64,000 nt of DNA from Paenisporosarcina sp. FSL H8-0542 (GTDB lineage: Bacteria > Bacillota > Bacilli > Bacillales_A > Planococcaceae): assembly GCF_038632915.1 (NCBI RefSeq), contig NZ_CP152050.1:2325001-2389000 (forward strand). The letters run 5' to 3'. Under the pieces are notes generated by a model. The model saw only the letters and a list, made by a program, of their open reading frames with translations. It was not told the DNA's origin and ran no database searches. The translations under genes and the position numbers were made by a program. Positions 1 to 64,000 of this stretch are shown one piece after another (the stretch's first letter is position 1; every line of letters begins with the position of its first letter).

Positions 1-226
1 CTCCTGAAAAGAAGAATCGCGTAAATGCACGGGCATCTTTTTTAGTTACAGGCAAAGCCTTTAATTTTTCTTCAAGTTTTCGCCATTCATTCATAGGATA
101 GCCGAATAAGCAGTTATCAAGACCTCTTGTAATTACAAACGTCTCTTCAAGGTGCTCACGAAATTTTGCCGGTATAATAAGACGGCCCTTCGCATCAACA
201 CTATGTTGATATTCTCCCATGAACAT
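1..226 (-). CDS. mraZ: MraZ transcriptional regulator (N-terminal part, runs off left edge)
   Basis: Seventy-five codons are visible, starting [19 protein letters not shown], the hallmark N-terminus of MraZ with its first AbrB/SpoVT-type DxxxR fold motif ([13 protein letters not shown]). MraZ is a ring-shaped DNA-binding protein that controls the division and cell-wall (dcw) cluster. Because the gene reads leftward, rsmH, ftsL, pbp and the standard murE would be expected just beyond the window. The ATG at 226 is preceded by a weak GGGGTGAG ribosome site. The C-terminal half with the second motif is not in view. Confidence 0.93.
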
Positions 227-363
227 CCTACTCACCCCACTTATTGTCATTAATGTACCACATCCCCCCACTTTCCTCCACCATTTTTATATTTTTTTTT
301 CATTACACGATGAAATGTGTAAATAGTACTTGCTGAAACAACCTAAAAGCCTTTTACCCCATA

Positions 364-394
364 GAAAAAAGCCGTCTCTTTAACCGAGACGGCT
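364..394 (-). terminator. Rho-independent terminator downstream of the bshC operon
   Basis: An 8-bp GC-rich stem (GCCGTCTC / GAGACGGC) is followed on the minus strand by six T. It lies between bshC and mraZ and would end the panE-DUF3397-bshC transcript. It separates that transcript from the dcw cluster. The rest of the 227-719 gap holds the inverted-repeat element at 479-610. I see no gene there. Confidence 0.8.
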
Positions 395-478
395 TCAGCT
401 TGTTGACAAAAGAATATTAATCAATATAAAAGTATAAAAATCCGCATTCTTATCTTTTACACTCTATCAAAAAATATT

Positions 479-610
479 ATGGTCGGCTATTTCTTTCGCT
501 TTCCGCGGACGAAACGCTAGCCTCCTCGGCTCAGCTGTCTATGACAGCTGAACCTGCGGGGTCTAGCTTATTTCGTTTTTCCGCAGGAGTCTTCAGAAAT
601 AGCCGACCAT
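479..610. repeat. 132-bp element with 16-bp perfect terminal inverted repeats
   Basis: The ends ATGGTCGGCTATTTCT and AGAAATAGCCGACCAT are perfect inverted repeats. Inside lies a 9-bp hairpin (TCAGCTGTC-TAT-GACAGCTGA), and the motifs CTTTCCGCGGACGAA, GCCTCCTCGG, CCTGCGGGGTCT and CCGCAGGAGTC. It has no coding capacity. From memory, similar CTTTCCGCGG...CCGCAGGAGTC modules are scattered through Bacillaceae genomes as non-coding interspersed repeats. A partial relative sits at 41290-41375. It lies in the 3' region of the bshC transcript, so it could form a long RNA stem. Confidence 0.8.
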
Positions 611-719
611 CTTAGTAATGAAATAATATGAAGAGATACGCAAACAGAAGCGAAATCCGTTGATTGGAGTAACAATAATTCTTATACATATCAACATTAA
701 TAGTTAACAGACTTAAGAA

Positions 720-2342
720 TTAATACGAAATAACTTTATGCTTTCCGTTAAATTCAAACGGTTGAGATAAAAGATCATCAATTAACGTAGGGCCCACTTC
801 ATTTAAGAACAATAATGGACTAAACCAACGTTCCTGTAACTTATATTCCGGGAAAAGAAACCCTTCAATATGATTGTACTTACGAAGCTTCACTTCATGA
901 CGCAACAAATTGGCATCTTCTATTTTACGGCTCAAGTAACTAAATTGGTTGTTATGAATCGCCAAATTTTTCTCCGTCAGAACGGAAAGCGAAGTAGATG
1001 CTTGTGTTGTGGCTAAATGATTTGTTAGTTTTTCGTAATGCTCAACCAGTGTCTGCTGGATTTCCCGAATTATTTCTTCCGCCACATCATCTTTAACATC
1101 ATCCATAAAGTCCTGTTTATGCATTTGCATTTGTCCGTTGAAAACACTTTCCAGTGGTAAATCAAGCTCATTCAAATACTGTTTGGACTTTCTGTCAATA
1201 ATGGTCATAGATAAGCGAGGCACGATGACAGGTAATTCCATATCAAAATGTTCGAACATGGTTTTGAAAGTTGCCCAATACGCCAGTTCACCCGGGCCAC
1301 CAATGAATGCTAAGACAGGGAATACCATTTCCTGCATTAACGGACGTGTCACTACATTGTTGCTCAAGCGTTCTGGATAATTTTTTGCAATGTCCAATAA
1401 TTCATGTTTAGTGAAAGAGAGACCCGCAGCTTCATTTTTAAACGTCCCATCGAAGTGCTTTAATAAAAATCGTTCTCCATTTTCTACGATGAATAAGTTA
1501 CCACTGTCTTCGGAAGCTTGAATAGGTTGACCGTATCCCGCTTGCTGAAAACGATTTTCCTGTTCGACAACAAGTGATGCAATTTCTTGCGCTTGGTCTA
1601 TCATCTTCTCAAAATAAGGAGATTCATAGCGTCGAAGGGGTTCGAATGCTGCATCAATCAGCAACAAGCCTTCATTGGCAAAAAAGTCATGCATCATTAC
1701 GGTGAAAAATTGACTATAGGTTGAAGTTTGTTCGGCAACTTTCAAATACTTTTGAAGCAATACTTTCGTATAAGCCGTTTCCGTGAATTGTTTAAAGACG
1801 TCACGAATAAAAGACTGTAATTTCCCGGTCTCAAGCATACTCTCAGACGCCATTTGTTTACGATTAGGTCGAACATTATAGGTTTGTTTTTGTAAAGTCC
1901 CCCGTAATGGCGTGAAAGTAGAGTTTATTTCGTCTAAGTCATGGTCTTCTCCCGCAATCCAAAAAATAGGTACGACTGGAACACCTAAAGCTTCCCGTTG
2001 CTGTTTGGCCAACAGGACAATTGATATCGCTTTATGTACAGAATAAAGTGGTCCAGTAAGTAATCCCGCTTGTTGTCCTCCAATAACGACAAGGGCATTT
2101 TCTTCCAACTCTTTCAAATGAAAATCCACTTTTTCGCTATGAAGCAAATTCGCCATATAGTCACGGATTACTTTTGTCAGTTGTGTTCGGTCTATACGGT
2201 GCGATTTTAATGTCATTGCACGATTCACAAAAGATGTTTGGTTCGGTAAATTATGAAAATAAGCAGAAAGCTCTTCCTTTTGAGCATAAAAATCAGTCAT
2301 GAAAGAACTGCTATTCGGTTGATCAATTTGGTCAAATTTCAT
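720..2342 (-). CDS. bshC: BshC, cysteine-adding enzyme of bacillithiol synthesis
   Basis: This 540-residue protein matches the usual length of BshC (YllA), which adds cysteine to glucosamine-malate in the last step of bacillithiol synthesis in the cytosol. Visible family features are GGQQAGLLTGP at about residues 88-98 and FWIAGEDHD at about 128-136, typical of its nucleotidyltransferase-like core. I chose the ATG at 2342 because AAAGGAGTT lies at the right distance; the frame stays open further upstream without a good ribosome site. It is the last gene of the panE-DUF3397-bshC run, the same neighbourhood as in B. subtilis next to mraZ. Confidence 0.95.
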   Translation of the reverse strand: MKFDQIDQPNSSSFMTDFYAQKEELSAYFHNLPNQTSFVNRAMTLKSHRIDRTQLTKVIRDYMANLLHSEKVDFHLKELEENALVVIGGQQAGLLTGPLYSVHKAISIVLLAKQQREALGVPVVPIFWIAGEDHDLDEINSTFTPLRGTLQKQTYNVRPNRKQMASESMLETGKLQSFIRDVFKQFTETAYTKVLLQKYLKVAEQTSTYSQFFTVMMHDFFANEGLLLIDAAFEPLRRYESPYFEKMIDQAQEIASLVVEQENRFQQAGYGQPIQASEDSGNLFIVENGERFLLKHFDGTFKNEAAGLSFTKHELLDIAKNYPERLSNNVVTRPLMQEMVFPVLAFIGGPGELAYWATFKTMFEHFDMELPVIVPRLSMTIIDRKSKQYLNELDLPLESVFNGQMQMHKQDFMDDVKDDVAEEIIREIQQTLVEHYEKLTNHLATTQASTSLSVLTEKNLAIHNNQFSYLSRKIEDANLLRHEVKLRKYNHIEGFLFPEYKLQERWFSPLLFLNEVGPTLIDDLLSQPFEFNGKHKVISY

Positions 2343-2424
2343 CGTGGTAACTCCTTTTGTTTCTAAATACAAATCGAGTATAGCATTTGACGGCACGCCT
2401 GGAAAAACAAACGACTTATCAGCA

Positions 2425-2814
2425 TTAATTCATGTATTCTATTACTTTTATCACAAGTCCTCCACACCAGATAATAAAATAAGAAAAGCTGAGAACTAAA
2501 AACAAAATTCTCCAAATTTTACGGAGCAAGGTCAATAATTCTATTTCCTTCTTCGACTTCCATTCCAGTATTGTCAGCAAGACACTCGTGATTAAGGCCA
2601 AACCAACTATAATACCCATCGTTTCTATATGAAACAAAGATTTGAGTGCTACAGGAATTGACATGAACAGAAGAAAGGTTGTTATATCTGCTGCATGGCC
2701 AAAAGCTCTAGACATTTTCTTTGTCAATTTCAATGAAATGATATAAACCACAATGAACATGAATAGAGGCATAACGATAAGGAAACTGACCATTGCTTGA
2801 ATAATATTAGTCAT
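2425..2814 (-). CDS. DUF3397 family integral membrane protein
   Basis: A 129-residue hydrophobic protein with about four membrane helices and short basic loops, matching the small DUF3397 proteins found beside panE and bshC in many Bacillaceae. No function is known. The ATG at 2814 overlaps the end of panE by 8 bp, which suggests translational coupling and fixes the start (MTNIIQAMVSF). An in-frame ATG 18 bp further upstream is less likely because it lies deeper within panE. Confidence 0.75.
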   Translation of the reverse strand: MTNIIQAMVSFLIVMPLFMFIVVYIISLKLTKKMSRAFGHAADITTFLLFMSIPVALKSLFHIETMGIIVGLALITSVLLTILEWKSKKEIELLTLLRKIWRILFLVLSFSYFIIWCGGLVIKVIEYMN

Positions 2815-3709
2815 GAGATTGACCAATTTCATCAATCGCCAATACTAAATGGTATAGCGTTCGCAACACCGGCAAATCTCTATCTCTAGTTGCAGCCATT
2901 TGAAGTAGTGCCCCTACGATTGGTTCAATTTCAGTTGTTCGATGATTAAGTCGATCTTGTAACATGGAAGAATTATTTTTGGCTGTTTTTATACAAAGTG
3001 CTTTTACTTCCTCAAAAGTCAGCAGTTGCGATATCTCTGCAAAAACACTTTCAATTTCATAAAATATTGTTTTCATCAGGAAATAGGCATGAGAGTTTGT
3101 AAGCAGTTCACCATTCGTTATTTGTAAAACCGCAGTGATTGGGTTAATACAGGCGTTTAATATTGCTTTGCGTAATACAATTCCATAAGCATCTTCTGCT
3201 AGCTCAATGTGAAATAAAGGACTTTCAAATAAGGTAAAGTCCAAATGGTTTGTTTTCTTTATGTATGGAGCAATCTTTGTGACACCGATTCCTTTATGGA
3301 CGACTATCGACGAATCCTCTTTCATGGCGCCGTGTTCAATGGTCGCTATATAAACCGGGTGATTGTTAAATTGGTTAACCCACTGTAAGTGAGCAAGTCC
3401 ATTTTGAGTAAATAACAAAGCCGTTGACTCAGGCAAAGACTTCAAATGGGGTTCAATTGAAGATAAATGGTGATATTTAACCGCAATGATCCATAAAGCA
3501 TCTGTAGGAGCTTGGTTGAACTCTGTACTGGCAAACACTTTTGTATGCACAGTTTCACCATCAGGTTGAATGCGAGTAATTCCTTTGGTACAAAGAGTAA
3601 CTGCTTGTTCATGAGTTCTTGTTATGTAGGTAATTTCATGTTTTTGTTCACTCAAGTATGAGCCAATCAGCAAACCGATTGCACCCGCTCCAACAATGAC
3701 CACTTTCAA
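2807..3709 (-). CDS. panE: 2-dehydropantoate 2-reductase (PanE/YlbQ type)
   Basis: A 300-residue NADPH-dependent ketopantoate reductase of the pantothenate/CoA pathway. The Rossmann motif GAGAIG is at residues 7-12, and the catalytic-lysine helix reads KAILNACINP. The start is taken as the TTG at 3709, preceded by GGGAG and giving MKVVIVGAGAIG as in other PanE proteins. The frame is open to an ATG at 3820, but that extension would translate the terminator of the carboxylase operon. The product feeds CoA synthesis; coaD lies 10 kb away. Confidence 0.88.
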   Translation of the reverse strand: MKVVIVGAGAIGLLIGSYLSEQKHEITYITRTHEQAVTLCTKGITRIQPDGETVHTKVFASTEFNQAPTDALWIIAVKYHHLSSIEPHLKSLPESTALLFTQNGLAHLQWVNQFNNHPVYIATIEHGAMKEDSSIVVHKGIGVTKIAPYIKKTNHLDFTLFESPLFHIELAEDAYGIVLRKAILNACINPITAVLQITNGELLTNSHAYFLMKTIFYEIESVFAEISQLLTFEEVKALCIKTAKNNSSMLQDRLNHRTTEIEPIVGALLQMAATRDRDLPVLRTLYHLVLAIDEIGQSHD

Positions 3710-3774
3710 TGCACATTCAACTCCCAAATGAAAAGCGCAATGCGCCATTCTAGCTAGTCTATTTCTATTATCTA

Positions 3775-3808
3775 TCAGAAAAGGCCTACCGACAAACGGC
3801 AGACCTTT
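3775..3808 (-). terminator. Terminator of the acyl-CoA carboxylase operon
   Basis: On the minus strand an 11-bp stem with two G-U pairs (AAAGGTCTGCC / GGTAGGCCTTT) is followed by a short T-tract. It begins about 15 bp after the carboxyltransferase stop codon. It also argues against extending panE upstream of the TTG at 3709. Confidence 0.8.
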
Positions 3809-3822
3809 CGTCTTTCTCATGA

Positions 3823-5364
3823 TTATACTGGATAAACTGGATGTTTACGAGGTGGTTGTGGAATATGTTTCGTACTATAGGCACGGTAACGCATCGCCAG
3901 CACTTCACGTAAATTACTAGGCGCCACAATTTCATCAATAATCATTTCTGAAGCTAATTTGTAAATATCAATTTGCTCTTTATATTCCTGATGTTTTTCC
4001 TGAACAAATTTCAAACGCTCTTTCGGATCTTCAATGGCTTCTATCTTGTTTGAAAATACAGCATTCACTGCAGCCTCGGGACCCATTACTGCAATTTGAG
4101 CAGTTGGCAGTGCTATACACACATCCGGCTCAAATGCAGGGCCTGCCATTGCATAGAGACCAGCTCCATATGCTTTACGAACGATAACAGAAATTTTAGG
4201 CACTGTTGCTGAGCTCATGGCCATAATCAGTTTCGCACCATGTCGAATAATGCCTGCACGCTCAACTTTTGTACCAATCATAAATCCTGGTACGTCTGCC
4301 AGGAACAACAATGGAATACCAAACGCATCACACAAATTGATGAATTTTGCTGCTTTGTCAGCCGAGTCCACGAATAATACGCCGCCTTTGGCTTTCGGTT
4401 GATTAGCGATAATCCCAACAGCTTGACCCTCAATTCGTGCTAGTCCAGTGATGATTTCAGTCGCAAACAATTTCTTGATATCAAATAATGAACCTTCGTC
4501 AATTAATTGATCAATCGCTTCGTACATATCAAATGGTGCATTTTGATTTTCAGGGATTATTGCTTCCAGCGTACGGCCATCTTTTACCGCTTTTGGTTCA
4601 ACCACTTTTGGCATTTCCGTAAAATTCGCTGGGAAGTATGCTAAATAACGACGAGCTTCAGAAATGGCTTCTTGTTCTGATGATGCCAAAACGTCTCCGC
4701 ATCCGCTAACTGAACAGTGCATGCGTGCGCCGCCCATTTCCTCCAATGTCACTTTTTCCCCAATTACTTTTTCAGCCATACGCGGCGAACCTAAATACAT
4801 GGATGCATTTCCTTCAACCATGATGACGATATCGCAAAACGCCGGGATGTACGCACCACCTGCAGCTGATGGACCGAATAGCAAACAAATTTGAGGTACA
4901 AAACCAGACATACGAACTTGATTGTGGAAGATCTTACCTGCTCCACGACGATTTGGGAACATATCTAGTTGATCAGTAATTCGCGCTCCAGCAGAATCGA
5001 CCAAATATAGCATCGGTACACGGTTTTTCTCTGCAATTTCCTGAATTCGAATGATTTTCTCAACTGTACGTGATCCCCATGAACCCGCTTTTACTGTCGA
5101 ATCATTGGCCATTACACAAACTTGTTGACCTCCGACCTTACCTGTCGCCGTTACGACGCCATCTGCAGGCAAGTCACCTGCTTCACAATTTGCAAAGCGA
5201 CCATCTTCTAAATACTCACCATCATCAAAAAGCAATGCTAAACGTTCACGAACAAATAATTTATTTTGCTCTTTCATTTTTTCATGATATTTTGAATGGC
5301 CTCCCGCAAAAATACCAGTCAGTTTTTCTTCTAAGCGTTCGTTATAAGTTGTCTTAACCGTCAT
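3823..5364 (-). CDS. Acyl-CoA carboxylase, carboxyltransferase subunit
   Basis: A 513-residue two-domain carboxyltransferase of the propionyl-/methylcrotonyl-CoA carboxylase beta family. It moves the carboxyl group from carboxybiotin to an acyl-CoA. Motifs include DSAGAR at about 123-128 and the oxyanion-loop GPSAAGGAY at about 164-172, with the second crotonase-like half after residue 260. It is the third gene of a biotin carboxylase, biotin carrier, carboxyltransferase operon ending in a terminator. The layout is like B. subtilis yngH-yngHB-yngE, where leucine breakdown is the likely role. No hydratase, lyase or mutase lies in the operon, so the acyl substrate cannot be settled here. Confidence 0.9.
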   Translation of the reverse strand: MTVKTTYNERLEEKLTGIFAGGHSKYHEKMKEQNKLFVRERLALLFDDGEYLEDGRFANCEAGDLPADGVVTATGKVGGQQVCVMANDSTVKAGSWGSRTVEKIIRIQEIAEKNRVPMLYLVDSAGARITDQLDMFPNRRGAGKIFHNQVRMSGFVPQICLLFGPSAAGGAYIPAFCDIVIMVEGNASMYLGSPRMAEKVIGEKVTLEEMGGARMHCSVSGCGDVLASSEQEAISEARRYLAYFPANFTEMPKVVEPKAVKDGRTLEAIIPENQNAPFDMYEAIDQLIDEGSLFDIKKLFATEIITGLARIEGQAVGIIANQPKAKGGVLFVDSADKAAKFINLCDAFGIPLLFLADVPGFMIGTKVERAGIIRHGAKLIMAMSSATVPKISVIVRKAYGAGLYAMAGPAFEPDVCIALPTAQIAVMGPEAAVNAVFSNKIEAIEDPKERLKFVQEKHQEYKEQIDIYKLASEMIIDEIVAPSNLREVLAMRYRAYSTKHIPQPPRKHPVYPV

Positions 5365-5409
5365 GTATGTTACCCCCTTTGTTTCAATCCCACTTGCCCC
5401 ATGTAATTT

Positions 5410-5622
5410 TTATTCGAATGTTACTAGTACATCGCCTTCATTAACGAAATCGCCAATTTGCGCATCAATTTTCGCAATTTTACCAGCTGTTTCTGCTTCA
5501 ACTGGAATTTCCATTTTCATTGATTCTAAAATCATAACCGTTTGTCCTGCAGTTACTTCTTCGCCTACTGCTACAGTAATATTGAAAACTGTACCGGCCA
5601 TTGTTGATTGAATTTGTTTCAT
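5410..5622 (-). CDS. Biotin carboxyl carrier protein (YngHB type)
   Basis: A 70-residue biotinyl/lipoyl-attachment domain with the biotinylation motif ESMKM at about residues 43-47, the lysine carrying biotin. It shuttles carboxybiotin between the two catalytic subunits encoded on either side. The ATG at 5622 is chosen because it follows AAAAGGAGG and lies one base after the stop of the biotin carboxylase gene. An upstream in-frame ATG inside the previous gene has no support. The length is the usual one for free-standing carriers of this subfamily. Confidence 0.93.
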   Translation of the reverse strand: MKQIQSTMAGTVFNITVAVGEEVTAGQTVMILESMKMEIPVEAETAGKIAKIDAQIGDFVNEGDVLVTFE

Positions 5623-5623
5623 G

Positions 5624-6979
5624 TTATTTTTCCTCCTTTTGTTGTTCAAGCCATTGTGGTAATACCGCTGTTGTATATGTGCCGTTCATAAACGCTTCCG
5701 CTCCTAAAAATTCCTGGAACAATGCAACATTCGTTTTTACTCCTTCAATCGTAACCGATGAAAAGAATGTTTGCGCTTTTTTTACTGCCTGTTCACGAGA
5801 TTCTGATTGAATGATGACTTTAGCAATCATTGGATCGTAAAAAGGAGTTACTGTGTTTCCTTCTTCATAACCTGCATCAATACGAATGTCTTCTTTAGTT
5901 CCCCAATCCAGCTTGTTGATTTTTCCTGGTGAAGGGAAGAACGTTTTTGGGTCTTCTGCGTAAATCCGGAATTCTAAAGCATGCCCGGAGGAATGAATGT
6001 CTGCTTGATTGGGAATCGGTAAAGCCTCCCCTTGTGCCACTTGCAATTGCCATTCCACTAAATCAAGTCCAGTAACGGCTTCCGTCACCGGATGCTCCAC
6101 TTGAAGTCGAGTGTTCATTTCCAAGAAGTAGAATTCATTGTTTTCATCCACGATGAATTCCACAGTTCCAGCATTGCGATAATTCACCGCTTTTGCCGCA
6201 TCAACTGCAGCTTTAAGCAACCGTTCACGTGCAGGCTGTGGGAAATTCGGTGATGGTGATTCTTCAATTACTTTCTGATTACGTCGTTGTACTGAACAAT
6301 TGCGTTCAAACAAATGAACAATATTACCATGAGTGTCACCAAAAATCTGCACTTCAATGTGACGCCCGCCGGAAATGTATTTTTCCAAAAAGACCACGTC
6401 ATCTCCGAAGTAAGCCTTCGCACGAGTTTTCACAGAAACGAAATTCTGACTGAGCGCTTGCTCATCATCACAGCGAATCATGCCAATTCCGCCACCACCA
6501 CTGCTTGCTTTAAGCATAATCGGATAGCCAATTCTTTGCGCTTCTTCCAACGCCGCTTCCAACGTAAGTACTCCTTCATCCGTCCCTGGTACCACTGGCA
6601 CTCCTGCAGCTTGCATCGTTTGACGTGAGCCAATTTTATCGCCCATTTTATCGATAGTTTCTGGCTCGGGACCAATGAAAATCATGCCCTCTTCTTCAAT
6701 CTTCCTTGCAAAACTTGCATTCTCTGAAAGCAGACCATAGCCTGGATGAATGGCGTCAACCCCTTCACGCTTAGCCAAGGCTAAAATATCATCCACTTTC
6801 AAGTAAGATTGTTGAACTTGGCTTGGACCTATCAAGAATGCTGAATCAGCTTCTTTTACATAAGGTAATTCCGCGTCCGCTTCTGCATAAATTGCCACTG
6901 TTTCAATATGTAACTTCTTACATGTTTCGATAATTCGTCGTGCAATTTCTCCCCTGTTTGCAATTAAAATTTTCTTCAT
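5624..6979 (-). CDS. Biotin carboxylase subunit of acyl-CoA carboxylase
   Basis: A 451-residue ATP-grasp biotin carboxylase that carboxylates the biotin of the neighbouring carrier using ATP and bicarbonate. It begins MKKILIANRGEIARRI. The glycine-rich ATP loop SGGGGIGM is at about 160-167, followed by RNCSVQRRNQKV and EMNTRLQVEHPVTE. The start has a strong TAGGGGG ribosome site. It is the first gene of the operon, about 60 bp downstream of a consensus cre site, so catabolite repression by CcpA is expected. It differs from the pycA-embedded carboxylase at 30.4-33.9 kb. Confidence 0.94.
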   Translation of the reverse strand: MKKILIANRGEIARRIIETCKKLHIETVAIYAEADAELPYVKEADSAFLIGPSQVQQSYLKVDDILALAKREGVDAIHPGYGLLSENASFARKIEEEGMIFIGPEPETIDKMGDKIGSRQTMQAAGVPVVPGTDEGVLTLEAALEEAQRIGYPIMLKASSGGGGIGMIRCDDEQALSQNFVSVKTRAKAYFGDDVVFLEKYISGGRHIEVQIFGDTHGNIVHLFERNCSVQRRNQKVIEESPSPNFPQPARERLLKAAVDAAKAVNYRNAGTVEFIVDENNEFYFLEMNTRLQVEHPVTEAVTGLDLVEWQLQVAQGEALPIPNQADIHSSGHALEFRIYAEDPKTFFPSPGKINKLDWGTKEDIRIDAGYEEGNTVTPFYDPMIAKVIIQSESREQAVKKAQTFFSSVTIEGVKTNVALFQEFLGAEAFMNGTYTTAVLPQWLEQQKEEK

Positions 6980-7039
6980 ATGTTGTCCCCCTATGCTGTT
7001 TGAACATGAAACCCCATCTTCAATAGTCTATACGAAAAA

Positions 7040-7053
7040 TGAAAACGATTTCA
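7040..7053 (-). promoter_or_regulatory. CcpA-binding cre site upstream of the acyl-CoA carboxylase operon
   Basis: TGAAAACGATTTCA agrees with the cre consensus TGWAANCGNTNWCA at every position. It lies 61 bp upstream of the biotin carboxylase start codon. Binding of CcpA-HPr(Ser-P) here would repress the operon when glucose is plentiful, which suits a catabolic acyl-CoA carboxylase. The exact promoter was not identified. Confidence 0.75.
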
Positions 7054-7095
7054 ACCTTTGAATGAAGAAATATTCAAACTAGACAAACAAATTTA

Positions 7096-7140
7096 AAAAG
7101 ACCGCCCCTTTAAAGATACAATCTTCAAAGAAACGGTCGA
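7096..7140 (-). terminator. Terminator of the RsfA-family gene
   Basis: A long, partly mismatched stem (GACCGTTTCTTTGAAGAT / ATCTTTAAAGGGGCGGTC) with a five-T tail on the minus strand begins 10 bp after the RsfA-family stop codon. Confidence 0.75.
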
Positions 7141-7150
7141 TATTTTATTA

Positions 7151-7531
7151 TCAATTCTTTTGACTAATAAATGGACTTTCCAGACAAACACGCTGAATTT
7201 GCTGGACGAATGTTTTCAGTTGCGCATGTTCCTTTTGTAGCCTATCATGCGCTTCCAGCAGTTCATCATAACTGGTCATCGCTTGTTTTAAGTGTGTATG
7301 CATTGGATGTTGATATTTTTGTTTTGCATGGTTCAAGTCCTGTCCATAAGTATGTCTCAGCGTTTTATTCCACCTGAAGCCGCAAGCCTGTTTCGTACGA
7401 GATAGTTTTTCAGCAGCCACTTCAAATGCATGAATTTGCGTGCCTCCGTTTTTAACTATTTCCAAAACAGTGGATGCTAATTTATGGTCATCCTCAGCAG
7501 TCCATTGATCTTTTCTTTTAACTTGAGTCAT
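7151..7531 (-). CDS. RsfA-family (YlbO/GerR-like) sporulation transcription regulator
   Basis: A 126-residue protein with an N-terminal Myb/SANT-like DNA-binding helix set (KRKDQWTAEDDHKLASTVLE, then CGFRWNKTLRHTYG at about 51-64) and a short coiled-coil tail. This is the arrangement of RsfA and YlbO (GerR), which act in prespore or mother-cell gene control. Its position beside ylbN, rpmF, panE and bshC matches ylbO. It is shorter than B. subtilis YlbO as I recall it. GAGGTGAAG precedes the ATG. A candidate sigma-E promoter lies 27 bp upstream. Confidence 0.85.
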   Translation of the reverse strand: MTQVKRKDQWTAEDDHKLASTVLEIVKNGGTQIHAFEVAAEKLSRTKQACGFRWNKTLRHTYGQDLNHAKQKYQHPMHTHLKQAMTSYDELLEAHDRLQKEHAQLKTFVQQIQRVCLESPFISQKN

Positions 7532-7557
7532 AGATTCTTCACCTCGCGTTTTTTTCT

Positions 7558-7585
7558 ACTATATGCGCAAATAGAAAGAATAGAA
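7558..7585 (-). promoter_or_regulatory. Possible sigma-E promoter of the RsfA-family gene
   Basis: On the minus strand TTCTATT (-35-like) and CATATAGT (-10-like) are 13 bp apart, against a sigma-E consensus near KMATATT and CATACAMT (5 of 7 and 6 of 8 matches). B. subtilis ylbO/gerR is a mother-cell gene, which fits. The match is modest and was found by eye. Confidence 0.35.
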
Positions 7586-7639
7586 GTTGAGGTTTAAAAA
7601 GTACAAAAAATGTGTCTTTAAAGTAACTTTGATGATCGC

Positions 7640-7850
7640 AACAATGCAACGCACTTTCATGTTTCGAAGCTAGCGTAGCGATGCAGAAACAGAAACAGAA
7701 GCACAGGCTTTTAGGTTTTTCCGCAGGAAAGAAGCGGGCCAAAGGTTTTGATTTGGACCGCTTCTAAACGACGAGTAACCGCAGGAGCACAGGTGTTTGT
7801 CGCAGTTTCCCTTACTATCAACACCATCGTATAACAGAGCCTATGTATAA
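7640..7850. repeat. Degenerate interspersed repeat (CCGCAGGA modules, TAACAGAGCCTAT end)
   Basis: The 335-bp gap between the RsfA-family gene and the crotonase gene holds no gene. It carries TTTTTCCGCAGGA and CCGCAGGAGCACAGG, and a 13-mer TAACAGAGCCTAT at 7832-7844. The 13-mer recurs exactly at 41292-41304, where an ATCAA motif again lies upstream. The CCGCAGGA module is shared with the inverted-repeat element at 479-610. Boundaries are uncertain because the copies are diverged. Confidence 0.5.
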
Positions 7851-7866
7851 AAATCTAAGTAATACG

Positions 7867-8628
7867 TTATTTTTTCCGCGATAAGAATTTTTGAACAGCC
7901 ACGTGATGCTCCTGCGCTTCCCAAAGTAGTGAACAGTTTTTAACTTCTTCATTAATTTGGCTCAGTAGATTTTGACCAATCCATTTACGGATTAACATTT
8001 GTTTATAAGCACGGTGAACAGAAGCCTCTACTTTTTTCATCTCGGATAGAAATCTCTCCATAGCTTGTTCCTTATCACCTTCATAAACTTGTGTAGCCCA
8101 CCCATTAGCAAGTAACACAGCTGCTGAGTAAGGTTTTGATTCACACAGCATATGCATAGCTACATCTTGTCTTGCTAATTTTTCAAATAAATAGGTTCCT
8201 CCGCCCCAGCCGCTTGTAATAGCTAGAGAGCCTTGAATAAACCCTGCTTTGGCTTTTGACGAGACTAGCCGGAAATCACATGCGGTAGCAATCTCGCAAC
8301 CACCTCCTACAGCGTGCCCATTGACAAGTGCTATGACAGGCACAGGAAGAGTGGCAACTCGATAAAGAACATTAGCCATCCGATCAAGCATTGGGAAGGC
8401 TTCTTGCGCCGTCTGGAGACCGTGAAAGACGGATAAATCTCCACCAGAACAAAACGCTTCATCCCCTTCACCGGTAATAACAACAAATTGTATAGTTGAA
8501 TCATTATGTACATTTGAAACTAGTTTCTCAAGACCATCTATGACTTCATGATTGATTGCATTTCGAATTTCAGGGCGTTTAATAGTAAAACGTAGAATAT
8601 TATCTTCTCGATTAATTGCAAATGTCAT
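7867..8628 (-). CDS. Crotonase-fold protein, possibly ethyl/methylmalonyl-CoA decarboxylase-like
   Basis: A 253-residue enoyl-CoA hydratase/isomerase family protein with the oxyanion-hole segments FCSGGDLSVF (about 61-70) and GHAVGGGCEIATACDFRL (about 105-122). The first catalytic Glu of hydratases is kept (GGGCE). The second, in the usual PEI motif, aligns to Gln (FIQGSLAITSGWGGG), so ordinary hydration looks unlikely. The TACDFRL and SGWGG segments recall ECHDC1-type decarboxylases, which destroy malonyl-CoA side products. This is from memory and unproven. A nearby acyl-CoA carboxylase operon would make such repair useful. Terminators on either side suggest it is transcribed alone. Confidence 0.7.
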   Translation of the reverse strand: MTFAINREDNILRFTIKRPEIRNAINHEVIDGLEKLVSNVHNDSTIQFVVITGEGDEAFCSGGDLSVFHGLQTAQEAFPMLDRMANVLYRVATLPVPVIALVNGHAVGGGCEIATACDFRLVSSKAKAGFIQGSLAITSGWGGGTYLFEKLARQDVAMHMLCESKPYSAAVLLANGWATQVYEGDKEQAMERFLSEMKKVEASVHRAYKQMLIRKWIGQNLLSQINEEVKNCSLLWEAQEHHVAVQKFLSRKK

Positions 8629-8652
8629 GTAAGCTCCTCCTTGAAAATAGAG

Positions 8653-8692
8653 AAAAAGGCCACCGGAGAGCCATGGTCTCTCTGGTAGCCTT
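8653..8692 (-). terminator. Terminator of the ylbN-rpmF operon
   Basis: A long stem (AAGGCTACCAGAGAG / CTCTCCGGTGGCCTT, with mismatches) is followed by five T on the minus strand, 17 bp after the rpmF stop codon. Confidence 0.85.
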
Positions 8693-8709
8693 ATAGAACA
8701 AATACTGAA

Positions 8710-8883
8710 TTATTTGCTCAATACTTCTTTCCCTTTGTATTGTCCGCATGATTTACAAACATGGTGAGCCAATTTTGATTCACCACAGTTTGGGCAAGCT
8801 ACCATTCCTGGTAGAGATAATTTGAAATGCGTACGACGTTTTCTTTTTACTGTTTTAGAAGTCTTTCTAAACGGTACAGCCAT
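8710..8883 (-). CDS. rpmF: 50S ribosomal protein L32
   Basis: A 57-residue L32 with a basic N-terminus ([20 protein letters not shown]) and an intact four-cysteine zinc ribbon (CPNC and CKSC, about residues 27-43). It is therefore the zinc-binding form rather than a zinc-free paralogue. The ATG at 8883 follows GGAGGTG; an in-frame ATG three codons upstream lacks a site. It is co-transcribed with ylbN, as in most Bacillota. Confidence 0.97.
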
Positions 8884-8907
8884 TGGTGGCACCTCCTTAC
8901 AGATCGT

Positions 8908-9438
8908 TTATTCGTCTGTTTGATCAAAATACTTTGCTAAATCAGCAAGTCTAGGATCCAATTTTTTATGTTCATTCTCTTCTTTAGCAGACAATTCCTC
9001 ATCAGTTAAGTATGACCAGCTTTTTCCGCCCGGAATCGGTTGATGCTCTGCATCTTCCTTAAACACTTGTATCGGAATTTCGACAAGAATCAATTCTTCA
9101 AATACAGGGTCGACATTAACAACATCGCCTTCTACATAATGAATTTCTCCATCGTCTTCCTTATGTGTTTCCGACCAGCTGAAAATCTCATCTGTTTGAA
9201 TATCAAACGGATACTCAACATCTTCCCACGTGCGAGCACATGGTAAGGTAAGGGTGCCTGTCAGTTGAAAATGACAAGTCATTTGCGCTGCACCAAATGT
9301 GCAGTGCCCTTTTACATGAACGGGTGAAATTTTCCGGATGTCCGGGTTACGTTCCATCACTTCATCCAATTGAATCGTTTCATCAATTGGCATCCCGTCA
9401 TGGCGATATTTAGATAGTTGATGAATTGCCCATTTCAT
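8908..9438 (-). CDS. ylbN: YlbN, YceD/DUF177 family protein
   Basis: A 176-residue acidic protein of the DUF177 (YceD) family, almost always encoded directly upstream of rpmF. Family members are linked to 23S rRNA accumulation and ribosome assembly; the mechanism is not known. The conserved LTLPCARTWEDVEYPF segment lies near residues 61-76. GAGGTGATAAACGA precedes the ATG, and a consensus sigma-A promoter lies 30 bp upstream. It forms a two-gene operon with rpmF, separated by 24 bp. Confidence 0.92.
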   Translation of the reverse strand: MKWAIHQLSKYRHDGMPIDETIQLDEVMERNPDIRKISPVHVKGHCTFGAAQMTCHFQLTGTLTLPCARTWEDVEYPFDIQTDEIFSWSETHKEDDGEIHYVEGDVVNVDPVFEELILVEIPIQVFKEDAEHQPIPGGKSWSYLTDEELSAKEENEHKKLDPRLADLAKYFDQTDE

Positions 9439-9467
9439 TCGTTTATCACCTCAAGACAACAAAGTTG

Positions 9468-9496
9468 ATTATATAATGCAGAAAATTGGATGTCAA
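9468..9496 (-). promoter_or_regulatory. Consensus sigma-A promoter of ylbN-rpmF
   Basis: TTGACA and TATAAT with a 17-bp spacer on the minus strand, a perfect match to the consensus. This fits constant high expression of a ribosomal operon. It is back to back with the tmcAL promoter. Confidence 0.9.
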
Positions 9497-9505
9497 GATA
9501 ATTTC

Positions 9506-9534
9506 TTGTCACTCCTTTTTTTGACCCGTATAAT
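9506..9534 (+). promoter_or_regulatory. Sigma-A promoter of tmcAL
   Basis: TTGTCA and TATAAT with a 17-bp spacer (5 of 6 and 6 of 6). It lies 31 bp upstream of the TTG start of tmcAL and 9 bp from the oppositely directed ylbN promoter. Confidence 0.8.
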
Positions 9535-9565
9535 CTAGAGTAAATGATATAAGGGGGTCACAAGC

Positions 9566-10777
9566 TTGAAAGCAACTGGTGTAGTCGTCGAACATAATCC
9601 GTTTCATAACGGACACTTCTATCATATCAAAGAATCTCGCAAGAAGACAGCCGCAGATATTATTATTGCTGTTATGAGCGGGAATTTTTTGCAACGAGGA
9701 GAACCTGCCCTGGTGGATAAATGGTCCAGGACAGAAATGGCTCTAAAAGCTGGCGTAGATATCGTAATCGAGCTCCCTTACGTTTTTGCAACTGCACAAG
9801 CCAGTGACTTTGCACGTGGTTCAATTACACTGCTGGAAGCCCTTGAATGCGAAGCATTTTGTTTTGGAAGTGAGGAAGGGACAATTGAGCCTTTTACACG
9901 CTCATATGATGTCCTTACTACACAACAAGAGGCTTACCAAAATTCGATTAAACAATACATGCAACTTGGATTAAGTTATCCAAAAGCATTAAACGAAGCT
10001 TATTCAGACATCACAACACACTTAAACTTGCCATTAGTTGACTTATCAAAACCAAATAATATTCTCGGTTATCACTATATTGAAACAGCCTGTCAGATGC
10101 AGGCACATATCAAGCCTGTAACCATTCAACGAATCGTGGCGAATTATCATGATAATGTTGATCAAGACCAATCCATTGCAAGCGCTACAGGTATCCGTAA
10201 GGCTCTATTCGACGATGGCTCGATTGAAGCATTGGGAAAATTCATGCCACACACCTCATTGGAACAACTATTGAAGTGGAAAGACTCTATAGGGGTATTT
10301 GGCAGTTGGCAACAGTTCTGGCCCCTTCTACGACATACGATTATCCGTTCATCAACAAAAAACCTTGCTTCATATGCTGAAGTAACAGAAGGTATCGAGC
10401 ATCTAATTCATGAAGCGGCAAGGGAATGCGAAACATTTGAAGATTTTATGAGCCGGGTAAAATCGAAGCGTTATACGTGGACACGCATACAACGAATGCT
10501 TACTCATATTTATACAGGCTTTACGTGGGAATCATTGAAAGAACATCAAAAGCCTACGTATTTACGGGTTCTTGGCATGACTCAAAATGGACAAAAGTAT
10601 TTGAGTGAAAAGAAAAAGAATCTTTCATTGCCACTCGTCAGTCGAGTTGCTGCAACAAAAGATTCTTTATTGGATTTAGACATTCATGCATCTGATTTAT
10701 ATCAATTGGGATTGCAATCACCAAAAATCAAACAACCGGTTGGAATGGATTATCGCAAACCACCGATTATATTATAG
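9566..10777 (+). CDS. tmcAL: TmcAL (YlbM), tRNA-Met cytidine acetate ligase
   Basis: A 403-residue nucleotidyltransferase-fold enzyme that uses acetate and ATP to form N4-acetylcytidine at the wobble base of elongator tRNA-Met. The N-terminus VVVEHNPFHNGHFYHI carries the HxGH nucleotide-binding motif, and VMSGNFLQRGEPAL follows at about residue 38. The start is the TTG at 9566, preceded by AAGGGGG. It is divergent from ylbN with its own promoter and converges on ylbL across a two-way terminator. Confidence 0.94.
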   Translation: MKATGVVVEHNPFHNGHFYHIKESRKKTAADIIIAVMSGNFLQRGEPALVDKWSRTEMALKAGVDIVIELPYVFATAQASDFARGSITLLEALECEAFCFGSEEGTIEPFTRSYDVLTTQQEAYQNSIKQYMQLGLSYPKALNEAYSDITTHLNLPLVDLSKPNNILGYHYIETACQMQAHIKPVTIQRIVANYHDNVDQDQSIASATGIRKALFDDGSIEALGKFMPHTSLEQLLKWKDSIGVFGSWQQFWPLLRHTIIRSSTKNLASYAEVTEGIEHLIHEAARECETFEDFMSRVKSKRYTWTRIQRMLTHIYTGFTWESLKEHQKPTYLRVLGMTQNGQKYLSEKKKNLSLPLVSRVAATKDSLLDLDIHASDLYQLGLQSPKIKQPVGMDYRKPPIIL

Positions 10778-10853
10778 TTTATTAATTTTCATAAACATTC
10801 GTAATATATAACCGGGTGCGTTGGACTTTAACCAACTGCATCATAGCCCTACG

Positions 10854-10897
10854 AAAAAAACTTGGCGAAGTGACTTTGTCACTTTGCCAAGTTTTTA
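10854..10897. terminator. Bidirectional terminator between tmcAL and ylbL
   Basis: A 16-bp stem (AACTTGGCGAAGTGAC / GTCACTTTGCCAAGTT, one mismatch) with A-tract on the left and T-tract on the right, placed between two convergent genes. It serves both strands. Confidence 0.92.
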
Positions 10898-10976
10898 ATT
10901 GTTCGGTTATGGTAATGCTACGTACAGACTTATAGAACAGTCGGAACCTATTCAACTTCACATTAGTGGAACTAGA

Positions 10977-12026
10977 TTACTTTTTCTGTTCTAGCTTATC
11001 TAAATAAGCGAGTGCATCATCAACTGTTTTCACAGGCACGATTTTCATCGTCGAGCCTATTTTTTCTGCTGATTCTTTTGCATCCAAATAATTTGATCTC
11101 AGTGTAGGATTATTTTTCAATACTTCCTCTGGTAACTCATCGTCAGGTGCAAAGAAAATCTCGATATCTTCTTTATCGGCAGCAATGACTTTCAAGTCAA
11201 TTCCACCGATCCGTCCCACCTCACCGTTTTCCTGCATGGTTCCGGTTCCCGCGATTTTATAACCTTTTGTTAGATCCTCATCCAGTAACTGGTTCAAAAT
11301 TTCCAATGTAAACATTAGTCCTGCAGATGGTCCTCCGATTTCGTCTGCCTTAATATTTACTTTCGGTGTAGTCGTGATTTCTTTATCATCAGTAAAAGTG
11401 ATTCCTAGACCAGCTCGGCTCTCATCAGTAGGAATCGGCTTCAATTCAACTTCAACTGAATCTTTTTCTCCGTCACGTTCAATATGCAGTGTGACAATAT
11501 CGCCTAATTTTTTCTGTTTTAAATAATCGATAATCCCTTGTTGATTATCACTCTTGACGTCATCGATTTGCAAGATTCGATCTCCAGGACTAAGTAAGCC
11601 GTCAGCCGCACCTTTCGGCAAGACATTTAAAACAAAGACACCTTTGGTTGTAATTTCATAAGGTTTACCGGCTTTTTTGAATGCCACTTCTATCGCATTA
11701 AATTGTGATTGCGACATAAGATGGAGTTGACGAACATTATATTCTTCGTCATCCTCGTCAGGATTTCTAACTTGATTGGTTTGTAATATCTCTTGTTGGT
11801 CGGACACTTTCGCCCATGCATAAGTAAGAGGCGTTGCTTTCGATAAAGCGATGGTCATTAAACTCATCGACCCAGTATCATCCTCATCTCCACTTTCTAC
11901 ATCTACAAGCGGTTCAAGTGGATACGCCCCTCCGGGTTTTGTGATGTAAGCATCGACGGGATAAACTGTCCCGCTTATAAGTAAAATACAAACGATGAAA
12001 AAGCCAATTGTACTTTTCTTTGACAT
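10977..12026 (-). CDS. ylbL: YlbL, membrane-anchored PDZ-Lon (S16) protease
   Basis: A 349-residue SepM-type protease with an N-terminal membrane anchor (about 7-25), a PDZ domain (about 125-205) and a Lon-like S16 domain at the C-terminus. The serine is in GGPSAG and the lysine in GGIDLKV, so the Ser-Lys dyad is intact. The active domain is expected outside the membrane. In B. subtilis, YlbL has been linked to clearing the SOS division inhibitor YneA. GGAGGTGAGGG precedes the ATG. It is transcribed alone, divergent from the ylbJ-like gene. Confidence 0.93.
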   Translation of the reverse strand: MSKKSTIGFFIVCILLISGTVYPVDAYITKPGGAYPLEPLVDVESGDEDDTGSMSLMTIALSKATPLTYAWAKVSDQQEILQTNQVRNPDEDDEEYNVRQLHLMSQSQFNAIEVAFKKAGKPYEITTKGVFVLNVLPKGAADGLLSPGDRILQIDDVKSDNQQGIIDYLKQKKLGDIVTLHIERDGEKDSVEVELKPIPTDESRAGLGITFTDDKEITTTPKVNIKADEIGGPSAGLMFTLEILNQLLDEDLTKGYKIAGTGTMQENGEVGRIGGIDLKVIAADKEDIEIFFAPDDELPEEVLKNNPTLRSNYLDAKESAEKIGSTMKIVPVKTVDDALAYLDKLEQKK

Positions 12027-12126
12027 GTACCCTCACCTCCATGATGACAAGCTTTCTTTTTGCATATACATAGTGTAGCACTTTCACTTTACTTCTGACA
12101 AAACGGTTGAAACGGGGAAATTTCAC

Positions 12127-13017
12127 ATGCTACATAAGACCAATTTATTCATTTGTTGGTTTCTCATGATTTTGTTTATCTTCATGCCTGGGATAGCTCA
12201 TCAAGGTTCACAGCTCGGACTTCAGGTTTTTCTTAAACGTCTTTTACCATATTTATTACCTTACTTAGTCGTTTCTCAATGGCTACTGTATGAACTCTAC
12301 AAAAAAAATAAATGGCAATCCCACGTTGGCAACAGCATCAAAGTATATGCGATAGGAGCGTTTGGTGGATTCCCTACCGGTGCGGCAACTATTTCGACCT
12401 TGTCGCAGGCAAGCATGATCAGTAAGCGTCATGCAAGTCACTTACTTGGAATTTGCCATGCGCCTAGCCCCATGTTTGTGGTAGGCGTGGTTGGGAGTCA
12501 ATTTCTGTTATCCGCCAACACAGGTATTCTATTAATGGTACTTTTACATACGATCAATTTGTTATTTTTAGTTTTCCTTCATTTATTCATTCCACTACCA
12601 AGCATCTCAAAAAATGATAACATAGCCAAGCCAGTTACTTCCCCTTTAAGCGAAGGGATTCACCAAGCTGCCTCCATTTTGCTTTTGGTAGCTACTACGG
12701 TAGTCTTCTTCACTACTATCAGTACAGTTATCAGGGAAATAATGGGGGTCGTGTTCAATGGTATCCCTCATCAGGTAACAGTTTTCATTTATTCACTATT
12801 TGAGATGACTGCAGGGCTCGAAGTTGCACATCAATTATTTAATATGGCACCCTTTTTTCCTCTTCTGGCAGTAATCATTCTATCTTTCAATGGTTTAAGC
12901 ATACATATGCAAATCATGGTGTTGGCGAAATCAGCCAAACTTTCGTTAAAACCTTATGTCGTATATCGACTGATTCATTTTCTTCTATTTGTTGGGTGTT
13001 GTTATTTAATACTTTAA
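12127..13017 (+). CDS. ylbJ: YlbJ-like membrane protein (nucleoside-recognition fold)
   Basis: A 296-residue polytopic membrane protein with about seven helices. The motifs GAFGGFPTGAATIS (about 78-91) and CHAPSPMFVVGVVGS (about 113-127) are those of YlbJ/SpoIIM-type gate proteins. Its position between ylbL and coaD equals that of ylbJ, a mother-cell sporulation gene. It is roughly 110 residues shorter than I recall for B. subtilis YlbJ, so function may differ. The ATG has only a weak GGGG site. Confidence 0.7.
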   Translation: MLHKTNLFICWFLMILFIFMPGIAHQGSQLGLQVFLKRLLPYLLPYLVVSQWLLYELYKKNKWQSHVGNSIKVYAIGAFGGFPTGAATISTLSQASMISKRHASHLLGICHAPSPMFVVGVVGSQFLLSANTGILLMVLLHTINLLFLVFLHLFIPLPSISKNDNIAKPVTSPLSEGIHQAASILLLVATTVVFFTTISTVIREIMGVVFNGIPHQVTVFIYSLFEMTAGLEVAHQLFNMAPFFPLLAVIILSFNGLSIHMQIMVLAKSAKLSLKPYVVYRLIHFLLFVGCCYLIL

Positions 13018-13102
13018 AAGAAAGGGCATTGGATGCAGATGCTCAAGAGCTTCTCCTGAAATCTAAGCTTTATTGAAAAAAGGTGCTTGCAACAGGACAT
13101 AT

Positions 13103-14180
<1,078 letters not shown>

Positions 14181-14297
14181 GACGTTCCTCCTTGTCCGAT
14201 TCATCGGTTATTGAAAAGCCATTTCTGACTTTATTTTCATATGCTTCATGCTACAAGCCATGATAAGATGGCTATTGAAAGGATGTGTTATTTTCTC

Positions 14298-14687
14298 ATG
14301 ATTCAACGCTTTATTGAACTAGGAGAAGGTTATAGCGATATTTATGAATGGATTGAATTATTAAAAACCAACGAGCACCGTTTTCATCGTGTATGTATTT
14401 TGACATCCGTATCGAAAGACGTCAAAAAATTGAGCATCGCTCTTATATTAAAACCTGTAGATGATAGTAAATTCACGCCGATTTACTTCTGTCGCGAAGG
14501 GATTGAATACTCGGAAGAAAAACCGAGCAAACGCATCCAACTAATTGAAAAAACGCTGCAGGAAAGAAATTATTCCCCACACCGTCTCGAAGTTAAGCAT
14601 TCATCTTATTTTGCTGAGCCCGCTTTGTACCATCAATATTTAATCGGGTTGTTTAGATTGCATCACATTTTGCCGCCTTTAAGCTAA
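14298..14687 (+). CDS. Conserved small protein of unknown function (DUF7147-like)
   Basis: A 129-residue soluble protein starting MIQRFIELGEGYSDIYEWIEL. I recall this N-terminus from a Bacillus family sometimes labelled DUF7147; no activity can be read from the sequence. The start is chosen by that conservation. GAAAGG lies somewhat too far upstream (about 14 bp), and an ATG at 14283 is the alternative. It converges on ylbG with one base between the stop codons, and sits divergent from rsmD. Confidence 0.6.
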   Translation: MIQRFIELGEGYSDIYEWIELLKTNEHRFHRVCILTSVSKDVKKLSIALILKPVDDSKFTPIYFCREGIEYSEEKPSKRIQLIEKTLQERNYSPHRLEVKHSSYFAEPALYHQYLIGLFRLHHILPPLS

Positions 14688-14688
14688 G

Positions 14689-14961
14689 TTATAAGCCCGT
14701 TTTATAGTCATATTCTTTTGCTTTGTCCGGTTTAGAATTTTCATATTCAGTTTTGACAAACGGACGGTAGGAAGGACTGACTTCTTTTACAAACGGGAGT
14801 TTTTGTAATTTCGTTGAAATCGCTTCAATTTGATCGAGGTCGCAATACATTACGACATACTTTAATTTTCGGGAAATATATTGAACATGTCCATATTTCC
14901 TCAGCGACTTCGCTTGTTTTAAATGATGTACATATACAATTAATCCTTGTCGTTCATTCAT
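14689..14961 (-). CDS. ylbG: YlbG, DUF2129 family protein
   Basis: A 90-residue protein of the YlbG family ([34 protein letters not shown] split over residues 6-39). It has a compact alpha/beta fold but no assigned function. Its neighbours rsmD/coaD and ylbF are the usual ones. The start has GAGGGAACTCGC upstream. Confidence 0.9.
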
Positions 14962-15028
14962 GCGAGTTCCCTCTTTTCTTACTTAAAAGAATACCATATG
15001 AAAGAAAACGTTCGCAACCGCTTGAAGC

Positions 15029-15058
15029 TGACAGTTTGCTATACTTTCCTTTATAATG
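15029..15058 (+). promoter_or_regulatory. Sigma-A promoter of the GDPD gene
   Basis: CTGACA and TATAAT with an 18-bp spacer (5 of 6 and 6 of 6), 33 bp upstream of the GDPD start codon. Confidence 0.65.
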
Positions 15059-15091
15059 GGGAAAGCAAGTTTGCATGAGGAGGAATTAGAC

Positions 15092-16000
15092 ATGGGAAAG
15101 AAAACGAAAGTAGCATTCGCAATCGCCGCAGCTGGTGCTGCTGCCTGGGCAGGCTCTAAAGCCATCTCAAAACCTCAAAAACGCCCTGATAAAGAAGCAC
15201 TTCAATATGAACATCCGATTATCTTAGCTCATCGTGGAGGTTCTCTGATTGCTCCAGAAAACTCCATGATAGCTTTCAAAAAAGCAGCTGAACTTGGAGT
15301 TCATGGATTTGAAATCGATATTCGCTTGACAAAAGATGAAGAAATCGTGGTTTTCCATGACGAATATGTAGATCGTACCACTGACGGTGCAGGACGTGTT
15401 GCAGATATGACACTTTCTGAACTTAAGGCTTTTGATCTGGGTTATCAGTTTATTAATGAGCAGCAAGAATATGAATATCGTGGACAAGGCTTAACTGCTA
15501 TCACGCTACGTGAGCTATTTGAAGCATTCCCACAAATGTTGATTAACATCGATATGAAGGATTCTCCTGAAACGTATGAAGGTAGCTTGATTCCTTCAAA
15601 ATTATGGCGTTTGATAGAAGAACTTGGTGCTCAAAACCGTGTGGTTGTCACGAGCTTCCATGACGAGCAAATCGATCGTTTCAACCTGTATGCTCAAAAT
15701 TCGGTGGCACTTGGTGCAGGAGAAAACGAAGTGCGTAAAGCGTATTCTGCCTACACAAGTCAGTTCGGACATTTGTATCATCCTCGTGTAGACGTCTTTC
15801 AAATTCCAGTGAAATCCGGTGTTTTCCCACTTGATGGAGAAGGTTTTATCAACTTCCTGAGCAAACTGAATGTTCCCGTTCACTACTGGACAATCAATGA
15901 TCCTCAAGTAATGCAGCGTTTGTTGCAATCAGGTGCAAAAGGAATTGTTACAGATCGTCCAGATTTAGCCGTTGCGTTACTGGCAGAACATATTGCATAA
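15092..16000 (+). CDS. Membrane-anchored glycerophosphodiester phosphodiesterase family protein
   Basis: A 302-residue TIM-barrel GDPD. An N-terminal hydrophobic alanine-rich stretch (about 6-22) acts as anchor or signal. Catalytic motifs are HRGG (about 48-51), ENS (57-59), EIDIRLTKD (about 75-83) and FHDEYVDRTTDG (about 88-99), so the enzyme should be active. It hydrolyses glycerophosphodiesters from phospholipids or related diesters, probably outside the membrane. The ATG at 15092 follows GAGGAGG; an earlier ATG has no ribosome site. It is transcribed alone, with its own promoter and terminator. Confidence 0.88.
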   Translation: MGKKTKVAFAIAAAGAAAWAGSKAISKPQKRPDKEALQYEHPIILAHRGGSLIAPENSMIAFKKAAELGVHGFEIDIRLTKDEEIVVFHDEYVDRTTDGAGRVADMTLSELKAFDLGYQFINEQQEYEYRGQGLTAITLRELFEAFPQMLINIDMKDSPETYEGSLIPSKLWRLIEELGAQNRVVVTSFHDEQIDRFNLYAQNSVALGAGENEVRKAYSAYTSQFGHLYHPRVDVFQIPVKSGVFPLDGEGFINFLSKLNVPVHYWTINDPQVMQRLLQSGAKGIVTDRPDLAVALLAEHIA

Positions 16001-16038
16001 GAAAATGTGTATAAGCTAAAACTTTCTTTAAGAATAAG

Positions 16039-16075
16039 AAAAAGGATGTGCACATTACGCGCACATCCTTTTGTT
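16039..16075 (+). terminator. Terminator of the GDPD gene
   Basis: A 10-bp stem (AAGGATGTGC / GCACATCCTT) followed by TTTTG, 40 bp after the GDPD stop. Confidence 0.85.
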
Positions 16076-16121
16076 ATGTCCGGCTCAAGAGCAGTTACGC
16101 ACCCAAGCTACAATCTTTTAT

Positions 16122-16574
16122 TTAAGCTGAACAGCCACAAGAACCACCAGTTCCACAGCTTCCTGTACTACAAGAAGAGGCAGCTGAAGCGAAGAACGGA
16201 TTGCTGACAGGGACCTTGACAGATTCAGATACAGTTTTTCCTATTAATAAGCTGACTTCATCCAACAAATCTTGCAATTCGTTTTCAGCCAGTCTTAAAT
16301 TAGCGACACGTTCATTCATATCAAGTGCGCGTTTTTGTACTCGAATAGACTTCATCACGTGCTGATAGTCCGGATGATACTTTCCGAAGCGTTGAACATC
16401 TTCATACTGCTCTTTTAAACGAGAAAAAGAAGCAATCTGTCTATTTAATAATTCGTCTGTATAAACGGCGAAATATGCTTCTTTGAAGCGTTCTACTTGC
16501 TCGGAGGATAAAATCATCTGTGTTAAACTATCTCCTTCATCCATGATGTTTGCCCATTCTGATGTCATCATCAT
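16122..16574 (-). CDS. ylbF: YlbF (RicF), Fe-S protein of the Ric complex
   Basis: A 150-residue helical YlbF/YmcA-family protein with a cysteine-rich tail (SSCSTGSCGTGGSCGCSA). In B. subtilis the RicA-RicF-RicT complex carries [4Fe-4S] clusters, helps RNase Y mature mRNAs, and supports competence, biofilm and sporulation. The tail cysteines are the likely cluster ligands. Three consecutive ATG codons begin the gene after GGAGG; the first is used. It marks the left edge of the accessory block reaching to ylbC. Confidence 0.92.
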   Translation of the reverse strand: MMMTSEWANIMDEGDSLTQMILSSEQVERFKEAYFAVYTDELLNRQIASFSRLKEQYEDVQRFGKYHPDYQHVMKSIRVQKRALDMNERVANLRLAENELQDLLDEVSLLIGKTVSESVKVPVSNPFFASAASSCSTGSCGTGGSCGCSA

Positions 16575-16661
16575 CGGACATTCCTCCAATCTATTTTAAT
16601 CATAACAGATTGGACTCATAAAATAAAAGACCTGCATTTGCTAAAAGTTAGGAGAAACAAC

Positions 16662-17150
16662 ATGAAAAAATCAGTACGTAATCAACTCGAAAACATATTA
16701 ATTCATGCATCAACCGAAGATGTCTCTACGTTATCAAAATGGTTGGAAGGCTTTGAGAAGAAACAAAGTGGTGATCTTTCCACTTATTTAGGCGCTACTT
16801 TGCATATGGAGAAGAAATTAAGCGATGATTCTTGCACGATATCCATCCCAATAACTCCTTATATTCATAACACTCTTCATATCCCTCACGGTGGTATTCT
16901 GGCCGTTATGCTTGATACCGCGATGGGTGTCCTCGCAAATCATTCACTATCTGAAGAATTTGCCGCTGTAACCATGAACTTATCCATTAACTATTTGGCG
17001 ACGGCCACGGAAGGTCATTTACATGCACGTGCTACTTTTTCACATAAAGGACGCCAGACGATGGTGGTTACCGGTGAAATTACGGACGACAATGGCAAGA
17101 AGCTTGCGGTTGGCAATGGATCATTTTTCGTGGTTCCCCGCCATCGGTAA
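16662..17150 (+). CDS. PaaI-family hotdog thioesterase
   Basis: A 162-residue hotdog-fold protein with the PaaI motif HGGILAVMLDTAMG near residues 77-90, expected to hydrolyse an acyl-CoA thioester. The substrate is not deducible. The ATG at 16662 follows AGGAG. Its last 30 bp overlap the 3' end of the oppositely directed MurE gene, so the two termini are compacted together with no terminator between. It belongs to the block that replaces ylbD/ylbE of the B. subtilis order. Confidence 0.8.
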   Translation: MKKSVRNQLENILIHASTEDVSTLSKWLEGFEKKQSGDLSTYLGATLHMEKKLSDDSCTISIPITPYIHNTLHIPHGGILAVMLDTAMGVLANHSLSEEFAAVTMNLSINYLATATEGHLHARATFSHKGRQTMVVTGEITDDNGKKLAVGNGSFFVVPRHR

Positions 17151-18596
17151 CGTCGATAATATTAGCAGAACGGTTTGTTCGTCTGAAAAAGGGATAACTT
17201 GATCGCCAATATGTTGAGTGGACTCATGACCCTTCCCTGCTATACAGAGTAAATCTCCAGGTTTGCAATACCGAAGCGCTTGTTGAATCGCAGCTGCTCG
17301 ATCGACTTCGATATGGATCTTGGAAGTCTCCGGCAAATTTCCAACGATTTGCTGGCAGATTTTCAGAGGATCCTCTAATCGGGGGTTATCTGATGTCACC
17401 CACATGCTATGTGAGTAAAATGCTGCAATCTCTCCCATAGCACTTCGCTTCGCTTGGTCGCGATTTCCTCCGCATCCGAATACAACAAGTAATCGTCCTT
17501 CAGTAATTCTTGATGCTGAAGAAAGTAGATGTTGCAGAGCTTCTGGTGTATGCGCATAATCTATGACTACTTGAAAAGGTTTTTTTAAGATGAATTGAAA
17601 TCTGCCAGGGGGTAAAGTAATGTTGGGGAGTAGCGGAATAATTGATGACATCGGAATATCCAATTGTCGTATAGTCGCAATTGCAGCCGCTATATTTGAG
17701 ATATTATAGAGTCCTGTAAAACCAACTTCCACGTCATAACCATCACAATCTCCTTCATCGAATATTGTCACATTCGTTGATACTGGCTTTATTTCTTTCA
17801 GCTGGATGAATTCTTCGCCAAACCAATTCAGTTCTTTCGTGCATTCTTTTCCTTTTTCCAACCAAAAAGAATCGTCTTTATTCACAACAACTTTTCGGCT
17901 TATATCCATTAATTTGCATTTTGCTTTTTTATAGGACTCAATGCCTTCATGATCTTCAAGATGATCATGTCCTAGATTTAGAAATACCCCTTGTTGGATT
18001 GAACAATGGTCCAGTCGGTGCTGTGCTAATCCCATCGATGAAGCTTCAATTATGACATGTGTAATGTTCATTTTTAACAGTCGGGCAAAGGTTTGATGGA
18101 GATGTGAAGCAGACCATGTAGTGAGTGATGGAAAATTCTCATCAACTTTTTTTCCATTTATAAAAAGTCCTAATGTACCGATTACTGCTGTTTGGTAGCC
18201 AAGCAACGTGAGCATTTGACCTATCATATGGCTTACCGTTGTTTTACCATTGGTTCCAGTCACCGCCACCACGTGCAATTGTTTTGATGGATTCCCATGA
18301 ACACGGGCACAAGCATGAGAAAGAAAGGTCCTAGTGTTTGGCACGATGCCAAACGCCACCTCTCTACACATTTTTTCATGTTCTCGATCTTCCGCAATAA
18401 TACAGACCGCCCCGTTTTCGATTGCCTCATTTATATAAGTAGCACCATTGGCATTTTTCCCTTTAATAACTACAAAGACATCACCGGCTTGAATTTCCTT
18501 GGAATTTTCTTTGACCCCACATATGATTTCATTAAAGGATCCGTGTAACCACGTACACGGCCAGTCTTTTAATAAATCGGCAATGACCAAAGTCAT
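17121..18596 (-). CDS. Second MurE, UDP-MurNAc-dipeptide ligase with meso-DAP-type motifs
   Basis: A 491-residue Mur ligase outside the dcw cluster. It has the ATP loop GTNGKTT (114-120), the carbamyl-lysine region YKKAKCKLM (222-230), GCGGNRD (374-380), DNPR (403-406) and GKGHE (454-458). DNPR and GKGHE are the residues that select meso-diaminopimelate rather than lysine. It is diverged: the usual EVSSH reads EASSM (184-188) and the usual TTP reads TTW (159-161). The ATG at 18596 follows GGAGGGG. A sigma-E-like promoter lies upstream and an ACT-less aspartokinase is divergent. I infer a spore-cortex DAP ligase; a generic MurE duplicate is the alternative. Confidence 0.85.
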   Translation of the reverse strand: MTLVIADLLKDWPCTWLHGSFNEIICGVKENSKEIQAGDVFVVIKGKNANGATYINEAIENGAVCIIAEDREHEKMCREVAFGIVPNTRTFLSHACARVHGNPSKQLHVVAVTGTNGKTTVSHMIGQMLTLLGYQTAVIGTLGLFINGKKVDENFPSLTTWSASHLHQTFARLLKMNITHVIIEASSMGLAQHRLDHCSIQQGVFLNLGHDHLEDHEGIESYKKAKCKLMDISRKVVVNKDDSFWLEKGKECTKELNWFGEEFIQLKEIKPVSTNVTIFDEGDCDGYDVEVGFTGLYNISNIAAAIATIRQLDIPMSSIIPLLPNITLPPGRFQFILKKPFQVVIDYAHTPEALQHLLSSASRITEGRLLVVFGCGGNRDQAKRSAMGEIAAFYSHSMWVTSDNPRLEDPLKICQQIVGNLPETSKIHIEVDRAAAIQQALRYCKPGDLLCIAGKGHESTQHIGDQVIPFSDEQTVLLILSTLPMAGNHEK

Positions 18597-18653
18597 TGTA
18601 CCCCTCCTACACAAAATGAAATTGACCGAATACATTACAGTCAAGGTACGTTC

Positions 18654-18682
18654 ATCGTATGTAAGCATGCGGGAAAATGTCA
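18654..18682 (-). promoter_or_regulatory. Possible sigma-E promoter of the second MurE gene
   Basis: On the minus strand TGACATT and CATACGAT are 14 bp apart. Against sigma-E consensus (KMATATT, CATACAMT) this is 5 of 7 and 7 of 8, with correct spacing. It lies 58 bp upstream of the start codon. The remaining 110-bp divergent gap shows no lysine riboswitch or other leader structure. Confidence 0.4.
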
Positions 18683-18708
18683 CTCATGATTAATAAGGAG
18701 CGGGTTTG

Positions 18709-19452
18709 ATGATTGTGCAAAAATTCGGAGGCATAGCGGTGAGAGATGCAGCATCGCGGGCAGTATGTATTCAACATATTAAAGAAGGTTTAGCCAAATA
18801 TAAATCGGTTCTGGTGGTTGTTTCAGCAATGGGGCGTCATGGGGATCCTTATTCCACCGATACACTGATTCGAATAACGGACGCATTTCAAATTGCACCA
18901 GAATCAAAAGATGTTGCCGCTATTTGCGGAGAGCTCCTGGCCTCTTCCGTTCTATCAGCAGAATGTTTAAAGCAACAGATTCCGTGTCAATTAGCGTATG
19001 GCATACAGGCTGGTATCTACACGGATGACCATTTTGGAGATGCTTCAATTATTAAAACATCTAAAAAAGTCATTAAAGAATTGCTCCAGCATGTACCATG
19101 TGTAATTGTACCAGGGTTTCAAGGAATTACGACAGATCATCGCTTTACGACACTTGGACGCGGTGGCAGTGATTTAACTGCAATCGTGATGGCCAATTTA
19201 TTCGATGCCGAGGCGGTTGAATTTTATAAAGATGTACCAGGTGTCATGTCCGGTGATCCAAAAAACTCGGAAAATGTATATAAATTACCGAAAGTTTCGT
19301 ATGAAAAGCTTCAGCAGCTTTGTGAAACTGAGACACACCCACTGATACAAAAAAAAGCAGTGGACATGGCGGCTAAGCACCAAATTCCACTGCATATTCG
19401 TCCTTTCGGTTCTTCAGAAGAAGGAACATGGATAAACTCCGCTGCTCATTGA
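18709..19452 (+). CDS. Aspartokinase catalytic domain without ACT domains
   Basis: A 247-residue protein matching only the amino-acid-kinase domain of aspartokinase, closest by eye to DapG of B. subtilis. KFGG (5-8), VSAMGRHGDPYSTD (38-51), CGE (73-75) and GRGGSD (150-155) are kept. It ends where the two regulatory ACT domains would begin, with a clean stop rather than a frameshift. It should make aspartyl phosphate for the DAP/lysine branch free of feedback control. ATG at 18709 follows AAGGAG. Its 3' end overlaps that of ylbC by 7 bp. It is divergent from the second MurE. Confidence 0.85.
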   Translation: MIVQKFGGIAVRDAASRAVCIQHIKEGLAKYKSVLVVVSAMGRHGDPYSTDTLIRITDAFQIAPESKDVAAICGELLASSVLSAECLKQQIPCQLAYGIQAGIYTDDHFGDASIIKTSKKVIKELLQHVPCVIVPGFQGITTDHRFTTLGRGGSDLTAIVMANLFDAEAVEFYKDVPGVMSGDPKNSENVYKLPKVSYEKLQQLCETETHPLIQKKAVDMAAKHQIPLHIRPFGSSEEGTWINSAAH

Positions 19453-20522
19453 CCTTTTCTGACATTCATCTCGCGTTTTACAAAGTTTTGCGTATAATAT
19501 TTGCCAAATGTTCCTACGCCCAGGTGGGTAAAATCTTCTTTTAGCAAAACTTCTCTATGATCTGAAGAATTTAACCAACCATTTACAACTTCTGCTGAAT
19601 CATAATAATTCGCTGCAAGGTTTTCAGCTGCACTGTCATAAACAATAAGCGACTCTTCCAAACGGTTTTCCAAATCCCCAAAATCCGGTGACTCATGAGA
19701 AAAATAATTTTGCATCGCCATATCTTCACTATGTTTGCTTGCAACAAGTCCAAGAGCATCATCTTCAATAACTGTATTTACGGAATGACGTGAACGATAC
19801 ACGTTCGTCAATTCAAATAATTGGCGTTCATTTGATGCATCAATAGATTTTTGCAATGTCGTTGAAGGTACTTTAGGTGCTAAGTAGTCACCTTTGTAAG
19901 TCATTTCATAAGGCTGATGGAGAACAAGTGTCTTTGGATCAGTAAAACGAATGGCTTCCACTTCTTGGTCTTCTTCATCCATATAAATTTGGGCAAAAAG
20001 CCCATCGAATTTAATTAATAATCGGTTCGTCATATCTTGGTCGTTGATGGTGAATGTATAAACATTCGAATCGATTTGCACGGTAATTTCCGACTCGATT
20101 ATAGTAAAGCGGTATAAATCATCAATGGATTGCCCAACTTGATAGGGTGAGGCATCAAGGCTTTCTCCTGCAATATATATTTGAGTTATGGTGTCCCCGT
20201 TAACGCCTACCATCATATAAGAATCGAGTGACCTATTGTACACCCACCATTCATATCCGTAAGCTGAAGGCTCGATTCGGTTAGGTTCCCCAAATGATTC
20301 CACCACTTTTTTAGTATGTTGTCCAATAAGCGTAGATAGTCCTTTTTCTGGTCTTGGGACTGATTCTTCCCCAGATGGGGGTAATAAGTTTTCCTGTGGC
20401 AAAGCTTGCCCTGTTGGACCGGGCGCTTCCAATAAATCATTTTCTTGAACAGTTTGGTCGGAATAAAAAATGACAGTCATGATAATAGCTAATAAAATTA
20501 AGATTCTAACCAATACTTTCAA
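19446..20522 (-). CDS. ylbC: YlbC, CAP/SCP-domain protein with CAP-associated domain
   Basis: A 358-residue secreted or anchored protein. A hydrophobic N-terminal segment (about 5-20) is followed by a low-complexity linker, a CAP-associated domain (about 62-200) and a C-terminal CAP/SCP domain (about 235-350). The latter shows ELTNVYRSRHS, KHSEDMAMQNYFSH and AENLAANY. Function in Bacillus is unknown; CAP domains often bind lipids or peptidoglycan surfaces. Right edge of the accessory block. Starts after GAGGAGTTGTCTT. Confidence 0.88.
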   Translation of the reverse strand: MKVLVRILILLAIIMTVIFYSDQTVQENDLLEAPGPTGQALPQENLLPPSGEESVPRPEKGLSTLIGQHTKKVVESFGEPNRIEPSAYGYEWWVYNRSLDSYMMVGVNGDTITQIYIAGESLDASPYQVGQSIDDLYRFTIIESEITVQIDSNVYTFTINDQDMTNRLLIKFDGLFAQIYMDEEDQEVEAIRFTDPKTLVLHQPYEMTYKGDYLAPKVPSTTLQKSIDASNERQLFELTNVYRSRHSVNTVIEDDALGLVASKHSEDMAMQNYFSHESPDFGDLENRLEESLIVYDSAAENLAANYYDSAEVVNGWLNSSDHREVLLKEDFTHLGVGTFGKYYTQNFVKREMNVRKGQ

Positions 20523-20673
20523 TAAGACAACTCCTCATAAGGAAAATGATGAGTCTATTATATCAGTGTAAAGCGTATTGACACAATGTTGTCATTGCAA
20601 CAGATGCAAAATTGCACTATTATAAAATGGAACGCGTTACTTAGGGTAAAGCATGTATAAGGAGGACGATTTT

Positions 20674-21039
20674 ATGTATTTTGAAAACACAGGTATTGAA
20701 AATACAGCAGCTGATTTACAATTATTAGATGATATTATGTTAAACCACGGTCTTGTACGTGAAGGTCAATGGGATTACGAACGTGTTACTTATGACAAAA
20801 AATACGAAATTAAAGAAGGCACATTCTATTTACGTATTTTCGGCTTCACAAAAGATGGCGATGTTGGCGCTCACGATGCAATCATTACCTTGATGAAACC
20901 AGTTGTAGGTAAACATTATTTCCCTCATGGTGTTGAATATGGAGACCAAGAAGTCTTCCCGGCACATTTGGTTAAATCATGTCAGCAAACATTGGCTGCT
21001 GTTAAAGCAGATATCAATGCATTTGAAATTCGTGCATAA
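20674..21039 (+). CDS. YugN-like family protein
   Basis: A 121-residue soluble protein matching the YugN-like family (MYFENTGIENTAADLQ, then GAHDAIITLMKPVVGKHYFP around 73-92). No activity is known. GGAGG precedes the ATG at 20674; an upstream in-frame ATG has no site. The 150-bp gap before it contains the dyad TGACA-N6-TGTCA, of unknown meaning. A strong terminator follows directly. Confidence 0.78.
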   Translation: MYFENTGIENTAADLQLLDDIMLNHGLVREGQWDYERVTYDKKYEIKEGTFYLRIFGFTKDGDVGAHDAIITLMKPVVGKHYFPHGVEYGDQEVFPAHLVKSCQQTLAAVKADINAFEIRA

Positions 21040-21040
21040 T

Positions 21041-21077
21041 GGAAACGCCGAGGAATAATATTCCTTCGGCGTTTTTT
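21041..21077 (+). terminator. Terminator of the yugN-like gene
   Basis: Stem AACGCCGAGGAAT / ATTCCTTCGGCGTT with a T-tract, starting two bases after the stop codon. Confidence 0.92.
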
Positions 21078-21143
21078 CTATTGCTTTTCAAAAGTGACAA
21101 TGTTGTCTATACTTATACAATATGGAAAAATGAGGTGATGCTG

Positions 21144-22202
21144 ATGCCAAAGTGGATTACCAAGAAATTTTTAATACTAGCTTTATTGATTGTATTGCTC
21201 ATCCTTTTTTTAACCTTTGTACTCCCTCTCGCAGTTCCAATTCTTCTAGCTTTAATTACTGCTTTTTTCCTTGAACCGATTGTTAAATGGTGTAAAGAAA
21301 AGTTTAAATGGAATCGAAAGACTGCCGTTATTACCGTTTTTATATTATTTTTATTACTCATTACCGCTACCTTATATTTCACTATCACCCAATTAGTTGG
21401 TCAGATTATTCAATTGACTAAAATTGCACCCGATTATTTTAATACACTGTCATTATCATGGATGAATGTCCAAAGCAAATTATTCAGTTTTACGCAAGGC
21501 ATGCCCATTGAAGTGGTAACTTCGATTAAAAATGAGTTAGATGAGTTTTTAAACACTATGCAAAAAGCCATTTTGGGGATTGTAAGCTACAATAGTATCA
21601 GCAAACTGCTGACAGGCATACCAAATTTTTTAGTCAGTTTTATCGTTTACATTATCACGTTATTCCTGTTTATGTTGGACTTAACAGAACTGAAGAAAAT
21701 GGTATTTCGTCATCTGACGCCTGCAACTGCTGAAAAAGTTCGTTTTATGACTTCCCGATTAAATTCTGTCATTTTTGGTTTTTTGAAAGCCCAATTGCTT
21801 GCCAGTTTATTTATTTTAGTAGGAAGCTTTATTGGATTATTATTCATTGCCCCAAAATATGCAATTATAATGTCTATAGTTATTTGGATCATCGATATTA
21901 TTCCTATACTTGGTTCGATTGCCATTGTCGGACCATGGTCATTGTACCAATTTCTCATTGGGGACATTGCCATGGGAACAAAGCTTGCCATTCTGGCGTT
22001 AGTGTTGCTGGTCATTCGCCGTGCTGTAGAACCCAAATTAATGGGCTCTCAGATTGGTTTATCACCTCTTGCCACATTAATTGCCATGTTTATCGGATTA
22101 CAAATTTTCGGTTTCCTCGGATTAATCATCGGTCCATTTGTCGTCATCATTTTCACTACAGCAAAAGAAGCCGGTATTATCAAAACCAATTTCAAACTAT
22201 AA
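21144..22202 (+). CDS. AI-2E family (PerM/YtvI-like) membrane transporter
   Basis: A 352-residue polytopic protein with about eight helices: two at the N-terminus, a soluble loop (about 90-160) and a helical C-terminal half ending LIIGPFVVIIFTTAKEA. This is the UPF0118/AI-2E exporter fold. Members export small molecules or ions; YtvI is a sporulation member. The substrate here is unknown. The ATG at 21144 follows GAGGTG with good spacing; longer N-termini would run into the yugN terminator. Confidence 0.82.
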   Translation: MPKWITKKFLILALLIVLLILFLTFVLPLAVPILLALITAFFLEPIVKWCKEKFKWNRKTAVITVFILFLLLITATLYFTITQLVGQIIQLTKIAPDYFNTLSLSWMNVQSKLFSFTQGMPIEVVTSIKNELDEFLNTMQKAILGIVSYNSISKLLTGIPNFLVSFIVYIITLFLFMLDLTELKKMVFRHLTPATAEKVRFMTSRLNSVIFGFLKAQLLASLFILVGSFIGLLFIAPKYAIIMSIVIWIIDIIPILGSIAIVGPWSLYQFLIGDIAMGTKLAILALVLLVIRRAVEPKLMGSQIGLSPLATLIAMFIGLQIFGFLGLIIGPFVVIIFTTAKEAGIIKTNFKL

Positions 22203-22247
22203 AAAATGCCAATTACCTCAATAACAAGGTGATTGGCATTTTTTATT
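22201..22247. terminator. Bidirectional terminator after the AI-2E gene
   Basis: A 12-bp stem (AATGCCAATTACCT / AGGTGATTGGCATT) flanked by A- and T-tracts, between convergent transporter and ctaM genes. Confidence 0.9.
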
Positions 22248-22320
22248 ATCTTTGATTTTGATAAAAATTAGAGGGAATCGCTCCCTTTATATTAAAGACA
22301 TTGTTTAACTGGGTCTTTAA

Positions 22321-22782
22321 TTAAAATCCTAATATCGCTTTAAAAACAGAAGTGGTTTCTCCACCTTCATAGATGATATAAAGCAATAAGTAGACCATTA
22401 CGCCTGTAATGGCAGTGAAAAACCAAATGATACTTGTAATTGGACCTAGTTTACGGTGTCTTTTCAAATTGTCTTTATAGCCAGACCAAATGGTAAAGAG
22501 ACCAAATACCGCACCTGTCGTAGCCAATATAATATGAAAGACTAAAAAAGTAGTATAAAAGATTTTATATTCATCGGGTCCGCCAAAAGCTGTGTTTCCG
22601 ATAAACAACGTTCGTGAAACATAAATAATAAAGAATGTCAGTGCTGCAATTGCAGCAGCAAACATGGTTTTCTTATGTGCTTCAATTTTTCTTTGTTTAA
22701 TTAAAGCCCAACCAATCGCAACAAGGACGGCGCTTAACGCAATAAAAAACGTACTGATAGTCGGCAATACAAGTGGATTCAT
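22321..22782 (-). CDS. ctaM: CtaM-like DUF420 membrane protein
   Basis: A 153-residue protein of five predicted helices in the DUF420 (YozB/CtaM) family. In Staphylococcus aureus CtaM is needed to mature the aa3 oxidase. Its place right after ctaG, in the caa3 oxidase region, supports a related assembly role. The ATG at 22782 follows TTAGGAG. Conserved histidines lie at about 36 (EAHKKT) and 84 (VFHIIL), possible metal or haem ligands. Confidence 0.82.
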   Translation of the reverse strand: MNPLVLPTISTFFIALSAVLVAIGWALIKQRKIEAHKKTMFAAAIAALTFFIIYVSRTLFIGNTAFGGPDEYKIFYTTFLVFHIILATTGAVFGLFTIWSGYKDNLKRHRKLGPITSIIWFFTAITGVMVYLLLYIIYEGGETTSVFKAILGF

Positions 22783-22821
22783 CTCTTTTTCTCCTAACAC
22801 TCACCAATTTATGAAGGTTGA

Positions 22822-23736
22822 TTATTTGTTTGCTGCATAAGCTTGTCGATCTTGTAATGCCTTTTGGGTAATCTCTTCTGCATTATCTTGTTCTGAACGA
22901 TACCATTGGAAGAACACGATAGCCAATACAACTCCATAAATGATTTCTTGAATAATTTTCATAATGACACCACCTAATTGCTGGTCTTCCATTACTGGCA
23001 TATTCGTAAACAGTTCTGGACCGGACAAAGTTAATCCGGACAATGTAGATGTAGGCACACAGAGTTCCATAGCTTTTAACCAAGCGTCACCATTTGAATA
23101 AGTCGCATACATTGGCTGACTTGCAAAGATAATCAGTGCACAGGCAGGCGTAATCAAAATGGCGCTCCCAATAATATAACCAATTTTACTTAATCCGTGT
23201 ACTTGGTGTTCACCTTTTAATTTATTCATGATTGGCCACCAAAGAAGTACGGCAGATATGAACAAAAAGAGATTGAATACAGAATGGTAAAGCTCGTTTT
23301 GTTTAATATTATCCAAAATAAGTGGGATATGATATATAGAGAACAAGCCACTGAACACGATTAAAGCCAACAAAGGTTTGGTAAGGAATCTGAAGATGGG
23401 TTTAATAAATCGATTGTTGATGATTTTATGCCATACCCATGTTGGAATTCCAACGATTAGCAATGGCGGAACTAACATTAACAATAAAGCCATTTGCGTC
23501 ATGTGCATCGAAAATAAAATATGACTCATTAAATCGATAGGTGATCCTTTCACTGCGTAAAGCAAAAGCATGGCACTGACAAAAGCTGTAATTTCTTTTT
23601 TAGTTACAGGTTGAGTCTCTTCAAACCAATGCTGTTTTTTTGAAGTTATATAAAAATAAAGCCCTATAACTACTAGCGTCAATAATAGGAAAAACGGACT
23701 CCATAACGCTTGAAATCCAAATATACTTAAAGGCAT
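22822..23736 (-). CDS. ctaG: CtaG, cytochrome c oxidase assembly factor (caa3_CtaG)
   Basis: A 304-residue protein with about seven membrane helices, of the caa3_CtaG family needed to form active caa3 oxidase in B. subtilis, probably through copper delivery. A histidine- and methionine-rich segment (SHILFSMHMTQMALLL, about 71-86) fits a metal role. It is separated from ctaF by a terminator and has its own promoter, so it forms a ctaG-ctaM unit. Confidence 0.92.
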   Translation of the reverse strand: MPLSIFGFQALWSPFFLLLTLVVIGLYFYITSKKQHWFEETQPVTKKEITAFVSAMLLLYAVKGSPIDLMSHILFSMHMTQMALLLMLVPPLLIVGIPTWVWHKIINNRFIKPIFRFLTKPLLALIVFSGLFSIYHIPLILDNIKQNELYHSVFNLFLFISAVLLWWPIMNKLKGEHQVHGLSKIGYIIGSAILITPACALIIFASQPMYATYSNGDAWLKAMELCVPTSTLSGLTLSGPELFTNMPVMEDQQLGGVIMKIIQEIIYGVVLAIVFFQWYRSEQDNAEEITQKALQDRQAYAANK

Positions 23737-23768
23737 CGTTACTCGCTCCTTTTTTCTTCAGTACCCCC

Positions 23769-23797
23769 ATTATAAATCCCATCTGCCATAACATCAA
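23769..23797 (-). promoter_or_regulatory. Sigma-A promoter of ctaG
   Basis: TTGATG and TATAAT with a 17-bp spacer on the minus strand, 32 bp upstream of ctaG. About 145 bp further upstream TGTAAACGCTCTGA (23942-23955) matches the cre consensus at 13 of 14 positions and could add catabolite control. Confidence 0.6.
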
Positions 23798-23982
23798 TGA
23801 ACGAACTATGAACAATGCGATTAAATAGACTGAAATAGAGTAGAATTCGGTTCACTTCGAAATCTATCTTCGTATTTCTACTTAAAAATAGGCTTAAATA
23901 AATTTTGATTTTGTAAAACAATTACATGGCTTTTCTAAAGTTTGTAAACGCTCTGATTAGAATCTCCGACAAAAAATTGCCA

Positions 23983-24027
23983 TAAAAAAAAGCAAGCAAG
24001 GAAAAACAAAACTTTCCTTGCTCGCTT
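23983..24027 (-). terminator. Terminator of the ctaCDEF operon
   Basis: A 13-bp stem (GCGAGCAAGGAAA / TTTCCTTGCTTGC) with eight T on the minus strand, just after ctaF. Confidence 0.92.
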
Positions 24028-24033
24028 CGATCG

Positions 24034-24369
24034 TTAATTCCACCAAATAATTGTAACAAATGTCAATACGGTAATGAAACCTACAATTACCCCACTGTAT
24101 AAAAACATGGATGCAGTTTCATGACCTTTATGGCTCATATGCATGAAGTAATACAATTGTAAAACAACCTGAATCGCTGCCAATAACAAAATGATTGGCG
24201 CAACTAAATTTGGAGAGAAATCAGCATAGACTGCCGTGAATGCGATCAAAGTTAAGAAAATCATAATCGCAAACGTTGTCAATTGTCCACGCATCTCATT
24301 TGCAGAACGTCGACGTTTATACTCATATTCGGTTTGAGATTTTACATGATTGTGTACATCGTGTGCCAT
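24034..24369 (-). CDS. ctaF: Cytochrome caa3 oxidase subunit IV
   Basis: A 111-residue subunit IVB with three membrane helices, the last containing the conserved YYFMHMSHKGHE region (about 73-84). It is the final gene of the ctaCDEF operon, one base after ctaE. It stabilises the catalytic subunit in the cytoplasmic membrane. Confidence 0.94.
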   Translation of the reverse strand: MAHDVHNHVKSQTEYEYKRRRSANEMRGQLTTFAIMIFLTLIAFTAVYADFSPNLVAPIILLLAAIQVVLQLYYFMHMSHKGHETASMFLYSGVIVGFITVLTFVTIIWWN

Positions 24370-24370
24370 C

Positions 24371-24997
24371 TTAACCCATCACTCCCATCAAGTATACTAC
24401 CGTGAAGATAAATACCCACACTACGTCAATAAAGTGCCAATAAAGAGAAGCTAAATAGAATTTAGGCGCGTTATAAAGATTCAAGCCACGCTTCGAATTT
24501 CGAACCATAAGAAGGGTAATCCATACTAGTCCAACCAAAACGTGAGCTCCGTGTGTTCCAACTAGTGTAAAGAAAGATGAACTGAAAGCACTTTGACCGT
24601 AAGTAAATCCTTCATGTACATAATGTGAAAACTCATAAATTTCAAAACATAGGAATGCAGCACCCAGTAATACTGTTACCATTAACCAAGCTTGCATTGC
24701 TTTGAAGTTATAGTTTTTCATGTGATACATCGCATAAACACTTGTTAAAGATGAAGTCAAAAGTAACATTGTCATGATGAATACTAAAGGTAATTCAAAC
24801 AAACCTTGTGTCGTGAATTCCATTCCACTTGGACCTTTGTTTTTCAAAGCCAAGTAAGTAGCAAACAAACTAGCGAATGTTACAGTTTCTCCACCAAGGA
24901 AAAGCCAAAATCCAACAAATTTATTTTTACCTTCCAAAGTGGAATTTTCCGGATGATCCGGCCAAGATTGTGGGGTGTACTTAGTATTTAAGTCCAT
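24371..24997 (-). CDS. ctaE: Cytochrome caa3 oxidase subunit III
   Basis: A 208-residue subunit III with five helices, the short form typical of Bacillus caa3 oxidases. Conserved stretches are FWLFLGGETVTFASLFATY (about 30-48) and THGAHVLVGLVW. Start overlaps the ctaD stop region by one base, giving tight coupling. Confidence 0.95.
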   Translation of the reverse strand: MDLNTKYTPQSWPDHPENSTLEGKNKFVGFWLFLGGETVTFASLFATYLALKNKGPSGMEFTTQGLFELPLVFIMTMLLLTSSLTSVYAMYHMKNYNFKAMQAWLMVTVLLGAAFLCFEIYEFSHYVHEGFTYGQSAFSSSFFTLVGTHGAHVLVGLVWITLLMVRNSKRGLNLYNAPKFYLASLYWHFIDVVWVFIFTVVYLMGVMG

Positions 24998-26862
24998 TAG
25001 TGTTTACCCCCTTTTTCATTCAATAAATCTTCTTTATGAACATGATATCCATGGTCATCTTTCAATGAACGAACGATCATTGAACCGAATGTGATAGCTA
25101 ATCCCAAGAACATCACAGGCACTGCCCAAGATTTTTCTCCATTGTATAAAGCACCAAATGCTCCTACGAATAGACCAAATGAAATAACAACAGGAATAAA
25201 TGAATTGTTAGGCATATGGATATCGCCTACTGGCTCTGCGTAAGTCATTCCTTCTTTATTTCCTTCTTGTTTTTCAATCCAGAATGTATCCAGACCACGA
25301 ACAAGTGGTGTTTGTTTAAAGTTGTAGAAAGGTACAGGTTGTGGAACAGCCCATTCTAAAGTACGACCATCACCCCATGGATCACGACCAACTTTTTCGT
25401 TTTTCACGATCGTCATGATGATGTTCACCACTAGAACAATAACTCCGGCTGCCATGAAAATAGCACCTAATGAACTGATGAGATTGTAAGTGTCCCATCC
25501 TTGGTTTGCACCATACGTGAACACACGACGTGGCATCCCAAGTAAACCTAGGAAATGTTGGATAAAGAATGTTAAGTGGAAACCAATGAAGAATAACCAG
25601 AAAGTTACTTTTCCAAGTGTTTCATTTAACATCGTGTTGAACATTAATGGCCAGTAGAAATGTAAACCAGCTAATAATCCAAGTACTACCCCACCAACAA
25701 TAACATAGTGGAAATGAGCAACAATAAAGTATGAATCGTGCAATTGATAATCAAGAGGTGCAGCAGCTTGCATGATCCCCGTTACACCACCAGCAACGAA
25801 AGATGGGATAAACCCAATCGCGTAAAGCATAGGTGTTGTAAAGATGATACTTCCGCCCCACATTGTAAGCAACCAGTTAAAGATTTTTACTCCGGTAGGA
25901 ACCGCGATTGCCATTGTCGCAACAGCAAAGATTGCGTTAGCAGTTGGTCCCATACCTACTGTAAACATATGATGTGCCCAAACCATGAATCCTAAGAAAC
26001 CGATTAATACAGTTGCGAAGACCATAGCTGAATAACCAAACAAACGTTTACGTGAGAACGTAGGGAATATTTCTGAGAAGATACCGAAAGCAGGTAAAAT
26101 CAAGATATATACTTCAGGATGTCCGAAGATCCAGAATAAATGCTCCCAAATAATAGTATTACCACCCATTGTATGATCAAAGAAGTTTCCTCCGAACATA
26201 CGGTCAACGATCATGAAAATGATCCCAATCGTCAATGGTGGGAAAGCGAATAGAATTAATGCTGATGCAACAAAAGTTGTCCAAGTGAACAATGGCATAC
26301 GCATGTAAGTCATACCTGGTGCACGCATGTTGATAATTGTAACTAGGAAGTTAATACCTCCGATTAATGTACCAAAACCGGAAATGAATAGACCTAAAGC
26401 ATAAAAGTCAATCCCATGACCCGGTGAAGCTAATGAAAGCGATGCATATGAAGTCCATCCTGCATCAGGTGCTCCTCCCAAGAACCAAGATAAGTTAAGG
26501 AATACTCCTCCGAAGAAGAATAACCAGAAACCTAAAGAGTTTAAGAATGGGAAAGCAACGTCACGCGCACCGATTTGAAGTGGCATAACGGCATTCATAA
26601 AGCCTAATAACAATGGCATGGCAGCCAGGAAAATCATGGTTGTACCATGCATCGTGATAATTTGATTGAAAAGACCAGCACTCACAAAATCATTGTCAGG
26701 TTGTGCTAGTTGTATACGTATAAGCATAGCCTCGATACCGCCGACGATAAAGAAGAATCCACCGGTAATGAGGTAAAGGATGGCAATTTTCTTATGATCG
26801 ACTGTTGTTAAATAGTCCCAAAGAGTGGCACCAAAGCCTTTTTTCTGTGCGATTGAACTCAC
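24997..26862 (-). CDS. ctaD: Cytochrome caa3 oxidase subunit I
   Basis: A 621-residue haem-copper oxidase subunit I, the proton-pumping catalytic core that reduces oxygen to water. Haem and CuB ligands are visible: MHGTTMIF (low-spin haem), HPEVYILILP (CuB and cross-linked Tyr) and HDSYFIVAHFHYVIVGG (haem a3 and a). The C-terminal extension of about 100 residues is normal for SoxM-type caa3 enzymes. Second gene of the operon. GGAGGTT precedes the start. Confidence 0.97.
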   Translation of the reverse strand: MSSIAQKKGFGATLWDYLTTVDHKKIAILYLITGGFFFIVGGIEAMLIRIQLAQPDNDFVSAGLFNQIITMHGTTMIFLAAMPLLLGFMNAVMPLQIGARDVAFPFLNSLGFWLFFFGGVFLNLSWFLGGAPDAGWTSYASLSLASPGHGIDFYALGLFISGFGTLIGGINFLVTIINMRAPGMTYMRMPLFTWTTFVASALILFAFPPLTIGIIFMIVDRMFGGNFFDHTMGGNTIIWEHLFWIFGHPEVYILILPAFGIFSEIFPTFSRKRLFGYSAMVFATVLIGFLGFMVWAHHMFTVGMGPTANAIFAVATMAIAVPTGVKIFNWLLTMWGGSIIFTTPMLYAIGFIPSFVAGGVTGIMQAAAPLDYQLHDSYFIVAHFHYVIVGGVVLGLLAGLHFYWPLMFNTMLNETLGKVTFWLFFIGFHLTFFIQHFLGLLGMPRRVFTYGANQGWDTYNLISSLGAIFMAAGVIVLVVNIIMTIVKNEKVGRDPWGDGRTLEWAVPQPVPFYNFKQTPLVRGLDTFWIEKQEGNKEGMTYAEPVGDIHMPNNSFIPVVISFGLFVGAFGALYNGEKSWAVPVMFLGLAITFGSMIVRSLKDDHGYHVHKEDLLNEKGGKH

Positions 26863-26896
26863 AACTTTAACCTCCTTCTTGTCATTCTGTAGAAGA

Positions 26897-27991
26897 TTAA
26901 TCTTCTACAGATAGTCCCATTAAGTATTCTGTCAGAGCTGTGAGCTCTTGATCTGTTAATTCTTTACCATTTCTATTAGGTAAATCTTCAGGTTGAGGCA
27001 TCAAGTTACCTGGTTTATGCTCTTCAGGATCATTAATCCATGCCTTAACGTTTTCATCTGTTTTTTCCATGAATCCAGCCACTCGGTTACGATCTCCGAA
27101 GGTCGCTAAGTTAGGACCTACACCACCAGTTGTGCCTGCACCTGATACAGCATGACAAGCAATACAGCTAGTGTTGAAGATTTCCTGACCTTGCTGAGCA
27201 ACGTCACCTTCTGGTGTTTCTTCTGCTTTTGATGCTTTCATGTCTGCTACCCAAGCATCAAAATCATCACGGTCTAAAGATCTTACTTTAAAGTCCATTA
27301 GTGCATGTGAAGGACCACAAAGTTCCGCACATTTACCATAAAACACTCCATCTTCAAGACTATCTGAAGGATTGTCGAATGTTAAATAGAATGTGTTTAG
27401 GTTCTCAACGTTTGTATCCATTTTACCGCCCGCTGCAGGAATCCAGAATGAGTGTTTTACATCTGCTGCTTTAAGGTTAAAGTAAACTTTCTCTTGCGTC
27501 GGTACTACTAATTCTTGAGCTGTAACGATTCCCAAATCCGGATACTCAAATTCCCACCAGTAAAGATTTGCTTTAACGTTAACCGTTACTGCTGTCTTAT
27601 TGCCTTTTGCATCGACTGCATCCATACCACTGACATCCGCCAATTTATATGTAGAGACTACAGTAGGAACTGTCAAAATCAATAGTAAAATAATCGGAAC
27701 GATAGTCCAGATAAGTTCTAATTTGTGACTTCCTTCTACTTGCTTAGGAATTACATGTTCGCCCACTTTAGAACGACGGAACTTGACGATTGCAAGAATG
27801 TAAACAATCATTACTACAATAATAACAAGTACCATGATTCCTGTTGAAAGCAACATTAAATCCAATTGATCTCTACCGACTTGTCCTGCTGGAGTAAGTG
27901 TAGATAAGTGTTCTTCACCGCATCCAGACAAAAAGACCGTTAGAGCTGTCAGCAGAGAAAAGAGACGCCACTTTTTGAGCCCTTTCATCAT
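26897..27991 (-). CDS. ctaC: Cytochrome caa3 oxidase subunit II with fused cytochrome c
   Basis: A 364-residue lipoprotein-type subunit II. The signal ends in the lipobox LSGC (about 21-24). Two helices follow, then the CuA domain with HSFWIP and GKCAELCGPSHALMDF ligands, then a C-terminal cytochrome c domain with CIACH and the methionine ligand in NLMPQP. This fusion defines the caa3 type, which takes electrons from soluble or membrane cytochrome c. First gene of ctaCDEF. Confidence 0.97.
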   Translation of the reverse strand: MMKGLKKWRLFSLLTALTVFLSGCGEEHLSTLTPAGQVGRDQLDLMLLSTGIMVLVIIVVMIVYILAIVKFRRSKVGEHVIPKQVEGSHKLELIWTIVPIILLLILTVPTVVSTYKLADVSGMDAVDAKGNKTAVTVNVKANLYWWEFEYPDLGIVTAQELVVPTQEKVYFNLKAADVKHSFWIPAAGGKMDTNVENLNTFYLTFDNPSDSLEDGVFYGKCAELCGPSHALMDFKVRSLDRDDFDAWVADMKASKAEETPEGDVAQQGQEIFNTSCIACHAVSGAGTTGGVGPNLATFGDRNRVAGFMEKTDENVKAWINDPEEHKPGNLMPQPEDLPNRNGKELTDQELTALTEYLMGLSVED

Positions 27992-28090
27992 AGCTTAATC
28001 AAACCCCTCTTTCGTAGTTGTATTCATGTGTAAATCGGACTGTGGTTCCATTCTATATGAATTCTAAATTCAAAGAAAGAATCCCAAAAG

Positions 28091-29008
28091 TTAGCTGAAA
28101 ATCGAGAAAATAATCATCGAGACAAAAATGATGGTCATGTAATTTAAGGAATAGATAAACATGCCTTTTGCCCATTTTAAATCATCTTCCGCTTTAAAGC
28201 CTCTTAGTGCAAGTACGAGCCATCCAATATTAAGCACAGTAGCGAGGACGAGGAACCATGTTCCTAATTCCATGAGTAAGAATGGAAGTGGGAAAAGAAC
28301 TAAAATCCACAGAAGCATGGAGCGCTTCGTATGTGCAAATCCTTTAATAACCGGCAACATCGGAATGCCTGCCGCCCGGTATTCTTCCGTTCGTTTCATA
28401 GCAAGTGCATAAAAGTGTGGAGGCTGCCATGCGAACATGATGAGGAATAATGCAAGTGCACCCCATCCAAGTGTAGGTTCAACTGCTGCCCATCCGATTA
28501 CTGGAGGAATAGCCCCTGATATACTCCCAACGATTGTATTGCTCACATGCCTTCTTTTTGACCACATGGTATAAAGGACAACGTAACTGATAATACCAGC
28601 AAGTCCCCATATACCAGCTGAAAACGATGCCATAAATAACAAAATCTCACCGACAACCATGAAGGACAGAGCAACGGACAATACGGCAGTTGGTTTGAAT
28701 CGTCCCGTCACAGTCGGTCTGGATTTTGTTCTCGCCATAATTGGATCTATATCCTGATCGATGTAGTTGTTCATTGCGGCTGAACCGGCAATAATCAACG
28801 CTGCACCGACAAGAGTATAAAACATGAGGTCCATCTCATCTAAGAAGTGACGGTTTGAAAATTGAAATGCCAACCATAATCCCGTAAACGTAGTCACAAG
28901 GTTTGAGTTTACAATTCCAATCTTAATCAATGCAAGAAAGTCTTTAACAAATGATGTTGTTTCAAGATCCGCATCAGTTCTTGCATTGATCGCGCGACCG
29001 TTTGACAT
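28091..29008 (-). CDS. ctaB: Protohaem IX farnesyltransferase (haem O synthase)
   Basis: A 305-residue UbiA-family prenyltransferase with nine helices. The prenyl-diphosphate motif NNYIDQDIDPIMARTKSRP lies at about 81-99. It makes haem O, which CtaA turns into haem A. The ATG at 29008 follows AAAGGGGGAG. It is divergent from ctaA across a regulatory gap and about 100 bp upstream of ctaC. Confidence 0.96.
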   Translation of the reverse strand: MSNGRAINARTDADLETTSFVKDFLALIKIGIVNSNLVTTFTGLWLAFQFSNRHFLDEMDLMFYTLVGAALIIAGSAAMNNYIDQDIDPIMARTKSRPTVTGRFKPTAVLSVALSFMVVGEILLFMASFSAGIWGLAGIISYVVLYTMWSKRRHVSNTIVGSISGAIPPVIGWAAVEPTLGWGALALFLIMFAWQPPHFYALAMKRTEEYRAAGIPMLPVIKGFAHTKRSMLLWILVLFPLPFLLMELGTWFLVLATVLNIGWLVLALRGFKAEDDLKWAKGMFIYSLNYMTIIFVSMIIFSIFS

Positions 29009-29168
29009 GATAACTCCCCCTTTCAAAGTTGTAAGCATATTCCGCTACACTTACTATATCGAAAAACTTATGCTAATTCTATATTTAAGTTCAAATTCGA
29101 TAAAAAGCCATAGCGGTTTCCTGTCAATTTGACACAACATATCTATAGTAAAGCATTTTCTAAAAAGT

Positions 29169-29210
29169 TTTGTGAATGGAAAGAGAATATTTTATGAACA
29201 ATTTGTGAAT
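29169..29210. promoter_or_regulatory. ResD-like binding sites phased at 11 bp in the ctaB-ctaA gap
   Basis: TTTGTGAAT occurs exactly at 29169-29177 and 29202-29210. Degenerate copies AAAGAGAAT (29180) and TTTATGAAC (29191) lie between, so four copies repeat every 11 bp. TTTGTGAAT is the ResD-binding consensus as I recall it, and ctaA is a ResD target in B. subtilis. The 322-bp gap also holds a palindrome TGTCAATTTGACA at 29122-29134. No clear -10/-35 pair was found for ctaA or ctaB. Confidence 0.6.
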
Positions 29211-29330
29211 TGGGTATCCTTACTGTTGTTGTTTCTCTGTTAAACATTGTTTTTTGTCATATTCTTAGCTATTATCAAACATGCAGGTATCGCATTTTCG
29301 CGATCAGTATAGACAAAGTAGGTGTCATTC

Positions 29331-30251
29331 ATGCAACAAAGTAAATACTTAAAGTGGTTTGCTGTTGCTTCTACAATCGGCATGTTGCTCATAATTCTTG
29401 GTGGAGCACTTGTTACGAAAACAGAAAGTGGAATGGGTTGCGGCAGACACTGGCCGGGATGCAATGGAGAACTAATTCCCGACAAAATCACTACTGAAGT
29501 TTTAATTGAATTTTCTCACCGTCTCGTAACTGGTTCGGTAGGTTTTCTCATCTTGATCTTATCCGTTTGGTCATGGAAAGCAATGGGACATATACGCGAA
29601 ACAAAATTTTTAGCTTTTATGGCAATGTTTTTCTTGATTTTACAAGCGCTAATTGGTGCAGCTCAAGTTCTATGGGGACAAGGTGACTTTATATTAGCCC
29701 TCCATTTTGGTATTTCCTTAATATCATTCGCCTCAGTTTTATTGTTAACGCTTCTGATTTTTGAAGTCGATCGCAAATTTGATGCGGATAAGTTACAGAT
29801 TGGAAAAAAATTGAAATGGCATACAATAGGAGTTGCCCTTTACTCCTATATAGTCGTTTACACAGGTGCCCTCGTTCGCCATACAGATTCAGGCTTAATC
29901 TGTGCGGATTGGCCAATGTGTCGTAACGGAGATTTCTCTTTACCAGCCAACCTTTATGAATGGGTGCAAATGGGACATCGTACAGCGGCCGGACTAATTT
30001 TCCTCTGGATTGGTTTCATAGCATGGCATGCATTCAAGAATTATAGAGACCAACGAGTTTTATCTTATGGGTGGATTATTGCGTTTGTTATCGTCTCACT
30101 TCAAGTCATATCAGGTATGCTAGTAGTGTTGACAAGGCTGAACTTATTCTTCGCTTTACTACATTCTCTACTCATCACACTACTATTTGGATTGCTATGT
30201 TATATGATTTTGCTCCTATCTCGTAGCCGTTCTAAAAAAACATCACTTTAA
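29331..30251 (+). CDS. ctaA: Haem A synthase
   Basis: A 306-residue, eight-helix membrane enzyme that oxidises the haem O methyl to give haem A. Haem-ligand regions are EFSHRLVTGSVG (about 57-68) and MGHRTAAGLI (about 212-221). The paired-cysteine loop CGRHWPGC (about 35-42), with CADWPMC in the second half, is of the Bacillus type. The ATG at 29331 has AGGTG six bases upstream; a GTG three codons earlier is a less likely start. Divergent from ctaB. Confidence 0.95.
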   Translation: MQQSKYLKWFAVASTIGMLLIILGGALVTKTESGMGCGRHWPGCNGELIPDKITTEVLIEFSHRLVTGSVGFLILILSVWSWKAMGHIRETKFLAFMAMFFLILQALIGAAQVLWGQGDFILALHFGISLISFASVLLLTLLIFEVDRKFDADKLQIGKKLKWHTIGVALYSYIVVYTGALVRHTDSGLICADWPMCRNGDFSLPANLYEWVQMGHRTAAGLIFLWIGFIAWHAFKNYRDQRVLSYGWIIAFVIVSLQVISGMLVVLTRLNLFFALLHSLLITLLFGLLCYMILLLSRSRSKKTSL

Positions 30252-30287
30252 AAGCAGTTCCGCGTACATGCGGAACTGCTTTTTTCG
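30250..30287 (+). terminator. Terminator of ctaA
   Basis: Stem AAAGCAGTTCCGC / GCGGAACTGCTTT with a T-tract, overlapping the ctaA stop codon. Confidence 0.92.
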
Positions 30288-30318
30288 ATAGAAATGGAAT
30301 TAGTATAGGTGGATAAAA

Positions 30319-30366
30319 GAAAAGGCATCAACTTCGACCGTTAACGGTTTCAGCTGATGCCCTTTT
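30319..30366 (-). terminator. Terminator of ftsW-pycA
   Basis: A long interrupted stem (GGGCATCAGCTGAAACCG / CGGTCGAAGTTGATGCC) with TTTTC tail on the minus strand, 60 bp after pycA. Confidence 0.8.
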
Positions 30367-30426
30367 AATGTTGATTTTTATCAATGCTAGTGCAAATGTA
30401 CGACAGTCAACAGTATCGTGTTAAAT

Positions 30427-33400
30427 CTACTCTTTTTCCATTTCAATCAACAAGTCACCCGTTGTAATAGAAGAGCCGGTAGTGACATGAATTTCTTTCA
30501 CAACACCATCATACGGAGCCTGGACAGTTGTTTCCATTTTCATCGCTTCAGTAATAAGCAAATGATCTCCACGCTTTACTCGACTACCCTTATCTATTAC
30601 TACTTTTAATACAGTTCCTGGCATCGTAGCACCAATATGATCAGGGTTACCGACGTCCGCTATCGGTTTTTGTGTAATATCCGATTCAATCGTCAAGTCC
30701 TGGATGATTACTTCCCTTGGCTGTCCATTCAATTCGAAATAAAGGACGCGATTTCCGTCCGATTGAGGTTGGCTAATCGATACTAGTTTTACGAGTAACG
30801 TTTTACCTTTCTCAATTTCCACTTGGATTTCTTCACCTAAGCGCATACCGTACAAGAAGGTTGGAGTATCCAATACGGAAACATCCCCAAATTTCTTCAC
30901 AATATCCGAGTATTCATCGAACACTTTTGGATACAACGCATATGCCAGTACTTCATGACTTGTAACCGGACGACTCAATTTATGGAAAAGCTCTTCTTTC
31001 AGCTTATCGAAATTGACTGGTTCCAACAATTCACCTGGGCGCACAGTAATAGCTTCGCGTCCTTTTAAGATTACCTGTTGCAGTTCTTTCGGGAACCCGC
31101 CGTAAGGCTGCCCAATATATCCTTGGAAGAACTCGATTACTGAATCAGGGAAATCAATTGTTTGTCCTCGGGTAAGTACCGTTTCTTCCGTTAAATCATT
31201 TTGAACCATGAAGAGCGCCATATCACCGACAACTTTTGATGAAGGCGTAACTTTGACAACATCACCAAACATTAAGTTAACGGTTGAATACATATCTTTT
31301 ACTTCTTCAAAACGCTCACCCAAGCCAACTGCTTTCGCTTGTTGTTGCAAATTGGAATACTGACCACCCGGCATTTCATGGACATAAATTTCAGAATGTG
31401 GACTCATCATGCCAGACTCGAAATCCTGGTAGTATTTGCGTACATCTTCCCAGTAGTGAGAAAGTTTCTCCAAAGCTTTAATATCAGTTCGCACTTCGCG
31501 CTTACTGCCTTTTAATGCATACGCAAGCGTATTTGTGCTCGGTTGGGATGTCAGTCCTGCCATCGTTCCTAACGCTGTGTCAACGATGTCTACGCCAGCA
31601 TCAATCGCTCTACCGTACAAGTAAATTCCGTTGCCACTCGTATCATGTGTATGCAAATGAACCGGAAGTGAAACTGTGTCTTTTAATTCTGAAATTAATC
31701 GGTATGCCGCTTCGGGTTTCAGTAAACCAGCCATATCTTTAATGGCTAAAATATGTGCACCTGCTGCTTCCAATTCTTTTGCCATTTCTTTGTAATAAGC
31801 GACCGTATATTTGTCACGACTGTCATCTAAAATATCACCCGTATAACAAATTGCCGCCTCCGCTATTTTGCCTGATTGTCGAGCTGCATCAATGGCCACT
31901 TCCATCCCTTTGATCCAGTTTAAACTATCAAATACGCGGAAAACATCGATTCCCGCTTCTGCTGATGTCTGTACAAATTCACGGATAACATTGTCAGGGT
32001 AGTTTTTATAACCCACAGCATTTGCCCCACGAATCAGCATCTGCAACAACACATTTGGAATCATTTCACGCATTTTAATGAGTCGATCCCATGGATTTTC
32101 CTTAAGGAATCGATATGCAACGTCAAATGTGGCGCCACCCCACATTTCAAATGAAAACGCATCATGCATGGCTCTTGCCGACTGCTCTGCAATTTCATAC
32201 ATATCATGAGAACGGACGCGTGTTGCAAGCAATGATTGGTGTGCATCACGGAACGTAGTGTCTGTCACCAAAACATCTTTTTGTTCATGTATCCACTTGA
32301 CTAGTCCCTCTGCTCCACGTTCATTAAGAATTTGTTTAGTACCCTCAGTAGGCGGAACAAGCAAATCTATTTGTGGTTTTCTTGGCAAGCCAAACACAGG
32401 TTTTGATGCTTTTTCGATACCGGGGAAACCATTCACTGTCACATTACCGATATAATTCAGTAGCTTTGTCCCTCTATCTTTTCGGGTTGCGAAGAGGAAC
32501 AATTCCGGTGTGGAATCAATAAAGCTGGTATTGAAATTTCCTGTTAAGAAGTTTTTATGTTTTACTACATTTTCTAAAAAAGGAATATTCGTTTTTATAC
32601 CTCTGATACGGAATTCCTGTAAGTTCCGATCCATTTTAGCGGCTGCTTCTTTAAACGTTTTTCCCCATGTCGATACTTTGACAAGTAGCGAGTCATAATA
32701 TGGAGAAATCACAGCCCCTTGGTAACCATTCCCTGCATCTAGACGCACCCCAAATCCACCACCAGATCGGTATACCATCAATTTCCCGGTGTCGGGCATA
32801 AACTGATTTAAAGGATCTTCGGTTGTCACACGGGATTGAATAGCGAATCCGAAAAGTGGAATGTCTTGTTGCAACGGCATGCCAATTTCTTCTTCATATA
32901 AAGCTGATCCATCTGCTATGTGAATTTGGGTATGAACGATATCGATACCGGTAATCATTTCGGTAATCGTATGTTCTACTTGAATTCTCGGATTCACTTC
33001 GATGAAGTAAAACTCATCACCTGCAACTAAAAATTCAACTGTGCCTGCATTTATGTACTGAACATTATTCATTAATTGAACCGCGGAATCACAAATGCGG
33101 TCGCGCAATTCTTTTGTTATGGAATTGGATGGGGCGATTTCCACTACTTTTTGATGTCTTCGCTGAATCGAACAATCACGTTCATACAAGTGAACCAAAT
33201 TGCCATGCTTATCCCCAAGAATTTGAACTTCTATGTGTTTCGGTTTATCAACAAATTTCTCTACATAGACTTCATCCGACCCAAACGCGGCTTTTGCTTC
33301 TGATTTTGCGCGTTCGTAAGCCGACTCCAAGTCTTGTGCAGTGGGAACAACACGCATACCTCGACCGCCGCCACCTAAGGATGCTTTGATCATTAATGGA

Positions 33401-33867
33401 TAGCCATTTGCTTCACCGAAATCTTTTACTTCCTGAACGGATTGAACAGGTCCGTCACTTCCTGGTATTACTGGGATGCCAGCAAGAACAGCTTGTTCTC
33501 GTGCTTTGACTTTGTCGCCAAACATGTCCAAATGAGCTGAAGTAGGACCGATAAAAATAATCCCTTCTTCTTCACAACGTCTCGCAAATTCCACGTTCTC
33601 AGATAAAAATCCATATCCAGGATGAATCGCATCTGCTCCACTTGTTTTTGCAATCTGTAAAATGCCTTCGATGTCCAGATAGGCATCGATTGGTTTCTTT
33701 CCATCTCCTACTAAATACGATTCGTCTGCTTTGTATCGATGAAAAGAAACACTATCTTCTCTTGAATAAATCGATACGGTACGCAAGTTTAATTCGGTAC
33801 AAGCACGGAAAATGCGAATGGCAATTTCTCCGCGGTTAGCTACTAATATCTTCTGAATCGTTTTCAT
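30427..33867 (-). CDS. pycA: Pyruvate carboxylase
   Basis: A 1146-residue single-chain pyruvate carboxylase making oxaloacetate from pyruvate, bicarbonate and ATP. In order: biotin carboxylase (about 1-450, GGGGRGM loop), carboxyltransferase TIM barrel (about 530-820, beginning DTTFRDAHQSLLATRVR), allosteric/linker part, and biotin carrier with ITEAMKMETT near the C-terminus. The ATG at 33867 (MKTIQKILVANRGEI) follows GGGGTG; the frame is open further but overlaps ftsW. Linked to ftsW by a 16-bp gap, as in B. subtilis. Confidence 0.97.
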   Translation of the reverse strand: MKTIQKILVANRGEIAIRIFRACTELNLRTVSIYSREDSVSFHRYKADESYLVGDGKKPIDAYLDIEGILQIAKTSGADAIHPGYGFLSENVEFARRCEEEGIIFIGPTSAHLDMFGDKVKAREQAVLAGIPVIPGSDGPVQSVQEVKDFGEANGYPLMIKASLGGGGRGMRVVPTAQDLESAYERAKSEAKAAFGSDEVYVEKFVDKPKHIEVQILGDKHGNLVHLYERDCSIQRRHQKVVEIAPSNSITKELRDRICDSAVQLMNNVQYINAGTVEFLVAGDEFYFIEVNPRIQVEHTITEMITGIDIVHTQIHIADGSALYEEEIGMPLQQDIPLFGFAIQSRVTTEDPLNQFMPDTGKLMVYRSGGGFGVRLDAGNGYQGAVISPYYDSLLVKVSTWGKTFKEAAAKMDRNLQEFRIRGIKTNIPFLENVVKHKNFLTGNFNTSFIDSTPELFLFATRKDRGTKLLNYIGNVTVNGFPGIEKASKPVFGLPRKPQIDLLVPPTEGTKQILNERGAEGLVKWIHEQKDVLVTDTTFRDAHQSLLATRVRSHDMYEIAEQSARAMHDAFSFEMWGGATFDVAYRFLKENPWDRLIKMREMIPNVLLQMLIRGANAVGYKNYPDNVIREFVQTSAEAGIDVFRVFDSLNWIKGMEVAIDAARQSGKIAEAAICYTGDILDDSRDKYTVAYYKEMAKELEAAGAHILAIKDMAGLLKPEAAYRLISELKDTVSLPVHLHTHDTSGNGIYLYGRAIDAGVDIVDTALGTMAGLTSQPSTNTLAYALKGSKREVRTDIKALEKLSHYWEDVRKYYQDFESGMMSPHSEIYVHEMPGGQYSNLQQQAKAVGLGERFEEVKDMYSTVNLMFGDVVKVTPSSKVVGDMALFMVQNDLTEETVLTRGQTIDFPDSVIEFFQGYIGQPYGGFPKELQQVILKGREAITVRPGELLEPVNFDKLKEELFHKLSRPVTSHEVLAYALYPKVFDEYSDIVKKFGDVSVLDTPTFLYGMRLGEEIQVEIEKGKTLLVKLVSISQPQSDGNRVLYFELNGQPREVIIQDLTIESDITQKPIADVGNPDHIGATMPGTVLKVVIDKGSRVKRGDHLLITEAMKMETTVQAPYDGVVKEIHVTTGSSITTGDLLIEMEKE

Positions 33868-33883
33868 AATGAGACGACACCCC

Positions 33884-35047
33884 TTAGCTTCGCGTTTTTT
33901 CGTATTTGACAAACATAGACACATTTAACAGTATGCCCATAGCTAACGATAACAAAATAACAGAAGTTCCGCCATAACTTATAAATGGTAATGGCACGCC
34001 TGTTAATGGAATGAGACCAAGCAAGCCACCTAAATTGATAAAAGTCTGGAATCCTATGATACTCGCAAAACCTGCGGCAATCATACGCGCGTGCGGATCC
34101 TCTGCTCTTAAAGCAATAACCAATGCACGCAATACAATAAACCCAAGACCACCGATAACAATTAACACGCCAACTAATCCAAGTTCCTCTGCAATGATGG
34201 CCATTATGAAGTCTGTCTGGGGCTCCGGTAAATAACCCAGTTTCTGTACCGACTGTCCAAGGCCGAGACCTTTCAGCCCCCCTGCACCGATGGCCAAATA
34301 ACCATTTACTACTTGGTATCCAAAGCCTTGTTCATATTCAAAAGGATTCAGGAAAGCCTCAATACGTCCAAGTCGACGTTCAGTAATAAACTTATCACGG
34401 GCTAAATACAAAACTGGTGTAATCAAAGCAAGTGCGCCAACGATTATGCCACTAATTTTCACAAATGTCCGGATTCGAATACCACTTGCGGCCATGACAG
34501 AAATTGCCGTAAAAAAGATAATCATAGCTGAACCCATATCTACTTCACTCAATACCAAGGCAACGGCCATAACAAGTACTGTCACTGGCGGGGCAATAGA
34601 TTGGTTAAAACTATCTATGGGACCTTTTCTCGCTTTATTTGCAAATACACCGGCAAAATATAGCACCATAATTATTTTTGCAAACTCGGAAGGCTGAATG
34701 TTCCCAAATCCAAGATCAATCCAGCTCTTAGAACCACCGGCAGCATAGCCGACAAAATGAACCGCCACCAATAAGGTGAACATAACAACCAGCATGGCAA
34801 TCATCATCGGCTTCTTGCGGTAATGCTTGTATGGAAATAAAGCCCCTACTAAAAATGCTGGGACCGATAAAACTAAGTTTAGTATTTGTTTTTTGTAAAA
34901 GTGATCCGGCTCGAAACCGTATCGATTGACGGACCAAACCATGCTCGCGCTATATATCATCACGAGACCGAAAAGACATAAAAACATATATGTAATAAAT
35001 AATGAATAATCGAAGTTTTTGGCATATCGCTTGATGTATGGGATCAT
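33884..35047 (-). CDS. ftsW: FtsW, septal peptidoglycan glycosyltransferase
   Basis: A 387-residue SEDS protein with ten helices. It polymerises lipid II at the septum with a partner class B PBP. Visible SEDS features include ALVLSEVDMGSAMI (catalytic-region Asp), GLGLGQSVQKLGYLPEPQTDFI and LGLIPLTGVPLPFISYGGTS. The ylaN-ftsW-pycA order identifies it as FtsW rather than RodA or SpoVE. A terminator lies between it and ylaN, and no separate promoter was recognised. Confidence 0.92.
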   Translation of the reverse strand: MIPYIKRYAKNFDYSLFITYMFLCLFGLVMIYSASMVWSVNRYGFEPDHFYKKQILNLVLSVPAFLVGALFPYKHYRKKPMMIAMLVVMFTLLVAVHFVGYAAGGSKSWIDLGFGNIQPSEFAKIIMVLYFAGVFANKARKGPIDSFNQSIAPPVTVLVMAVALVLSEVDMGSAMIIFFTAISVMAASGIRIRTFVKISGIIVGALALITPVLYLARDKFITERRLGRIEAFLNPFEYEQGFGYQVVNGYLAIGAGGLKGLGLGQSVQKLGYLPEPQTDFIMAIIAEELGLVGVLIVIGGLGFIVLRALVIALRAEDPHARMIAAGFASIIGFQTFINLGGLLGLIPLTGVPLPFISYGGTSVILLSLAMGILLNVSMFVKYEKTRS

Positions 35048-35076
35048 TTTGAAACCTCTTTTTCTTTTTTTCTAGC

Positions 35077-35113
35077 AAAAAAACTCAAACACATGTTGAG
35101 TTTGAGTTTTTTA
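35077..35113 (-). terminator. Terminator of ylaN
   Basis: Stem ACTCAAAC / GTTTGAGT with seven T on the minus strand, immediately after the ylaN stop. Confidence 0.85.
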
Positions 35114-35114
35114 C

Positions 35115-35396
35115 TTATTTCTCTGTATAAGCATCGTGCAATACAGATAATTCTTTTTCAAGTGTCGAAAGAAGCAACTTTCCTTCTTCACGCTCAATAA
35201 GCCCTAATTTTACAGCGAAATCAATTTCTTTAGATAGACCATACATTTGGGTATCCAAGACTTCTTCGTAAAGTGGGCATTGCGGCATCGTCAAATGGTC
35301 CATTTGAACCTTAATTAATTTTGCTATTTTTTCTGCATCAGCTTTTAATAAATCCATAGCTTTCTGCTGGTACGATTGCTGAGATTTAGTATCCAT
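35115..35396 (-). CDS. ylaN: YlaN family protein
   Basis: A 93-residue helical protein of the YlaN (UPF0358) family, next to ftsW as in B. subtilis and S. aureus. Recent work ties YlaN to iron, through binding iron and modulating Fur. The segment [26 protein letters not shown] (split around residue 37-62) is its conserved core. GGGGG precedes the start. Confidence 0.93.
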
Positions 35397-35564
35397 GAGG
35401 ACGCCCCCATCACCTAATATAGTCTTAATAAAGTGTATCTTTCTAGTGACAAAAATGCAAGTATCGCTTCCACAGTGAATCTTTCCGAACTTAATTCTTT
35501 TTTACCTATAGTCAAAGCGTTATACTAGTAGAAGAAACGCAGCTTGCAAGGGGGCACCAATAGA

Positions 35565-36065
35565 ATGGAAACGATAATACCTATTAAAGGGAATGTGAAA
35601 TTCAAAATAACTTTAGACCCAGGTGTATGGATTTTTGATGATCGACGCATTGACTTAAAAACGTTTTTTACGGAACAGCAACTCGAAAAAAACGAGTTGG
35701 ATGAATACACAAAAAAAATGTCAGCTCATTGGTCACGTGAAATCATGGAAGGTGCAACCTATCCTCCAACGTTGAAAACCGAGAAGAAATACGAGAAGAC
35801 AAAAATCCTGACAGGAACTTTTGGTATTTACTTAAAACATTTTCTAAAAAATGCTGAAGTAAATAAAAACGCAAAATCAGTAGTTATTGAAACTGAGAGT
35901 GGTGAAGAACATTCTTTCACCTTAGAACAAGCAGATTCACTGATTTTCAAGTATAGCCAGGATGGCAAGCCTTTAAATGAGGATGGCCCTGTTTATGTCC
36001 TTCTTGCAGATGGATCCAACTTGGAAAATCCCATCAAGCATGTTCAAGCAGTACGAGTAGATTAG
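35565..36065 (+). CDS. YlaL-position conserved protein of unknown function
   Basis: A 166-residue soluble protein without a recognised domain. Its position upstream of ylaI and divergent from ylaN equals ylaL of B. subtilis. The N-terminus (IPIKGNVKFKITLDPGVWIFDDRRIDL in segments) suggests a beta-rich fold. Start at ATG 35565 after AAGGGGG; a TTG 21 bp upstream overlaps that site. It forms a unit with ylaI, 12 bp downstream. Confidence 0.65.
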   Translation: METIIPIKGNVKFKITLDPGVWIFDDRRIDLKTFFTEQQLEKNELDEYTKKMSAHWSREIMEGATYPPTLKTEKKYEKTKILTGTFGIYLKHFLKNAEVNKNAKSVVIETESGEEHSFTLEQADSLIFKYSQDGKPLNEDGPVYVLLADGSNLENPIKHVQAVRVD

Positions 36066-36077
36066 GAGGTCGTTTCG

Positions 36078-36281
36078 ATGCGTGTAAAATGTGTCATTTG
36101 TGATACCATCAACCAATTGCCTGATGATTCACCACAAGCAAAAAAATTGCGCAATCGACCGATTCATACGTATATGTGTGATCCCTGCCACGAGCGTATA
36201 GAAGAAAAAACGCAAGCTAGATTGGCAACTGGTGACTTTGTTTTTTATAAAAGCTCACGCAGAATTGAAGAAGATTTCTAA
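36078..36281 (+). CDS. ylaI: YlaI, DUF2197 zinc-ribbon protein
   Basis: A 67-residue protein with two CxxC pairs (CVIC at about 5-8 and CDPC at about 38-41), a small zinc ribbon of the YlaI family. Role unknown; zinc or nucleic-acid binding is possible. GGAGGTCG precedes the ATG. Its 3' end overlaps the next membrane-protein frame by 50 bp. Confidence 0.9.
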   Translation: MRVKCVICDTINQLPDDSPQAKKLRNRPIHTYMCDPCHERIEEKTQARLATGDFVFYKSSRRIEEDF

Positions 36282-36741
36282 TGATCACCGTCCCCCCCGT
36301 TTCGTCAATTCTCTTTACATTGGCATATTTAGCGGGATATTATTGGGACTTTTAATGAAGTTCATTCAATCAGTAACGAATATAAATGTCTATACTTTAT
36401 TACTGAATGTTGACTTCATTCCATTTATCGGTGAAGTACATTTGCCTGAAACGATTGAATTCTTGTTTCATGTACTCATCTCTATTGTCATAGCGTTTGT
36501 CTTTGTTGGACTTGCGGATCGGTTGCATGTAGAAGATAGTCTTCCAAAACTATGGTTACTCAGTTTTTTCCTTTGTTTACCGACCTTTGGCTTATATTTT
36601 CTGCTAAGTGAACTTGCTATTAAAGACGTCCCTGAATGGGATGATTGGCATTCTTTTGCGTATTGGACTCTCGGACATTTGTTTTATGTTTGGATACTTC
36701 CCATGTTATATAAAAAAAAGAGAAGCACTAGCTTGCGCTAG
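36232..36741 (+). CDS. Four-helix membrane protein of unknown function
   Basis: A frame of up to 169 residues with about four hydrophobic helices (near 30-48, 75-97, 107-126 and 144-160) and a basic tail KKKRSTSLR. I do not recognise the family. The GTG at 36232 lies within ylaI and has no clear ribosome site; TTG at 36238 is an alternative and a shorter product is possible. The hydrophobic pattern and the terminator placed at its stop support a real gene. Translation may be coupled to ylaI. Confidence 0.65.
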   Translation: MTLFFIKAHAELKKISNDHRPPRFVNSLYIGIFSGILLGLLMKFIQSVTNINVYTLLLNVDFIPFIGEVHLPETIEFLFHVLISIVIAFVFVGLADRLHVEDSLPKLWLLSFFLCLPTFGLYFLLSELAIKDVPEWDDWHSFAYWTLGHLFYVWILPMLYKKKRSTSLR

Positions 36742-36757
36742 CGCTTCTCTTTTTTTC
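36713..36757. terminator. Bidirectional terminator between the membrane-protein gene and ylaH
   Basis: A 14-bp stem (AGAGAAGCACTAGC / GCTAGCGCTTCTCT, one mismatch) with A-tract and T-tract. It spans the stop codons of both convergent genes, which overlap by 14 bp. Confidence 0.92.
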
Positions 36758-37057
36758 ATTATGCAAACGAATTTTATACAAAATTAATATCATTGCGGCG
36801 ATAACTAATCCTTCTACTATTGGCAGGAAGAAAGCTAAAAAAGTAAGCATGATACATCCGATTAACAAGAATAAGTAAATCACGATGTTTTGACCAACTC
36901 TTAATTTTTTGGCAAATCCTAATTTGTATACTACCGCGGATAGCAAGAAGATGACAAGGTACAAAGCGTACCCTGCCACATCGTAGTTGGGAAGGATTTC
37001 ATAAAGGAAACGCGCAACTGGGTACATATTGTCATAGACAAATTGCTGTTCTTCCAA
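36728..37057 (-). CDS. ylaH: YlaH-like membrane protein
   Basis: A 109-residue protein with three hydrophobic helices (about 27-46, 56-73, 78-95), matching YlaH and lying directly downstream of typA as in B. subtilis. Function unknown. Gap to typA is 25 bp, so it is the second gene of a typA-ylaH... unit read in the order typA then ylaH. Confidence 0.85.
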   Translation of the reverse strand: MEEQQFVYDNMYPVARFLYEILPNYDVAGYALYLVIFLLSAVVYKLGFAKKLRVGQNIVIYLFLLIGCIMLTFLAFFLPIVEGLVIAAMILILYKIRLHNEKKRSASAS

Positions 37058-37082
37058 GATTTCTCAACCTCTTTCCATACGA

Positions 37083-38930
37083 TTAATTATTTTCTGCCGT
37101 TTTAGCTTTTTTCGTTACACGTTCACGTTCGTTTTTATCAAGAACTTTTTTACGTAAACGAATTGATTGAGGTGTGATTTCACAGTACTCATCATCGTTT
37201 AGGTATTCAAGTGATTCTTCCAACGTCATGATACGTGGTTTTTTACGTGTAGTTGTCGCTTCTTTGTTTGCAGAACGGATGTTATTGGCAGCTTTCATTT
37301 TCGTAATATTAACAGTTAAGTCATTATCACGAGTATGTTCTCCAACAATCATACCCTCATAAATATCAGTACCTGGTTCAACGAAAATTGTACCGCGGTC
37401 TTCAATTCCTAGAATTCCGTACTCAGATGCTTGTCCTGTAGCCATTGCAACAAGAACACCTTTACTACGTCCACCTACGCGACCTTTTTGCATTGGTTGG
37501 TAGCTATCGAATGTGTGGTTGATGATTCCGTATCCACGAGTTAACGTCATGAATTCAGTTGTGTAACCAATTAATCCGCGAGCAGGAACCATAAAGATCA
37601 AGCGTACTTGACCAGAACCATTGTTGACCATATCAAGCATTTCGCCTTTACGTTCACCCATTGATTCAATAATTGAACCAACATGCTCTTCTGGGACATC
37701 AATTTGTACGCGTTCAACCGGCTCACAACGAACACCATCGATAACACGAACGATAACTTCTGGTTTAGAAACTTGTAATTCGAAACCTTCACGACGCATG
37801 TTTTCAATCAGGATTGATAAATGTAATTCCCCACGACCAGATACAACCCATGCATCAGGAGAGTCAGTTGGATCTACGCGAAGAGATACGTCTGTTTCAA
37901 GTTGAGATTGAAGACGCTCATCAATTTTACGAGATGTTACCCATTTACCTTCACGTCCAGCAAATGGACTGTTGTTCACTAGGAACGTCATTTGAAGAGT
38001 TGGCTCATCAATACGTAAAATTGGCAATGCTTCAGGATGCTCAGTAGGACAAACCGTCTCACCAACGTTAATGTCTTCCATACCAGAAACGGCAATCAGA
38101 TCACCAGCAGAAGCCTTTTGGATTTCCACACGTTTCAGACCCATGAAACCAAACATTTTAGTAACACGGAAGTTTTTCATTTTACCGTCAAGCTTCATTA
38201 GTGAAACTTGTTGTCCAACTTCCATCGTTCCACGGAATACACGACCGATACCGATACGGCCAACATAATCGTTGTAGTCAAGAAGAGATACTTGGAATTG
38301 AAGAGGCTCTTCTTTGTTATCTACTGGAGATGGGATGTGTTCGATGATTGCATCATAAAGTACTTGCATGTTTTCATCTTGCTCTGCAGCAACTGAAGAA
38401 AGACTTGCAGTACCGTTCATACCTGATGCGAAAATAACAGGGAATTCCAATTGATCGTCGTTTGCTTCCAATTCAATGAAAAGTTCAAGAACTTCGTCCA
38501 CTACTTCTTCAGGACGAGCAAAGTCACGGTCAATTTTGTTTACAACTACGATTGGTTGCAAGTTTTGTTCCAAAGCTTTTTTCAATACGAAACGAGTTTG
38601 TGGCATACAACCTTCATAAGCATCCACAACAAGTAGAACACCGTCTACCATTTTCATGATACGTTCAACTTCTCCACCAAAGTCAGCGTGTCCAGGTGTA
38701 TCAAGAATGTTGATTTTCACATCTTTATATTGAATCGCTGTGTTTTTAGCAAGAATCGTAATACCGCGTTCGCGCTCGATATCACCTGAATCCATTGCAC
38801 GCTCGTCCACATGTTCATTTGAACGGAAAGTACCGGATTGTTTTAATAATTGGTCAACTAAAGTTGTTTTACCATGGTCAACGTGGGCAATAATTGCAAT
38901 GTTTCTTAAGTCTTGACGTAAATTAGTCAT
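37083..38930 (-). CDS. typA: TypA/BipA ribosome-associated GTPase
   Basis: A 615-residue translational GTPase of the EF-G/LepA group. G1 is [10 protein letters not shown] (about 15-24), G3 DTPGHADF (about 76-83) and G4 NKIDR (about 131-135); the C-terminal domain carries SVNYGILG-like [11 protein letters not shown]. It helps 50S maturation and growth under cold or stress. Its length and position (ylaG) are standard. A promoter with TATAAT lies about 40 bp upstream. Confidence 0.96.
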
Positions 38931-38971
38931 TGTTTCACTCCATATTCTTTTTTCGAGTCCTTAACTGTGTT

Positions 38972-39001
38972 ATTATAGCACATGTTGTAACTATTTGTCT
39001 G
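38972..39001 (-). promoter_or_regulatory. Likely sigma-A promoter of typA
   Basis: CAGACA and TATAAT with an 18-bp spacer on the minus strand (4 of 6 and 6 of 6), with TG before the -10 box. Confidence 0.5.
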
Positions 39002-39045
39002 ATTTAGAATTGTAAGAATATTATCGCTTTTGTGGAGGGTACTTT

Positions 39046-39231
39046 GTGAAAAATATTAAATGGGTATTTGTACTATATTCCCTATTAGCTTTATTATCGA
39101 TGTTTGCAATTGGAATATCTGTTGGTTTACGCAGTGTAATCGGTATATTCGCCAGTATTGCAATATTGATCTTTGTTATGGGATTCGGTTTTAAGACCAA
39201 AAAGAAAATGCGTGACGAAGGAACATTATAA
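39046..39231 (+). CDS. ylaF: YlaF-type small membrane protein (DUF5325)
   Basis: A 61-residue protein with two hydrophobic helices and a charged tail (KTKKKMRDEGTL). Position between typA and suhB, divergent from typA, matches ylaF. Start is GTG at 39046 after GGAGGG. Function unknown. Confidence 0.8.
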   Translation: MKNIKWVFVLYSLLALLSMFAIGISVGLRSVIGIFASIAILIFVMGFGFKTKKKMRDEGTL

Positions 39232-39256
39232 AAACACTACGTTGCAAATAATATTT

Positions 39257-39300
39257 AAAGGAAGGAAGGAATGGATTTACACCTTTCCTTCCTTTTTATT
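39257..39300 (+). terminator. Terminator of ylaF
   Basis: Stem AAAGGAAGGAAGG / CCTTTCCTTCCTTT with a following T-rich tract. Confidence 0.8.
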
Positions 39301-39346
39301 TGGCTATTTTAAGCAATGCTCCTAAATGCATTTTATTAAATAACCT

Positions 39347-40138
39347 TTATTTAAGCGTAATATAATTCTCAATTAATGAATCGTGCAAACTTTGTCGTGC
39401 AACAATAAATGTATCTTGTCCTAAAAACTTTAACGGTTGTCCTTTTAAATTAGTGGCAATCGCGCCAACTTCTTCGGCAATGACAACCCCTCCCGCAACA
39501 TCCCACGGTGAAAGTCTCATGGACATGTAAGCATCAATACGTCCCGTGGAAACATATGCAAGTTCCAGCGCTGCAGACCCATATGAACGGATTCCGCGTA
39601 CATCTTTGACCAATCGTATAAGACCTTCATTGTCAACATGACGATTCGGTACTACCCAACTAGCATTCATTCCAATAATTGCTTTGGAAATCGTAGTGGC
39701 TTCCAACATTGGAATCGGTTCATCATTTAAATAAGCTCCATGTCCTTTTTGTGCACTGTATAATTCGTCATGCATGACATCATATATGTAACCGAAAAGT
39801 CCGATGCCATCTTTATAAATCCCTAATGATATGGCAAAATTCCGTTGTTGATGAATAAAATTCATCGTTCCGTCTATAGGATCCAACATCCATACGTAGC
39901 CTTCCAATGATTGAAGGGCATCACCGAAACCTTCTTCCCCTAAAATAGAGTGGCCTGCGTAATCTTTTCGGATATGCTGAATGAAAAATTGTTCGATTTC
40001 TTTATCCATATTGGTTACCAAATCATTGGCATCCACTTTAGATTCTATAACCAATTCATTGGTCAATGAGTGGCGAATCTTTCTGCCTGCTTCTTTTATT
40101 AATGCTTTTGCATAGCGATCGAGTTGTTGAAGTTCCAA
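39347..40138 (-). CDS. suhB: Inositol monophosphatase family protein (YktC/SuhB)
   Basis: A 263-residue Li-sensitive phosphatase-fold enzyme. Metal and phosphate motifs are GEEGFG (about 67-72), WMLDPIDGTMNFIH (about 84-97) and WDVAGGVVIAEEVGA (about 212-226). Probable substrates are inositol phosphates or related sugar phosphates. Start is TTG at 40138 after AAGGCGG, as no ATG fits. It lies downstream of a short YkzI-position gene but beyond that gene's terminator. Confidence 0.9.
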   Translation of the reverse strand: MELQQLDRYAKALIKEAGRKIRHSLTNELVIESKVDANDLVTNMDKEIEQFFIQHIRKDYAGHSILGEEGFGDALQSLEGYVWMLDPIDGTMNFIHQQRNFAISLGIYKDGIGLFGYIYDVMHDELYSAQKGHGAYLNDEPIPMLEATTISKAIIGMNASWVVPNRHVDNEGLIRLVKDVRGIRSYGSAALELAYVSTGRIDAYMSMRLSPWDVAGGVVIAEEVGAIATNLKGQPLKFLGQDTFIVARQSLHDSLIENYITLK

Positions 40139-40181
40139 TGGATTAGCCGCCTTTCCAAATCATTCTCTTTCAATTATAAAC

Positions 40182-40220
40182 AAAAAAAGACCTGATGTCA
40201 GAAATAGACGATCAGGTCTG
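40182..40220 (-). terminator. Terminator of the YkzI-position gene
   Basis: Stem AGACCTGAT / ATCAGGTCT with seven T on the minus strand. It lies between that gene and suhB. Confidence 0.88.
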
Positions 40221-40246
40221 CTTACGTATAAGGACTGGTTATTTCA

Positions 40247-40444
40247 CTAATGTAAAGCATGGAGAGCCTTCAGTTGCTTATGAATTTCGCCAAGCCTTAC
40301 TTTGCTCTTGTCGATTTCCGCATGATTTTTTTCTTGCATCGCATCGTACAAAGAGGCAAGTTCATAGTCAAGCTCTAATTTTAATCCGAGAATCATTTTT
40401 TTCTCAACATCCTCTTTACGAATGATGTGGACAACTTGTTTCAT
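40247..40444 (-). CDS. Small conserved helical protein (YkzI position)
   Basis: A 65-residue, heavily charged, helical protein (KKMILGLKLELDYELASLYD in the middle) without recognised domain. Its place between suhB (yktC) and yktB equals ykzI of B. subtilis, but I could not confirm identity by sequence. AAGGGGTGTAAGAC precedes the ATG. It has its own terminator. Confidence 0.7.
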   Translation of the reverse strand: MKQVVHIIRKEDVEKKMILGLKLELDYELASLYDAMQEKNHAEIDKSKVRLGEIHKQLKALHALH

Positions 40445-40600
40445 GTCTTACACCCCTTTTCTTTTATCTAAATATTCAGAATGTTTTTTATACAATATGG
40501 CACGAAGTTGGTTTTGTCAACTTCAAAAAGCTTACTTACAAGATTTTTTCCCATTTTTTGATTAAACTAAACATACGAAGTACGAAAGGTGGAAAAAAAG

Positions 40601-41224
40601 ATGAAATATAAGTGGGAAAGTGAAGATTTTGAGGTCTTTCAGATAGAAGGATTAGAACATCGTATGCAAGCTTTAATTGAAAAAGTCCGACCAAAGTTCG
40701 AAGCATTCGGTCATACATATGCATCATTCTTTTCAAGTAAAACGGGCGATGAATTCTATCCGCATGTCGCTAAACACGCCAGACGATCCGTTAATCCGCC
40801 CAAGGATTCATGGGTGGCATTCGCACCATATAAACGCGGTTATAAAGCTCTTCCCCATTTTCAAATCGGTTTATGGGGGACCCATGCATTCATTATCTTG
40901 GCTGTCATTTATGAAGCACCCGATAAAGTACAAATAGCCGAGAGATTATTGAAAAAGAAAAGTTTATTTAAAAAACTACCTCAGGACTTTATCATTTCCG
41001 GCGACCACATGTCGCCAGAAGCAATACAACTCAAAGGTGCTCATAAAGAACAATTGCCCTCACTGTTGACGAGGTTGCATGATGTCAAAAAAGCTGAGTT
41101 TTTAGTCGGCCGCCATCTGCCTAGCGAAAAGGCAATTGAAATGTCAGCAGAAGAATTTGCTTCATTTGCAGAAGAAACGTTCGAAGCATTACTACCAATT
41201 TATCATGTGATGGTTAAAAAATAA
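40601..41224 (+). CDS. yktB: YktB, UPF0637/DUF1054 family protein
   Basis: A 207-residue protein of the UPF0637 family with the signature HVAKHARRSVNPPKDSWVAF (about 53-72) and HFQIGLWGTH. Function unknown. ATG at 40601 follows AAAGGTGG; a GTG at 40589 overlaps that site. Convergent with yktA across a repeat-bearing gap. Confidence 0.92.
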   Translation: MKYKWESEDFEVFQIEGLEHRMQALIEKVRPKFEAFGHTYASFFSSKTGDEFYPHVAKHARRSVNPPKDSWVAFAPYKRGYKALPHFQIGLWGTHAFIILAVIYEAPDKVQIAERLLKKKSLFKKLPQDFIISGDHMSPEAIQLKGAHKEQLPSLLTRLHDVKKAEFLVGRHLPSEKAIEMSAEEFASFAEETFEALLPIYHVMVKK

Positions 41225-41289
41225 CTTAACATATTTACAAGTGTCCTTATGCGGCTAGCTCGTATAGATAATAATCAATAGGATGATAG

Positions 41290-41375
41290 TTTAACAGAGC
41301 CTATAATAAATGAGGGAATCGGTTCCCTTTCCGCGGACGAACAGACAAGCCTCCTCGGACCAACAGGATGTTGGC
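41290..41375. repeat. Degenerate interspersed repeat related to the element at 479-610
   Basis: CTTTCCGCGGACGAA (41327-41341) and GCCTCCTCGG (41349-41358) repeat motifs of the 479-610 element in the same order and orientation. They are preceded by TAACAGAGCCTAT (41292-41304), the exact 13-mer seen at 7832-7844, and by the small palindrome GGGAATCGGTTCCC. The right half is missing or decayed. Lies between convergent yktB and yktA. Confidence 0.6.
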
Positions 41376-41421
41376 CACAAAGGCGTTGCGTACGATAAAC
41401 AACAGAATACTACGAGTAAAT

Positions 41422-41456
41422 AAAGGAATAGGGGATTATTTCCCTGTTCCTTTTAT
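41422..41456. terminator. Bidirectional terminator at the end of yktA
   Basis: A 12-bp stem (AAAGGAATAGGG / CCCTGTTCCTTT, one G-U pair) with T-tracts, overlapping the yktA stop codon. Confidence 0.85.
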
Positions 41457-41714
41457 AATGGCGCCTTTAGTTGTCTCTTTCATTTTTTTGATGATTGGAT
41501 AACAAATATATCCGCTTTCTTTTTCGAATTCTCTAAAGTAGGTTTTCTCTTCTGCCATTGAAGGAACCACGTCTTTGAATCGTCTATATTTTTCCATCAA
41601 TACTTCTCGGTTTACACCTTGTTCATATGCGTATTCTATGACTTCAAAAAATTGAACAACGGCAATAATCTCTTCCGTCGACCAATCTTTTGAAAATGGA
41701 TATGAAAAACTCAT
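41436..41714 (-). CDS. yktA: YktA, UPF0223 family protein
   Basis: A 92-residue helical protein of UPF0223, beginning MSFSYPFSKDWSTEEIIAVV as in family members. Function unknown. It follows the nitronate monooxygenase-like gene by 18 bp, so the two are probably co-transcribed. Confidence 0.92.
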   Translation of the reverse strand: MSFSYPFSKDWSTEEIIAVVQFFEVIEYAYEQGVNREVLMEKYRRFKDVVPSMAEEKTYFREFEKESGYICYPIIKKMKETTKGAIIKGTGK

Positions 41715-41732
41715 GTTTTTTTCACCCTTTCT

Positions 41733-42689
41733 TTAATTCCATTTTACGCGGAAGTCTTCCGCTTGTGAAATCATTCTAGAAATTAGTTGTTCCACAGATG
41801 GGACATCATCAATTAATCCGGCTACTTGTCCAGCCCAACCAAACCCATGTGAAGCATCACCTTTATAAATATATTGTTTGTTTGCTTCGCCACTAATATA
41901 CTCTCTTAAAGCCTCGTAAGTAGGAGTCACAGCTTCGATGTCACGAATTTTTTCCGTCCACGGATTGATCAATGCGCGTGCAGGAGCGCCTATCGAGCGT
42001 TTGATAACAGTCGTGCCAGTTTCAGAACTATTTACTAATGCTTGCTTATAAACGTCTGAGGCATGTACGCATTCTTTGGTCGCAATGAACCGAGTACCCA
42101 TTTCGATTCCTTCAGCTCCTAGAGCAAGTGCAGCCATTAAACCTCTGCCATCCCCTATTCCACCTGAGGCGATGACAGGAATGGACACAGCATCCACAAC
42201 ACGCGGTACAAGCACCATTGTTCCAACGTCATCGCGGCCCAAATGCCCTCCACCTTCCTGGCCCACAACCATTACAGCATCAGCACCGAGTTCTTCTGCT
42301 TTTTGTGCTTGTCTTGTAGCAGCAACTAGCACGAGTTTTTTTATATCAGTTCCTTTTAGTTGATCAAAAATCGGTGTCGGATTCCCTCCAGTCATTGACA
42401 CGACAGGTACCTTCTCCTCTATGGCAACTTCAAGCATATGCGAAAACGGTCGTCCCTGATCACCAATTGCAAAGTTTACACCGAATGGCTGATCGGTCAT
42501 TGTTCGTACTTTATGTATTTCTTTTCTAAGTGCCTCTGGTGATTCCAGGCTCATTGCCGTTATCTGACCAAGGCCGCCAGCATTCGAAACAGCTGCTGCC
42601 AAATCTGCATAGGCAAGGTAGGCAAGTCCACCTTGAATGATTGGATATTTAATATGTAATAAGTCCGTAATCCGTGTTTGCCAGTTCAT
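41733..42689 (-). CDS. FMN-dependent nitronate monooxygenase / FabK-like protein
   Basis: A 318-residue TIM-barrel flavoprotein of the 2-nitropropane dioxygenase family. FMN-binding motifs are PIIQGGLAYLAYADLAAAVS (about 15-34), GQEGGGHLGR (about 142-151) and ASGGIGDGRGLMAALALGAEG. The family includes nitronate monooxygenases and FabK enoyl-ACP reductases. The lack of fatty-acid genes nearby favours the former, but this is not decided. GGGGGAATT precedes the start. Confidence 0.85.
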   Translation of the reverse strand: MNWQTRITDLLHIKYPIIQGGLAYLAYADLAAAVSNAGGLGQITAMSLESPEALRKEIHKVRTMTDQPFGVNFAIGDQGRPFSHMLEVAIEEKVPVVSMTGGNPTPIFDQLKGTDIKKLVLVAATRQAQKAEELGADAVMVVGQEGGGHLGRDDVGTMVLVPRVVDAVSIPVIASGGIGDGRGLMAALALGAEGIEMGTRFIATKECVHASDVYKQALVNSSETGTTVIKRSIGAPARALINPWTEKIRDIEAVTPTYEALREYISGEANKQYIYKGDASHGFGWAGQVAGLIDDVPSVEQLISRMISQAEDFRVKWN

Positions 42690-42758
42690 TTTTCAATTCC
42701 CCCTAAATAATTAATTGTATTATATTCGATTTTATTGTCGAAATTCCTCTAATATTTA

Positions 42759-42787
42759 TGGTCATCTGCAGTTCTAAATGCTATAAT
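42759..42787 (+). promoter_or_regulatory. Likely sigma-A promoter of speA
   Basis: TGGTCA and TATAAT with a 17-bp spacer (4 of 6 and 6 of 6), about 78 bp upstream of the chosen speA start. Confidence 0.5.
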
Positions 42788-42864
42788 TCACTTGTTTTTC
42801 ATTTTCAATCGGTGTTCAGGACTTCTTGGATGCTGTCATTAAGAAAGTTGAGGTGGTACGACCA

Positions 42865-44334
42865 TTGTCTCAGTTAGAAACCCCTTTATTTGATGCCTTG
42901 CTGAAGCATCGCAACCGACATCCTATTCAATTTCACATTCCCGGTCATAAAAAAGGAAATGGTGTTGATCCTGCTTTTCGTGAATTCGTAGGCGATAATA
43001 TTCTTTCCATAGACTTAATTAATATTGCTCCACTTGATGATTTGCATTCACCAAAAGGTGCGATTAAAAAAGCTCAGGAATTAGCTTCCGAAGCTTTTGG
43101 TGCCGACTTTACATTTTTCTCTGTGCAAGGAACCAGTGGTGCCATCATGACGATGATTTTAAGTGTTGTCGGTCCTGGCGATAAAATTCTGGTACCACGC
43201 AATGTTCACAAATCCATCATGTCTGCAATTGTCTTTGCAGGTGCAATTCCAGTATTCATCCACCCAGAAGTGGATCCAGAACTTGGCATTTCACACGGAA
43301 TATCTGCTGAATCGGTTGAAAAAGCTTTGGGTGCTCATCCAGATGCAAAAGCTGTACTTGTGATCAACCCAACTTATTTCGGCATTGCTGCTGATTTGGC
43401 ACGCATTGTAGAAATATCCCACAGTCGTAATATTCCGGTATTGGTGGATGAAGCACATGGTGTCCACATCCATTTCCATGAATCTTTGCCCGTCTCAGCG
43501 ATGGCTGCCGGTGCGGATATGGCAGCTACTTCCGTACACAAACTGGGCGGTTCTATGACACAAAGCTCAGTCTTGAATGTTCGGGAAGGTTTAGTTTCAC
43601 CTAAGCGTGTTCAATCCATTTTGTCCATGCTAACTACAACTTCTACATCGTATCCGATCTTGGCTTCTCTTGATACTGCTAGACGCCAATTAGCTATTCA
43701 TGGTCATGACTTATTAACAACGACTATTCGATTGGCAAAAGATACACGAAAGCGAATCAATCAAATTCCAAACCTACGATGTGTGGGCGAAGAAATTTTG
43801 CGCACTTCTGCAACATACGATATGGATCCTACTAAATTATTAATCAGTGTCAAAAATTTAGGGATTACAGGTCATCAAGCCGAAGAATGGTTGCGAGAGA
43901 AAGCAAACATTGAAGTTGAATTATCCGATTTATATAATATACTCTGCATCGTGACGATTGCAGATTCCAAAAAAGAAGTGAACTTGCTTGTCAATGCTCT
44001 TCAGCGCATGTCCCAATCATTCGAAGATGAAGCTGAAATCGTGGAAGCTTTTGTAACCATGCCAGATATTCCACGTTTAGCCATGACGCCTCGAGATGCC
44101 TTTTATGCAACAACTGAAGTTGTACCGTTTGCAGAATCTGTAGGACGTATTTCCGCTGAATTTATTATGGTATATCCACCTGGTATCCCTATTTTCATTC
44201 CAGGGGAAATTATTACGGAAGATAATATCGCCTATATTCATATGAATATCGAAGCGGGCTTACCAGTTCAAGGTCCTGAAGACGACGAATTGAAGTTGAT
44301 TCGTGTCATTAAAGAACATAAAGCTTTCTATTAA
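42865..44334 (+). CDS. speA: Arginine decarboxylase (SpeA, Orn/Lys/Arg family)
   Basis: A 489-residue PLP enzyme of fold type I, very close to B. subtilis SpeA in sequence and length. PLP lysine is in SVHKLGG (about 223-229), with DEAHGVHIHFH upstream and the C-terminal YPPGIPIFIPGE. It turns arginine into agmatine for polyamine synthesis. I place the start at TTG 42865 (MSQLETPLFDAL) because GAGGTGG precedes it and it matches the B. subtilis N-terminus MSQHETPL. The TTG at 42826 would add 13 unconserved residues. A pot-type polyamine importer begins at 63.6 kb. Confidence 0.95.
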   Translation: MSQLETPLFDALLKHRNRHPIQFHIPGHKKGNGVDPAFREFVGDNILSIDLINIAPLDDLHSPKGAIKKAQELASEAFGADFTFFSVQGTSGAIMTMILSVVGPGDKILVPRNVHKSIMSAIVFAGAIPVFIHPEVDPELGISHGISAESVEKALGAHPDAKAVLVINPTYFGIAADLARIVEISHSRNIPVLVDEAHGVHIHFHESLPVSAMAAGADMAATSVHKLGGSMTQSSVLNVREGLVSPKRVQSILSMLTTTSTSYPILASLDTARRQLAIHGHDLLTTTIRLAKDTRKRINQIPNLRCVGEEILRTSATYDMDPTKLLISVKNLGITGHQAEEWLREKANIEVELSDLYNILCIVTIADSKKEVNLLVNALQRMSQSFEDEAEIVEAFVTMPDIPRLAMTPRDAFYATTEVVPFAESVGRISAEFIMVYPPGIPIFIPGEIITEDNIAYIHMNIEAGLPVQGPEDDELKLIRVIKEHKAFY

Positions 44335-44340
44335 TGCAAC

Positions 44341-44382
44341 AAGGCTGAGACTCCTCTGAATAGGAGCGCTCAGCCTTTTCTT
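44341..44382 (+). terminator. Terminator of speA
   Basis: Stem AAGGCTGAGnnnCTCCT / AGGAGnnCTCAGCCTT with a T-rich tail, 7 bp after speA. Confidence 0.88.
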
Positions 44383-44394
44383 AATTGAAGGTCA

Positions 44395-45231
44395 TTATTG
44401 CCCTGTTACACCTTGAATTGTCGCAGGATCAATCATGCCGTATCCTTTTGCACGTAAACCTTCCACAATCCCACCAAGGGCTTCTGCGGTCCATACTCGA
44501 TCGTGCATTAATAAGTTCGCACCGTTCGTCAAATACTCCGTGTTGACCATTATATCTTTCAAAGCATTGGCATCCTGATATTTTGATTCCCAGTCGTAGC
44601 CGTATGTCCAATTCATCAAAAGCATGCCTTGTTCTTTTACCAAAGCTTTACTGAAATCAGTGTTTGATCCGAATGGGGCCCTGAAGAACTTAGGTTTCTC
44701 CCCGATAATAGCTTCGATAGTTTCACTTACTTGCATGATTTCTGCACGCTGTTCTTCTTCAGTGAGTTTTTTCAAATCTGCATGCGTTTGCGTATGATTT
44801 CCAATAGCAAAGCCCATGTTATGTATTTCTTTTAATACCGCTTTCTTTTCATCACTATCCAAAAAGTGTCCATTCACAAAGAAAATGGCAGGTGCATTCA
44901 AAGATTTCAATGTTTTTGCCATTTCAAGTGAACGCTTGTCTGGTGCGTCATCAATGGTCAAAAGTACAACTTTGGAAGGCGCATTAGCAATTGGTTTGAA
45001 CGACCAATTGGCTTCATTCAATGTATAGAGCGGTTTTGCTGGTGCAGTTTCTTCCTCAGAAACTTCTGCTTCATTTGCTTCATTAACTTCTTCAGTACCT
45101 TTATCATCATCAACTTCTTCATCGACTTCCTGTTGTGTCGGCGCTGAGGTAGGTGTCTTCGTTTCTACGTCACCACATGCTGCCAACATTAATACTAATA
45201 AACTCATACTCATTAATTTTGTGTATTTCAT
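44395..45231 (-). CDS. Polysaccharide deacetylase lipoprotein
   Basis: A 278-residue secreted lipoprotein: lipobox LAAC at about 16-19, an acidic Glu/Thr-rich linker (about 25-65), then a NodB-type carbohydrate esterase domain. Metal and catalytic motifs are LTIDDAP (about 90-96), NHTQTH (about 143-148) and RAPFG (about 182-186). Expected to N-deacetylate peptidoglycan or another wall glycan at the outer membrane face. The gene stands alone between speA and pdhD, convergent with speA. Confidence 0.88.
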   Translation of the reverse strand: MKYTKLMSMSLLVLMLAACGDVETKTPTSAPTQQEVDEEVDDDKGTEEVNEANEAEVSEEETAPAKPLYTLNEANWSFKPIANAPSKVVLLTIDDAPDKRSLEMAKTLKSLNAPAIFFVNGHFLDSDEKKAVLKEIHNMGFAIGNHTQTHADLKKLTEEEQRAEIMQVSETIEAIIGEKPKFFRAPFGSNTDFSKALVKEQGMLLMNWTYGYDWESKYQDANALKDIMVNTEYLTNGANLLMHDRVWTAEALGGIVEGLRAKGYGMIDPATIQGVTGQ

Positions 45232-45298
45232 GATGTATCACCGTGACCCTTTCAATTGTAATTTTAGCATGTTTTCCCACTATCTTTCCATAAACGAC

Positions 45299-45334
45299 AA
45301 AAAAAGCCGTACAGGTTGCCCTGTACGACTCTAG
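45299..45334 (-). terminator. Terminator of the pdh operon
   Basis: A 10-bp stem (GTCGTACAGG / CCTGTACGGC) with seven T on the minus strand, just after pdhD. Confidence 0.92.
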
Positions 45335-45341
45335 TATTACC

Positions 45342-46754
45342 TTATTTCGTAATGATATGAATTGGGTGACCCATTACTACTTCAGCAGCTTCCATTGAGA
45401 TTTCGCCCAATGTTGGATGTGCATGAATAGTCATAGCAATGTCTTCTACCGTCATACCGGCTTCAATTGCCAAACCAAGTTCAGCAATCATATCAGAAGC
45501 GCCCTGTCCGACAATTTGAGCACCTAACAACAAGCCATCAGATTTACGTGAAACAAGCTTCACGAAACCGTCTGTTGCGTTCAATGCCAAAGCACGACCG
45601 TTAGCACCGAATGGGAATTTCCCAGCCGTTACTTCAAAGCCTTCTTTTTTAGCTTGTTCTTCATTTAAACCAACTGTTGCAAGTTCAGGATCTGTGAAAC
45701 ATACAGCAGGGATTGCTAAATAATCCACTACAGAAGTTTGCCCAGCGATAACTTCAGCTGCCACTTTACCTTCATAAGAAGCTTTGTGTGCAAGTTGAGG
45801 TCCTGAAACTACGTCTCCAATTGCAAAAATGTTTTCGATGTTTGTACGAACTTGCTTGTCAACTTCGATCAAGCCGCGTTCGCCCATTTTAAGGCCGATT
45901 TCTTCAAGACCCATTTCATCCGTGTTTGGACGACGGCCAACTGTTACCAATACATAATCAGCTTCGACTTTTTTCTCTTCTCCGCCCGCTTCGTACGTAA
46001 CTGTTACGCCTGAATCTGATTCTTCAACGCCTTTTGCTGATGCTTTTACAACAACATTGACACCTTTTTTCTTCAAGCCTTTTTTAACGATTTGAGTCAT
46101 TTGTTTTTCGAAACCAGCTAAAATATCGCCGCCACCTTCAATGATTGTTACTTCAGAACCTAGGTTTGCAAAAGCAGTTCCTAATTCAGTTCCGATATAA
46201 CCGCCACCGATAACGACTAATTTACCAGGGATCTCTTCAAGAGCTAAAGCGCTTGTTGAACTTAATACACGTTTAGAGAACTTGAATGATGGAATCTCAA
46301 CTGGACGTGAGCCAGTTGCAATAATCGCATGTTTAAATTTATAAGTTTGTGCTGAGTTTTCGTCCATTACACGAACTGTGTTTGTATCAACAAAGTAAGC
46401 TTCGCCGCGAACGATTTCAACTTTATTACCTTTTAATAAACCTTCAACGCCACCAGTTAATTTCTTAACGACACTGTCTTTGAAAGCTTGCGCTTTAGAA
46501 AAGTCTATTGTTACTTCAGAAGCCGTAATACCCATGTCATCTGAATGTTTTGCTTGTTCAAAACGGTGACCGACTGAAATTAACGCCTTAGATGGGATAC
46601 AACCAACGTTTAAACAAACGCCGCCTAAGTGTTCTTTTTCAACGATCGTTACTTTTTGACCAGTTTGTGCAGCACGGATGGCTGCAACATATCCGCCAGG
46701 GCCTGAGCCGATGACGAGCGTATCTGTTTCGATTGGGAAATCTCCTACTACCAT
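45342..46754 (-). CDS. pdhD: Dihydrolipoyl dehydrogenase (E3)
   Basis: A 470-residue FAD disulfide oxidoreductase that reoxidises lipoamide of the PDH complex. The FAD motif is GSGPGG (16-21), redox cysteines 47 and 52 in [16 protein letters not shown] motif GGGYIG near 184, and the catalytic HAHPTLGE near the C-terminus. Fourth gene of pdhABCD, four bases after pdhC. Probably shared with other 2-oxoacid complexes. Confidence 0.97.
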
Positions 46755-46758
46755 GTTT

Positions 46759-48129
46759 TTACGCCTCCATTAATAAAAGTTCTGGATTGCTAAGCAAACG
46801 CTTAATGTTATTTAATGCGTGCTGAGCAGTCGCACCGTCGATCATGCGATGATCAAAGCTCAATGATAATGCTAACACAGGAGCGGCTACAATTTCACCA
46901 TTTTTTATGACAGGTTTCTCTGCAATACGACCAATTCCTAGAATTGCAACTTCAGGATGATTGATAACTGGCGTGAACCATTGTCCACCAGCAGAGCCAA
47001 TATTCGTGATTGAACAAGAAGCACCTTTCATTTCAGAAGGTGATAATTTTCCATCGCGAGCTTTACCTGCAAGTGTGTTGATTTCATCTGAAATCGCAAA
47101 TACTGATTTACGGTCTGCATGTTTGATGACTGGTACTAACAAGCCTTTTTCAGTATCCGCTGCAATTCCGATATTGAAGTAATGTTTTTGAATGATTTCG
47201 CCAGCTTCGTCATCAAGTGAACGATTGAAGTCTGGGAACTCACGCAATGTGCTTACCAACGCTTTAACTACGTATGGTAAATACGTTAATTTCACATTCT
47301 TCTCAGCCGCTAAATCTTTGAATTTCTTACGATGTGCAACAAGTTCAGTTACATCTACTTCATCCATTAATGTAACGTGTGGAGCAGTATGTTTCGAGTG
47401 AACCATTGCTTTAGCAATTGCTTTACGGATTCCTGACATCTTCTCACGTGTTTCAGGGAATTCGCCTTCTAAAGCTGGAGCTGCAGGTTTCGCTACTTTT
47501 TCAGTGCTTGTTGTTTCTTCATTTGCAACAACTTCATCTTGTGGAGTTGCTTCAGAAGTTTGCCCACCATTCATATATGCTTCAATATCTTCTTTCATCA
47601 CACGGCCGTTTTTACCTGAACCGTTGACTTGAGAAATTTCAACATCGTTATCTCGTGCAAATTTACGTACTGATGGCATCGCAATTACACGACCATTTGG
47701 ATCTTTTTCAGCCTTAGGAGCTGCTTCTGTTTTAGGTGCAGCTTTCGTTGGTTCTGCAGATGCTTTTTCAGAAGCTCGATCTTTCGCTACAGCTTGTCCA
47801 GCTTCAGCAGTTGCTTGAACCTGAGATTCTGTTTTTTCTTCTGCTTTCGGTTCGTCTTCGTGATCACCTTTAAACTGAAGATCTTCATAGCCAGGTGCGT
47901 CGATGCGAATCAAGACTTGGCCTACAGTCGCTACTGTACTCTCTTCAATCAGCACTTCCTCCACTTTTCCTGCTACAGGAGAAGGGATTTCAACGACTGC
48001 TTTATCGTTTTGAACTTCACATAAAATATCATCTTCGCCAATGGTGTCGCCTGCTTTGACAAACCATTTCACTATTTCGCCTTCGTGTATACCTTCACCG
48101 ATATCCGGTAATCGAAATTCAAATGCCAC
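46759..48129 (-). CDS. pdhC: PDH E2, dihydrolipoyl acetyltransferase
   Basis: A 456-residue E2 with one N-terminal lipoyl domain (lipoyl lysine in [13 protein letters not shown], about 40-52). A Glu/Lys/Ala-rich linker follows, then a peripheral-subunit-binding domain ([18 protein letters not shown], about 150) and the catalytic domain with DHRMIDG near the end. The start is GTG at 48129 ([13 protein letters not shown]), after AAAGGGTG and matching B. subtilis PdhC; the ATG three codons upstream overlaps that site. Confidence 0.96.
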
Positions 48130-48228
48130 AAAATTCACCCTTTCAGTTGTGAGTGTCTATCATCTTCAATTCAAAAGACGGTCAAGAAATTCTATGTGCT
48201 AACTTGTACCGACTTTTTGAACTTCTTA

Positions 48229-49206
48229 TTAGAATGTAAGTACTTTTTTTGCTGTTAGTACAATATCCTTCGAGTTTGGTAACCAAACTGATTCCGCTTG
48301 AGCGAATGGGAAGATTGTATCAGGTGCAAATACTCGTAATACTGGCGCTTCTAGACTTAAGATTGCACGTTCGTTAATTTCAGCTACAACGTTAGCAGCA
48401 ATACCTGCTTGTTTTTGTGCTTCTTGAACGACAACCGCTCGACCTGTTTTTTCAACAGATGCAATGATTGTTTCAATATCCAAAGGTTGCACAGTACGTA
48501 AATCGATGACTTCTACTGAGTAGTTTTCTTTTTCAAGTTCTTCTGCAGCTTTCAAGCTATCGTGTACCATTGCACCATAAGCAATAATTGTTAAGTCTGT
48601 ACCTTCACGTTTTACTTCCGCTTTACCCAAAGGAATTGTGTATTCTTCTTCAGGTACTTCTTCACGGAATGAACGGTATAATTTCATGTGCTCCAAGAAA
48701 ATAACTGGGTCATTATCACGGATTGCAGAAATTAATAATCCTTTTGCATCGTAAGGAGAAGATGGAATAACTACTTTCAAACCAGGTTGAGAAGCAACTA
48801 GACCCTCTAAGCTGTCAGCATGCATTTCAGGAGTATGAACGCCTCCACCAAATGGAGATCGGATAGTTACCGGCGCATTGTATTTGCCTCCACTGCGGAA
48901 ACGCATACGAGCCAATTGACCACTGATTGAATCCATTACTTCATAAACGAAACCGAAGAATTGGATTTCCGGTACTGGACGGAAGCCTTCAAGTGAAAGA
49001 CCAACCGCTAAGCCACCGATTCCTGATTCAGCAAGAGGTGTATCAAATACACGGTCTTCACCGAATTCTTTTTGTAAACCTTCAGTTGCACGGAATACAC
49101 CGCCGTTATTTCCAACGTCTTCACCGAAGACGAGGACGTTTTCATCATTCTTTAGCTCTGTACGGAGTGCATCCGTAATTGCTTGAATCATCGTCATTTG
49201 TGCCAT
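48229..49206 (-). CDS. pdhB: PDH E1 beta subunit
   Basis: A 325-residue E1 beta, which with PdhA decarboxylates pyruvate using thiamine diphosphate. Begins [15 protein letters not shown]; the [18 protein letters not shown] segment (about 28-45) and [17 protein letters not shown] (about 115-131) are characteristic. Three bases after pdhA. A 99-bp gap with an imperfect hairpin (48172-48213) separates it from pdhC. Confidence 0.97.
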
Positions 49207-49209
49207 CGG

Positions 49210-50358
<1,149 letters not shown>

Positions 50359-50404
50359 TTAAAGCAAGTATAAAAATTGAGTGATACAATGTTCATTCTT
50401 TCCT

Positions 50405-50433
50405 AGTATACTCAACTTTATTTTCGTGGTCAA
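50405..50433 (-). promoter_or_regulatory. Sigma-A promoter of pdhABCD
   Basis: TTGACC and TATACT with a 17-bp spacer on the minus strand (5 of 6 each), giving a leader of about 65 bases before pdhA. Confidence 0.8.
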
Positions 50434-50495
50434 TCATTGGAAACTCTAGTGAAATATGAACTTACCAATGACGGACTATTCACATTCCTTAAATC

Positions 50496-50507
50496 TGTAC
50501 TAGTACA
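50496..50507. promoter_or_regulatory. Palindrome TGTACTAGTACA upstream of the pdh promoter
   Basis: A perfect 12-bp palindrome centred about 70 bp upstream of the pdhA -35 box, in the gap between the ykyA terminator and the promoter. It could be an activator or repressor site. No protein is assigned. Confidence 0.3.
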
Positions 50508-50558
50508 AATGAAACTCTGTATTATAAAACTGAATCAACTGTAAACCTCTATATCGCA

Positions 50559-50589
50559 CAAAAAAACGACCTCAGCTCGAGGTCGTTTT
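50559..50589 (-). terminator. Terminator of ykyA
   Basis: Stem AACGACCTC / GAGGTCGTT with seven T on the minus strand, overlapping the ykyA stop. It insulates the pdh operon from ykyA. Confidence 0.92.
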
Positions 50590-51232
50590 ACTTTTCTTCT
50601 TGTAATGAGTCATATACAGACTCTTTCTGTTCATTTATTTTTTTTGTTGCATCATTGAAAGCATTAATCGCTGATTGAACAAGTTCGTTTTGCACATTGA
50701 CTTTCGTTACATGTTCCTGAAGTTCTTCTTGTTGAGTTTCTTCATTCGCTAGCATTTCATATAAATCACTTTGTAAGTCAGTTAATTTTTGATATTCATC
50801 ACTTACGACATCATGTGCTTCATATCGCGCATCCATTGTAGCTTGTAATTCAGATACCGAAGATTTGATTTGATCTTCTTTTGCCTCTTCTACTATTTTA
50901 TCTAATGAAGAAAGTGATTCTTGGGCGCCTTTAATCGAATCATTCTCTTCTTTTAATAGAGTTAATCTTTCAGTTAATGATAATTTCATCTCTTCAACTT
51001 TTGCACCGACTTTTTCTTTCTGTTCTTGAGTAAGTTCCATCGTTTGGTTAAAAGTCAGTTGTTCTTTCTTTTCTAATTCAGCCAATTTTGCTTGTGCGTC
51101 ACGATATCCTTGTTCTTCTTCATATATTTTAGTTAATGAATCGGATAATTGCTGCTCAACAGATGTTCCGATTGAACATGCAGAGAGTAATAGTGAAGTA
51201 GACAAAACGGTACCAATTACAATTTTTTTCAT
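50588..51232 (-). CDS. ykyA: YkyA-type lipoprotein
   Basis: A 214-residue lipoprotein with lipobox LSAC at about 16-19, followed by an almost entirely helical coiled-coil body rich in Glu, Gln and Lys. Position between pdhA and def equals ykyA, described as a putative cell-wall-binding lipoprotein. The ATG at 51232 follows GGGAGG. Confidence 0.85.
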   Translation of the reverse strand: MKKIVIGTVLSTSLLLSACSIGTSVEQQLSDSLTKIYEEEQGYRDAQAKLAELEKKEQLTFNQTMELTQEQKEKVGAKVEEMKLSLTERLTLLKEENDSIKGAQESLSSLDKIVEEAKEDQIKSSVSELQATMDARYEAHDVVSDEYQKLTDLQSDLYEMLANEETQQEELQEHVTKVNVQNELVQSAINAFNDATKKINEQKESVYDSLQEEK

Positions 51233-51372
51233 TTCATAACCTCCCAAATCTTTTTTTACTATAGACCTTCAAGTGAAAAATTTCAACTTCACTAAATTCG
51301 TCATTTTCGTTTGCACAAGGGCTAACCTTCGCTATACTAATTAAAGACTGAAAGTAGGAAAGGAAGACCACG

Positions 51373-51921
51373 ATGTTTGTAATGAAAGATATTATCCGCG
51401 AAGGACATCCAACTTTGCGAAAAAAAGCGCAGGAAGTAGATTTCCCTCTATGCACTGAAGATGCCAAATTGGCACAGGACTTATTGGACTATGTGAAAAA
51501 CAGTCAAGATTCGGAAATGGTGGGACGATATGACTTGCGTCCTGGAATCGGAATAGCTGCACCCCAAGTCAATGTATCAAAGCGTATGTTTGCACTTCAC
51601 TTACCGGACGATGAACTAAGTCTAGTTGCCATAAATCCAAAAATAATTAGTCACTCAGTTGAAAAAACGTATATTACTGTTGGAGAAGGTTGTTTATCTG
51701 TTGACCGTGCAATAGAAGGTTATGTTCCTAGATATGCACGCATAACCGCCAAAGGTATTTATCCAGATGGAAAAGAATTTAAACTGCGTTTAAAAGGCTT
51801 ACCAGCGATCGCTTTTCAACACGAGTTGGATCACTTGAACGGGATTATGTTTTTCGATCACATCAACAAGAAAAATCCATTTGAAGAAATCCCTGATGCT
51901 GTTCCTTATGAACGAAAATAA
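51373..51921 (+). CDS. def: Peptide deformylase
   Basis: A 182-residue type II deformylase that removes the N-formyl group from new proteins. Motif I GIGIAAPQ (58-65), motif II EGCLSV (105-110) and motif III QHELDH (149-154) hold the metal ligands. Position matches ykrB (defB); another deformylase may exist elsewhere. AGGAAG precedes the ATG. Confidence 0.96.
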   Translation: MFVMKDIIREGHPTLRKKAQEVDFPLCTEDAKLAQDLLDYVKNSQDSEMVGRYDLRPGIGIAAPQVNVSKRMFALHLPDDELSLVAINPKIISHSVEKTYITVGEGCLSVDRAIEGYVPRYARITAKGIYPDGKEFKLRLKGLPAIAFQHELDHLNGIMFFDHINKKNPFEEIPDAVPYERK

Positions 51922-51922
51922 T

Positions 51923-51953
51923 AAAGGTTCCCAATAATTTTGGGAACCTTTTT
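51923..51953. terminator. Bidirectional terminator between def and the HAD gene
   Basis: Stem AAAGGTTCCCAA / TTGGGAACCTTT flanked by A- and T-tracts, between convergent genes. Confidence 0.92.
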
Positions 51954-51967
51954 GCTGTTTATTTGAA

Positions 51968-52747
51968 TTAAATAAGCTTTAAATATCTCATGGCATTTAC
52001 TAAACCATCTTCGTCAACATGGGTGGTAACATATTTAGCACGTTTCAACGCTTCTTCATGTCCATTCCCCATACAAACGCCAAAACCTACCGCCTCCAAC
52101 ATTTCGATATCATTCAGCCCGTCTCCAAAAGCAATCGTGTCTTCAACTGCGATTTGAAGTTTTTCACATAAAAAATATACAGCATTGGCTTTTGAAGCCC
52201 CATTTGGCAAAATATCAGTAGATACACGATGCCATCTGACGAATTTCAAAAGCGGGAAATTTTCTTTGTATGCCTTTTCTTCTTCTAAAGAGCAAAATAA
52301 AAGCGCTTGATAAATTTTTTGATTAAGATAAAAATCTTTTTCGAAAGCAGGATGAGGAAACTTCAGGGTACTGATGCTTTCTTCCACATGAGGATGATAT
52401 GTACTAGAGGCAATCATTTTTTCAGCATTCATATATACCATCGGATGATTTTTGATTTCCGCGTAGGCCGATACTGACTTGAGTAGTTCAAGATCAATTT
52501 GTGTTTTGGACACCACTTCACCTTTATAGACAATATATTGACCGTTAAAACATATGTACGAGTCAATCTCTAATTCTTTTAGAACATCCTGAATCATAAA
52601 AGGTGCTCGTCCAGTAGCGATAAAAACTTCATGCCCGTTTTTTCGAGCTTCGAATACTGCTTCTTTCGCTTTGATTGGTAACTTTTTATCGGAATTATAT
52701 AAGGTTCCGTCAATATCAAAAAACAATACTTTTCTCAAAACTTTCAT
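51968..52747 (-). CDS. ykrA: Cof-type HAD phosphatase (YkrA)
   Basis: A 259-residue HAD hydrolase with type IIB cap. Motif I FFDIDGTLYNS (about 9-19), motif II ATGR (about 41-44) and motif III GDGLNDIEML (about 209-218). It dephosphorylates small metabolites, probably sugar or cofactor phosphates. The start may be ATG 52747, or TTG 52738, which is better spaced from GAAAGG and gives MRKVLFFDIDG. Confidence 0.88.
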   Translation of the reverse strand: MKVLRKVLFFDIDGTLYNSDKKLPIKAKEAVFEARKNGHEVFIATGRAPFMIQDVLKELEIDSYICFNGQYIVYKGEVVSKTQIDLELLKSVSAYAEIKNHPMVYMNAEKMIASSTYHPHVEESISTLKFPHPAFEKDFYLNQKIYQALLFCSLEEEKAYKENFPLLKFVRWHRVSTDILPNGASKANAVYFLCEKLQIAVEDTIAFGDGLNDIEMLEAVGFGVCMGNGHEEALKRAKYVTTHVDEDGLVNAMRYLKLI

Positions 52748-52786
52748 CCTTTCTTTTGTCCTCCAGTCTACTAAAGACGGGAACCC

Positions 52787-52815
52787 TTTACAAAAGTTGC
52801 AATTTTCTGTATAAT
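52787..52815 (+). promoter_or_regulatory. Sigma-A promoter of the 23-residue peptide gene
   Basis: TTTACA and TATAAT with a 17-bp spacer (5 of 6 and 6 of 6). The expected transcript start is about 16 bases before the ATG, at the edge of the ribosome site. Confidence 0.8.
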
Positions 52816-52837
52816 GATGTACAAGGAGTGATTTGCC

Positions 52838-52909
52838 ATGTTAAAGCGTCTAAAAAAGAAATTATTGAGACGGTTGGGCGGCATACTCGGGAAAAAATCG
52901 ATCGCTTAA
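52838..52909 (+). CDS. Tiny cationic amphipathic peptide (23 residues)
   Basis: A 24-codon frame preceded by AAGGAG nine bases before the ATG and placed exactly between a good promoter and a terminator. The peptide begins MLKRLKKKLLRRLGGILG and ends KKSIA. It has nine Lys/Arg and no acidic residue, with hydrophobic residues at positions 2, 5, 9, 10, 13, 16 and 17, fitting an amphipathic helix followed by a glycine bend. No family is recognised. It could bind membranes, RNA or an acidic protein. It is upstream of rpoY-rnjA in the same direction but ends at its own terminator. Confidence 0.7.
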   Translation: MLKRLKKKLLRRLGGILGKKSIA

Positions 52910-52915
52910 TTTTTT

Positions 52916-52950
52916 GCCCTGCTATTTATAGTAGGGCTTTTCTTTATTTT
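52916..52950 (+). terminator. Terminator of the 23-residue peptide gene
   Basis: A 9-bp stem (GCCCTGCTA / TAGTAGGGC) with a four-base loop and T-rich tail, seven bases after the stop codon. Confidence 0.85.
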
Positions 52951-53015
52951 AAAAGGCGCTCGTGATAATATAAAGAGAATGTAATTATTTTGAACGTGAA
53001 AAAGGAGAGCAAAAC

Positions 53016-53225
53016 ATGATTTACAAAGTTTATTATCAAGAAAACGTGCTTGAAGTGCCAGTTCGCGAAAACACAAAAAGCCTTTATATCGAAGCATCCT
53101 CTGAACGTGAAGTTCGTTACGCTTTAAAGGATCGCAAGTATAATATCGAATTCGTTCAGCTACTAGAAGGTAATCATTTATCTTACGAACAAGCTAGCGA
53201 AAACTACAAAGTGGAGAAACTTTAA
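53016..53225 (+). CDS. rpoY: RNA polymerase epsilon subunit
   Basis: A 69-residue RpoY (YkzG, DUF1447), a small RNA-polymerase subunit of Bacillota. [18 protein letters not shown] and the [16 protein letters not shown] helix are typical. GGAG lies upstream. Five bases separate it from rnjA, the standard pairing. Confidence 0.95.
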
Positions 53226-53230
53226 TCCAC

Positions 53231-54898
53231 ATGAAATTTGTTAAGAATGATCAAACAGCGGTTTTCGCACTCGGCGGACTGGGCGAAATCGGTAAAAACA
53301 CTTATGGTGTTCAATTCCAAGATGAAATAATTTTAATTGATGCAGGTATTAAATTCCCTGAAGATGATTTACTCGGGATTGATTACGTTATTCCTGATTA
53401 CACGTACCTTGTGAAAAATGTAGACAAGATTAAAGGTCTATTTATTACACACGGTCACGAAGATCACATCGGTGGTATTCCCTATTTGCTGAAACAATTA
53501 AATATCCCTGTTTACGGAGGCAAACTTGCACTAGGTTTATTGCGAAATAAATTAGAAGAACATGGTTTATTGCGTACAACTAAAATGCATGTAATCGCTG
53601 AAGAAGACGTGATTAAATTCAGAAAAACTTCAGTGAGTTTCTTCCGTACAACGCACAGTATTCCGGATGCATACGGCATCGTAGTTAAAACACCACCCGG
53701 CAATGTTGTACATACAGGAGATTTTAAATTCGATTTCACACCCGTTGGTGAACCAGCTAACTTAACCAAAATGGCTGAAATTGGCCGAGACGGCGTGCTG
53801 TGTTTGCTTTCTGATAGTACAAATGCAGAAGTACCAAATTTCACAATGTCAGAGCGTAAAGTTGGCGAAAGCTTGTCGGAAATTTTCCGTAAAGTTGATG
53901 GTCGCATCATTTTCGCAACTTTTGCGTCAAACATTCATCGCTTACAACAAGTAACGGAAGCGGCTGTCCATCACGGACGTAAAATTGCTGTTTTTGGACG
54001 TAGTATGGATAACGCCATTACAATCGGACGTGAACTTGGCTATATTACTGCACCGAAAGAAACATTCGTCGATGCGCAATCATTGAATCGTTTGCCTGCG
54101 AATGAAGTTATGATTTTATGTACAGGTAGCCAAGGTGAACCGATGGCAGCGTTATCGAGAATTGCAAACGGTACACACCGACAAATTCAAATTCAACCAG
54201 CGGATACGGTAATTTTCTCTTCTTCACCGATTCCTGGTAATCGTACAAGCGTCAATCGAACAATCAACTTATTGTTCCGTGCAGGAGCAGATGTTATTCA
54301 TGGTTCATTGAATAACATTCACACTTCAGGTCATGGTTCTCAAGAAGAACAGAAATTGATGTTACGTTTAATGAAACCTAAATTCTTTATGCCGATTCAT
54401 GGTGAGTATCGTATGTTGAAAATGCATACGGAACTTGCTGTTGATTGTGACGTGGAGCCGGAAAATACTTTCATCATGGAAAACGGTGATGTATTGGCAC
54501 TTAGCCAAAACCAAGCAGCAGTCGCTGGTCGCATTCCTTCAGGTGATGTTTATATCGATGGTAGCGGCATTGGTGATATCGGTAATATTGTTTTACGCGA
54601 TCGCCGAATTCTTTCAGAAGAAGGCTTAGTCATTGTTGTTGTAAGCACAGACCAAGAACGTCAGAAGATTGTTTCTGGTCCAGATATTATTTCTCGTGGT
54701 TTTGTTTACATGCGTGAATCAGGTGCGATGATCAATGAAGCACAACATATGTTAAATCGCCATTTACAAAAAACAATTCAATCCAAGGCAACCCCTTGGT
54801 CAGAATTGAAAAATGAAATAACCGACGTATTAGGACCGTATTTATACGAAAAAACAAAACGTCGTCCAATGATTCTACCAATTATAATGGAAGTTTAA
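53231..54898 (+). CDS. rnjA: Ribonuclease J1
   Basis: A 555-residue beta-CASP metallo-beta-lactamase nuclease with 5' exonuclease and endonuclease activity, central to mRNA decay and rRNA maturation. Zinc motif THGHEDH at 73-79; beta-CASP motifs and the C-terminal domain are full length. Start ATG at 53231, partly within the end of rpoY's ribosome-site region. Confidence 0.97.
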
Positions 54899-54906
54899 TA
54901 CTATTC

Positions 54907-54957
54907 AAAAAGCTGTGCCACCAACACATAATGTGTTAGTGGCACAGCTTTTGTTTT
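54907..54957 (+). terminator. Terminator of rpoY-rnjA
   Basis: A long stem (AAAAGCTGTGCCAC / GTGGCACAGCTTTT, with inner AACACA / TGTGTT) and T-rich tail. Confidence 0.93.
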
Positions 54958-54959
54958 AG

Positions 54960-55110
54960 AAGGCTATTTTCTTCCAGCGCTTTCCGCTTTTCGTCATGTC
55001 AAGCTCCAAAGCCCAGCTCGCTCCTTAGCTTCAGTCTCTCAAGCGAAAGCAAGCTTTCGTTTCGAGCCTTCCAGCACCGGAGTCGAGCTAGCACAGGCTT
55101 CTCCGCTTTT
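54960..55110. repeat. Degenerate interspersed repeat (TTCCAGCGCTTTCCGC type)
   Basis: The gap between rnjA and ktrC contains TTCCAGCGCTTTCCGCTTTT, a middle hairpin (GCGAAAGC-AAGCTTTCG) and TTCTCCGCTTTTCTTT at the right end. It resembles, from memory, Bacillaceae repeats that start with a CCAGCGC module and end in GCGCTTTTCTTT. No coding frame. Confidence 0.4.
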
Positions 55111-55112
55111 CT

Positions 55113-55772
55113 TTAATGCATTGCTTTCTTTTCAAAGCGGATAATATCTGCGTCTGCACCGATTACGATCAGTACATCATTGATTTTGATTTCTTCATCT
55201 GCTTGCGGAGAAACGAGAATATCAGCTCCCCGTTTAATCGCAACAATATTTATTCCATATTTCGCACGGATATCTAGATCAATTAAAGTAGAGCCAGCCA
55301 ATATTTCATTCGCTTTTATCTCCATAATTGAATGTTCTTCCGATAACTCCAAATAATCAAGTACATTATTTGTCATTATGTTGTTGGCAATTCGAATACC
55401 CATATCGCGTTCAGGATGGACCACTTGATCGGCACCGATTTTACGTAATACTTTTTCATGATAGTCATTTTGAGCTTTTACCGTGATTTTATTGACACCA
55501 ATTTCCTTCAACATCAACGTTGTTAAAATACTGGATTGAATGTCCTCTCCAATCGCAACGATTACATGTTCAAAATTACGTATCCCAAGTGATTTCAAGA
55601 CAGATTCATCTGTCGTATCTGCAACAATAGCTTGTGTCGCGATTGATGCAAATTCATCGACACGGTCTGAAAACTTATCGATGGCCATAACATCTGCACC
55701 TTGTTCAATCAGCTCACGAACTATACTTCCACCAAATCGACCTAACCCAATAACTACGAATTCTTTCTTCAT
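55113..55772 (-). CDS. ktrC: KtrC, cytosolic RCK subunit of the potassium channel
   Basis: A 219-residue RCK protein with an N-terminal NAD(H)/ATP-binding Rossmann fold (VVIGLGRFGGSI, about 6-17) and a C-terminal RCK_C domain, which in relatives binds c-di-AMP. It gates a KtrB/KtrD membrane subunit not encoded here. Next to rnjA as ykqB in B. subtilis, hence KtrC rather than KtrA. Confidence 0.9.
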   Translation of the reverse strand: MKKEFVVIGLGRFGGSIVRELIEQGADVMAIDKFSDRVDEFASIATQAIVADTTDESVLKSLGIRNFEHVIVAIGEDIQSSILTTLMLKEIGVNKITVKAQNDYHEKVLRKIGADQVVHPERDMGIRIANNIMTNNVLDYLELSEEHSIMEIKANEILAGSTLIDLDIRAKYGINIVAIKRGADILVSPQADEEIKINDVLIVIGADADIIRFEKKAMH

Positions 55773-55840
55773 CTTTCAACCTCCGTTGCGGAACGAATGG
55801 TCATAGTGTATCACAACTTTAATAGACGCTCAAAATGTTT

Positions 55841-57649
55841 TTACGCTTCTCCAAATTGGGACATCACCAACTGGTGATAATGACCACGATCTTTCATTAA
55901 AGAATCATGATTCCCCGATTCCAAAACACGTCCATTTTCCAAAACAATAATCTGATTTGCTTCACGGATGGTAGAAAGTCGATGAGCAATCATGATCGCT
56001 GTCCGGTTTTTCAACAGCGTTCTTAACGCTTGTTGAATTTGAAGTTCTGTTTCCGTATCAATGGAAGCTGTTGCCTCATCCAGAATGATAATTCTTGGAT
56101 TTGCAAGAAGTGCCCGTGCAAAAGATAACAGTTGTCGTTCACCAACGGATAAAATATTCCCTCGCTCTTCCACTTCGGTATCATACCCATTCGATAAACG
56201 CTCGATGAAACGGTTTGCACCAACAGCTTCGGCTGCATTGATTACTTCTTCATCCGTAGCATGTGGATTGCCGAATCGAATATTATCCATGATGGAGCCT
56301 GAGAAAATAAACGTTTCCTGAAGTACAATGCTGATTTGTTCACGCAATGCACTCAGTGATAAATCACGGATATCCATTCCATCCATTTTCACCACACCAG
56401 AAGTTGGATCGTAAAAACGTGAAACCAGATTGGCAATTGTCGTTTTACCAGATCCCGTATGACCAACCAGGGCAACCGTCTCCCCTGCATTCATTTCAAG
56501 AGAGATTCCTTTTAAAGCTAAACGGTCTTTTTCATAACCGAATTGAACATTTTCAAATTCGATATGACCTTGTAATTGATTAATTTTAGTTGGATTTGCT
56601 TTTTCATGTACCAAAGGCTGCTCATCCAAGAATTCGAAAATTCTTTCAGAGGACGCCATCCCCATCAGTAATTGGTTATATATCTGGCCTAAACGTGAAA
56701 TTGGCTCCCAGAACATGCCGAGGTAAAAGGCAAATGCGACGAATGCACCAAGGTCAAGCTGGTCATTTTGGATTAAATATGCACCGTACAAAATCAGAAC
56801 AACCGAACCAACGGCATTCGTCATTTCTACGAACGGTCGGAACATAGAATTCTTTTTAGTGGCTACACGCCAAGACTCAAAACTTTCTTCATTAATTCCA
56901 TTAAAGAACGCCATGTTTTCATTTTCCTGTGTGAATGATTGAGTAATTCGCATTCCTTGAATACTTTCATTCAGATGGGAGTTGATTTTCGCTTGTTTCA
57001 TCCGCACATCCTGCCATGAGCGACGGATGTTTTTACGCAGCGTCGTCGAGATGAAAAACATCAGGGGCAAGATGACCAGAACTGCTAAAGCAAGTGGTGG
57101 ACTGAGCGTAAACAGGATGATAAGTACCCCTATAAGAAGTAGCAAATCCATCAATAGATTGATAACACCATTTGTAAACAACTCTTGCAGCGAGTTTATA
57201 TCGTTCATAATCCTGACGAGTATTGAGCCGGCTGAACGTTGATCGAAGAAACGATGCGATAGCCATTGAACATGCGTAAACAAATGTTTACGCAAATCGT
57301 ATATTACATTTTGACCGAGTTCATTCATCCACCTTATTCTGAAACGATTCGCAACAGTGTTGACAATATATAATCCTGCAATAGTACCAACCACCACCCA
57401 TAGCATTTGAGCATCTTTGTTTTCCAATGCTTGGTCAATGGCATACTCACCTATCAAAATAGGGATGATAAGCCGAATCAGCGTGGTAATTGTTACAGCA
57501 ATAAAAGCCTTTGGCAATAATGTTTTTGCATAAGGTTTCACATACGTAAAGAGTCGAGCGAGTTGGTACCAGTTAAACGGTGCATCAATTACATCATCCG
57601 AAGAGTAGCGGAATCGTTTTAATACACTAGGATTGATTTGTTTAGTCAT
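55841..57649 (-). CDS. ABC exporter half-transporter, catalytic-Glu subunit (BmrD/YheH-like)
   Basis: A 602-residue half-transporter: six-helix membrane domain (about 35-330) and nucleotide-binding domain with Walker A GHTGSGKTT and Walker B IIILDEA holding the catalytic glutamate. The signature is non-canonical, LSVGERQ. This pattern is one side of a heterodimeric exporter like BmrCD, LmrCD or YfiBC. Partner gene is 15 bp upstream. Cargo is unknown; multidrug or lipid export is usual. Confidence 0.88.
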   Translation of the reverse strand: MTKQINPSVLKRFRYSSDDVIDAPFNWYQLARLFTYVKPYAKTLLPKAFIAVTITTLIRLIIPILIGEYAIDQALENKDAQMLWVVVGTIAGLYIVNTVANRFRIRWMNELGQNVIYDLRKHLFTHVQWLSHRFFDQRSAGSILVRIMNDINSLQELFTNGVINLLMDLLLLIGVLIILFTLSPPLALAVLVILPLMFFISTTLRKNIRRSWQDVRMKQAKINSHLNESIQGMRITQSFTQENENMAFFNGINEESFESWRVATKKNSMFRPFVEMTNAVGSVVLILYGAYLIQNDQLDLGAFVAFAFYLGMFWEPISRLGQIYNQLLMGMASSERIFEFLDEQPLVHEKANPTKINQLQGHIEFENVQFGYEKDRLALKGISLEMNAGETVALVGHTGSGKTTIANLVSRFYDPTSGVVKMDGMDIRDLSLSALREQISIVLQETFIFSGSIMDNIRFGNPHATDEEVINAAEAVGANRFIERLSNGYDTEVEERGNILSVGERQLLSFARALLANPRIIILDEATASIDTETELQIQQALRTLLKNRTAIMIAHRLSTIREANQIIVLENGRVLESGNHDSLMKDRGHYHQLVMSQFGEA

Positions 57650-57664
57650 TGTGATTCCGCCTTT

Positions 57665-59410
57665 CTATGCATAAATATTTTCAAGTTGGTCTTTGTATTG
57701 AATTTCATAAATCCGCTTATACAAACCTTGTTGTTTTATCAATTGATCATGCGTACCTCTTTGAACAATCTTCCCATGCTCAAATACAATCAACTCATCT
57801 GCATGTTTCACAGATGAAATCCTGTGAGCAATAATAAACGTTGTACGGCCTTTCATCACTTCTTCCAAAGCCTTTTGAATGTGAAGTTCCGTTTTCATGT
57901 CTACAGCACTTGTTGCATCATCTAGCACCAAAATTGCAGGATTCTGGCATAATGCCCGAGCGATTGCAATTCTTTGTTTTTGCCCGCCTGATAAACCGAG
58001 TCCCCGCTCCCCTAACATCGTGTCATAGGTTTCAGGTAGCTCCATTATAAAATCATGGGCATTGGCACGTTTAGCTGCATCGATAATTTCATCCATCGTT
58101 GCATCAGGACGACCATATGAAATATTGGCTTTAATCGAAGATGAAAATAAAAATGATTCTTGAAGAACAAAGCCAATGTTAGAGCGTAGTGAGGTAAGCG
58201 AATATTCATCGACAGCAATGCCATCAATTTTAACTGTTCCCGTTGTCGGTTCGTAAAAACGCGTTAACAGTTGTGTTAAACTCGTTTTACCTGAACCCGT
58301 TGCACCTATTAACCCAACCCGTTTTCCAGCTTCCACTTTCAAATTCACTTCTTCAAGAGCTAATTGATCTTCTTCACGATATTGAAGAGTGACATTTTCA
58401 AACGCTACATGTCCTTTCATTCTTGAACCATCGATTGCATTTTCTTTGGATGTAATCGGTTCGGGTGCTTCCAGCACTTCCAGTAAACGCTCTCCGGATG
58501 CTTTTGATTGAGAGAAAAGATTGACCGTGAAACCTAAGTTCATAATCGGAAAAATAATGTAACCCAATAAGCTGTAGAATGCCACTAAGCGCCCAACACT
58601 TAATTGACCTTCCATAACTAGGAAGCCCCCGTAGCCGAATAAGAAGACCACGCTGATATTTCCGAGGAACTCCATCACAGGAAAGTACTTTGCCCAGATT
58701 TCAGTTGTAAATAAATATCGATCTTTATAGTCACCGTTTGAATTGTTAAATTTGTTAATTTGGAACGATTCACGGGAAAGTGATTTCACTGTATGAATCC
58801 CGCTAATGTTTTCTTGAACATTCGTATTTAATTTACCGAATGATTTACGGATGTCCCTGAAAGCCGGATGCACCAATTTATCGAATCGCAGCACTGCTAC
58901 AACTAATAAAGGCATGGCGGCCATCGACACAAATGTTAATGAAACTGAATAATAAAACATAACGCAAAGCGAAACGGATACTAAAAACACCAAACGGAAC
59001 AACTCAACGAATCCGAACGATAAGAAGAACCTGAATCCTTCTACGTCAGCTGTCAGTCGGGACATTAAGTCTCCCGTTTTTGCATTATCGTAATACGAGA
59101 ATGGCAAACGTTGCAATTTAGCATATAACGCATTTCGCAATTCATAGACCGAGCGAATTCCGAACATATCCCCCGTGTATTGCCCAATGTACGTGGCAAT
59201 TCCTTTGATAATCATAAGACCCATGAAAATCCCAGCAAGTTTCCATGCCAAATCATATTCTTGCCCCTTAATTACACGGTCAATGGTTTGTTGCAAGATG
59301 ATTGGATAGGCAACTGTAATTAACAAGGTGACCAAGAGCATGAACAAGGACCAAAAGAATAAATGTTTATTTGGCAAGTAATACTCTTTCAATTTTTTGA
59401 AAATTCCCAA
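57665..59410 (-). CDS. ABC exporter half-transporter, degenerate-site subunit (BmrC/YheI-like)
   Basis: A 581-residue half-transporter with canonical signature LSGGQKQR but Walker B ILVLDDA, with Asp replacing the catalytic Glu. Together with its neighbour this gives one working and one degenerate ATP site. I use TTG at 59410 (MGIFKKLKEYYLPN) because AGGGGG precedes it and the length matches BmrC; the open frame further upstream reads non-conserved leader sequence. Confidence 0.88.
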   Translation of the reverse strand: MGIFKKLKEYYLPNKHLFFWSLFMLLVTLLITVAYPIILQQTIDRVIKGQEYDLAWKLAGIFMGLMIIKGIATYIGQYTGDMFGIRSVYELRNALYAKLQRLPFSYYDNAKTGDLMSRLTADVEGFRFFLSFGFVELFRLVFLVSVSLCVMFYYSVSLTFVSMAAMPLLVVAVLRFDKLVHPAFRDIRKSFGKLNTNVQENISGIHTVKSLSRESFQINKFNNSNGDYKDRYLFTTEIWAKYFPVMEFLGNISVVFLFGYGGFLVMEGQLSVGRLVAFYSLLGYIIFPIMNLGFTVNLFSQSKASGERLLEVLEAPEPITSKENAIDGSRMKGHVAFENVTLQYREEDQLALEEVNLKVEAGKRVGLIGATGSGKTSLTQLLTRFYEPTTGTVKIDGIAVDEYSLTSLRSNIGFVLQESFLFSSSIKANISYGRPDATMDEIIDAAKRANAHDFIMELPETYDTMLGERGLGLSGGQKQRIAIARALCQNPAILVLDDATSAVDMKTELHIQKALEEVMKGRTTFIIAHRISSVKHADELIVFEHGKIVQRGTHDQLIKQQGLYKRIYEIQYKDQLENIYA

Positions 59411-59567
59411 GTTGTTTCCCCCTAATTCAAAAGACATAGTATTTAATATATCGGATTCCGAAATAAATGACCACCCCCTTTTGACTGATATTTTATAAAA
59501 CTTTAAATTTTCTTTTTTATTGTCCGGATTATTATCATCAAATCTTCGGAATAGGACATCCTTCCCA

Positions 59568-59641
59568 ATAAAAAAAGTGCTCAACATAAAAGAATTACCA
59601 GGATCTTTACATCCCTGAATTCGATTATGCTGAGCACTTAT
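59568..59641 (-). terminator. Terminator between ykuV and the ABC exporter genes
   Basis: Outer stem AAGTGCTCAGCATAA / TTATGTTGAGCACTT (one G-U pair) enclosing a smaller hairpin, followed by seven T on the minus strand. The 160 bp between it and the exporter start show no convincing promoter. Confidence 0.8.
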
Positions 59642-59659
59642 TCATTCAATTAAAATGGA

Positions 59660-60112
59660 TTATGAATTACGCATTTCATCTAACACGCGGTTGACACGTT
59701 TTTCAAGCATTTTCATTCCACTACCACCCGCTTGGAAATGACGCAGTTGACCAGCTTTATCAAATACGTAGTATGCAGGTACATATTGATTATCAAAAGC
59801 ATCGGTTAATTTCATGTCACTATCGACAAAAATTGGTTGTGTGATATCGTGTTCTGCAGCATTCCTCTTGATATCTTCCAGGTCCATATCTTTCTCTGAA
59901 CGTGGCATATGGACTGCTAGTACATTCAATTCATCTTTATATTGATCACGGAAAGCATTTACTTCTGGCATTGCCTCTTTACATAGTCCACAGCTTACAG
60001 ACCAGAAATGAATAAGTGTTGGCTTGTCGCCAATCAATTGTTTTTTAGCAACTTTTCCATTGAGCCATGCAGTTGCGCCTGTTAAGTCAGGCATTGGTGA
60101 ACGTAATTTCAT
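59660..60112 (-). CDS. ykuV: YkuV-type thiol-disulfide oxidoreductase
   Basis: A 150-residue thioredoxin-fold protein closely matching B. subtilis YkuV (PTLIHFWSVSCGLCKEAMP; CxxC at about 41-44; FRDQYKDELNVLAVHMPRSE). No signal peptide, so it works in the cytosol, reducing protein or bacillithiol disulfides. GGAGGAAATACA precedes the ATG. A terminator-like hairpin separates it from ykuU. Confidence 0.93.
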   Translation of the reverse strand: MKLRSPMPDLTGATAWLNGKVAKKQLIGDKPTLIHFWSVSCGLCKEAMPEVNAFRDQYKDELNVLAVHMPRSEKDMDLEDIKRNAAEHDITQPIFVDSDMKLTDAFDNQYVPAYYVFDKAGQLRHFQAGGSGMKMLEKRVNRVLDEMRNS

Positions 60113-60138
60113 TGTATTTCCTCCTCAATGATACATGT

Positions 60139-60174
60139 AAAAATTCCCCACTGCGTATCGTATGCGTGGGGAAT
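60139..60174 (-). terminator. Terminator between ykuU and ykuV
   Basis: Stem ATTCCCCACGCATACGA / TACGCAGTGGGGAAT with a T5 tail on the minus strand. It may lower ykuV relative to ykuU by partial read-through. Confidence 0.8.
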
Positions 60175-60237
60175 CGTGGGTGTCTAATTAATCTAGTGCA
60201 TTGATAAAGGCAAAATTCATGAGCCCCATTCAATCAA

Positions 60238-60780
60238 TTAAAGAGTTTTTTGTCCTGGACGCCAGTTTGCTGGGCAAAGACCACCAGTTTGAAGAGCTTG
60301 TAATACGCGAAGAGTTTCATCCACGTCGCGACCAATGTTATTGTGGAACACTGTTTGATATTGCATTTCACCTTCAGGGTTTACGATGAATAATCCACGA
60401 AGAGCAATACCTTCTTCTTCAATCAATACACCATATTCACGTGATACCACATGGTTAGTGTCTGCAGCCAATGGATATTTCAATTCGCCTAAGCCGTTGT
60501 CTTGACGAGCTGTGTTAATCCAAGCTAAATGAGTGTGGATAGTATCTGTAGAAACACCGATAATTTCAGCGTCTAAATCTTCAAATTCATCATAGCGGTC
60601 TGACATTGCTGTGATTTCAGTTGGACATACAAAAGTGAAATCCATTGGATAAAAGAACAAAACTGTCCATTTGTCTTGCTTCATGTTTTCTTCCAAGCTT
60701 ACTTTACCGAAAGACTTATCTGCTAGCACTGCGTCCATTGTAAAATGGGGTGCTTGTTTACCTACCATACGTTCAGTCAT
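60238..60780 (-). CDS. ykuU: YkuU-type 2-Cys peroxiredoxin
   Basis: A 180-residue AhpC/TSA peroxiredoxin. Peroxidatic cysteine is in TFVCPTE (about 52) and resolving cysteine in GGLCPANW (about 169). It reduces peroxides in the cytosol; YkuV is a natural candidate reductant. GGAGGTTTTCAC precedes the ATG, and an inverted repeat lies 30 bp upstream. Confidence 0.94.
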   Translation of the reverse strand: MTERMVGKQAPHFTMDAVLADKSFGKVSLEENMKQDKWTVLFFYPMDFTFVCPTEITAMSDRYDEFEDLDAEIIGVSTDTIHTHLAWINTARQDNGLGELKYPLAADTNHVVSREYGVLIEEEGIALRGLFIVNPEGEMQYQTVFHNNIGRDVDETLRVLQALQTGGLCPANWRPGQKTL

Positions 60781-60809
60781 GTGAAAACCTCCAAGAAATA
60801 TTTATCTGC

Positions 60810-60828
60810 TAACGAATTGTATTCGTTA
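60810..60828. promoter_or_regulatory. Inverted repeat TAACGAAT-N3-ATTCGTTA upstream of ykuU
   Basis: Perfect 8-bp arms with a 3-bp centre lie just downstream of a plausible promoter (TTGCAG-N18-TTAAAT on the minus strand). The form suits a repressor of the MarR/OhrR type, which would fit an oxidative-stress gene. It does not match the PerR or OhrR consensus that I know. Confidence 0.45.
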
Positions 60829-61128
60829 TTAGCACAATTTAAAGGATAACAAAGTCCCTGCTGCAAATCAATTTATCGGCTTTCAACTAGCACTAGGAAA
60901 AATTTTTTTCGTCTAATTCGTGTCGAATGCTTAGTATGTTCACCTTGAGATAATCTATTCAAAGAAGAAAGTAGAAACCTTTAATATCTTTATCTTAAAT
61001 TAAGGATCTATCCTTCTTTATAGCATATACGGTTGTTTATCCTATATTTGCGCTAGGTGCAAATGCACACTGCGTTTTTCATTCAAAGTATCAACAGGTT
61101 TAGTCAAAAAAAAAGACCCTCAGCAACC
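60829..61128. other. AT-rich intergenic region without a gene
   Basis: No reading frame with a ribosome site was found between the ykuU promoter region and the zinc-ribbon gene. A weak hairpin followed by a nine-T tract on the minus strand (around 61106-61140) may terminate the zinc-ribbon gene. Confidence 0.5.
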
Positions 61129-61401
61129 TTATGTTAAAGGTCGTTTAGGTCGCAATTCACAATATTCACAAGTTGGATCTGTGCATGCTTCTTCTCTCCA
61201 TGCATTGCAAGATTCGCAGTAACAAGCATCATATTCATCATGATAGGACAACGGTTCAAAACAATCATTACAATAATCCACGATTTCATCATTGGCAATA
61301 ACACGGTTTTTCACCAATAGAAAGGTGCCTTCAATTTGTTTTTGTGATTTTTTATTTTGTCTTGCTTTAGGATCCAAAAATAACATCATGGTTCTTCCCA
61401 T
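61129..61401 (-). CDS. Small cysteine-rich zinc-ribbon protein of unknown function
   Basis: A 90-residue protein with a charged N-terminus and nine cysteines in pairs (YCNDC at about 46-50, CYC/CESC at about 62-67, then CTDPTCEYC at about 75-83), expected to bind two zinc ions. I do not recognise a named family. ATG at 61401 follows AAGGAG. Divergent, 69 bp away, from the CorA-like gene, so the two may share control. Confidence 0.72.
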   Translation of the reverse strand: MGRTMMLFLDPKARQNKKSQKQIEGTFLLVKNRVIANDEIVDYCNDCFEPLSYHDEYDACYCESCNAWREEACTDPTCEYCELRPKRPLT

Positions 61402-61470
61402 AAACGTCACTCCTTCCGTGTTTCATGTTAACATATATATATGAAAGAAAAAATAGTGGAGGTCTTGAAA

Positions 61471-62922
61471 ATGGATTCAACTGCCAAAATACAGCCTCTA
61501 ACTTTGAAGCAGGCTTACATGTCTTTTCTTTTTCCCTTTTCATTCCATGAAAAAGAGCGGGAAAATCTTGCGGATCATTTACGAAAAAACCATTTCACCT
61601 TCTTTTCATTAAATCAAAAAGACTTACAGAGTGGGTTTTATGGTGAAGGTATTGAAGTAAAACATGAAGAACTGGATCAATATTTTTTACCGTTTCTTGA
61701 ACGAAAACTATTTCCCAAACGCACTGATCAACAAGGATTTCTTCGATTCTCGAAGAAAGTCAATGAATCGTTCAATTTGGATGTTCATGACACATCGTTT
61801 TCTTTTTTGGTGAACAGTATTGATGTCATGATTTGCCCTTTTGGTATAGGTCTCATAACCATTCGGACAGAGATGAATAAAGAACTAGAAGAATTATGTG
61901 AAGTGCTAGATTATATGAATCATTTTCGAGTGTTGGAACCGAAGCTCGATGAAGAAAAAGGGGCTACAATTCGAAAAGGTGATCGTGAATTCAACACGAC
62001 AAATGAATTTGTATTTAGCTACCTCTGTCCTTCCCTTAAAGCCTACATCATTCATGACGATAAACGTGCAGGTTACTTCGGAAGCCTTCCCTTCTTTGAA
62101 GATGAACGAATGCTTTCTTCAGGTTTTTTCATTACGGACGGTGAAGATCCGATAAGTGGGGACCACTTATTTCGAATGGGGCAGTTGGATGGTAAAAATC
62201 CGGAAGGGCGTCCCTTCATGTCGAGTACAAATGCCGAGTATATCGAGCGTTACGTACAAAATCATGTGCACGACCGTTGGGCACCCGATTCTTATACGGT
62301 TACTTCAGATCATGCCCAAATCACGGTTTCAAATAAATCACGAGAACAACTGGCGAGACCACTATCCCAATTCATGGGAACGCATCACTATAATTTACTA
62401 CTTCATTATTTTTACAAAATCATGTTGTTGCGTATGTCATTTGAGTATAGTGAGATACAGTGGGAACAGGACGGAGATTATGTGGAAGAGTTGATTGAAC
62501 TGATATCAAAGTTCTCCTCTAGGTATTATTTTGGAGAAGTTTCTGCACGTACAGAAGGAAAAGAATTAACCAGGACATACCGTGATACGTTTCATTTGAA
62601 TTCTTTATATGAAGAAGTTAAACAAACATTGCACGAGCTTTATCGTGCCCAAGAAAATCAATCAAATAAACGCCATAATATGTTGTTATTCATGCTTACC
62701 GTCTTTACAGTAGTTTCCGGTATTTACGGAATGAACTTGGTCATCGAAGATTGGAAAGGAAAAACAGATTGGTCGAAGGTCCCTGGCTACTCATTTTTCG
62801 AATGGATCTCACTCATTACCGCTTTGGCTGGTATTTCACTATCAGCAATCTTATTGGCTACAACAGGCGGAAAAGGTCTTTGGAAGAAATTCAGAAAATG
62901 GAAACGCGATCAATACAGATAA
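61471..62922 (+). CDS. CorA-like 2-TM-GxN family membrane protein
   Basis: A 483-residue protein with a large cytosolic N-terminal domain (about 1-400), two C-terminal helices (about 403-419 and 440-464) and the CorA signature YGMN at 419-422 at the end of the first helix. A basic tail follows. The architecture fits pentameric divalent-cation channels, but the N-terminal domain is longer than that of classical CorA and not obviously similar. The ATG at 61471 follows GGAGG; the ATG at 61441 lacks a site. Ion specificity unknown. Confidence 0.78.
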   Translation: MDSTAKIQPLTLKQAYMSFLFPFSFHEKERENLADHLRKNHFTFFSLNQKDLQSGFYGEGIEVKHEELDQYFLPFLERKLFPKRTDQQGFLRFSKKVNESFNLDVHDTSFSFLVNSIDVMICPFGIGLITIRTEMNKELEELCEVLDYMNHFRVLEPKLDEEKGATIRKGDREFNTTNEFVFSYLCPSLKAYIIHDDKRAGYFGSLPFFEDERMLSSGFFITDGEDPISGDHLFRMGQLDGKNPEGRPFMSSTNAEYIERYVQNHVHDRWAPDSYTVTSDHAQITVSNKSREQLARPLSQFMGTHHYNLLLHYFYKIMLLRMSFEYSEIQWEQDGDYVEELIELISKFSSRYYFGEVSARTEGKELTRTYRDTFHLNSLYEEVKQTLHELYRAQENQSNKRHNMLLFMLTVFTVVSGIYGMNLVIEDWKGKTDWSKVPGYSFFEWISLITALAGISLSAILLATTGGKGLWKKFRKWKRDQYR

Positions 62923-62933
62923 CGCATTAATTC

Positions 62934-62964
62934 ACTTCTCATCTTATGATGGGAAGTTTTTTTA
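62934..62964 (+). terminator. Terminator of the CorA-like gene
   Basis: A 10-bp stem (ACTTCTCATC / GATGGGAAGT, one G-U pair) with seven T, 12 bp after the stop. Confidence 0.9.
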
Positions 62965-62973
62965 TAAATAGAC

Positions 62974-63001
62974 TTGAAAAAATTGGTGGATTTTGTATAA
63001 T
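62974..63001 (+). promoter_or_regulatory. Sigma-A promoter of the regulator-pot operon
   Basis: TTGAAA and TATAAT with a 16-bp spacer, 93 bp upstream of the regulator gene. Confidence 0.75.
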
Positions 63002-63012
63002 AAAAGACGTTT

Positions 63013-63046
63013 ATAGTAAACTTAAAGTATTGTGATAGTAAACTTA
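63013..63046 (+). promoter_or_regulatory. Direct-repeat operator, two copies of ATAGTAAACTTA
   Basis: Two identical 12-mers start 22 bp apart (63013 and 63035), two helical turns, directly downstream of the promoter's likely start site. They are the best candidate for autoregulation by the XRE-cupin regulator encoded next. Confidence 0.6.
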
Positions 63047-63093
63047 CATAAACATTGGTTGCTATTAATCACACCTGCGAGGAGCATCTCTTT

Positions 63094-63633
63094 ATGCAAA
63101 TTGGAAACAAAATTAAGAGTTTGCGCATCAAGAAAAGGTTAACTCAGGAAGAATTAGGTGAACGTACCGATTTGAGTAAAGGCTACATTTCACAACTGGA
63201 GCGAAATTTAAATTCCCCATCAATTGAAACGCTTTTTACTTTACTGGAAGTGCTCGGAACTAAACCGAAAGATTTCTTTGATGATGAAAAAAATCAACGC
63301 GTTGTGTATTTGGACGAAGACCAAACCGTTTATTGCGATGAAGACAAGAAGTATCAAATTCGGTGGCTTGTCCCTGAATCAAACGACAAAGAAATGGAAC
63401 CGGTTCTCGTGAAATTTTTTGAAGCAGGGGAATATAAGCAATTCGAACCTTCTTTATCAGAAACTTTTATGTATGTCTTAACAGGCAATGTACGTCTCGT
63501 TCTTGGATCGCATGAATTTTACGCAAAAGAAGGACAATCCCTATACTTTGAAGCTTCAGATCATCATCAATTATCCAATCACCACAACGGGGAATCAGAA
63601 ATATTAATTGTTGTTACACATTCTTACTTATAA
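63094..63633 (+). CDS. XRE-cupin transcription regulator of the pot operon
   Basis: A 179-residue regulator: N-terminal helix-turn-helix (about 5-60, LTQEELGERTDLSKGYISQLER) and C-terminal cupin domain (about 105-178), the PuuR-like layout for sensing polyamines or amino-acid-like ligands. It lies 15 bp upstream of potA, and such regulators commonly precede potABCD. The ATG at 63094 follows GAGGAG; a GTG or ATG further upstream is not supported. Confidence 0.88.
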   Translation: MQIGNKIKSLRIKKRLTQEELGERTDLSKGYISQLERNLNSPSIETLFTLLEVLGTKPKDFFDDEKNQRVVYLDEDQTVYCDEDKKYQIRWLVPESNDKEMEPVLVKFFEAGEYKQFEPSLSETFMYVLTGNVRLVLGSHEFYAKEGQSLYFEASDHHQLSNHHNGESEILIVVTHSYL

Positions 63634-63648
63634 ATCAGGAGGTCAATC

Positions 63649-64000
63649 ATGACAGACACTACGATTATCCGCTTTGACAACGTCACAAAATCATACGACA
63701 GCGCGACACCTGTGTTAAACAATGTGAGCTTTGAGATTGAACGCGGAAAATTTTATACATTACTCGGTCCTTCCGGCTGTGGAAAAACGACGATATTGCG
63801 ATTGATTGCCGGATTCATGGAACCGACCAGCGGCGAAATATATTTCAATGGCAAAAAAATCAACCATGTGCCCGCAAATGAACGACAAGTCAACACGGTT
63901 TTCCAAGACTATGCCCTCTTCCCTCACTTAAATGTATTTGAGAATGTGGCATTTGGATTACGTATCAAGAAGTTAAAAAAAGACGAGATTAATCGTCGAG
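63649..64000 (+). CDS. potA: Polyamine ABC transporter ATP-binding protein (N-terminal part)
   Basis: 117 codons visible of a PotA-type ATPase energising spermidine/putrescine import: Walker [10 protein letters not shown] (about 43-51), Q-loop [21 protein letters not shown] (around 85-105, in segments). The remainder runs off the right edge, where potBCD are expected. GGAGG precedes the ATG. Confidence 0.92.

Follow-up and report, generated by a model that had tools for sequence, protein, structure and literature searches.

A 23-codon frame upstream of rpoY and rnjA very probably encodes a conserved cationic small protein of Bacillales

Upstream of the genes for the RNA polymerase epsilon subunit and RNase J1, the window (the whole stretch of 64,000 nucleotides analysed in this study) contains a short frame that raises two questions, namely whether it is a genuine protein gene and, if so, what its product may do. 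The sequence-only reading had described a complete miniature transcription unit for a cationic amphipathic peptide, consisting of a near-consensus promoter, an AAGGAG ribosome site, a short frame, and a terminator. All of these elements were found, from promoter to terminator, and the protein is conserved among relatives. The features of the locus are as follows.

51968-52747, minus strand: divergent HAD-family phosphatase gene (ykrA-like), from its open reading frame and tblastn
52787-52815, plus strand: putative sigma-A-type promoter, -35 TTTACA (52787-52792), 17-nt spacer, -10 TATAAT (52810-52815), read directly and kept in an alignment of 16 family loci
52823-52828, plus strand: Shine-Dalgarno sequence AAGGAG, 9 nt 5' of the ATG at 52838, read directly; AAGGAG or GGAG is kept in aligned relatives
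52838-52909, plus strand: small-protein gene of 23 codons plus TAA, peptide MLKRLKKKLLRRLGGILGKKSIA, from orthologues, a dN/dS of about 0.09, and frame controls
52841-52888, plus strand: predicted cationic amphipathic helix, residues 2-17 (hydrophobic 2, 5, 9, 13, 16, 17; basic 3, 4, 6, 7, 8, 11), from the column composition of 99 distinct peptides and the hydrophobic moment
52895-52906, plus strand: conserved C-terminal tail K20-x-[IVM]22-A23, from the column composition of the same 99 peptides
52916-52950, plus strand: intrinsic terminator, GCCCTGCTA-TTTA-TAGTAGGGC and then a T tract, read directly
52943-52971, plus strand: promoter-like element preceding the rpoY-rnjA operon, TTTATT-17-TAATAT plus an extended TGn; a TGnTAATATA-like element is conserved in 16 aligned loci
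53016-53225, plus strand: rpoY (ykzG), RNA polymerase epsilon subunit, from a PF07288 match in the window's genome and homology to the PDB epsilon subunit via the Bacillus orthologue
53231-54898, plus strand: rnjA, RNase J1, from its open reading frame and conserved gene order; the name is one that we take from the known B. subtilis locus

The promoter agrees with the consensus at 11 of 12 positions and is the top promoter-like match within 3 kb. Judging from the position of its -10 element, transcription is predicted to start at approximately 52821-52823, nearly on the Shine-Dalgarno sequence, so that a 5' leader of only some 15 nt is expected. The terminator stem (52916-52937) has 9 pairs, 5 of them G-C, and is followed by TTTTCTTTATTTT. 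Among 182 non-redundant loci, a ribosome-binding motif was found in 177 and a terminator-like structure in 151, and 82 were preceded by a promoter-like sequence agreeing at 10 or more of the 12 positions, compared with about 4 expected after shuffling. The net charge of the peptide, which had been put near +9, was counted as +9 (9 K/R, no D/E), and the supposition that annotation had passed over the gene holds as far as could be seen. A 96-codon frame overlapping the unit (52675-52965) was taken as a mechanical open reading frame.

The small gene is most likely an independent unit, since a putative promoter and a terminator belong to it alone and another conserved promoter-like element would serve rpoY. 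In the alignment of Planococcaceae, the promoter, Shine-Dalgarno sequence, and terminator are all kept and are followed, directly 5' of rpoY, by TGnTAATATA with a possible -35 element; in Bacillus, the promoter-like sequence AATATAATAGA occupies the matching place between the terminator and rpoY. In the window, the -35 element of the putative rpoY promoter overlaps the T tract of the terminator. The gap between the small frame and rpoY ranges from 19 to over 500 nt across loci. In the closest cases, which belong to family f41, the frame ends 19-31 nt 5' of rpoY and leaves no room for a terminator, so that the small gene is probably part of the rpoY operon there.

The substitution pattern of the frame was evaluated in 157 distinct coding sequences, which were chosen as open frames and encode 100 distinct peptides. 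The 1664 pairs with at least 75% identity gave a pS of 0.564, a pN of 0.091, and a dN/dS of approximately 0.09; these pairs are phylogenetically non-independent, and the figures therefore express the strength of selection rather than a formal test. The pN/pS ratio was 0.16 in the coding frame, against 1.5-2.1 in four of the five other frames; the fifth, the reverse frame with shared third positions, gave 0.26. None of the 157 sequences had a stop in the coding frame, whereas 88-145 of them did in each of the other five, although the zero is partly owing to the choice of open frames and the selection statistics weigh more. The length of exactly 23 codons was kept in 199 of 217 loci. As synonymous sites are near saturation, little room is left for an overlapping RNA constraint. 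Frame-disrupting changes or a lack of synonymous bias in close relatives had been named as signs against a gene, and on both points the data favour one. The locus thus very probably carries an autonomous, vertically inherited gene for a conserved 23-residue protein that is under strong purifying selection across Bacillales.

The extent of this conservation was examined at several taxonomic depths. A DNA search of 61 genomes recovered the locus from each of the 36 further genomes of the window's family, while 24 other families yielded no match; the peptide was readable in 29 of 30 same-family loci, each time with 23 codons, and the frame was lost in three of the same-family loci read. A profile built from 23 peptides matched 253 of the 261 genomes of the window's order, covering 18 of 19 genera; among the matches listed, all were full-length 23-mers, and the weakest best match had an E value of 2e-4. 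In the Bacillus family, profile matches were obtained in 75 of 80 genomes. When 399 genomes drawn evenly from the class were searched with the first profile, 27 matches fell outside the window's family, 26 of which were intact 23-codon frames directly 5' of rpoY and rnjA, most of them flanked by the divergent HAD gene. A second profile, together with inspection of the region 5' of rpoY, added more diverged members in further families, some of them C-terminally extended. A further weak match in the window's own genome (L148, G000:C1:2219196-2219243, minus strand, E 0.07) is out of frame within a nusA-like gene and was regarded as chance, and no paralogue was seen at the locus.

Named species were covered by fetching 80 Bacillales genomes with rpoY as the anchor. 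The frame stood immediately 5' of rpoY-rnjA in 78 of them (77 by pattern and one, L185 with MLKNLKKKLLKQWRDLLRKKSIA, by eye), and the carriers include Bacillus velezensis, B. pumilus, Geobacillus, Peribacillus, and Lysinibacillus. One genome, with a 4,215,606-bp chromosome, was taken to be B. subtilis 168; its RpoY and the B. subtilis PDB chain are identical, and we regard the strain identity as a strong inference. On the minus strand of this chromosome, positions 1525119-1525190 encode MLRKLRKKLRRQWNGMLRKKAIA. Its frame is preceded by AAAGGAGG and followed by a terminator-like hairpin. As the exact position in B. subtilis is known, the function of the gene is directly testable.

The gene is nevertheless absent from several lineages. 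Among the 399 class genomes, 175 have rpoY and about 76 of those have the peptide, which was not found 5' of rpoY in the staphylococci-like, Exiguobacterium-like, and Lactobacillales-like families. In Cytobacillus horneckiae (L160), the promoter and terminator persist but the frame survives only as a broken remnant, all within the 400 nt that precede rpoY. These losses in Staphylococcus-like and Exiguobacterium-like families, in C. horneckiae, and in part of one Planococcaceae genus suggest that the function is dispensable. On the tree of RpoY and RNase J1, at least 8 presence changes are needed for the peptide gene, and one old origin plus several losses would be compatible with it, as the remaining genes are syntenic. 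A small-genome genus of Planococcaceae (L032, L034) has neither the HAD gene nor the peptide gene, and def adjoins rpoY there as a consequence of the loss of both.

The searches for known relatives were negative throughout. Pfam and NCBIfam gave no match up to E = 1 for any of the 23 members, the profiles for SpoVM, phenol-soluble modulins, and curated antimicrobial peptides included; PHROGs gave nothing below E 0.19; in Rfam, the one match, to a Burkholderia RNA, scored 18.4 bits, below the cut-off of 49.5, and was put down to chance; and no PDB chain, RNA polymerase structures included, matched the profile. No paper on the gene was found in the open-access literature; the catalogues of predicted small proteins and the current RefSeq and SubtiWiki annotation lay outside this scope. 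Neither family models nor solved relatives nor the searchable papers cover a gene that is under strong selection in most Bacillales, the best-studied Gram-positive model among them, and the case illustrates that intact genes of 20-30 residues can stay hidden among well-known genes.

What the protein may do was approached through its composition. In all 99 distinct peptides, positions 2, 5, 9, 13, 16, and 17 are hydrophobic or aromatic, and positions 3, 4, 6, 8, 19, and 20 are nearly always basic. At most basic positions K and R interchange, while the end of the peptide is kept residue by residue: K20 in 98 of 99, I, M, or V at position 22 in 99 of 99, and A23 in 97 of 99. The net charge across members is +7 to +11. 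The mean hydrophobic moment was 0.64 on the Eisenberg scale (z approximately +2.3 relative to shuffles) and 0.66 on the Fauchere-Pliska scale; the peptide of the window itself has a moderate moment, with a z of 1.6. For lipid-binding helices, the usual threshold of the charge-moment discriminant is 1.3; the value obtained here was 2.9, although such scores cannot separate membrane binding from RNA binding. Because residues 2-17 combine a hydrophobic stripe with freely exchanging K and R, whereas conservation of the final K-x-[IVM]-A-COOH is residue-specific, the peptide is read as having two parts, a predicted generic cationic amphipathic helix and a specific tail.

Based on this composition, we tentatively favour, at somewhat below an even chance, a cytosolic cationic amphipathic helix that docks on an anionic surface, the membrane being the likeliest candidate, and carries a specific C-terminal tail. 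Docking on such a surface is suggested by the free K/R exchange together with the invariant hydrophobic stripe, and the inner membrane leaflet is a surface of this kind. The peptide would remain cytosolic as a free-standing amphipathic helix and lie against the cytoplasmic side of the anionic membrane, where the helix would supply generic electrostatic and hydrophobic docking. The tail, whose specificity suggests a protein that reads it, might serve as the specific handle, either as the binding site of a protein partner or as a ClpXP-type proteolysis signal that holds the level low. Because some groups, family f41 among them, have an extended or substituted tail, one universal tail function is disfavoured. 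The ClpX C-motif-2 signals of E. coli, such as RRKKAI of MuA and RAKKVA of YbaQ (PMC9775585), are similar in sequence, with basic residues followed by a small or aliphatic C-terminus (the peptide tails include RKKSIA and GKKTIA); however, the spacing in the peptide is one residue off and the motifs were described for E. coli proteins, so that the resemblance is a lead for a possible degron in Bacillus.

Among known Bacillales proteins, SpoVM, a 26-residue amphipathic peripheral membrane protein of Bacillus, is comparable to the predicted helix in being free-standing, very short, positively charged, and devoid of a signal peptide. The new peptide is, however, far more basic, has a sigma-A-like rather than a sporulation promoter, is kept in Planococcaceae, and lies at another locus, in addition to lacking the Pfam match.

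The neighbourhood of the gene points in another direction. The peptide could be an accessory factor of the adjacent RNA machinery, binding RNA polymerase, RNase J1, or ribosomal RNA so as to modulate transcription or RNA decay, a reading that we consider the main rival yet doubtful. The linkage to rpoY-rnjA is near-invariant over many families, even across 200-560 nt, no convincing copy of the peptide occurred in the rpoY-less genomes among the 399 of the class sample, the probable shared operon of family f41 would fit, and about half of the 23 residues are basic. Local gene order is conserved here anyway, however, so that the linkage may be inertia and by itself is no proof of interaction. 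Moreover, in most lineages the gene is equipped with a promoter and terminator not shared with rpoY, the families named above as lacking the peptide retain rpoY-rnjA, the six invariantly hydrophobic positions are unneeded for plain RNA binding, and the profile matched none of the RNA polymerase structures.

Two further comparisons can be drawn. SR1P, which lies beyond the pdh operon, and other B. subtilis small proteins on sRNA-sized transcripts likewise combine a tiny coding unit with its own promoter and terminator in a shared chromosomal neighbourhood, although SR1P differs in length, composition, and position and has no recognised sequence relation to the new peptide. SR1P is described as acting via a protein partner in RNA decay (PMC8152036). 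RpoY itself is likewise small, is the product of the adjoining co-oriented gene, and co-occurs in the peptide-bearing genomes; unlike the peptide, it is a folded subunit of 69 residues with solved structures. The two directions could also be joined, with the helix tying the RNA polymerase/RNase J neighbourhood to the membrane and anchoring or tuning RNA decay or transcription there, in an amount set by tail-dependent proteolysis. We consider this combination improbable; if true, an undescribed and near-universal small protein of Bacillales, present in B. subtilis too, would link the RNA machinery to the membrane.

Alternatively, translation of the short frame might decide whether the terminator forms or is read through, making the unit a leader peptide or attenuator of rpoY-rnjA. 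The short frame, the terminator, and the co-oriented housekeeping operon do fit within about 110 nt, but the conserved promoter-like element of rpoY after the terminator, in Planococcaceae and Bacillus alike, and the widely varying spacing lead us to reject attenuation as very unlikely. Furthermore, conservation of a helix face with free K/R exchange and near-saturated synonymous sites favours a protein over an RNA switch.

It had also been suggested that the peptide could be membrane-active like a modulin. As a secreted or self-acting toxin or antimicrobial peptide, whether modulin-like or a leaderless bacteriocin, it would resemble the phenol-soluble modulins and the synthetic LK-type antimicrobial peptides in forming a short, K/L-rich amphipathic helix, and the LK peptides also in the lack of a signal peptide. 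Unlike these, the new gene is chromosomal, inherited vertically, and present once in nearly every species; it occurs in ordinary soil bacteria and not only in pathogens, is under purifying and not diversifying selection, and has no adjoining immunity or exporter gene and no match to a curated family. This form of the suggestion is therefore not supported, and we consider it very improbable. A mobile toxin or phage gene was rejected on the absence of plasmid or phage copies in tblastn, a search that is insensitive with a 23-mer query. Finally, a small regulatory RNA with an incidental frame, which the expected transcript of about 120 nt, terminator included, would match in size, has next to no chance, and as the sole function it is refuted by the frame-specific selection (including the near-saturated synonymous sites and the missing stops) and by the lack of an Rfam family.

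The loci of C. horneckiae, L018, and L241 are natural knock-outs, in which the promoter and/or the terminator is kept and the frame is broken or deleted. Upstream of rpoY in family f41 (L121, L122, L123, L127, L129, L131), the orthologues carry C-terminal extensions that share a [VI]PTT motif, and those of other families end in LIEV or GLLNNEYMK.
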